The position numbers and the translations under genes are program-made. Below, piece after piece: positions 1 through 21,471 of a DNA stretch of 21,471 nt. Source of the stretch: a virus; IMG/VR virus record IMGVR_UViG_3300009176_000085, positions 1 to 21,471 of that record; one strand, given 5' to 3'. How positions within the stretch are numbered: the stretch's first letter is position 1; each line of letters begins with the position of its first letter. Under the pieces are notes generated by a model that ran no database searches, had not been told where the DNA came from, and saw only the letters and a program-made list of their open reading frames with translations.

Positions 1-93
1 CGTGTCCCAGACGCCCTGCCCAGAGCCGCCGAACTGGCTGACGTCCAGGACTTCGTGGTCGAAACCCTCAATCCAGAGCGGGGAGAGGGTCAT
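1..93 (-). CDS. Tail-associated structural protein, 5' end only
   Basis: Only the first 31 codons are in the window; the gene continues past the left edge. The ATG sits in a TGATG junction, so its A is the last base of the stop codon of the preceding 1211-residue tail protein, which indicates tight translational coupling. The visible N-terminus begins MTLSPLWIEGFDHEV and goes on with Gly-rich residues. From memory, this WIEGF(D/E)H type of opening is common in phage structural proteins that carry a concanavalin A/LamG-like fold, but 31 residues cannot establish that. It is probably another tail-tip or fibre component, since it follows directly in the tail operon. Confidence 0.6.
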   Translation of the reverse strand, partial: MTLSPLWIEGFDHEVLDVSQFGGSGQGVWDT

Positions 94-3000
94 CAGGACA
101 CCGTCACTGACGTGACGTTAGTCCCGGTGTTCGAGTTGATATGGACGACGAGCACATACGGCTGGATGAACGCCGTCACCGTGTGCGACTTCGTGACGCC
201 CGACTTGGTGATGATGGCGTCGGCCGTGTGCGTCACGCGGAGCGGAGCGTTGATGACGGCGGTCACCGTATGCGTCTTCGTGACGGCCTTGCGCACGATG
301 GCCGTCGCGGTGTGGGTCTTGGTGAGCGTCTTCTTGATGAGCGCCGTGGCCGTGTGGGTCTTGTTCAGAGCCACCGACGCCGCGCCCGTGGCGAACGCCG
401 TCACCGAGTCCTGCTCCGCACCTGCCACGCCTCCGGTGATACGCAGGTTGATGCGCTGGTTCGCCTGGTCCAGGTCGGTGTAGTTGACCGTCTCCACCTT
501 GCCGCGCATGTACGTCATCGCTGCGGCAATCCACTGGGCGCGCGTCGAGTGACCGTTCGCGTTCACGGCTGGGTCGTCGACAGCGCACCCGAATTCCGAC
601 AGCATCACAGTCTTCCCGTACGTCGCCGCCGTCGCCAGCCATTCGTCAGCGAACAGCGCCACCGGGATGTCGGGATACGTGGAGGCGGCCGGGTCAGCGT
701 AGGGGTGCGCGGGATACGTGGCGCCCTTGCGGTTGAAGGCGTTCACCGCCAGGATGTCGGCCTCCGGGACAATCCAGTCGGCGGGGACACGGCCGTTCGC
801 CGAGAAGTTGGGGTTCCCGATGAACGCGGTCGTGTTGAACCAGCTGGTGTCCGACAGGCACACCGCGAACCGCCACTCCGGCATGAGCGGGCGCATCAGG
901 TTGATGACGTGCGTCATCGCCGAGCGGAACTGCGCCGACGTGCCGCGCGTTCCCGTGTCGTCCTCCGGCTCTGGGAAGTAGCAGAAGACCCCAGGCAGGA
1001 GCGTGGCCAGGTTCGTCGCGATACCGGTCAGGTACGTGTCGACGTTCCCCGCCGCAATCTGTGCCCAGGTGTTCGTCCCGAGGAAGCACGAGATGAACGA
1101 CGACGCTCCGTGCGTGTTGGCGGTGACGGCCTGCGCCCAGCCGCCGGACCCCCACGGCACGGTCGCTGCGGTATCGGCGACGTAGATGCGCTCCACGTCG
1201 ACGTTGCGCCCCATCATCGTCTCGAAGGTCGACAGGTTGTTGACGGTCGCACCGAGCAGAACGCCGGACGCCGACCCAGCGGCGTTGACCTCAACCGCGA
1301 CTATCCCGGCAGCGGTGACCGTCGCCCACTGGGCGCCAGGCTTCCTGATGGTGTCGGTCACGCTGTGGTACGTCTCGGTCCCGATGCCAGGGGTCAGGCG
1401 GGTGACGTCGGTGCCCTCTGCTACGAGGGACTCTGACTCCAGCACGACGACGACGGTGTCGGCCTGCTGCCCCGACGTGACCATCGTGGCGACGGCGGTG
1501 CCGATGGCACCGGCGGTCGGGGTCGGACGGTCCAGGATGGTGATGGTCTGCGGCGCTGACGGCTGCACTCCTCGCTGCACCCAGCTGTTCGTTGCGCTCA
1601 GGGCATACACGCCGTTGTACGAACCGATGGCCGCGATGCACAGCGCATCAGGCTCAACGGTCGAGACCGACGGCATGTTCACCGATGCGTTGAGGTCGGT
1701 GTCCGACAGCCCTGCGAACACGCCGATAGTGCCCACGTTCGCGTACGCCGTGACGATGCCTCCGCTCACTCCGGTCGACCCGCCGCTCCAGGTGAAGCTC
1801 GAAGTGGCCAGCACGTCGGCGTCGACATAGATGCCGAAGACGTGGACATCGCGAGACCGCGCGAGCAGGGTCCATCCATCCGGCAGCACGAGCGTGGGAT
1901 TCGGCGTGAAGTTCATGGACGCGATGAGCACGTCACCGAGTTGCGCTCCAGCCGGGCGCGTGAGGGTGAGCGACCCGCCCGAGCTATACGCCCCCACCGG
2001 CGTGCCGTTGACGGTAGGACCAAGGCGGAGCGGTGTCGTCGGTTCGTTCAGCGCGTGGCTGACGAACGCGAACGTGCGGTTACGCGAGTTGCTCGCCACC
2101 GGCATGTTCCCGTACATCTGATTGATGGCCGGAGCGGTGAGCAGGCCGACCGCTGCGATGGACGGGGTGACGCCGCTGATGTCAGCGCCTTTGATGCGCT
2201 CCATGATGACGGTGCATCCCTGGTGCGTTGAGGCGAACGTGGCGCGCAGGACCAGCCCGGTCGCCGCGCCACCGTTGCTTCGGGTCAGCCACAAGCTCTG
2301 CTGCGAGCGCAGCGCCGCCGTGGTCGACCACTGGTTCTCCGAGCCGAAGTACCGCGCGGGAACAGTGGGGACCACCCCCGAACCAGCGGTGAATGAAAAC
2401 GTGGGGAACGTCGGGTTGACGTTGTCCGTGCGGTCGGCCTCCAGCCAGAACAGGAGCAGTTCGTCATCCGCCACATCGAACGGCGTGGAGTTGAACACCG
2501 TGCCGTCCGTGGTCGAGTTGATGATGGCGGTCGACGAGACCAGCTGCGGAGAGTTGACCGGCGGCGAAGGCGGAGCAGCGCCGGACGGGACCGGGTCGGA
2601 CGCGTTCTGGAAGGTCGAGTTGTTGACCCAGTTCGCGATGAACGAATCCCACGCAGCTTCCGACGAGTCCAGGAAGTTGGTGATGCCCACCGAACCAGGG
2701 CCAGAGTTACCGTTCGCGTTGTTGTCCCAATACACGAGGAACGCGAGGTCGGGCCAGTTGTCGCGGAGCCACGCCCCGGCCTCGGCCTGCCAGAACTGCT
2801 TGCTGTACGGAGTGCTTGGATACACGGCGTTCCAGCCGGGGTAGGACACACCGCTCGACGTCAGCGTCGCGCCAGGACCGTTCGTGAAGTGTTCAAGCTC
2901 CGCGCACGCGTGCTCGTAGATACCGGTGACGAACGGCCGACCGCGTTGGGCAGACAGAGCAGCGCGAGCGCGTGCCTTGTTGCGGAGGTTCACGAACAAG

Positions 3001-3728
3001 CTGGAGGGCGGGTAGTAGCGGAAGGCCTGCGACCCGTTGTATTGGTCCGGCGCGAACAGCACGAGGTTGTCGTTCGCCCAGAGGTCGTTCTGCACCGTGG
3101 CGTTCGTGGTCGGCGGCCAGAACAGGTCGATGTCGTTCAGGTGTCCGGGGAATCCGGTCGGGTGGTCGGCGATGAGACACACGCCGGGGATGAGACCTTC
3201 AACGGTCGTCGACAGGTCGTTGCCGCCCTGCCACATCACGACACCGGCGGACTTCCACGCCTCGATGATGGTGCGCATCGCGCCGAGCCACTCGGTCGGG
3301 TTGGCCTTGGAGAAGACCTCGTGGCTGAGCGTCCAGCAGAACGTGCTCCCCCACTTGCGAAGCCCACGGCGTGCGTTCTGCAAGTTGCGAATCTCCACAC
3401 CGCGCGCCACCAGGTTGTTCCAGATGGTGCTGCCGACGGCCGCTGCGGCGACCGCCGCGTAGGAGTTGCTGAGTCCCGACGAGCACAGCGTGAGCCGGTC
3501 CTTGTTGAAGTCATCAGCCGTCAACATGTTCGTCAGCGGCGTCGTCTCCAAGGAGCCGCCGTAGTGCTCGCGGTTCCCACCCCAGTGGAAGCTGGGTTCG
3601 GTGCTCTCGCTCGCGATGATGGGGGAACTGTCGTTGCAGGCACCGGGGTTGCCGTGGTGGTAGTTCCTGACCTTGACCTGGTCAGGGTCGCTCCCGTCAT
3701 TGAAGCTGGAGTAGCAGAGGAGCGTCAT
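93..3728 (-). CDS. Large tail protein with two glycoside-hydrolase-like domains
   Basis: 1211 residues, ATG start 12 nt after the previous stop. Residues 1-375 look like a TIM-barrel hydrolase, with candidate acids E137 (in LSHEVF) and E272 (in GIYEHA). Residues about 395-570 and 575-770 look like two beta-sandwich modules; the second has the GDVLIA...LPDGW pattern seen in many tail proteins. Residues about 830-1090 look like a second hydrolase, with E920/E922 (CYFPEPEDD) and E1045 in LSEFG, the form of a clan GH-A nucleophile strand. Residues 1121-1190 are a 14-residue tandem repeat. It has no signal peptide or membrane segment. It lies downstream of the tape measure, so I infer a receptor-binding or depolymerase role at the tail tip. 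The hydrolase assignments rest on motifs only; the exact family and substrate are unknown. Confidence 0.7.
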   Translation of the reverse strand: MTLLCYSSFNDGSDPDQVKVRNYHHGNPGACNDSSPIIASESTEPSFHWGGNREHYGGSLETTPLTNMLTADDFNKDRLTLCSSGLSNSYAAVAAAAVGSTIWNNLVARGVEIRNLQNARRGLRKWGSTFCWTLSHEVFSKANPTEWLGAMRTIIEAWKSAGVVMWQGGNDLSTTVEGLIPGVCLIADHPTGFPGHLNDIDLFWPPTTNATVQNDLWANDNLVLFAPDQYNGSQAFRYYPPSSLFVNLRNKARARAALSAQRGRPFVTGIYEHACAELEHFTNGPGATLTSSGVSYPGWNAVYPSTPYSKQFWQAEAGAWLRDNWPDLAFLVYWDNNANGNSGPGSVGITNFLDSSEAAWDSFIANWVNNSTFQNASDPVPSGAAPPSPPVNSPQLVSSTAIINSTTDGTVFNSTPFDVADDELLLFWLEADRTDNVNPTFPTFSFTAGSGVVPTVPARYFGSENQWSTTAALRSQQSLWLTRSNGGAATGLVLRATFASTHQGCTVIMERIKGADISGVTPSIAAVGLLTAPAINQMYGNMPVASNSRNRTFAFVSHALNEPTTPLRLGPTVNGTPVGAYSSGGSLTLTRPAGAQLGDVLIASMNFTPNPTLVLPDGWTLLARSRDVHVFGIYVDADVLATSSFTWSGGSTGVSGGIVTAYANVGTIGVFAGLSDTDLNASVNMPSVSTVEPDALCIAAIGSYNGVYALSATNSWVQRGVQPSAPQTITILDRPTPTAGAIGTAVATMVTSGQQADTVVVVLESESLVAEGTDVTRLTPGIGTETYHSVTDTIRKPGAQWATVTAAGIVAVEVNAAGSASGVLLGATVNNLSTFETMMGRNVDVERIYVADTAATVPWGSGGWAQAVTANTHGASSFISCFLGTNTWAQIAAGNVDTYLTGIATNLATLLPGVFCYFPEPEDDTGTRGTSAQFRSAMTHVINLMRPLMPEWRFAVCLSDTSWFNTTAFIGNPNFSANGRVPADWIVPEADILAVNAFNRKGATYPAHPYADPAASTYPDIPVALFADEWLATAATYGKTVMLSEFGCAVDDPAVNANGHSTRAQWIAAAMTYMRGKVETVNYTDLDQANQRINLRITGGVAGAEQDSVTAFATGAASVALNKTHTATALIKKTLTKTHTATAIVRKAVTKTHTVTAVINAPLRVTHTADAIITKSGVTKSHTVTAFIQPYVLVVHINSNTGTNVTSVTVS
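159..368 (-). repeat. Five 14-residue KTHTATA-type repeats at the tail protein C-terminus
   Basis: Residues about 1121-1190 of the large tail protein read as consecutive units LNKTHTATALIKKT, LTKTHTATAIVRKA, VTKTHTVTAVINAP, LRVTHTADAIITKSG and VTKSHTVTAFIQ. The core is T-H-T-x-[TD]-A-[LIVF]-[IV]. The alternating polar/hydrophobic pattern predicts one short beta strand per unit. I recall similar THT repeats in other phage structural proteins, but their function is not established. They may form a stalk or a tip-proximal beta structure. Confidence 0.8.
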
Positions 3729-3740
3729 GGGCGGCGCCCC

Positions 3741-4196
3741 CTACGGGGACAGGAGCTTCATGTAGTCCAACATCTCCTCTGGTTCCCCCGGCATGGGCTG
3801 GGGTGGTGACAGTTCCTGGTCGGTGGGGTCGAAGCCTTCAGCGACGCGGTACGACACGTTCTCCGGGTCGAGCACGAACACCGGACCCATCGGTGCCCAT
3901 CCGAACAGGAAGATGACGCGCCGTCCCGCTCCGCCGTACTGCGTGCGCCGCCGATACACGAGGTTGTGCCCCGTCGCTCCGCCCTCCGGGAACGTCTCGA
4001 TGAGCGTCTCCCCGCCGTGCACGATGCGGAAGCTCGCCACCTTGCTGCGGTCGATGTCGGCGTACGTCTTGCCGTCGGTCTCGCGCAGCGTGGTGCCGTC
4101 GGTGTAGAGGACCTCCCAGTACGCGTAGTCCGCCGGAGACATGAATTCCGGCGCGTAGTCCGGGAGGATGGCGTCCAGCCCTCTATCGCTCGTCAT
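3741..4196 (-). CDS. Small tail-associated protein of unknown function
   Basis: 151 residues, ATG start 3 nt after the preceding stop. The centre holds WEVLYTDGTTLRETDGKTY followed by DIDRSKVASFRIV and YRRRTQYGG...FLFGW. A (W/F)xxxYxDGTxL...DIDRxKLxxF pattern like this is, as I recall, widespread in small phage proteins encoded just before tail fibres or receptor-binding genes. No enzymatic motif or membrane segment is visible. It sits between another small tail protein and the large hydrolase-like tail protein, so a structural or adaptor role in the tail tip is likely. The C-terminal 25 residues are Pro- and Glu-rich and probably disordered. Confidence 0.7.
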   Translation of the reverse strand: MTSDRGLDAILPDYAPEFMSPADYAYWEVLYTDGTTLRETDGKTYADIDRSKVASFRIVHGGETLIETFPEGGATGHNLVYRRRTQYGGAGRRVIFLFGWAPMGPVFVLDPENVSYRVAEGFDPTDQELSPPQPMPGEPEEMLDYMKLLSP

Positions 4197-4199
4197 GGC

Positions 4200-4733
4200 T
4201 TAGGTCTCGTCCCACTGCCAGGTGTACGTGCGTGCCGACATGGCGCCCGGCGAGGCGCTCGCGGTGACCGCCAGCTGGAAGACCACGAAGTCGCCGAACA
4301 CGATGGCGGTCGACGTCGAGCCGGTCAGCGAGAGCGGGGAGCCTGACGTGTACGTCGAGGCGTCCGTCGGGCTGGCCACGTCCAGGCCGGTGTGGTTCGT
4401 GTTGTTCAGCGCGACCGCCGACGTTGCCTGCCGGTATCCCGCGTTGGCTCCCGTCGAGGCCTTCGCCGCGTTGACCGTGAGTCCGGTCCCAGCGGAGACG
4501 CCGTCGGAGTACCACTTCAGGTTGTTGATGAGGTTCGCCGGGACCACCGTGCAGTGGAGCCGGGTGTTCGCCCAGTACGAGTAGGACGTCGTGACGGCGG
4601 GGACCGGGTTGTTCGTGTCGGCCGTGCCGTTGTCCGCCTGCTTCAGCCTGGTCGTGTTGCTGCTCGCCGCGAGGTCGGCGCCGGTGCCTGCACCGGAACC
4701 CGTCCATCGCTCGATGACTACTGTCGCTGCCAT
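4200..4733 (-). CDS. Small tail-associated structural protein
   Basis: 177 residues, rich in Thr, Ser, Ala and Gly, with a predicted all-beta profile. The ATG has a strong Shine-Dalgarno AAGGAG (4740-4745) at 6 nt spacing and comes 15 nt after the tape measure stop. The order LINNLKWYSDG, then a Gly/Thr-rich middle, then FGDFVVFQLAVTASASPGAMS and TYTWQWDE at the C-terminus matches a family of small phage proteins that I remember ending in (V/L)QLxVxxSAxxGxxxxKTxTFxYDE. Their role is not firmly known. Position right after the tape measure suggests a tail-tip or distal-tail part, but I see no specific Dit signature. Confidence 0.7.
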   Translation of the reverse strand: MAATVVIERWTGSGAGTGADLAASSNTTRLKQADNGTADTNNPVPAVTTSYSYWANTRLHCTVVPANLINNLKWYSDGVSAGTGLTVNAAKASTGANAGYRQATSAVALNNTNHTGLDVASPTDASTYTSGSPLSLTGSTSTAIVFGDFVVFQLAVTASASPGAMSARTYTWQWDET

Positions 4734-4748
4734 GTCACTCTCCTTCCG

Positions 4749-6674
4749 TTAGCCCGTCCTCGCGGGAGCGTCGCCCCACGCCAGTTCTGCATCCAACTTC
4801 CCGATACCGTTCCGCCAGTCCGCAATCTTCAGTTCGCCGACGATGTGCACTGGCTCGTCCGACCATCCCGCCGCCCGCACCCGGCCGCGCCGAATCTCGC
4901 TGTTCGGCGTGACGACGGCGCCACGCGGAAGCTCCACCAGTTCCGGCCCACGCTCACCCACGAGGGTCGTACCACCGAGAGCCACTCCGCCCGCTGCCAG
5001 CTGCTGGTGCGAGTAGGTCGTGCGCACGTTCGTGACGACCTCGTCCGGCAGGTTGCGGAGCAGGCTGTCGTACTGCCCCAGGGGACCGAGGATGTTCTCC
5101 ACGTCCTGCTTGGTCAGTCCGAGGGACCTGCCGAGAGCCAGAACCTTATCCCGCACGTCGTCGGAGGTCAGCCCCTGCTCCTTCAGGGCGGCGTTGTATT
5201 CCCGGATGTCACTCGTGAGCGTCAGCTGGTTCTGGAGCAGGTCGGCTTCCGCATCCCGATACTCCCGCGTCTTCGTCTTGCCGTCCGCGCGCAGCTGGTT
5301 CAGGGTCGCCTGACTATCCGCAATCGCCTGCGCATCGGCGCGGAGTCCAAGCAACCCACCGGCCAGCTGCTCCTCCGCAATCTTCTGCGCATGGGCAGCC
5401 TCGGCCGCGATGCGGTGCGCCTTCGCCAGGTCGATGACCGAGTCTCCAGTGTCGTCCGACTGCTCCTTCTCGGCGTTCAGGTTCGCCGTTATCTGCCGAG
5501 AGGTCAGACCCAACTCCCTGGCCTTCGCGGTGTATTCCGCAGCCGAGAGGGTCCCGTCCTTCAGACCCTTGTCCAGGTCCAGCAGCGCGGTCTTCAGCTT
5601 GACCTGCTCCACCGCTGCGTCTGCGGTGTCCTGCGCCCAGCCGGGGATGTCGGACGCGGCGAGATTCGCCTGGAACTGCTCTAGGGTCGCGTCTCCATCG
5701 GAGATGGACTGCGCCCAGGCGTCGATGGTCTCGGCGTTCTGCGCCGCAATCTTCGCGTTCTCGGCCCACCCCAGCGTCAACAGGCTGAGCGCACCGACGA
5801 CAAGACCGATAGGACCGAGCGCCGCATCCAAGGCGTACGAGGCAGCCAGGTACGCGGTCTCTGCGGCCGATGCAGCCCCGCCGGACGCGACCCAGCCGAG
5901 CGTCAACAGTCCGAGCACGGCCACCACGCCGGGGATGTTCTGCTTCAGCCCCTCGAAGATGAACCCGACGTTCTCCAGGGCGACCTTCACGCCAGTGCCA
6001 AGCTCCTCCTTGAATTCGGCCCACCTGTTGGCCAGCTTGTCCAGGGCGGTGGCTTGTGCAGCTGCGGCGCCGTTCCCGCGCTCCTCCGCCCGCGTGAGGA
6101 GTCGCTGGATGACCTCGGCAGCCTTGCCTTGCGCCGCCATCTCCTTGAAGTGGTCCGCCTGCTCCTGCGTGACGAGACCCAGCGTCCTCGCCGAGGAGAT
6201 AGCCTTCGTGACGTTGCCCGTGTTCAAGGCGACGAAGAACCGCGTGATGATGTTGGTGCCCTTCGACGTCGCGGCGCCGAGGTCGGTGATGGCCTGGACC
6301 TCCGCCTCCAGTTGGGAGGTCGACCCCTTGAATCCCATCCGCAACAACGTCGCCGCGAGGTCCTTCAGCATCTCGTCGTCCTGCGCGGTCTCCAGACCTA
6401 ACGCTGCGAAGTCGTCGATGAGCTTCTGCGTGCTGACGCTGGTGCCCTCCGTCGCGGCCGCGAGCCTCTTGTTCGACCGTTCCGCCTCGTTCGCCGCGCC
6501 CACGATTTCCTTGCCGAAGGACAGCGCGAAGGCAGCACCGAGGCCAACGCCCAGCAGACCGGCGGCTTTCGTCAGGCCACTCTTGGCGGACGACAGACCG
6601 CTGGCAGCCTGCTGTCCGAAGTTCTTCATCTCCGGGACAACAGCGATTTCAGCGGTGCCGACGTTTACTGCCAC
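4749..6674 (-). CDS. Tail tape measure protein
   Basis: 641 residues. It sets the tail tube length and is ejected with the DNA. The GTG start overlaps the end of the frameshifted chaperone by 10 nt and has AAGGAG (6683-6688) at 8 nt spacing. Alanine-rich helical and coiled-coil stretches run through most of the protein. Two long hydrophobic segments, about residues 243-315 (including GVVAVLGLLTLGWVASGG and LGPIGLVVGALSLLTLGWA), are typical of tape measures. Directly following the chaperone pair is its usual place. At the usual 1.5 Å per helical residue it would give a tail of roughly 95 nm, which is an inference. It is short for an actinophage tape measure, where 800-1500 residues are common. 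No lytic transglycosylase or peptidase domain is visible. Confidence 0.9.
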   Translation of the reverse strand: MAVNVGTAEIAVVPEMKNFGQQAASGLSSAKSGLTKAAGLLGVGLGAAFALSFGKEIVGAANEAERSNKRLAAATEGTSVSTQKLIDDFAALGLETAQDDEMLKDLAATLLRMGFKGSTSQLEAEVQAITDLGAATSKGTNIITRFFVALNTGNVTKAISSARTLGLVTQEQADHFKEMAAQGKAAEVIQRLLTRAEERGNGAAAAQATALDKLANRWAEFKEELGTGVKVALENVGFIFEGLKQNIPGVVAVLGLLTLGWVASGGAASAAETAYLAASYALDAALGPIGLVVGALSLLTLGWAENAKIAAQNAETIDAWAQSISDGDATLEQFQANLAASDIPGWAQDTADAAVEQVKLKTALLDLDKGLKDGTLSAAEYTAKARELGLTSRQITANLNAEKEQSDDTGDSVIDLAKAHRIAAEAAHAQKIAEEQLAGGLLGLRADAQAIADSQATLNQLRADGKTKTREYRDAEADLLQNQLTLTSDIREYNAALKEQGLTSDDVRDKVLALGRSLGLTKQDVENILGPLGQYDSLLRNLPDEVVTNVRTTYSHQQLAAGGVALGGTTLVGERGPELVELPRGAVVTPNSEIRRGRVRAAGWSDEPVHIVGELKIADWRNGIGKLDAELAWGDAPARTG

Positions 6675-7266
6675 GAGACCTGCTCCTTCACCACGTCAGC
6701 CCAGTTCTCGGTCTCCATCGCTGCGACGCTCTCGCTCACGAACGATGCCAGCTGCTTCGGTGTCGCCATCTCAGGCTTCGCCTCCGCTTCCGGCTCGCGC
6801 TCGACAAGTTGCAGCCCCATGTCCGGGAGCGCGTGCTTCACGAGAACCCACAGCCTGCGGACGCCCGTCGGGTTCGGGCCGTAGACCGCGCATCTCAGGT
6901 CGATTCCGTACTTGTCTTGGAAGACCGCCTCGGCCGTGTCCCAGTAGTCCCCGAGGACGGAGGCGAGGCTACGCCATTTCCCGATTGCAGCCCGTACTCC
7001 TTCAGCAGGTTCCTGAAGATGAAGAAGATGTCACCGAGCGACGCCTCCTTCTGAACCTCCTCGGCCTTCTTGCCGAACAGCAGCGGCATGACCTTCTGCA
7101 CGACCTCCCACTCGTTCACGTCTGGTTCAGTGACAGAGTCGAGCAGTTCGACGGTCTCGATGGATAGCTCCACCGGGAGCTTGTAGGTCTTGCCACCTAG
7201 CTTTACGGACGGCGAATGACCGAGCGCCTCACGACGAGCCGCTCGCGCAGAGTCTGCGTCTATCAT
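6665..7266 (-). CDS. Tail assembly chaperone, long -1 frameshift product (gpGT-like)
   Basis: This is the -1 frameshift product of the short chaperone frame. Codons 1-97 are shared; at G GGA AAT (6982-6976) the ribosome slips back one base and continues with TGG at 6976, adding 103 residues to a TAA at 6665-6667, for about 200 residues in all. The extension reads WRSLASVLGDYWDTAEAVFQ then DKYGIDLR, which matches the second-frame chaperone pattern of many siphoviruses (Trp...YWD...A...YGxDL). It ends with ENWADVVKEQVSWQ, overlapping the tape measure start. The long form is expected to bind the tape measure and recruit tail tube subunits during assembly. No other reading gives this frame a start of its own in a sensible place. 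Confidence 0.88.
6895..7266 (-). CDS. Tail assembly chaperone, short product (gpG-like)
   Basis: 123 residues, ATG start with AAGGTGAG about 7 nt upstream, 11 nt after the major tail protein stop. The body (residues about 20-92) contains VKLGGKTYKLPVELSIETVE, then an acidic stretch and FFIFRNLLKEYG, a typical first-frame chaperone layout between the major tail protein and the tape measure. Residues 98-123 after the slippery site are Ser/Thr/Pro/Arg-rich and look like non-selected read-on sequence. The short form is normally the abundant one and coats the tape measure together with a minority of the long form. Confidence 0.88.
   Translation of the reverse strand: MIDADSARAARREALGHSPSVKLGGKTYKLPVELSIETVELLDSVTEPDVNEWEVVQKVMPLLFGKKAEEVQKEASLGDIFFIFRNLLKEYGLQSGNGVASPPSSGTTGTRPRRSSKTSTEST
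6976..6982 (-). other. Programmed -1 ribosomal frameshift site GGGAAAT
   Basis: The coding strand reads TC-G-GGA-AAT-GG. In the chaperone frame the heptamer is G GGA AAT, an exact X XXY YYZ slippery sequence with X=G and Y=A. Frame arithmetic confirms it: 7266 minus 6981 is 285, so GGA is codon 96 and AAT codon 97. A slip by one base enters an open frame of 103 codons with a conserved-looking protein. I did not fold the downstream RNA to look for a stimulatory stem-loop or pseudoknot. Confidence 0.88.
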
Positions 7267-7277
7267 GTTCGCTCACC

Positions 7278-7841
7278 TTAGACCGACGATGTGAACGCCG
7301 GGTCGTCGGTGAACAGTTGGTAAGGCGCGGTGATGCCGTCGGACAGAGCCGAGAACGAGATGGCGAGGTCGGACGCTGCCGTCCGCATGAACGCCGCCTC
7401 GGTGTTGGCTGTGTGGATGCCGCGCGGAACGTAGAGCATGTACCGCTTCAGCCCGTCCTGCCACGTCAACGTCAGCGAACGCTCGTCGATGACGCTGGGG
7501 TCCGGCGGTGTGAACTTGAATCCGCCCGACACGTTGGTGATGGAGCCGCCGCCGAACGCGAACGGGACGTTGTCCTGGTTCCACTGCCGGAGCGCGAAGT
7601 CGACCGTGAACTCACGCGCGGCGACCAGCTTGCGGATGGGATAGAACGACTGCCAGGCGCCGATGTCCTCGATGGTCTTCGAGTCCGTAATCTTGGCGCC
7701 GTCCTCGGAACAGAAACCCAGTGCGACCCACGGGGTCGTCAATGCGCTGTTGATACCGGTCGGCGCGGACGCGCTGGTTGGGCCGACGTAGACCTGACCA
7801 TTCGCTCCAACGACGACCTCAGTGGCGTTGTTTCCGGCCAC
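7278..7841 (-). CDS. Major tail protein (tail tube subunit)
   Basis: 187 residues. The GTG start is chosen because GGAGGAGGG (7849-7857) lies 7 nt upstream. The sequence has the layout seen in many actinophage tube proteins: an N-terminal VGANGQVYVGPTSASAPTG, then WVALGFCSEDGAKITDSKTI, IGAWQSFYPIRK and EFTVDFALRQW in the middle, and a C-terminal domain ending ...YQLFTDDPAFTSSV. It polymerises into hexameric rings that form the tail tube. It lies between the tail terminator region and the tail assembly chaperone, which is the standard place. An 81-nt leader with possible secondary structure precedes it, the longest non-coding stretch in the window. Confidence 0.87.
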   Translation of the reverse strand: MAGNNATEVVVGANGQVYVGPTSASAPTGINSALTTPWVALGFCSEDGAKITDSKTIEDIGAWQSFYPIRKLVAAREFTVDFALRQWNQDNVPFAFGGGSITNVSGGFKFTPPDPSVIDERSLTLTWQDGLKRYMLYVPRGIHTANTEAAFMRTAASDLAISFSALSDGITAPYQLFTDDPAFTSSV

Positions 7842-7922
7842 TATGCAGCCCTCCTCCGGGACTCGGACGTCCCTTCGATATGAACCGGATTTCGGAGACC
7901 CGGCTGCTAGGGCTGGCTCATG
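7842..7922 (-). promoter_or_regulatory. Structured leader of the major tail protein gene (possible RNA element)
   Basis: This 81-nt gap is the largest in the window. On the coding strand three helices are possible. P1 pairs CAGCCCT (7909-7915) with AGGGCTG (7846-7852), 7 bp. P2 pairs CCGG (7900-7903) with CCGG (7885-7888). P3 is GGGAC/GTCCC (7869-7873 with 7858-7862) with a 6-nt loop. The 3' strand of P1 overlaps the Shine-Dalgarno GGAGGAGGG (7849-7857), so P1 would hide part of the ribosome binding site. No T-tract follows, so it does not read as an intrinsic terminator. It could tune tail protein output or protect the RNA end; this is inference from base pairing seen by eye. Confidence 0.4.
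7849..7857 (-). promoter_or_regulatory. Shine-Dalgarno of the major tail protein
   Basis: GGAGGAGGG on the coding strand, 7 nt before the GTG at 7841. It supports the GTG start over later codons and is among the strongest ribosome binding sites in the window, as expected for a highly made tube subunit. Confidence 0.7.
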
Positions 7923-8108
7923 CTACACCCGCTTGCCGCCCGACGCTGCTTTCCTCAGCTGAGTCCAGGCGATTCGCTCGCGATTGGAGCGACCGTCCTT
8001 GTCCACGGAGACCATCATGCAGCCGCCCAGATGCTTGCCGTTGGTCTCCCGAGAGGGGAGATGCTTCAGGTGGTCGGGGACGTCCTCACCGCATCGAGGA
8101 CAGTTCAC
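7923..8108 (-). CDS. Small zinc-finger-like protein
   Basis: 61 residues. The GTG start overlaps the tail terminator stop as GTGA. The N-terminus MNCPRCGEDVPDHLKH has a CxxC pair at C3 and C6, followed by H13, H16, H26 and C30, enough ligands for one zinc site. The C-terminal half is basic (TQLRKAASGGKRV). I do not recognise a family. Possible roles are an RNA/DNA-binding regulator or a small assembly factor. It lies immediately upstream of the structured leader of the major tail protein, which makes an RNA-binding role tempting, but there is no direct evidence. Confidence 0.65.
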   Translation of the reverse strand: MNCPRCGEDVPDHLKHLPSRETNGKHLGGCMMVSVDKDGRSNRERIAWTQLRKAASGGKRV

Positions 8109-8500
8109 CGGAGATAGACCGTCACGGAGAACACGTATCTGTCCCTCGCGGTCGTCTCGTCCGGCAGGAACGTCACTCCCACAACGTCGTCGACACCCGA
8201 CACGAACGCCGCGACCGGGTCCGTCACGCTCTGTCCTTCCATCTCCATCAGAGACTTCCGGCAAGCGGCGGCGAGGTCGTAGGCCTCCGACTTCGAGTTT
8301 CCCCACACGTTCACGTCGACCCTCGGCGCGTCCAGGTACTGGCGCACCGCCGGGGCGCCGCCGGTCCTGGAGACCGTGACGAGCGGATAGGTCGGCTTCG
8401 CCGGGACCGAGGAGTAGACGCGAGACAGCCCTGGGACATGGCTGCGGAGCCAGGAAGCGACGACCGCTTCCGCATCGGGGAACGCCGGGTAGGTGGTCAT
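8105..8500 (-). CDS. Tail terminator / tail completion protein
   Basis: 131 residues, ATG start in a 4-nt ATGA overlap with the neck protein. The pattern PDAEAVVASWLRSHVPGLSR, then VYSSVPAKPTYPLVTVSRTG, then a VDVNVWG strand followed by a helix (SEAYDLAAACRKSL) and a final RDRYVFSVTVYLR strand fits the compact alpha/beta fold of siphovirus tail terminators (lambda gpU / SPP1 gp17 / DUF3168-like). That protein caps the finished tube and makes the interface to the head. It follows connector, closure and neck genes, the normal order. Confidence 0.72.
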   Translation of the reverse strand: MTTYPAFPDAEAVVASWLRSHVPGLSRVYSSVPAKPTYPLVTVSRTGGAPAVRQYLDAPRVDVNVWGNSKSEAYDLAAACRKSLMEMEGQSVTDPVAAFVSGVDDVVGVTFLPDETTARDRYVFSVTVYLR

Positions 8501-8844
8501 CCCTTGGCACCGCCCGTCACCCTGAACCCAGCCGACTCTGCACCGCGCCGGAGCGGAGCGAACGCGGGTGTCGGCCCTGGCGCTCCGGTTCCGAATTCCA
8601 GGAACAGCGCCGTGAACTTCATCGCGATGACGTGCGCCGTCGCCACCCCCGACTCGATTCCCGACTCGACTTCGAGCATGTCGATGTAGTGCGCATCCGC
8701 GTCCTCGTCCACCGGTGCGACGCTCCGCACGCCGTCGACAATCTTCTCGGCGAACGCCTCCATGCCCTTCACCATCTGGACCGTCCGCTGAATCTCCAGC
8801 AGGCCTGCTCGATTCGGGATGAAGTGCGTGCTCGTGCTAGCCAA
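8497..8844 (-). CDS. Neck protein (HK97 gp10-like)
   Basis: 115 residues. The start is TTG, with GGAGG (8851-8855) at 6 nt; no ATG or GTG fits as well. It overlaps the preceding stop by 8 nt. N-terminal helix region NRAGLLEIQRTVQMVKGMEA and AEKIVDGVRSVAPVDEDADA, followed by a strand and FLEFGTGAPGPTPAFAPLRR, match the HK97 gp10-like family, whose hallmark is an (E/N)FGT...P..P...P segment near the C-terminus. The protein sits at the head-tail junction. Position between head closure and tail terminator agrees. Confidence 0.75.
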   Translation of the reverse strand: MASTSTHFIPNRAGLLEIQRTVQMVKGMEAFAEKIVDGVRSVAPVDEDADAHYIDMLEVESGIESGVATAHVIAMKFTALFLEFGTGAPGPTPAFAPLRRGAESAGFRVTGGAKG

Positions 8845-9175
8845 GGATTTCCTCCAGACGAGCCTCGATGTGATGCGGCGCGTTGCGGCCGTCGACCACC
8901 CACGGCTCTCCCTGGATGCGGAACGAGCGACCGTCCCAGGCGATGGTCGACAGACCCGTGATGACCGTGGCCGCCGGGACGAACATCAGGAACGACGTCA
9001 CCCGCGTGTCGCGGTTCACCAGGTTCTCGTCCGCCGCCGTCTGCTGGACCCGCGCCCGTACCCCAGTGACCGTCGTTGCGGTGAGCGTCGGGTTCCCGTA
9101 GCGGTCAGTGGTCGTCTCCGGCAGGTCCGGCGTGGTGATGTCGACCAGGTGGATGAGCAGCCCGTCGAAACTCAC
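8837..9175 (-). CDS. Head-tail joining / head closure protein
   Basis: 112 residues. The GTG start overlaps the connector stop as GTGA. The protein is mostly beta: DGLLIHLVDI, a linker PETTTDRYGNPTLTATTVTG, VRARVQQTAADENL, TRVTSFLMFVP and a final FRIQGEPWVVDGRNAPHHIE. The (TDRYGN)...V...Q...L..RDT....F.....L....W.G..F...G.P...... layout is that of siphovirus head-closure or stopper proteins (SPP1 gp16 / Phage_H_T_join type), which close the connector after packaging. Gene order connector, closure, neck, terminator supports this. Confidence 0.7.
   Translation of the reverse strand: MSFDGLLIHLVDITTPDLPETTTDRYGNPTLTATTVTGVRARVQQTAADENLVNRDTRVTSFLMFVPAATVITGLSTIAWDGRSFRIQGEPWVVDGRNAPHHIEARLEEILG
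8851..8855 (-). promoter_or_regulatory. Shine-Dalgarno that sets a TTG start
   Basis: GGAGG on the coding strand, 6 nt upstream of the TTG at 8844. It decides the start of the neck protein, which has no ATG or GTG nearby in frame. Confidence 0.6.
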
Positions 9176-9783
9176 GGAATCAGCCCCACCCGATACCAGT
9201 GCAGAACCTCTTTCTCCGGGTCCAACAGCTGCGCGGCCGTGGAGGCCACTTGCGCCGTCGAGCCGGACGTGTAGGAGTAGCTGCCCATCGTCTCGCTCTG
9301 CTGCGTCCCGGCCGCGTCCGTTGCCCCTACAGCCGAGTAGACCCTCCTGGCGGCGATGAGGGCCACCATTCGGATGTCGGCAGGGACGGGTAGCGTGATG
9401 GGGTCGGAGACGTCCCACCCGTGGGAGTAGACGACCACGACGTTCGCGATGCCCAGCGTGAAGACCCCGCCGTCGATACGCCGGAGCAGGTTCCCCCGGA
9501 GGTTCCACCCGGTCGTCTCCAGGGCGACGCCGTCAACCGTGACCGAGGCGACCGAGCGGATGGGGCGCTCCCGCAATCGCAGCGTCACCAGGCCACGCCC
9601 GTCCAGTTCCTCGGTAGCGTCGGCCCGGTAGTTGACCTCCTGCTGAAGGTAGGAGCGCACCGAGGTACACGCTGAGTCCAGGGCGATGTCGGTGATGAGG
9701 TCGGAGCCGTCCACCGGTGCGCCAATCAGCGCGGCCAGGTCATCCGTCGAGATGAACGGCGGAAGAATCATCGTGATGGTCAT
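9172..9783 (-). CDS. Head-tail connector / adaptor protein (HK97 gp6-like)
   Basis: 203 residues, ATG start one base after the preceding stop, with GAGGAA just upstream. The N-terminus has PPFISTDDLAALIG then an alpha helix ALDSACTSVRSYLQQEVNY, and after a loop the beta segment SVASVTVDGVALETTGWNLR. A further PADIRMVALIAARRVY helix follows. This is the head-tail connector layout that docks onto the portal ring. The usual family length is near 100-200 residues, so it is complete. It starts the classic neck block. Confidence 0.78.
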   Translation of the reverse strand: MTITMILPPFISTDDLAALIGAPVDGSDLITDIALDSACTSVRSYLQQEVNYRADATEELDGRGLVTLRLRERPIRSVASVTVDGVALETTGWNLRGNLLRRIDGGVFTLGIANVVVVYSHGWDVSDPITLPVPADIRMVALIAARRVYSAVGATDAAGTQQSETMGSYSYTSGSTAQVASTAAQLLDPEKEVLHWYRVGLIP

Positions 9784-9784
9784 C

Positions 9785-11293
9785 CTATTCCTCCCAGTCG
9801 TCGCCGCTCGTCTGCGGCCAGTTGTCGTTGTCGCTCTGCGGCCAGTTGTCGTTGCTGCTTCCTGGCCAGGTCGGGAACCTCTGGTGAATCCTACGGACCA
9901 AGGAGACCAGGAATCCCACGGCTACCGAGATGTGCTGCGGGATGCGCTTGTTCAGCCCGACGACGAGCGTCGTGACCGCATCCACCGCCTGCGAGTAGAG
10001 GATGCCTGAGAACTGGTAGGCGTTGAGCGTGATGGTCGTCACGAACGAGGCCGCCATGCTCTTGCCGATACGCCGCGAGAGCGCCACGGCGAACGTGGTC
10101 GTGGCGTCCAGGGTGTGCCGGACCTGGCGTGAGAGCGCCGGGACGATGGTCGTGGTGACGGCCAGCAGGATGGTGCGAGCCGTCGCGCGAACCATGCCGA
10201 CCGTCAGGGTCACGCCCGCCGCGATGGTCTTGGCGGTGCTCCGCGACAGCGCGGCGGTGAGGGTCATCGTCGTGGCGATGGTCTTCGGGATACGGCGGCC
10301 GAGGGCGACGGTCATCGTGAAGGTCACCGCGATGCGCTGCGGGATGCGCTTGAACAGTTCGACCGTCAGGGTCATGGCCGTGGCGATGGGCTTGCCGACC
10401 CGGCGGCTGAGGGCGGCCGTCAGCGTGACCGTCACCGCGATGGCAATCACCTTGACCTTCGAGAACGTCAGGGCCGCCGTGAGGGTCAGCGTCGGAGCGA
10501 TGGTCTTGGAGGTCCGCCGGACCTGCGCCACGGTCAGGGTCAGCGACGTGGCGATGACCTTCCCGACCTGCTTCGTGAGTGCCACGGCGAACGAGAGCGC
10601 GGTCGCGATGGGCTTGCCGACCTGCTTCGTGAGCGCGGCCGTGAGCGTCATGGTGACCGCGATTGCGACGACCTTTATCTTCGCGGTCACGAGCGCCGCC
10701 GTCATGGTCACGGTCACCGCGATGGTCTTGGCGGTCTTGCGCGTCTGCGCGACCGTCATCGTGAACGACTGCGCGAGGACCTTCCCGACCATGCGCGAGA
10801 GCGCGGCGGTCAACGTCATGGTCGTGGCGAGCGGCTTGCCCACCATCCTGCTCAGGGCAGCGGTGAGCGTCATCGTCACCGGGATGGCGACCACCTTTAT
10901 CTTCGCGGTCACGAGCGCGGCGGTCATCGTCAGCGTCACGGCGATGGTCTTCGCGGTCTGCTTCGTCAGCGCGGCGGTCATGGTCAGACCGACGGCGATG
11001 GGCTTGCCGACCATGCGCAGGAGCGCGACCGTCAGGGTCATGGTCACCGCTGCCGTCTTCGAGGTTCGCCGGGAGAGCGCCACAGCGAACGAGAGGGCGG
11101 TCGCCAGTGGCTTGCCCACCTGGCGCACCAGCGCAGGCGTGAGCGTCATGGTGACGTCGACCTGCTGGAAGTTGAGGGTCCCGCTGACGCCAGCGGAGGG
11201 TATCCACTCCCGCACCTGCGTCGGCGGCTGGATGAATCGCCTGCGGAATACACCGCCGCCGCGCGAGGTCCGCGACCCCCGGCGTGCTGGCAT
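9785..11293 (-). CDS. Thr-rich tandem-repeat virion protein (about 23 repeats)
   Basis: 502 residues, ATG start 4 nt after the previous stop. It has three parts. Residues 1-46 are basic (MPARRGSRTSRGGGVFRRRF) and end in a Pro/Gln region. Residues 47-473 are about 23 imperfect repeats of 18 residues with consensus (VT)-x-T-(ML)-T-(AV)-A-L-(ST)-(RK)-x-(VT)-(GA)-K-x-I-A. The last 29 residues are acidic and carry a doubled DNWPQ motif. There is no signal peptide or enzymatic motif. Each unit should form a beta hairpin or strand pair, so a long rod, solenoid or surface layer is plausible. It lies among head and neck genes, so I infer a virion accessory, perhaps head-fibre or decoration, protein. 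The dense Thr content makes it a candidate acceptor for the phage's own glycosyltransferases. Confidence 0.75.
   Translation of the reverse strand: MPARRGSRTSRGGGVFRRRFIQPPTQVREWIPSAGVSGTLNFQQVDVTMTLTPALVRQVGKPLATALSFAVALSRRTSKTAAVTMTLTVALLRMVGKPIAVGLTMTAALTKQTAKTIAVTLTMTAALVTAKIKVVAIPVTMTLTAALSRMVGKPLATTMTLTAALSRMVGKVLAQSFTMTVAQTRKTAKTIAVTVTMTAALVTAKIKVVAIAVTMTLTAALTKQVGKPIATALSFAVALTKQVGKVIATSLTLTVAQVRRTSKTIAPTLTLTAALTFSKVKVIAIAVTVTLTAALSRRVGKPIATAMTLTVELFKRIPQRIAVTFTMTVALGRRIPKTIATTMTLTAALSRSTAKTIAAGVTLTVGMVRATARTILLAVTTTIVPALSRQVRHTLDATTTFAVALSRRIGKSMAASFVTTITLNAYQFSGILYSQAVDAVTTLVVGLNKRIPQHISVAVGFLVSLVRRIHQRFPTWPGSSNDNWPQSDNDNWPQTSGDDWEE
9811..9854 (-). repeat. Two 20-bp direct repeats encoding the DNWPQ tail
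   Basis: Identical 20-bp copies lie at 9811-9830 and 9835-9854, a 24-bp period. They encode the doubled NDNWPQ motif near the acidic C-terminus of the repeat protein. An exact DNA copy inside otherwise diverged repeats suggests a recent duplication or constraint. Confidence 0.85.
9875..11155 (-). repeat. Array of 18-residue (54-bp) coding repeats with a 222-bp super-period
   Basis: Eighteen regular units (residues 47-376) and about five degenerate ones (377-473). Units 5, 9 and 13 are 20 residues long and carry AKIKVVAI or SKVKVIAI, and start 74 residues (222 bp) apart: 10939, 10717 and 10495. Units at matching positions in the blocks are closest to each other, for example unit 8 TVAQTRKTAKTIA and unit 12 TVAQVRRTSKTIA. 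This shows that a four-unit block was itself duplicated. Near-identical tracts, such as those around 10671-10695 and 10893-10917, keep the 222-bp offset at DNA level. Confidence 0.85.
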
Positions 11294-11297
11294 CGAC

Positions 11298-11753
11298 TTA
11301 GAATTCTTCCCAGATGATGGTGCCGCTGATGGTGATGGAGTCGGTCGGCGCCGTCAGCAACCGGAAGGCCACCGGGTCCTCGGTCGAGTCGAAGGACGGC
11401 CGCGTCTCCGGCGTCCATATCTTCTCCAGCGGCACGCGGATGTTCCACCCGATGATGTCGAGCAGCACACCGCCCGTCGAGATGGACGAGTTAGCGGCGA
11501 GCACCGCTGCCGTCGCGGCCGTGTCGTCCTTGTCCAGGTAGGGCGACTCGGTCAGCGCCGTACCGCCGGACCCACCCGTCACTTCCCGATAGAGACCGAT
11601 ACGCAGGACCTCCTCCTGCGCGTCCCCGAGGTCCGTGGTCTGGCAGAACTCCAGGACGTGGATGACGATGGTGTCGGCCACCGTGATGTGGAACAGGTCG
11701 GTCGCCGTCGTCACGGCGATGGCGTCCATCGGTGCGGAATACATCCTGCTCAT
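11298..11753 (-). CDS. Virion accessory protein of unknown function
   Basis: 151 residues, ATG start 9 nt after the previous stop with GGAG upstream. It begins MSRMYSAPMDAIAVTTATDL and ends TISGTIIWEEF. The framework MxRMYS(A)...V....DLF.........(I/V)H...(L/F)Q..D.GDAQ.E.L.I...R....SGG..........T...N...(S)TGG.....W.......W.P.......P.......L..AP.....SGT...EE is one I remember from many tailed-phage genomes, where it is annotated as a structural or hypothetical protein. It is probably all-beta. No catalytic motif is visible. It is grouped with three other accessory virion proteins between the protease and the connector. Confidence 0.7.
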   Translation of the reverse strand: MSRMYSAPMDAIAVTTATDLFHITVADTIVIHVLEFCQTTDLGDAQEEVLRIGLYREVTGGSGGTALTESPYLDKDDTAATAAVLAANSSISTGGVLLDIIGWNIRVPLEKIWTPETRPSFDSTEDPVAFRLLTAPTDSITISGTIIWEEF

Positions 11754-11762
11754 GGCGCTCTC

Positions 11763-13064
11763 CTATCTCGTCAGCTGGGCTTGCATCGGATGACGTGCGC
11801 GTGGCGACAACGAGTATGGACGGGCTGACCCCACCCAGCCATCAGCGAAGCGCACCGCCAACGCGTCCAGCCAGATGGTCCACGTCGTAGCCGAGACGAC
11901 TCCGATGGCGAAGTTGTCCCACGTCGTATTGCTTACGGTGCCACCGAGCGTCGTCTCATCCTCCACGACAGACGAGGGACCGCCGTGATGAGTGGGGTCG
12001 GACCAGTAGCGGCACTCCAACCGCGTGGTGGTCATGTGCAGTTCGATGCGATGCCACACGTCCACCGCGAGCGTGGCCGCCGAGAGGTCAATCTGCGCCA
12101 GGGTCTGGTCACGCAGCCGGATGTTGCCAGCCGTGTTGATTTGCATACTGCCTGCGTTCGAGGCGCCGTTGCGTATGAGAATCAGGTCGACGTTGGCGGG
12201 CGCGAGCGTGTCCATCTGCACGTAGAAGCGCCACCACGCCTCGGACACAGCCAGGTGGTCATATCGAAGCTGGGTGGTTGCAGCAGGCGCCGCGAACATC
12301 GCCGAGAAGGAGCCGACAGCTGGCGTGCGTCCCGAGTCTGAGACCGTCGTGCCCGTGGCCGTCGTCGTGGCGATGTTCCCTGGGTTGAGGGTCGTGTTGT
12401 CAGGCGAGACCTCGAAGTCGTCGGCCTGCTCCCAGAACGTGACGGTCGTTGACGTCTCGAACCATCCACGGAACGTCGTGGTGGTCGTCGTCTCGTCCTC
12501 CGGCAGGTCGCCGCTCGATGCACCCGACGTGCCCCATCGCAGCGTCACCGAGATGGTGGCGCCAGCTGTGTCGCCGTGTCCCAGTTCCACGACGAGCCGG
12601 TCGCCGGTCTGCGTCGTGTACGAGGCGTTCGTGCCCGTGTCGCCGTTGGCGAATATCTTGTTGCGCAGCGCCGTGTTGAACTCGGTCGGCGTGGAGTAGT
12701 CGGCCACCGCCAGGAGCGTCGCGCGCACGGTGGAACCGTCGTAGCTCACGATGCGCACGCCCATGCGAGGGAAGGCGTTGTCGTTGATGGCCGACTCCAA
12801 CGCCTGGAGATAGCACTTGTACGTGGTGGATGTGTCGAACACCAGACCGGCGTTCATCGGGTCCGACACGTACTGCCGGTGCAGCACCACATCGCCGGAT
12901 GCGTTCGACGCGATGGCGCCTCCGTTGGCCACCGCGTCGTTGGCCGTCTTTACGACGGTCATCATGCGCCGACGCACCGCCGACCCGGTCAGCGTCCATG
13001 CCGCATCGAACGCCGGGGATACAGCCGGAACGTCCCCAGTCGGCTGGTAGAACCGGCGCGCCAT
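11763..13064 (-). CDS. Virion accessory protein with beta-sandwich and LamG-like domains
   Basis: 433 residues, ATG start 7 nt after the previous stop. Residues 1-220 form a module with the order VSPAFDAAWTLTGSAVRRRM, then VRATLLAVADYSTPTEFNTA, DRLVVELGHGDT, and TLRWGTSGASSGDLPEDET. I recall this module in many phage and prophage virion proteins. Residues about 225-415 (FWEQADDFEVSP...WWRFYVQMDTL...WHRIELHMTTTRLECRYWSD...WTIWLDALAVRF) look like a concanavalin A/LamG-type jelly roll that could bind carbohydrate. The C-terminus is basic. The protein is likely displayed on the particle. A carbohydrate-binding role is inference from the fold pattern. Confidence 0.72.
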   Translation of the reverse strand: MARRFYQPTGDVPAVSPAFDAAWTLTGSAVRRRMMTVVKTANDAVANGGAIASNASGDVVLHRQYVSDPMNAGLVFDTSTTYKCYLQALESAINDNAFPRMGVRIVSYDGSTVRATLLAVADYSTPTEFNTALRNKIFANGDTGTNASYTTQTGDRLVVELGHGDTAGATISVTLRWGTSGASSGDLPEDETTTTTTFRGWFETSTTVTFWEQADDFEVSPDNTTLNPGNIATTTATGTTVSDSGRTPAVGSFSAMFAAPAATTQLRYDHLAVSEAWWRFYVQMDTLAPANVDLILIRNGASNAGSMQINTAGNIRLRDQTLAQIDLSAATLAVDVWHRIELHMTTTRLECRYWSDPTHHGGPSSVVEDETTLGGTVSNTTWDNFAIGVVSATTWTIWLDALAVRFADGWVGSARPYSLSPRARHPMQAQLTR

Positions 13065-13071
13065 TAGCGCC

Positions 13072-13464
13072 TCAGCTTGGGTCTAGCGTGAAGGTGAACT
13101 GGATGCTGTCGCCGGACACGAGCGGGATACCGGTGAAGTCGCCCTTCACGAACAGAGCAGCCGACGAGGCGTTGGCGCCTGCCCAGATGCCCGCGTTCGT
13201 GATGGTCTGGCTGGATGTCGACGGCAGCGTCGAGACGCACTGCCACTTCGCCGACGAACCGGTTCCCGTCTTCGTCACGGACGCGTTCGTCGAGACCATC
13301 GCCGTCGAGCTTGGGTCGTTCGACTGCGTGAACAGCGCCGTGTCGGTCTTGTTGCTCGTGCCTGCTCCGGTTCCCCAGCCGACGTACGCGCCGGTCGAAG
13401 ACGAGTAGGTCCCGGACGTACCGATGAGCCGGTCGACGACCCACTCCTCGCCCAGATTGGTCAA
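13072..13464 (-). CDS. Small virion protein interrupted at its 5' end by an HNH gene
   Basis: 130 residues from the TTG at 13464. The body reads GEEWVVDRLIGTSG, YVGWGTGAGTSNKTDTALFT, ITNAGIWAG and FVKGDFTGIPLVSGDSIQFT. From memory, this WGTGAGT...DTxLFT...ITNAG...(I/V)KGDF.GI.L..GDSIQFT framework belongs to small phage head- or tail-fibre-like proteins whose N-terminus is often MANVLTN.GEE. Here the codons upstream in frame read ATC GCT AAT GTC TTG ACC AAT (IANVLTN), matching a stub MANVLTN at 13955-13935 on the far side of the endonuclease gene. The present start is therefore uncertain: TTG at 13464, which overlaps a TGA as TTGA, or a non-standard ATC at 13476, which has AAGGGGG at good spacing. 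Confidence 0.65.
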   Translation of the reverse strand: MTNLGEEWVVDRLIGTSGTYSSSTGAYVGWGTGAGTSNKTDTALFTQSNDPSSTAMVSTNASVTKTGTGSSAKWQCVSTLPSTSSQTITNAGIWAGANASSAALFVKGDFTGIPLVSGDSIQFTFTLDPS

Positions 13465-13473
13465 GACATTAGC
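13456..13473 (-). repeat. Recoded duplication flanking the HNH gene, downstream copy
   Basis: GCTAATGTCTTGACCAAT encodes ANVLTN and is fused in frame to the body of the small virion protein. It differs from the upstream copy (13935-13952) at 4 of 18 positions, all synonymous third or first wobble positions. Confidence 0.8.
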
Positions 13474-13479
13474 GATAAG

Positions 13480-13923
13480 TCATTCCCCCTTCAGGTAGAG
13501 AACGGCACCGTTCAACCGTTCGATGTCGTCACGGAACAACCCTAGGGCGAGGTTGCACGGGTTGCACAGCAGCCCGCGCACGGTTCCTTCTTCGTGGTCG
13601 TGGTCGATGTCAGTAGCGGGTTCGGAATAGCAGACTCCGCAGAGACCATCCTGCGCGATGAGCATCTCGTGGAACTCCTGCTCGCTCAGCCCGTACTTGC
13701 CACGCAGGTTGTGGCGCTTGTTCCACTCGCGCACCTTGTCGGGATTCTCCGCCCGATAGGTCCGCTGATACTCGCGCAGTCTTGCCTTCTCCTCCGGCGT
13801 TCTGGTCTTCTGCTTGCGGGCCATGTATTCCCGATTGCGCGCGCGCTTGCGCTCAGTCGCCTCCGGGCTGAGGAGCGGCTGGCCCTTTCCCTGCTTCGCC
13901 TGGAGGACCGGAGCACGTTTCAT
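13480..13923 (-). CDS. Endonuclease VII-type HNH nuclease, probable mobile gene
   Basis: 147 residues. The ATG at 13923 is chosen for its GGAGG (13929-13933) at 5 nt. Residues 20-75 are highly charged and helical (ARNREYMARKQ, REYQRTYRAENPDKVREWNK). Residues 77-147 match the recombination endonuclease VII fold: YGLSEQEFHEMLIAQDGLCG, zinc ligands C95/C98 and C120/C123, and the DIDHDH motif (105-110) with the catalytic His, then GTVRGLLCNPCNLALG. T4 gp49 of this family cuts branched DNA, but many phage relatives act as free-standing homing-type nucleases. Placement inside a virion operon and the duplicated flanking codons favour a mobile element. The AT content of the flanking junction (ATGACTTATCGCTAATG) is higher than its surroundings. 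Confidence 0.85.
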   Translation of the reverse strand: MKRAPVLQAKQGKGQPLLSPEATERKRARNREYMARKQKTRTPEEKARLREYQRTYRAENPDKVREWNKRHNLRGKYGLSEQEFHEMLIAQDGLCGVCYSEPATDIDHDHEEGTVRGLLCNPCNLALGLFRDDIERLNGAVLYLKGE

Positions 13924-13955
13924 ACGCGCCTCCGGTTGGTCAGGACGTTTGCCAT
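13920..13955 (-). pseudogene. Detached 5' stub (MANVLTN) of the small virion protein gene
   Basis: On the coding strand ATG GCA AAC GTC CTG ACC AAC is preceded by a strong AAGGAGG (13960-13966) and continues CGG AGG CGC GTA TGA, an 11-codon frame. The stop overlaps the endonuclease ATG as ATGA. The first seven codons give MANVLTN, identical in protein to the codons that precede GEEWVVDRL in the downstream gene. I read this as the original start of that gene, cut off by the endonuclease insertion. It may still be translated as an 11-residue leader that couples the endonuclease to the upstream gene. Confidence 0.65.
13935..13952 (-). repeat. Recoded duplication flanking the HNH gene, upstream copy
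   Basis: GCAAACGTCCTGACCAAC, encoding ANVLTN directly after the original ATG. 14 of 18 bases match the copy at 13456-13473. The TGA inside it also terminates the upstream glycosyltransferase-like gene in another frame. Confidence 0.8.
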
Positions 13956-14545
13956 GTCTCCTCCTTGTGGTCCCCCATCCAAGCGACAGGGTCGCCGCCG
14001 GACTCCTGCACATGCCAGCCGACTCGGCGCTCAATCTCACGCATCGAGATGTCGTTCGGCCACTGCGACTCGTTCAGGTGCGCCGCCGCCGGGTAGTGCG
14101 CGTGCGGTGTGATGAAGGGCCACCCCATCTCCTCGGAGAGATGGGCATCGAGGTACATCCATTCGGACGAGATGCGGTCCCACAGTCCAGGGTTGCGCTG
14201 AATCATCGTGGCACCGAATCGCATCGCGCCCAGCGAGGTCGTATACATGCGTCCGTGGCAGAGCGTCGGCAGGACGCACCAGTCCATGTCACAGCTGAAC
14301 AGGAACGCCACGGACCCAGGCCAGACCATCACGTCGTGCTCGACGACCATGAACTCGCGGCCGTCGGACCAGGCGTCACGCAGCATCTTCCAGTAGGCGT
14401 CGCCGGTGTCGACCTTCACGGCCTCCGGCTGGACGTACTGGATGCGCAAGCAGTCGATGACCGCCTGCACCTTCTCGGTCGCCTTCGTGTACGGCACGAG
14501 CACGCGCCGGTCCACGGGCTTCTCGACCTTCGTCCACAGCTTCAT
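13940..14545 (-). CDS. Small glycosyltransferase-like protein
   Basis: 201 residues, ATG start in an ATGA overlap with the methyltransferase. RRVLVPYTKATEKVQAVIDC opens with a nucleotide-sugar-like strand and helix. FMVVEHDVMVWPGS carries EHD (69-71) at the place where GT-A enzymes have the metal-binding DXD. ...DMDWCVLPTLCHGRMYTTSLGAMRFGATM and PGLWDRISSEWMYLDAHLSE resemble the acceptor-binding half, and WPFITPHAHYPAAAHLNESQ follows. It is short for a complete glycosyltransferase (usually 230-300). It lies next to a sugar O-methyltransferase, which fits a shared glycan pathway. The family assignment is an inference from motif order; the donor and acceptor are unknown. Confidence 0.55.
   Translation of the reverse strand: MKLWTKVEKPVDRRVLVPYTKATEKVQAVIDCLRIQYVQPEAVKVDTGDAYWKMLRDAWSDGREFMVVEHDVMVWPGSVAFLFSCDMDWCVLPTLCHGRMYTTSLGAMRFGATMIQRNPGLWDRISSEWMYLDAHLSEEMGWPFITPHAHYPAAAHLNESQWPNDISMREIERRVGWHVQESGGDPVAWMGDHKEETWQTS
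13960..13965 (-). promoter_or_regulatory. Shine-Dalgarno of the detached MANVLTN start
   Basis: AGGAGG on the coding strand, within AAGGAGGAGACATGG, 4 nt before the ATG at 13955. It lies in the last codons of the upstream gene. Its strength argues that this ATG was the real start of a virion gene. Confidence 0.6.
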
Positions 14546-15276
14546 CCGACCGTGACCTCCATCGGAACCCCGTCCGGCCGCGACTCGCCGACGAGCGCGT
14601 GCGGGTGCTCCGGCATCATCTCGGAGGGCTTCGTGTTGTCGCCCTTGCGGATGAACGCGAGGTTCCGCGCAAGCTCGATGCCGACGAGCGTGCGGTCGTA
14701 GTCGGTGACGTGGTAGTTCGCGATGTTCAGGTCGGCGTAGTGCAGGTGGTTGATGAGACCGAATATCCAGCCGATGGTCGTCTCGCCGGTGCGCTCCGAG
14801 GAGCCGCCGTACTCCGACCAGTAGCTCGTCTGGAGGTCTTCGACGACGTACCAGCCGCCGTCCTTCAGGAACTCCCAGAGGTACGCCCAGGCCATCATCA
14901 CGTCGTCGCACCGATGCGAGCCGTCGTCGATGATGATGTCGAACGGCCCGTAGGTCTCGCCGAGATGGCGCACGACGCGACGGTCGGTGATGTCGCCCTT
15001 CTCGATGTGGACCCGCTCCCCCAGGTTCATCGCCTTGGCGTGGATGTCCAGCCCGACGATGGTCCCGTTCGGGAAGTAGTCGCGCCACATCTTCAGCGAC
15101 TCGCCGCCGGTCATCGGGTCCTGGTATCCGCCCACCCCAATCTCCAGCACGGAGACCGGGGAATCCCTGAGCGCGTCGAAGCGCCGGTGGTAGTGCGGCG
15201 TGTACCAGTGGTCCCGCGCCTTGTCGGTCCCGTGCTGCAAGGCCAGCTGGCTGAGCAGGTCGTTCGGGTCGGTCAT
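14542..15276 (-). CDS. Class I SAM-dependent sugar O-methyltransferase (MycE-like)
   Basis: 244 residues. The start is the ATG at 15276 in an ATGA overlap with the preceding stop; longer forms in this frame run into another gene. The N-terminus LLSQLALQHGTDKARDHWYT is followed by VLEIGVGG (motif I, SAM binding, 43-50), MTGGESLKMWRDYFPNGTIV, GLDIHAK (motif II, 75-81), IIIDDGSH (114-121) and YVVEDLQTSYW (143-153). These features match macrocin/mycinose-type sugar O-methyltransferases such as MycE, in which the DDGSH and EDLQ acids bind the metal. The likely reaction is methyl transfer from SAM to a hydroxyl of a deoxysugar. With Gmd and the fucose synthase nearby, an O-methylated 6-deoxyhexose on phage glycans is a reasonable inference. 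Confidence 0.85.
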   Translation of the reverse strand: MTDPNDLLSQLALQHGTDKARDHWYTPHYHRRFDALRDSPVSVLEIGVGGYQDPMTGGESLKMWRDYFPNGTIVGLDIHAKAMNLGERVHIEKGDITDRRVVRHLGETYGPFDIIIDDGSHRCDDVMMAWAYLWEFLKDGGWYVVEDLQTSYWSEYGGSSERTGETTIGWIFGLINHLHYADLNIANYHVTDYDRTLVGIELARNLAFIRKGDNTKPSEMMPEHPHALVGESRPDGVPMEVTVG

Positions 15277-15464
15277 GTGCCAGCCCCCACGCCCCACCGC
15301 TTGGCGTAGGCGTCGGACACGGTCCCCAGTTCCTCGCGCGTCCCGTCCTTGCGGATGACCACGGCCGAGATACCGCCGACCTTCTTGTAGAACGGCGGCG
15401 GATAGCGCAGGCGGTTCTTCACCCGCTTCCAGCTGTTGCGGAACCGATAGGCCTTGACGTTCAC
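15273..15464 (-). CDS. Small phage protein of unknown function
   Basis: 63 residues. The GTG start overlaps the protease stop as GTGA, and the stop overlaps the methyltransferase ATG as ATGA, so it is coupled on both sides. The N-terminal half is very basic (AYRFRNSWKRVKNRLRYPPP). It then reads VGGISAVVIRKDGTREELGT, and ends VSDAYAKRWGVGAGT. I remember VV.R.DGT.E.LG.VS as the N-terminal part of longer (about 190-residue) phage virion proteins whose second half resembles the small protein at 13072-13464. It could be a free-standing version of that module or a truncated remnant. No other motif is visible. Confidence 0.6.
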   Translation of the reverse strand: MNVKAYRFRNSWKRVKNRLRYPPPFYKKVGGISAVVIRKDGTREELGTVSDAYAKRWGVGAGT

Positions 15465-16756
15465 GCTTCACCCGCGATGGCTGCGAGTTTCGCGTTGAAC
15501 TCGGCCACGTCCGGCGCGACCGTGACGACGGCCTCGTCAATCGGCGAGGCCTTCTCCTCGTCGGCCAGCGTGCCGTTGACCTCGGCCGCCCACGCATCGA
15601 TGCGGGACTTTAGGTCCGAGAGCGCCTTCGCGCCGATGACACGCCCCGCCTTCAGACCGGTCACGTACTCGTCGACCTCTGATGTATCCAGGTGAACCTT
15701 CAGCGTCACCGAACCTGCCTCCGCCACCTTCTCCTCCTTGCTCGCGTTCTCGATGGCGCTCTGGTGCGCTTCGAGATGGGACCGCGCGGCGCCTGGGTCA
15801 GCCAGCCCAGGCTCTCCACCCCTGGCGCCGTTGAGTGCGCCGATGGCGGAACCGACCCCACGGACGTTCGGCGGAGCGCCGGGACTGGAGTGATGTGGGA
15901 GCGCCCACGCTGCGGCGGTGTCCGGGTCCGAGTCGCCCGTCCGGCGGAACGCAATCTTCGCGTAATCCGCAGCGGACGAGCAGCTTTGCATCGCTGCGTT
16001 ACCGTCCCACTCTCCGTCGTCGACCTCGGCCTTGATGCCGTCGGGGTCGATGACCTGAACGACCGTCTCCTCCGGGGAGGAAACCACGGGCGGGTCGTCC
16101 TCCTTCGCTGGCGCGGGCGGCGCGGGCTTCTCCTCCGGCGGCGGCAGGAACGACCGGGCCAGTTCGGGGTCGGCCAACAGCGCAGCCGACAACGCCTGCA
16201 CCGTGTCCTGTCGCTTGGCCGCGCTCTCCAGCCCAGCCTTCACACCGAGCAGTTCCGTCTGGTCGTTCGCACCCTTCAGCGTCGGGCCAGCCTCGATGAG
16301 GTCCAGGACGTGAAGCTCGTTCGCCTTGTCCTCGCCTTGCTTCTCCTTGATGACGTCGTACGCGAAGGAGAACTCCTTCACGATGCGGCGCTTCAGGAGG
16401 TCGTAGACCTGCGCCGCGAACGGCTTGTGGATGTCCAGCTGTCCGCGAACGAGGAGACCTCCGACGCCAGCCTCTCCGTCCTTCTGTCCGGCGTGGACCT
16501 CCTCGACATCGTTGGGGTCGGCGAAGCCGATGATGGCGTCGGGGTTGCCCCAGTCGTGCGACCAGATGATGGGGATTGGGTCGCCCGAATCCCGCCACTT
16601 CTGGATTGACTTCGTGAAGGCGCCGTCCATCACCTTGTCGCCTTGGAAGTCGACGTTTCCGAAGACGCTTACGATTGCGGAGAAGCGTCCAGTGGTGCCG
16701 TTCTCGTCCGGTAATGCCTTGAACTCAGCCAGCGGGTAGTTCTTGTGCAGCCTCAC
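15461..16756 (-). CDS. Prohead protease (HK97 type, peptidase S78) with long C-terminal extension
   Basis: 431 residues, GTG start 46 nt after the preceding stop; an in-frame TGA 18 nt upstream of the start blocks any longer form. Residues 1-175 are the protease: IVSVFGNVDFQGDKVMDGAF, IPIIWSHDWGNPDAIIG with H67, KRRIVKEFSFAYDV with S130, and LDLIEAGPTLKGAN with E155, fitting the His/Ser/Glu set of HK97 gp4. It cleaves scaffold and capsid N-termini during head maturation. Residues 176-250 are Ala/Pro-rich. Residues about 255-325 hold the SAADYAKIAFRRTGD... and WALPHHSSPG module ending in ARSHLEAH, which I recall in other phage head proteins. The last 80 residues are helical and acidic, so they could serve as an internal scaffold. 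The enzyme is normally next to the major capsid gene, which is not recognisable here. Confidence 0.85.
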   Translation of the reverse strand: MRLHKNYPLAEFKALPDENGTTGRFSAIVSVFGNVDFQGDKVMDGAFTKSIQKWRDSGDPIPIIWSHDWGNPDAIIGFADPNDVEEVHAGQKDGEAGVGGLLVRGQLDIHKPFAAQVYDLLKRRIVKEFSFAYDVIKEKQGEDKANELHVLDLIEAGPTLKGANDQTELLGVKAGLESAAKRQDTVQALSAALLADPELARSFLPPPEEKPAPPAPAKEDDPPVVSSPEETVVQVIDPDGIKAEVDDGEWDGNAAMQSCSSAADYAKIAFRRTGDSDPDTAAAWALPHHSSPGAPPNVRGVGSAIGALNGARGGEPGLADPGAARSHLEAHQSAIENASKEEKVAEAGSVTLKVHLDTSEVDEYVTGLKAGRVIGAKALSDLKSRIDAWAAEVNGTLADEEKASPIDEAVVTVAPDVAEFNAKLAAIAGEA

Positions 16757-16802
16757 CCTCTTGTCTCCGGCTCATGGCTGGCGCTCAGTCTACGCCCTCC
16801 GT

Positions 16803-18443
16803 CTAGACACGCACGCTATCTCCGAAGGCCATCCCTTCGCCCTCGCTCACGCTGACGCGCTCCGCCACCAACTCGTCCAAGGTGATGACGGCCGTCCCGG
16901 CGTCGACCGGAACAGGAGGCGGGGAGCCGCGCCGGAGCCAGACCGCGTGTGCTTCGACGAGGTCCGCCAAGACCTCCGGGTGCTTGACCGAGTGGATGAG
17001 GACCGCCCCGTCCATGACCCGGCTGCGCATCGCCACGTCGCCCTGGATGCCGCCCTCCGGGTCGTTGCGGTGGACGAAGTCGTGGCCCAGTTCTTGCGTC
17101 TCCGGGATGTGCCCCCGCCGCCAGGCCGGGAAGCTCGCGCCGTCCGGGTAGCTCTGGTGGGGAACGCCCGCCTCGCTCACCAGCGCGACGAGATACCAGT
17201 CGATGTACGGCGTGATGGGATGCGCCGTGATTCCCTCGGCCACCGAGAGCATCCGCTCGATGGATTCGCGAGACAGGAAGTACGGCGGCTGCATCGCAAT
17301 CTTGGGATACGGGCTGGCGTGCTCGCGCCAGTCCAAGACCTCGTTCGAGTAGACGACGCCTTGGGCCGCCCCGTCGTAGAGATAGCGGGGAATCGTCGGG
17401 GACAGGCACACGGAGTCAGCGTCGTTCAGCAGGAAGAACCGCTGCGGCTGTTCCAGGAGCAACTCCAGATGCGCCCGCTCGCGGTCGAGCGAATCCTGTC
17501 CGAAGTACGCGGCCTTGCCCGCCGACCGGCAGGTGACCCCAGGCTGGCGGAATCGAACAGGCGCGTTCGACGGGGAGAGCACGAGGACCGGGGCGCCGTG
17601 GTGCTGGAACAGCGGCATCGCGTTCTTCACGATGGCCCGGTCCCCGGCGTAGCAGTGGACGACGACGAGCGTCTCCTCGCGCATCAGCCTCGTGTGCTCG
17701 CGCGCGGCGGCCGCCATCTCCAGGGAGTCGGTGTACCAGCGCGGCTTCGGGACCGGCTCCAGCCGGTCGGTCGACTGCATCGCGGCGCGGAGCTTCTCGA
17801 CCAGCACGTCGCGCCGAGCGACAGCACCCGCCTCGTAGAAGGTCCGGCGCATCGCCTTCAGCCCGCCCACGCGCGCCCGCGCCTGCTGGCCCTCGATGTA
17901 GGTCCGGTCCAGACCGAACTGGTTGTGCCGAATCATCACGTCGTTCAGGAAGATGGCCCGGCCGACCTCCGCCGCCATCGACCAGATGTGCTCGTCCGCG
18001 AACCAGCCCTGGAGGTCGTCCGGCGTGAAGCCCACCGCGTCTATCCACTCGCGCGAGACGAACGGCAGGAGCGGCCGGTCGTCCTGGCCGTTGCTCGTGC
18101 AGACCATCACGATGCGGTCGCCCACGGTGCGGAAGGCCGCCTCCACGCGGAGGTCCCAGCCGTCGGTCTCGAAGACGATGTCGTCGGCCGCGAGCATCGC
18201 GATGTCCCCGGTCGCCGCCTCCCAGGCGCGCGTCCACAGCCCGGCCATCTGGACCAGCCCTTCGTCCGTCAGCTGGCGCGGACCCCGCACGTAGGTGACG
18301 CCGGGTAGCGGCGCGTACGGGTGGTCGTCCTCGTCCTGGTAGGCCACGACCTCGATGGGTCCGGCGGCCGTCCTCATGGCGGAGGCCACCATGTGAGCGA
18401 ACCGTTCAGGCCGGGCGCGGGTCGGGACGCAGAGGCTAATCAC
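16803..18443 (-). CDS. Two-domain glycosyltransferase
   Basis: 546 residues. The GTG at 18443 is chosen because it gives a GTGA overlap with the fucose synthase stop and begins directly at ISLCVPTRARPERF, a GT2-type first strand. Residues 1-230 form a GT-A domain with ACIDs in IAMLAADDIVFETDGWD at the DXD position. Residues about 255-500 start again with LVVVHCYAGDRAIVKNAMPL and carry a second DXD in RFFLLNDADSVCL, followed by IDWYLVALVSEAGVPHQSYPDG and LIHSVK. It therefore looks like two fused transferases that could add two sugars or polymerise. The C-terminal half is paralogous to the gene cut at the right edge. Donor and acceptor are unknown; GDP-L-fucose made by the upstream genes is a candidate. 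Confidence 0.75.
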   Translation of the reverse strand: MISLCVPTRARPERFAHMVASAMRTAAGPIEVVAYQDEDDHPYAPLPGVTYVRGPRQLTDEGLVQMAGLWTRAWEAATGDIAMLAADDIVFETDGWDLRVEAAFRTVGDRIVMVCTSNGQDDRPLLPFVSREWIDAVGFTPDDLQGWFADEHIWSMAAEVGRAIFLNDVMIRHNQFGLDRTYIEGQQARARVGGLKAMRRTFYEAGAVARRDVLVEKLRAAMQSTDRLEPVPKPRWYTDSLEMAAAAREHTRLMREETLVVVHCYAGDRAIVKNAMPLFQHHGAPVLVLSPSNAPVRFRQPGVTCRSAGKAAYFGQDSLDRERAHLELLLEQPQRFFLLNDADSVCLSPTIPRYLYDGAAQGVVYSNEVLDWREHASPYPKIAMQPPYFLSRESIERMLSVAEGITAHPITPYIDWYLVALVSEAGVPHQSYPDGASFPAWRRGHIPETQELGHDFVHRNDPEGGIQGDVAMRSRVMDGAVLIHSVKHPEVLADLVEAHAVWLRRGSPPPVPVDAGTAVITLDELVAERVSVSEGEGMAFGDSVRV

Positions 18444-19354
18444 TTCGGTTGCAGCTTCCACCACTCGATGGTGCGTGACAGCCCTTCCTCCAGGTCCACG
18501 AGCGGCTCCCAGTCCAGCTTGTCCTTCGCCTTCGTGATGTCCAGGCAGCGGCGCAGCTGGCCGTCAGGACGGGAGTGGTCCCAGGTGATGACGCCGCTGT
18601 ATCCCATCAGCATCGTGACCGTGTCGACCAAGCCGTAGACGGGAACCTCCACACCGCTGCCGAGGTTCAGCGGGTCCGGTTCATCGTAGTTCTCGAACGC
18701 CAGCCGGATACCGCGCGCCGCGTCCTCGACGTACAAGAAGTCGCGGGTCGCCATCCCCGTGCCCCACATAATCGCCTCGTAGCGTTTCTCGTCGCGCGCC
18801 AGCTGCACCTTGCGGATGACCGACGGGACGACGTGGCCCGTCGCCAGGTCGAAGTTATCCCCCGGCCCGTACAGATTCGCGAGGATGACGTAGGCCGCGT
18901 GCAGCCCGTACTCCTTGCGATACGCCTGCTGCTGCACCAGCAGCATCTTCTTCGCCATCGCGTAGGGCGCCGTCGCGCGCGCCGGGTATCCGTGCCAGAA
19001 GTCTTCCTCCATCTGCGGGATGGGACCGAACGCCGGGTAGCTGCACGCGGTCCCGACGGTCAGCACCTTCTTGATGCTGTGCGCCGTCGCGGTGTCGATG
19101 AGCCTGATGCCCATCAGCGCGTTCTCGTAGAAGAACCTCCCCGGATGGTCGCCGTTCGCGCCGATACCGCCGACGACTGCGGCCAGGTGGATGAGACCGT
19201 CGACCGGCTCGCGGAACACCTGAGCGAGGCCGTCGTCTGTGGTCAGGTCGTAGTCCTTCGAGGACGGGGCGAAGACGTCGTGGCCGTTGGCCTCTAGTTC
19301 GCGGACGACGTAACGGCCGAGGAACCCGTTGCCGCCGGTGACCATGACCCTCAT
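18440..19354 (-). CDS. fcl: GDP-L-fucose synthase (GDP-4-keto-6-deoxymannose epimerase/reductase)
   Basis: 304 residues, ATG in a 4-nt ATGA overlap with the dehydratase. It converts GDP-4-keto-6-deoxy-D-mannose to GDP-L-fucose with NADPH, in the cytoplasm. The NAD(P) loop TGGNGFLG is at 6-13. LAAVVGGIGAN (57-67), C104 in GTACSYP, Y131xxxK135 in APYAMAKK, NLYGPGDNFD and H174 in ATGHVVP follow the enzyme closely. RDFLYVEDAARG and SRPDGQLRRCLD are family signatures. One difference: where E. coli has the active-site Ser of SSC, this protein has Thr102 (TAC), which can probably serve. Length is normal (about 310-320). It is coupled to gmd, as in host fucose operons. Confidence 0.92.
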   Translation of the reverse strand: MRVMVTGGNGFLGRYVVRELEANGHDVFAPSSKDYDLTTDDGLAQVFREPVDGLIHLAAVVGGIGANGDHPGRFFYENALMGIRLIDTATAHSIKKVLTVGTACSYPAFGPIPQMEEDFWHGYPARATAPYAMAKKMLLVQQQAYRKEYGLHAAYVILANLYGPGDNFDLATGHVVPSVIRKVQLARDEKRYEAIMWGTGMATRDFLYVEDAARGIRLAFENYDEPDPLNLGSGVEVPVYGLVDTVTMLMGYSGVITWDHSRPDGQLRRCLDITKAKDKLDWEPLVDLEEGLSRTIEWWKLQPK

Positions 19355-20304
19355 GTCAGGTCGGCCATGTCGGCGTCGACCATCTCGGTCACAAGCTCCT
19401 TGAACCCGGCCGTCGGTTCCCAGCCGAGGACAATCCCCGCCTTGGTCGCATCTCCCAGGAGCACCGGTGGGTCAAGCGGGCGCTTCATGTTCGGGTCGCT
19501 CACGACGTGCTCCTTCCAATCTAGTCCGACATGACCGAACGCTATCTCCGCGAACTCCTGCACCGAGTGCGCCTCGCCGGTCGCGACGACGAAGTCCGCT
19601 GGCGTCTCCGTCTGGAGCATCAGCCACATCGCCTCGACGTAGTCCTTGGCGTGGCCCCAGTCCCGCCGGGATTCGAGGGAGCCGAGGCTGACGCGGGTCG
19701 CTCGTCCCGCGTCGATGGCCGCGACCGCCCGCGTAATCTTCCGCGTCACGAACTCGACCCCGCGCCGTGGCGACTCGTGGTTGAACAGGATGCCGGTCGC
19801 GACGAACATGCCGTAACCGTCCCGGTAGTTCTGGGCGACGTGGTGCGCGTAGACCTTCGCCGCCGCGTACGGCGACCCCGGACAGAACGTGCTCGCCTCG
19901 TTCGTCGGCACGTCCGGGTTCATCCCGAACATCTCAGACGACCCCGCCTGGTAGAACTTCGCGCCGGGCCGGAGCCGCCAGACCAGGTCCAGGAGCCGGA
20001 CAGCGCCGACGCCGGTGACGTTCCCCGCGTAGACCGGCGTATCGAACGAGACCCGGACGTCACTCATCGCGCCCAGGTTGTAGACCTCGTCCGGCATCGA
20101 CGCGTCGATGGCAGACGCGAGCGAGGACGCATCCGTGAGGTCCGCCCAGTGCAGGTTCAGCCGGTCGCGCGTCGTCTCCAGTCGTTGCAGGTTCGGATGG
20201 CTCGACCGGCGCACGGTTCCGTGGACCTCGTAGCCCTTGTCCAGGAGAAGCTCAGCGAGGTACGAACCGTCCTGACCGTTGATGCCGACGATGAGTGCTC
20301 TCAC
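19351..20304 (-). CDS. gmd: GDP-mannose 4,6-dehydratase
   Basis: 317 residues. The GTG start overlaps the preceding glycosyltransferase stop as GTGA. It converts GDP-D-mannose to GDP-4-keto-6-deoxy-D-mannose, the first step to GDP-fucose or GDP-rhamnose. The NADP loop GINGQDGSYL is at 7-16. Then come HGTVRRSS, YNLGAMSDVRVSFDTP, the catalytic set SSE (122-124) with Y146xxxK150 in SPYAAAK, and FNHESPRRGVEFVTRKI, all typical of Gmd. RDWGHAKDYVEAMWLMLQ is also diagnostic. Slightly shorter than bacterial Gmd (about 340-370) but all active-site parts are present. Together with the next gene it forms a complete two-step GDP-L-fucose route, relying on host GDP-mannose. Confidence 0.93.
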   Translation of the reverse strand: MRALIVGINGQDGSYLAELLLDKGYEVHGTVRRSSHPNLQRLETTRDRLNLHWADLTDASSLASAIDASMPDEVYNLGAMSDVRVSFDTPVYAGNVTGVGAVRLLDLVWRLRPGAKFYQAGSSEMFGMNPDVPTNEASTFCPGSPYAAAKVYAHHVAQNYRDGYGMFVATGILFNHESPRRGVEFVTRKITRAVAAIDAGRATRVSLGSLESRRDWGHAKDYVEAMWLMLQTETPADFVVATGEAHSVQEFAEIAFGHVGLDWKEHVVSDPNMKRPLDPPVLLGDATKAGIVLGWEPTAGFKELVTEMVDADMADLT

Positions 20305-21164
20305 AGCTGAATCCTATCCCCGATGTGTGTGCCGCCCTGAGCTTCGCGCACGATGGGGGCGGTATCCACCGGCGCGTCTTCCTCGTCCGGGAGCAGCACC
20401 AGGTCGTCGGGCGAAAGCTCCGGCGACGGCTCGACCGGGAAGCCCAGCGAGTGTTCGCGACACAGCGAGACCATCTCCTCCGGCCGACCCTGCGCGTGCT
20501 TGTAGCGGTGCCACAGCGCGAAGTTCAGGCTGCCTGGGTCCTTCTTCCACACCCGCATGTTCCCGTCGTTCAGCGGTCGCGGGTGGTACAGCGCGTACGC
20601 CTCGCCGAGGATGAACGCGTTCCGGCCGAGCATCGTCCAGCAGGCCAGGCCGAAGCTCACGTCCTCCGAACCCCAGCCCCGGAAGCGCGGGTCCATCCCG
20701 CCGACGCGCTCGAACGCCCGGCGTTGCAGGACCGCGACCATCGCCGCCGTGGCCGGGGAGGGCGCGTCCTCCTTGCCCTGCTTCCGCATCTCCGCCGTGA
20801 CCGGCAGCGGTCCCTTCGGGTCGGCCGCCATGATTGCGGCGGAGTTTGCCTTCGAGAATCGGTAGGACTGAATCCACGGCATGACGAGCCGCTCCCGTCG
20901 CGCGGCCATCGCAATCGCCTGCTCCAGCGCGTGAGCCTCCACCCAGGAGTCGGCATCGGCGAGGATGAGCATCTCGCCGCGCGACTTCCGATACGCGTCG
21001 TTGACCGCCACGGTCTTCGAGAACGGGTGCCCTCCGGTGTCGTCCCCCATCACAATCTCGGCACCGGGAAGAAGCACCGACCACCGCTGGCGAATCCACT
21101 CCCAGGCGGCGATGCGCGCGTCGGTCTTGCTGTCCGTGCGGAACGGCACGAGTATCGAAATCAT
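20301..21164 (-). CDS. Glycosyltransferase, GT-A fold with GT7/GT27-like C-terminal motif
   Basis: 287 residues. The ATG at 21164 is chosen because it gives an ATGA overlap with the upstream gene and starts directly at MISILVPFRTDS, the first Rossmann strand; an in-frame ATG 36 codons upstream would run through the previous gene. EMLILADADSWVE carries the metal-binding DAD (70-72). GGMDPRFRGWGSEDVSFGLA (WGSED 164-168) is the signature of the galactosyltransferase GT7/GT27-type acceptor domain seen in polypeptide GalNAc-transferases and chondroitin polymerases. The C-terminal 70 residues are acidic and probably flexible. It likely transfers a sugar onto a glycan or directly onto protein. No membrane segment is visible, so it should act in the cytoplasm. 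Confidence 0.82.
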   Translation of the reverse strand: MISILVPFRTDSKTDARIAAWEWIRQRWSVLLPGAEIVMGDDTGGHPFSKTVAVNDAYRKSRGEMLILADADSWVEAHALEQAIAMAARRERLVMPWIQSYRFSKANSAAIMAADPKGPLPVTAEMRKQGKEDAPSPATAAMVAVLQRRAFERVGGMDPRFRGWGSEDVSFGLACWTMLGRNAFILGEAYALYHPRPLNDGNMRVWKKDPGSLNFALWHRYKHAQGRPEEMVSLCREHSLGFPVEPSPELSPDDLVLLPDEEDAPVDTAPIVREAQGGTHIGDRIQL

Positions 21165-21471
21165 GTGATGCGCTCGCCCTCGCGCATCCCGCCGACGCCG
21201 TCCTCGCGGATGGACGTCTCGCGCAGATTGCCCTCCGTCACGGTCGCCTCCGCCCAGGTGTCGTAGCACCACTGGAGCATCCGCAGCGTCTCCACGTCCT
21301 TGACCCCGTGGATGAGCCGGATGCCGTGGGAGCGGACCAGGTCCGAACTGAGACCGTGCTGGCCGTCCGGGTAGGAGCGGTGGATGAGACCGGCGTAGGT
21401 CGTGAGCGCGACGTAGAACCCGTCGATGGCGTTGCAGGCTCCCCAGTCCGGGTAGTCGCGGGGATTCCCTC
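21161..21471 (-). CDS. Glycosyltransferase-like protein, 3' end only
   Basis: The last 102 codons are in the window; the gene begins beyond the right edge. The stop overlaps the next ATG as ATGA. The readable part starts NPRDYPDWGACNAIDGFYVA and contains AGLIHRSYPDG and IRLIHGVKDVETLRML. This aligns with the C-terminal part of the 546-residue glycosyltransferase (IDWYLVALVSEAGVPHQSYPDG and AVLIHSVKHPEVL), so the two are paralogues, probably sharing a GT-A domain. The missing part should hold the donor-binding half. It ends in a charged tail (REDGVGGMREGERIT). Confidence 0.72.
   Translation of the reverse strand, partial: GNPRDYPDWGACNAIDGFYVALTTYAGLIHRSYPDGQHGLSSDLVRSHGIRLIHGVKDVETLRMLQWCYDTWAEATVTEGNLRETSIREDGVGGMREGERIT

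Follow-up and report, generated by a model that had tools for sequence, protein, structure and literature searches.

In a stretch of viral DNA of 21,471 nucleotides (IMG/VR record IMGVR_UViG_3300009176_000085, hereafter the window), a gene for an HNH endonuclease of the Endonuclease VII family lies between two versions of the first codons of a small tail-type virion gene. One version forms a short stub ahead of the nuclease gene, and the other, which encodes the same ANVLTN peptide with partly different codons, runs into the body of the virion gene. The best explanation, which we regard as probable, is that the nuclease gene was inserted after codon 7 and that the recoded terminus was copied from a donor in the course of break repair.

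The interrupted tail gene and its two 5' ends

The genes concerned lie on the minus strand, and the coordinates in the preliminary description of this DNA are those of the plus strand (Table 1). On re-reading the sequence, all the elements given there were present, namely the AAGGAGG motif, the 11-codon stub, the nuclease gene and the second ANVLTN copy, and the two copies do differ at four of 18 bases, every difference being synonymous. The stub opens with ATGGCAAACGTCCTGACCAAC (MANVLTN) behind AAGGAGG (13966-13960, minus strand) and reads MANVLTNRRRV* (ATG GCA AAC GTC CTG ACC AAC CGG AGG CGC GTA TGA, 13955-13920); its TGA overlaps the ATG of the nuclease gene (ATGA), which has CGGAGG as its own Shine-Dalgarno sequence. 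Downstream of the nuclease, ATCGCTAATGTCTTGACCAAT runs in frame into the tail-type gene, which ends at 13072. The trinucleotide CTT separates the nuclease TGA from ATC GCT AAT GTC TTG ACC AAT CTG GGC GAG (from 13476), in which GCT AAT GTC TTG ACC AAT occupies 13473-13456. The copies enclose an insert of 458 nt, 444 of them ORF. The stop codon of the upstream 201-aa gene falls inside the 5' copy, so that this copy also serves the upstream gene.

Table 1. Features at the interrupted tail gene of the window
Feature	Position	Strand	Basis or remark
Short gene with VVIRKDGTREELG motif	15273..15464	-	Directly precedes the virion gene in relatives
Upstream 201-aa gene, no family assigned	13940..14545	-	Stop TGA 13942-13940 inside the native 5' copy
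Shine-Dalgarno AAGGAGGAGAC	13956..13966	-	Sequence; would be that of the native virion-gene start, today ahead of the stub
5' copy, probably native, ATG GCA AAC GTC CTG ACC AAC (MANVLTN)	13935..13955	-	Codon usage, family start
Endonuclease VII-family HNH gene, 147 aa	13480..13923	-	Pfam, PHROG, alignment A2
Regenerated, probably recoded 5' copy, ATC GCT AAT GTC TTG ACC AAT ((I)ANVLTN)	13456..13476	-	Atypical codons
Small tail-type virion gene, 134 aa from ATC	13072..13476	-	tblastn; annotated-style start would be TTG 13464

The nuclease protein matches PF02945 in Pfam (E = 2.8e-20, 72.5 bits against a curated cut-off of 23.6) and PHROG 2914 (E = 3.2e-31). Its zinc cysteines and D-H-x-H...N motif are intact, and C95, C98, D107, H108, H110, C120, C123 and N124 are invariant in alignment A2. 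Distant relatives in phages number in the thousands, and none of them reaches 60% identity. Some members of the Endonuclease VII family are Holliday-junction resolvases, and the gene described here is putatively of the free-standing homing type.

Phage homologues of the interrupted gene found by tblastn are annotated as 'tail collar fiber protein', and Foldseek gave weak matches (E ~0.02) to baseplate/arm proteins of phages phi812 and A511, obtained with an AlphaFold model of modest confidence (pLDDT 66). We compared the gene start with 80 IMG/VR homologues. In nearly all of them the ATG aligned with the ATC of the window is the start codon, and the N-terminus is M-A-[T/N]-[L/V]-[L/V]-[T/V]-N-x-G or a close variant, which supports the ancestral start MANVLTNLGEEWVVDRL proposed earlier; eight of nine homologues from bacterial/archaeal assemblies have the same start, the ninth being a partial match only. 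The nearest homologue, in L093 (58% identity), reads MATTVLTNVGEQWVCDRA and is uninterrupted, as is the tail gene in other relatives, where the preliminary description had suggested looking for an intact gene; in L093 it stands directly after the short VVIRxDG-type gene that precedes the family in relatives. Since nuclease-free homologues start with M-A-[N/T]-x-x-x-N, both copies in the window correspond to the ancestral 5' end, and sequence comparison thus identifies both as the real N-terminus of the family. Among the homologues examined, we found neither nuclease-free genes with both ANVLTN copies nor genes normally starting at GEEWVVDRL. The suggested insertion after codon 7 is consistent with the stub and the recoding both ending at codon 7/8, and the joined site before insertion would have consisted of the stub codons followed directly by CTGGGCGAGGAGTGG. 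The homologues show this site uninterrupted; the exact empty site is known for another locus, L235 (see below), and not for a close relative of the phage of the window.

The two copies could be told apart by codon usage. AAT, TTG and GCT make up only 5, 7 and 10% of the Asn, Leu and Ala codons of this GC-rich genome, respectively, and the 3' copy contains AAT twice, TTG and GCT. It ranks as the third most atypical among 6442 six-codon windows (P = 0.0007 against synonymous sampling), and in the same test the 5' copy has ordinary, native-type usage. As gene starts in the window are AT-richer than gene bodies, the test was repeated against codons 2-7 of 20 other genes, and the 3' copy again scored lowest (-7.8; next minimum -5.65). 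Codons 8-13 of the virion gene score +1.8, so that native usage resumes right after codon 7 and the recoding appears to end exactly where the stub ends. The excess of synonymous differences between the copies is significant (P = 0.0023). These results support the downstream copy as the altered one in the window. Searches for close relatives and for the DNA pattern of the joined site found no uninterrupted allele of this phage, and the call of the native copy here therefore rests on codon usage: no close relatives of the nuclease or of the genes on both sides were found in viral_contigs, and the DNA-pattern search for the joined site NLGEEWVVD gave no match.

At the start position of the family, the regenerated copy has ATC and not ATG (13476-13474), so the rebuilt gene is without a standard start there and the next candidate is TTG 13464. 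Translation could start at the ATC, with AAGGGGG 8 nt upstream, or at the TTG, which lacks a clear Shine-Dalgarno sequence, or ribosomes that terminate at the nuclease stop could re-initiate. In E. coli, ATC works very poorly as a start codon. The rebuilt gene may be poorly expressed, may truly start at ATC or TTG, or may contain one wrongly assembled base. The nuclease and virion genes share one frame with a single TGA (then C) between them, and readthrough would therefore fuse both proteins. No RNA structure was found at either start. A chain of tiny overlapping ORFs follows the nuclease (13456-13483, minus strand), in which ATGA (MTYR*) and TAATG (MS*) precede the TTG start.

Regenerated gene ends at other nuclease sites

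Two profile scans gave 160 loci with Endonuclease VII-type genes, some of them on shared contigs, and the addition of a few sites from annotated phages led to 155 distinct sites. About 150 were surveyed by comparison of the upstream and downstream flanks of each nuclease gene. Eight further loci have a regenerated gene end, four at 5' ends and four at 3' ends, mostly by synonymous recoding, and about 94% of the surveyed sites show no such duplication.

Among the 5' cases, the nuclease is fused to the stub MDRAD in L131, with an FkbM-type methyltransferase starting MDRADASLI downstream, and to the stub MNELALFAGAG in L235, where the downstream C5-methyltransferase starts NELALFAGAGGG. In L120 the stub MRGRLIQRWFDSWRL* is followed downstream by VRGRLIQRF, and in L130 a 36-aa stub, MSKNYFISGEFNVTCDVC..., is followed by MKNHFDSGSWNVTCDRC...; no phage relatives of the L120 gene were found. 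The native ribosome-binding site has been taken over by the nuclease in three 5' cases, through ATGA coupling in the window and through in-frame fusion in L131 and L235. The 3' cases are the mirror image, the gene that precedes the nuclease having its 3' end in duplicate, and here the downstream copy was assigned as the native one from its position. L181 concerns a 3'-5' exonuclease-type gene with an orphan C-terminus after the nuclease, and in L125, L159 and L217 the invaded gene's native last codons and stop close the nuclease ORF itself (stubs TLPEELK*, QKCCEVIK* and QQVPPELQ*, respectively). Synonymous changes make up all six changed codons (of ten codons) in L235, 6/8 in L120, and 3/3 in both L125 and L217, the synonymous excess having P < 0.001 for L235 and L120. 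L130 and L181 have long copies with many amino-acid differences.

A BLOSUM score in any frame was also passed by 11 of 248 control ORFs, many of them of low complexity, and was therefore dropped as sole evidence. With a peptide-identity score, the counts were 6/150 nuclease sites (after removal of three short-ORF artefacts) against 1/219 control ORFs, this one Ala-rich, and 0/1487 cross pairs; L130, L131 and L181 were added by inspection. Several candidates were rejected: the 28/28 match of L127 is an ORF artefact, the upstream copy in L161 lies away from the boundary, the matches in L132, L144 and L113 are compositional and in wrong frames, that in L267 is in the wrong frame, and L148@2838, L238@150 and L162@2121 involve short second ORFs with overlapping flanks.

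The empty site is known for L235, whose stub is AATGAGTTGGCTCTTTTCGCAGGCGCTGGT and whose regenerated copy is AATGAACTCGCTCTCTTTGCAGGAGCAGGT. In six phages with an uninterrupted C5-methyltransferase gene, the start of this gene agrees with the stub at 30 (an Acinetobacter phage), 29 (a Salmonella phage), 29, 29, 26 and 25 of 30 bases, but with the regenerated copy at only 22-23/30. All six being nearer to the stub than to the copy, the regenerated copy of L235 is the altered one, and since the stub is native, a duplication followed by decay of the stub is excluded at this locus. Past the copy, identity to the nearest relative rises at once, from 22/30 bases to 26/30 and 29/30 in the gene body (Fisher P = 0.04; 371/420 overall), and the alteration in L235 stops at the insertion point. 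This result supports the reading of the window as a native stub and an altered copy. The earlier proposal that the recoded copy was brought with the element is in turn backed by the codon usage in the window, the empty sites of L235 and the recurrence at other loci. A donor allele of the recoded end of L235 was not present in the phage collection, and in the window the replacement terminus has seven codons, too few for a phylogeny of its origin. As a separate observation, the first 30 coding bases of this phage cytosine methyltransferase are almost invariant (29-30/30), synonymous sites included (L235, L274, L275, L276, L277), and the next 120 bases of these genes match L235 at only ~58-74%.

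Proposed mechanism, alternatives and known counterparts

In the mechanism that we favour, an Endonuclease VII-family HNH gene would have been inserted after codon 7 of the tail gene, leaving the seven native codons behind as the stub, and the inserted DNA would end in a recoded copy of the same codons, by which the gene is rebuilt on the far side. After cleavage by the enzyme near codon 7/8, the end on the side of the gene would invade a diverged donor allele with the nuclease just upstream and copy the donor 5' codons plus the nuclease, and the other end would be sealed illegitimately, without homology, because the upstream genes differ. The product would be native stub, nuclease, donor terminus and native body, and an uninterrupted donor-type allele would read GCTAATGTCTTGACCAAT CTGGGC. 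Recoding would leave the protein product unchanged and should remove the cut site, a change of the recognition site being plausible, and it should also hinder excision by recombination between stub and copy. The stub would stay useful, since it contains the end of the upstream gene and provides, through ATGA coupling, a ribosome-binding site for the nuclease, and ribosomes leaving the nuclease gene may re-initiate at ATC or TTG to translate the rebuilt gene. One break-repair route of this kind, mirrored for 3' ends, would explain both arrangements as well as the range from near-identical to strongly diverged copies. The arrangement itself, the homology of the two copies, the altered state of the downstream one and the recurrence at other loci are established by the sequence comparisons; cleavage, homing, the repair route and the choice of start codon are inferred.

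Insertion may instead have duplicated the target exactly, the downstream copy then acquiring synonymous changes that were selected because they prevent recutting. No foreign donor would be needed for this, and the end state, with a terminus expected to resist cutting and not to recombine with the stub, would be the same. The confinement of the recoding to the duplicated stretch and the lack of a donor allele for L235 in the phage collection also fit such a course. However, several independent synonymous changes would be needed (4 in 6, 6 in 10 and 6 in 9 codons) where one or two should suffice, and the long copies of L130 and L181, with their many amino-acid differences, look like diverged alleles, so we judge this course to be unlikely. 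We give still less credence to a mosaic boundary, in which a native stub is followed by a nuclease and a wholly foreign virion gene, and the apparent recoding is divergence between whole-gene alleles. Nuclease genes do often mark exchange boundaries between phages (PMC10448857), and the entire downstream gene of L130 could be foreign, but codon usage in the window is native again at codon 8 and the body of L235 is closer to its uninterrupted relative than the copy is (26/30 and 29/30 against 22/30, Fisher P = 0.04).

Two related copies would also arise if the gene start had simply been duplicated and the disused 5' copy had drifted. This is very improbable, since a stub no longer in use should accumulate non-synonymous changes and become the divergent one of the two, whereas the stub is native in L235 and the atypical copy in the window is the downstream one. 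Phage introns often harbour HNH genes, but a self-splicing intron is most improbable here, as 444 of the 458 nt of the insert are ORF, duplicated exon codons would serve no purpose in an intron, and cmscan at a permissive threshold found no Rfam intron match to an RNA core. Chance or convergent likeness of two sequences matching over only 18-21 bases can be set aside, since both copies match the conserved N-terminus of one gene family, the arrangement recurs in other phages, and matches at five or fewer mismatches are expected at ~0.1 per window and ~1e-4 within 60 nt of the nuclease stop, no third 21-mer match at this threshold being found in the whole window on both strands.

Donor-copied termini of the kind that we favour for the window have a close parallel in the mobile ORFs (mORFs) of fungal mitochondria, which carry a foreign 3' end of atp6, atp9, cox2 or nad3 and displace the native end, for example in atp6 of Allomyces macrogynus and in atp6, atp9, cox2 and nad3 of Glomus sp. 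(PMC3630166); alternative 3' ends are also seen in Phlebia (PMC4019555). In both systems a free-standing endonuclease ORF lies in a gene, a replacement terminus, foreign in the mORFs and putatively so in the phages, is joined to a native body and the native terminus is left as a remnant, and the native ends of mORFs change mostly at synonymous sites. In the phages examined here, a replacement terminus on a native body is indicated by the break in codon usage at codon 7/8 and by the empty-site comparison of L235, and a remnant native terminus by the stub at 13955-13935 with its native codon usage. In contrast to the phage case, with its Endonuclease VII-type HNH enzyme, a 5' end of seven codons and a stub reused as the translation start of the nuclease, mORFs are mitochondrial, encode LAGLIDADG or GIY-YIG enzymes and involve 3' ends only, of tens of codons. 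The preliminary description held that the arrangement goes beyond a plain split gene; this stands as far as phages are concerned, but the mORFs are a close precedent that it did not name (PMC3630166).

Free-standing phage HNH genes inside important genes are also represented by mobE in nrdA of Aeh1 and mobA in the topoisomerase gene of T4, which share with the window the stop/start overlap and translational coupling, but the protein is split there and no terminus is regenerated, and the review of these cases does not mention a duplication (PMC2988022). Endonuclease VII-type genes of T7-like phages and actinophages (for example gene 13.5 of phiYeO3-12) belong to the same protein family and are of similar size. 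Their neighbours are structural or replication genes, with which they share overlapping stop and start codons, and no convincing regenerated terminus was seen at 18 cultured-phage loci with such nucleases. Reviews and surveys of phages describe intergenic sites or split genes (PMC2988022; PMC10448857; PMC12724721). We found no phage case with a regenerated terminus in the open-access literature, which is weak evidence, as most subscription journals were outside this scope.

What appears to be new here is the phage setting, the HNH/Endonuclease VII enzyme and the involvement of 5' as well as 3' ends, the underlying logic being already known from fungal mitochondria. In synthetic recoded-rescue homing drives, a nuclease gene is placed in an essential gene, and the end that it disrupts is supplied again in a recoded form that resists cutting and restores the product. 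The window has the same design, but is natural, and its drive activity is putative. As a proposal for which the case is evenly balanced, Endonuclease VII-type homing genes carrying a recoded 5' or 3' end may form a recurrent class in phages, acting as natural 'recoded-rescue' drives that spare the host gene while the cut site is lost; the stub would be put to use in their own translation or as their own terminus. Most descriptions of homing genes that are not part of introns or inteins place them between genes or have them split a gene. If our reading is correct, entry into coding sequence without loss of the product would widen the range of targets to essential genes, would provide a natural counterpart of recoded-rescue gene drives, and would account for the curious short ORFs ('stubs') and duplicated gene ends next to phage nucleases. 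A further consequence is that the end of the recoding should mark the cut site and the stub should give the native target sequence.

Neighbouring genes

The gene upstream of the stub had been described as glycosyltransferase-like, which found no support from Pfam, PHROGs or tblastn: the 201-aa gene has no family match in Pfam or PHROGs, and no phage relatives were found by tblastn. In the window, the short gene at 15464-15273 and the virion gene are separated by a methyltransferase gene, the 201-aa gene and the nuclease gene; the methyltransferase and the orphan 201-aa gene (13940-15291) thus stand between the short VVIRxDG gene and the tail gene, which are adjacent in relatives. On the other side, positions 9785-11293 encode a 502-aa protein of degenerate repeats of the type 'MTLTAALSRMVGKP-A', and a similar repeat protein is found downstream of the homologous tail gene in L093. 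Between 16803 and 21110, translations read by eye include genes resembling GDP-mannose dehydratase, fucose synthase and glycosyltransferases beside a head protease.
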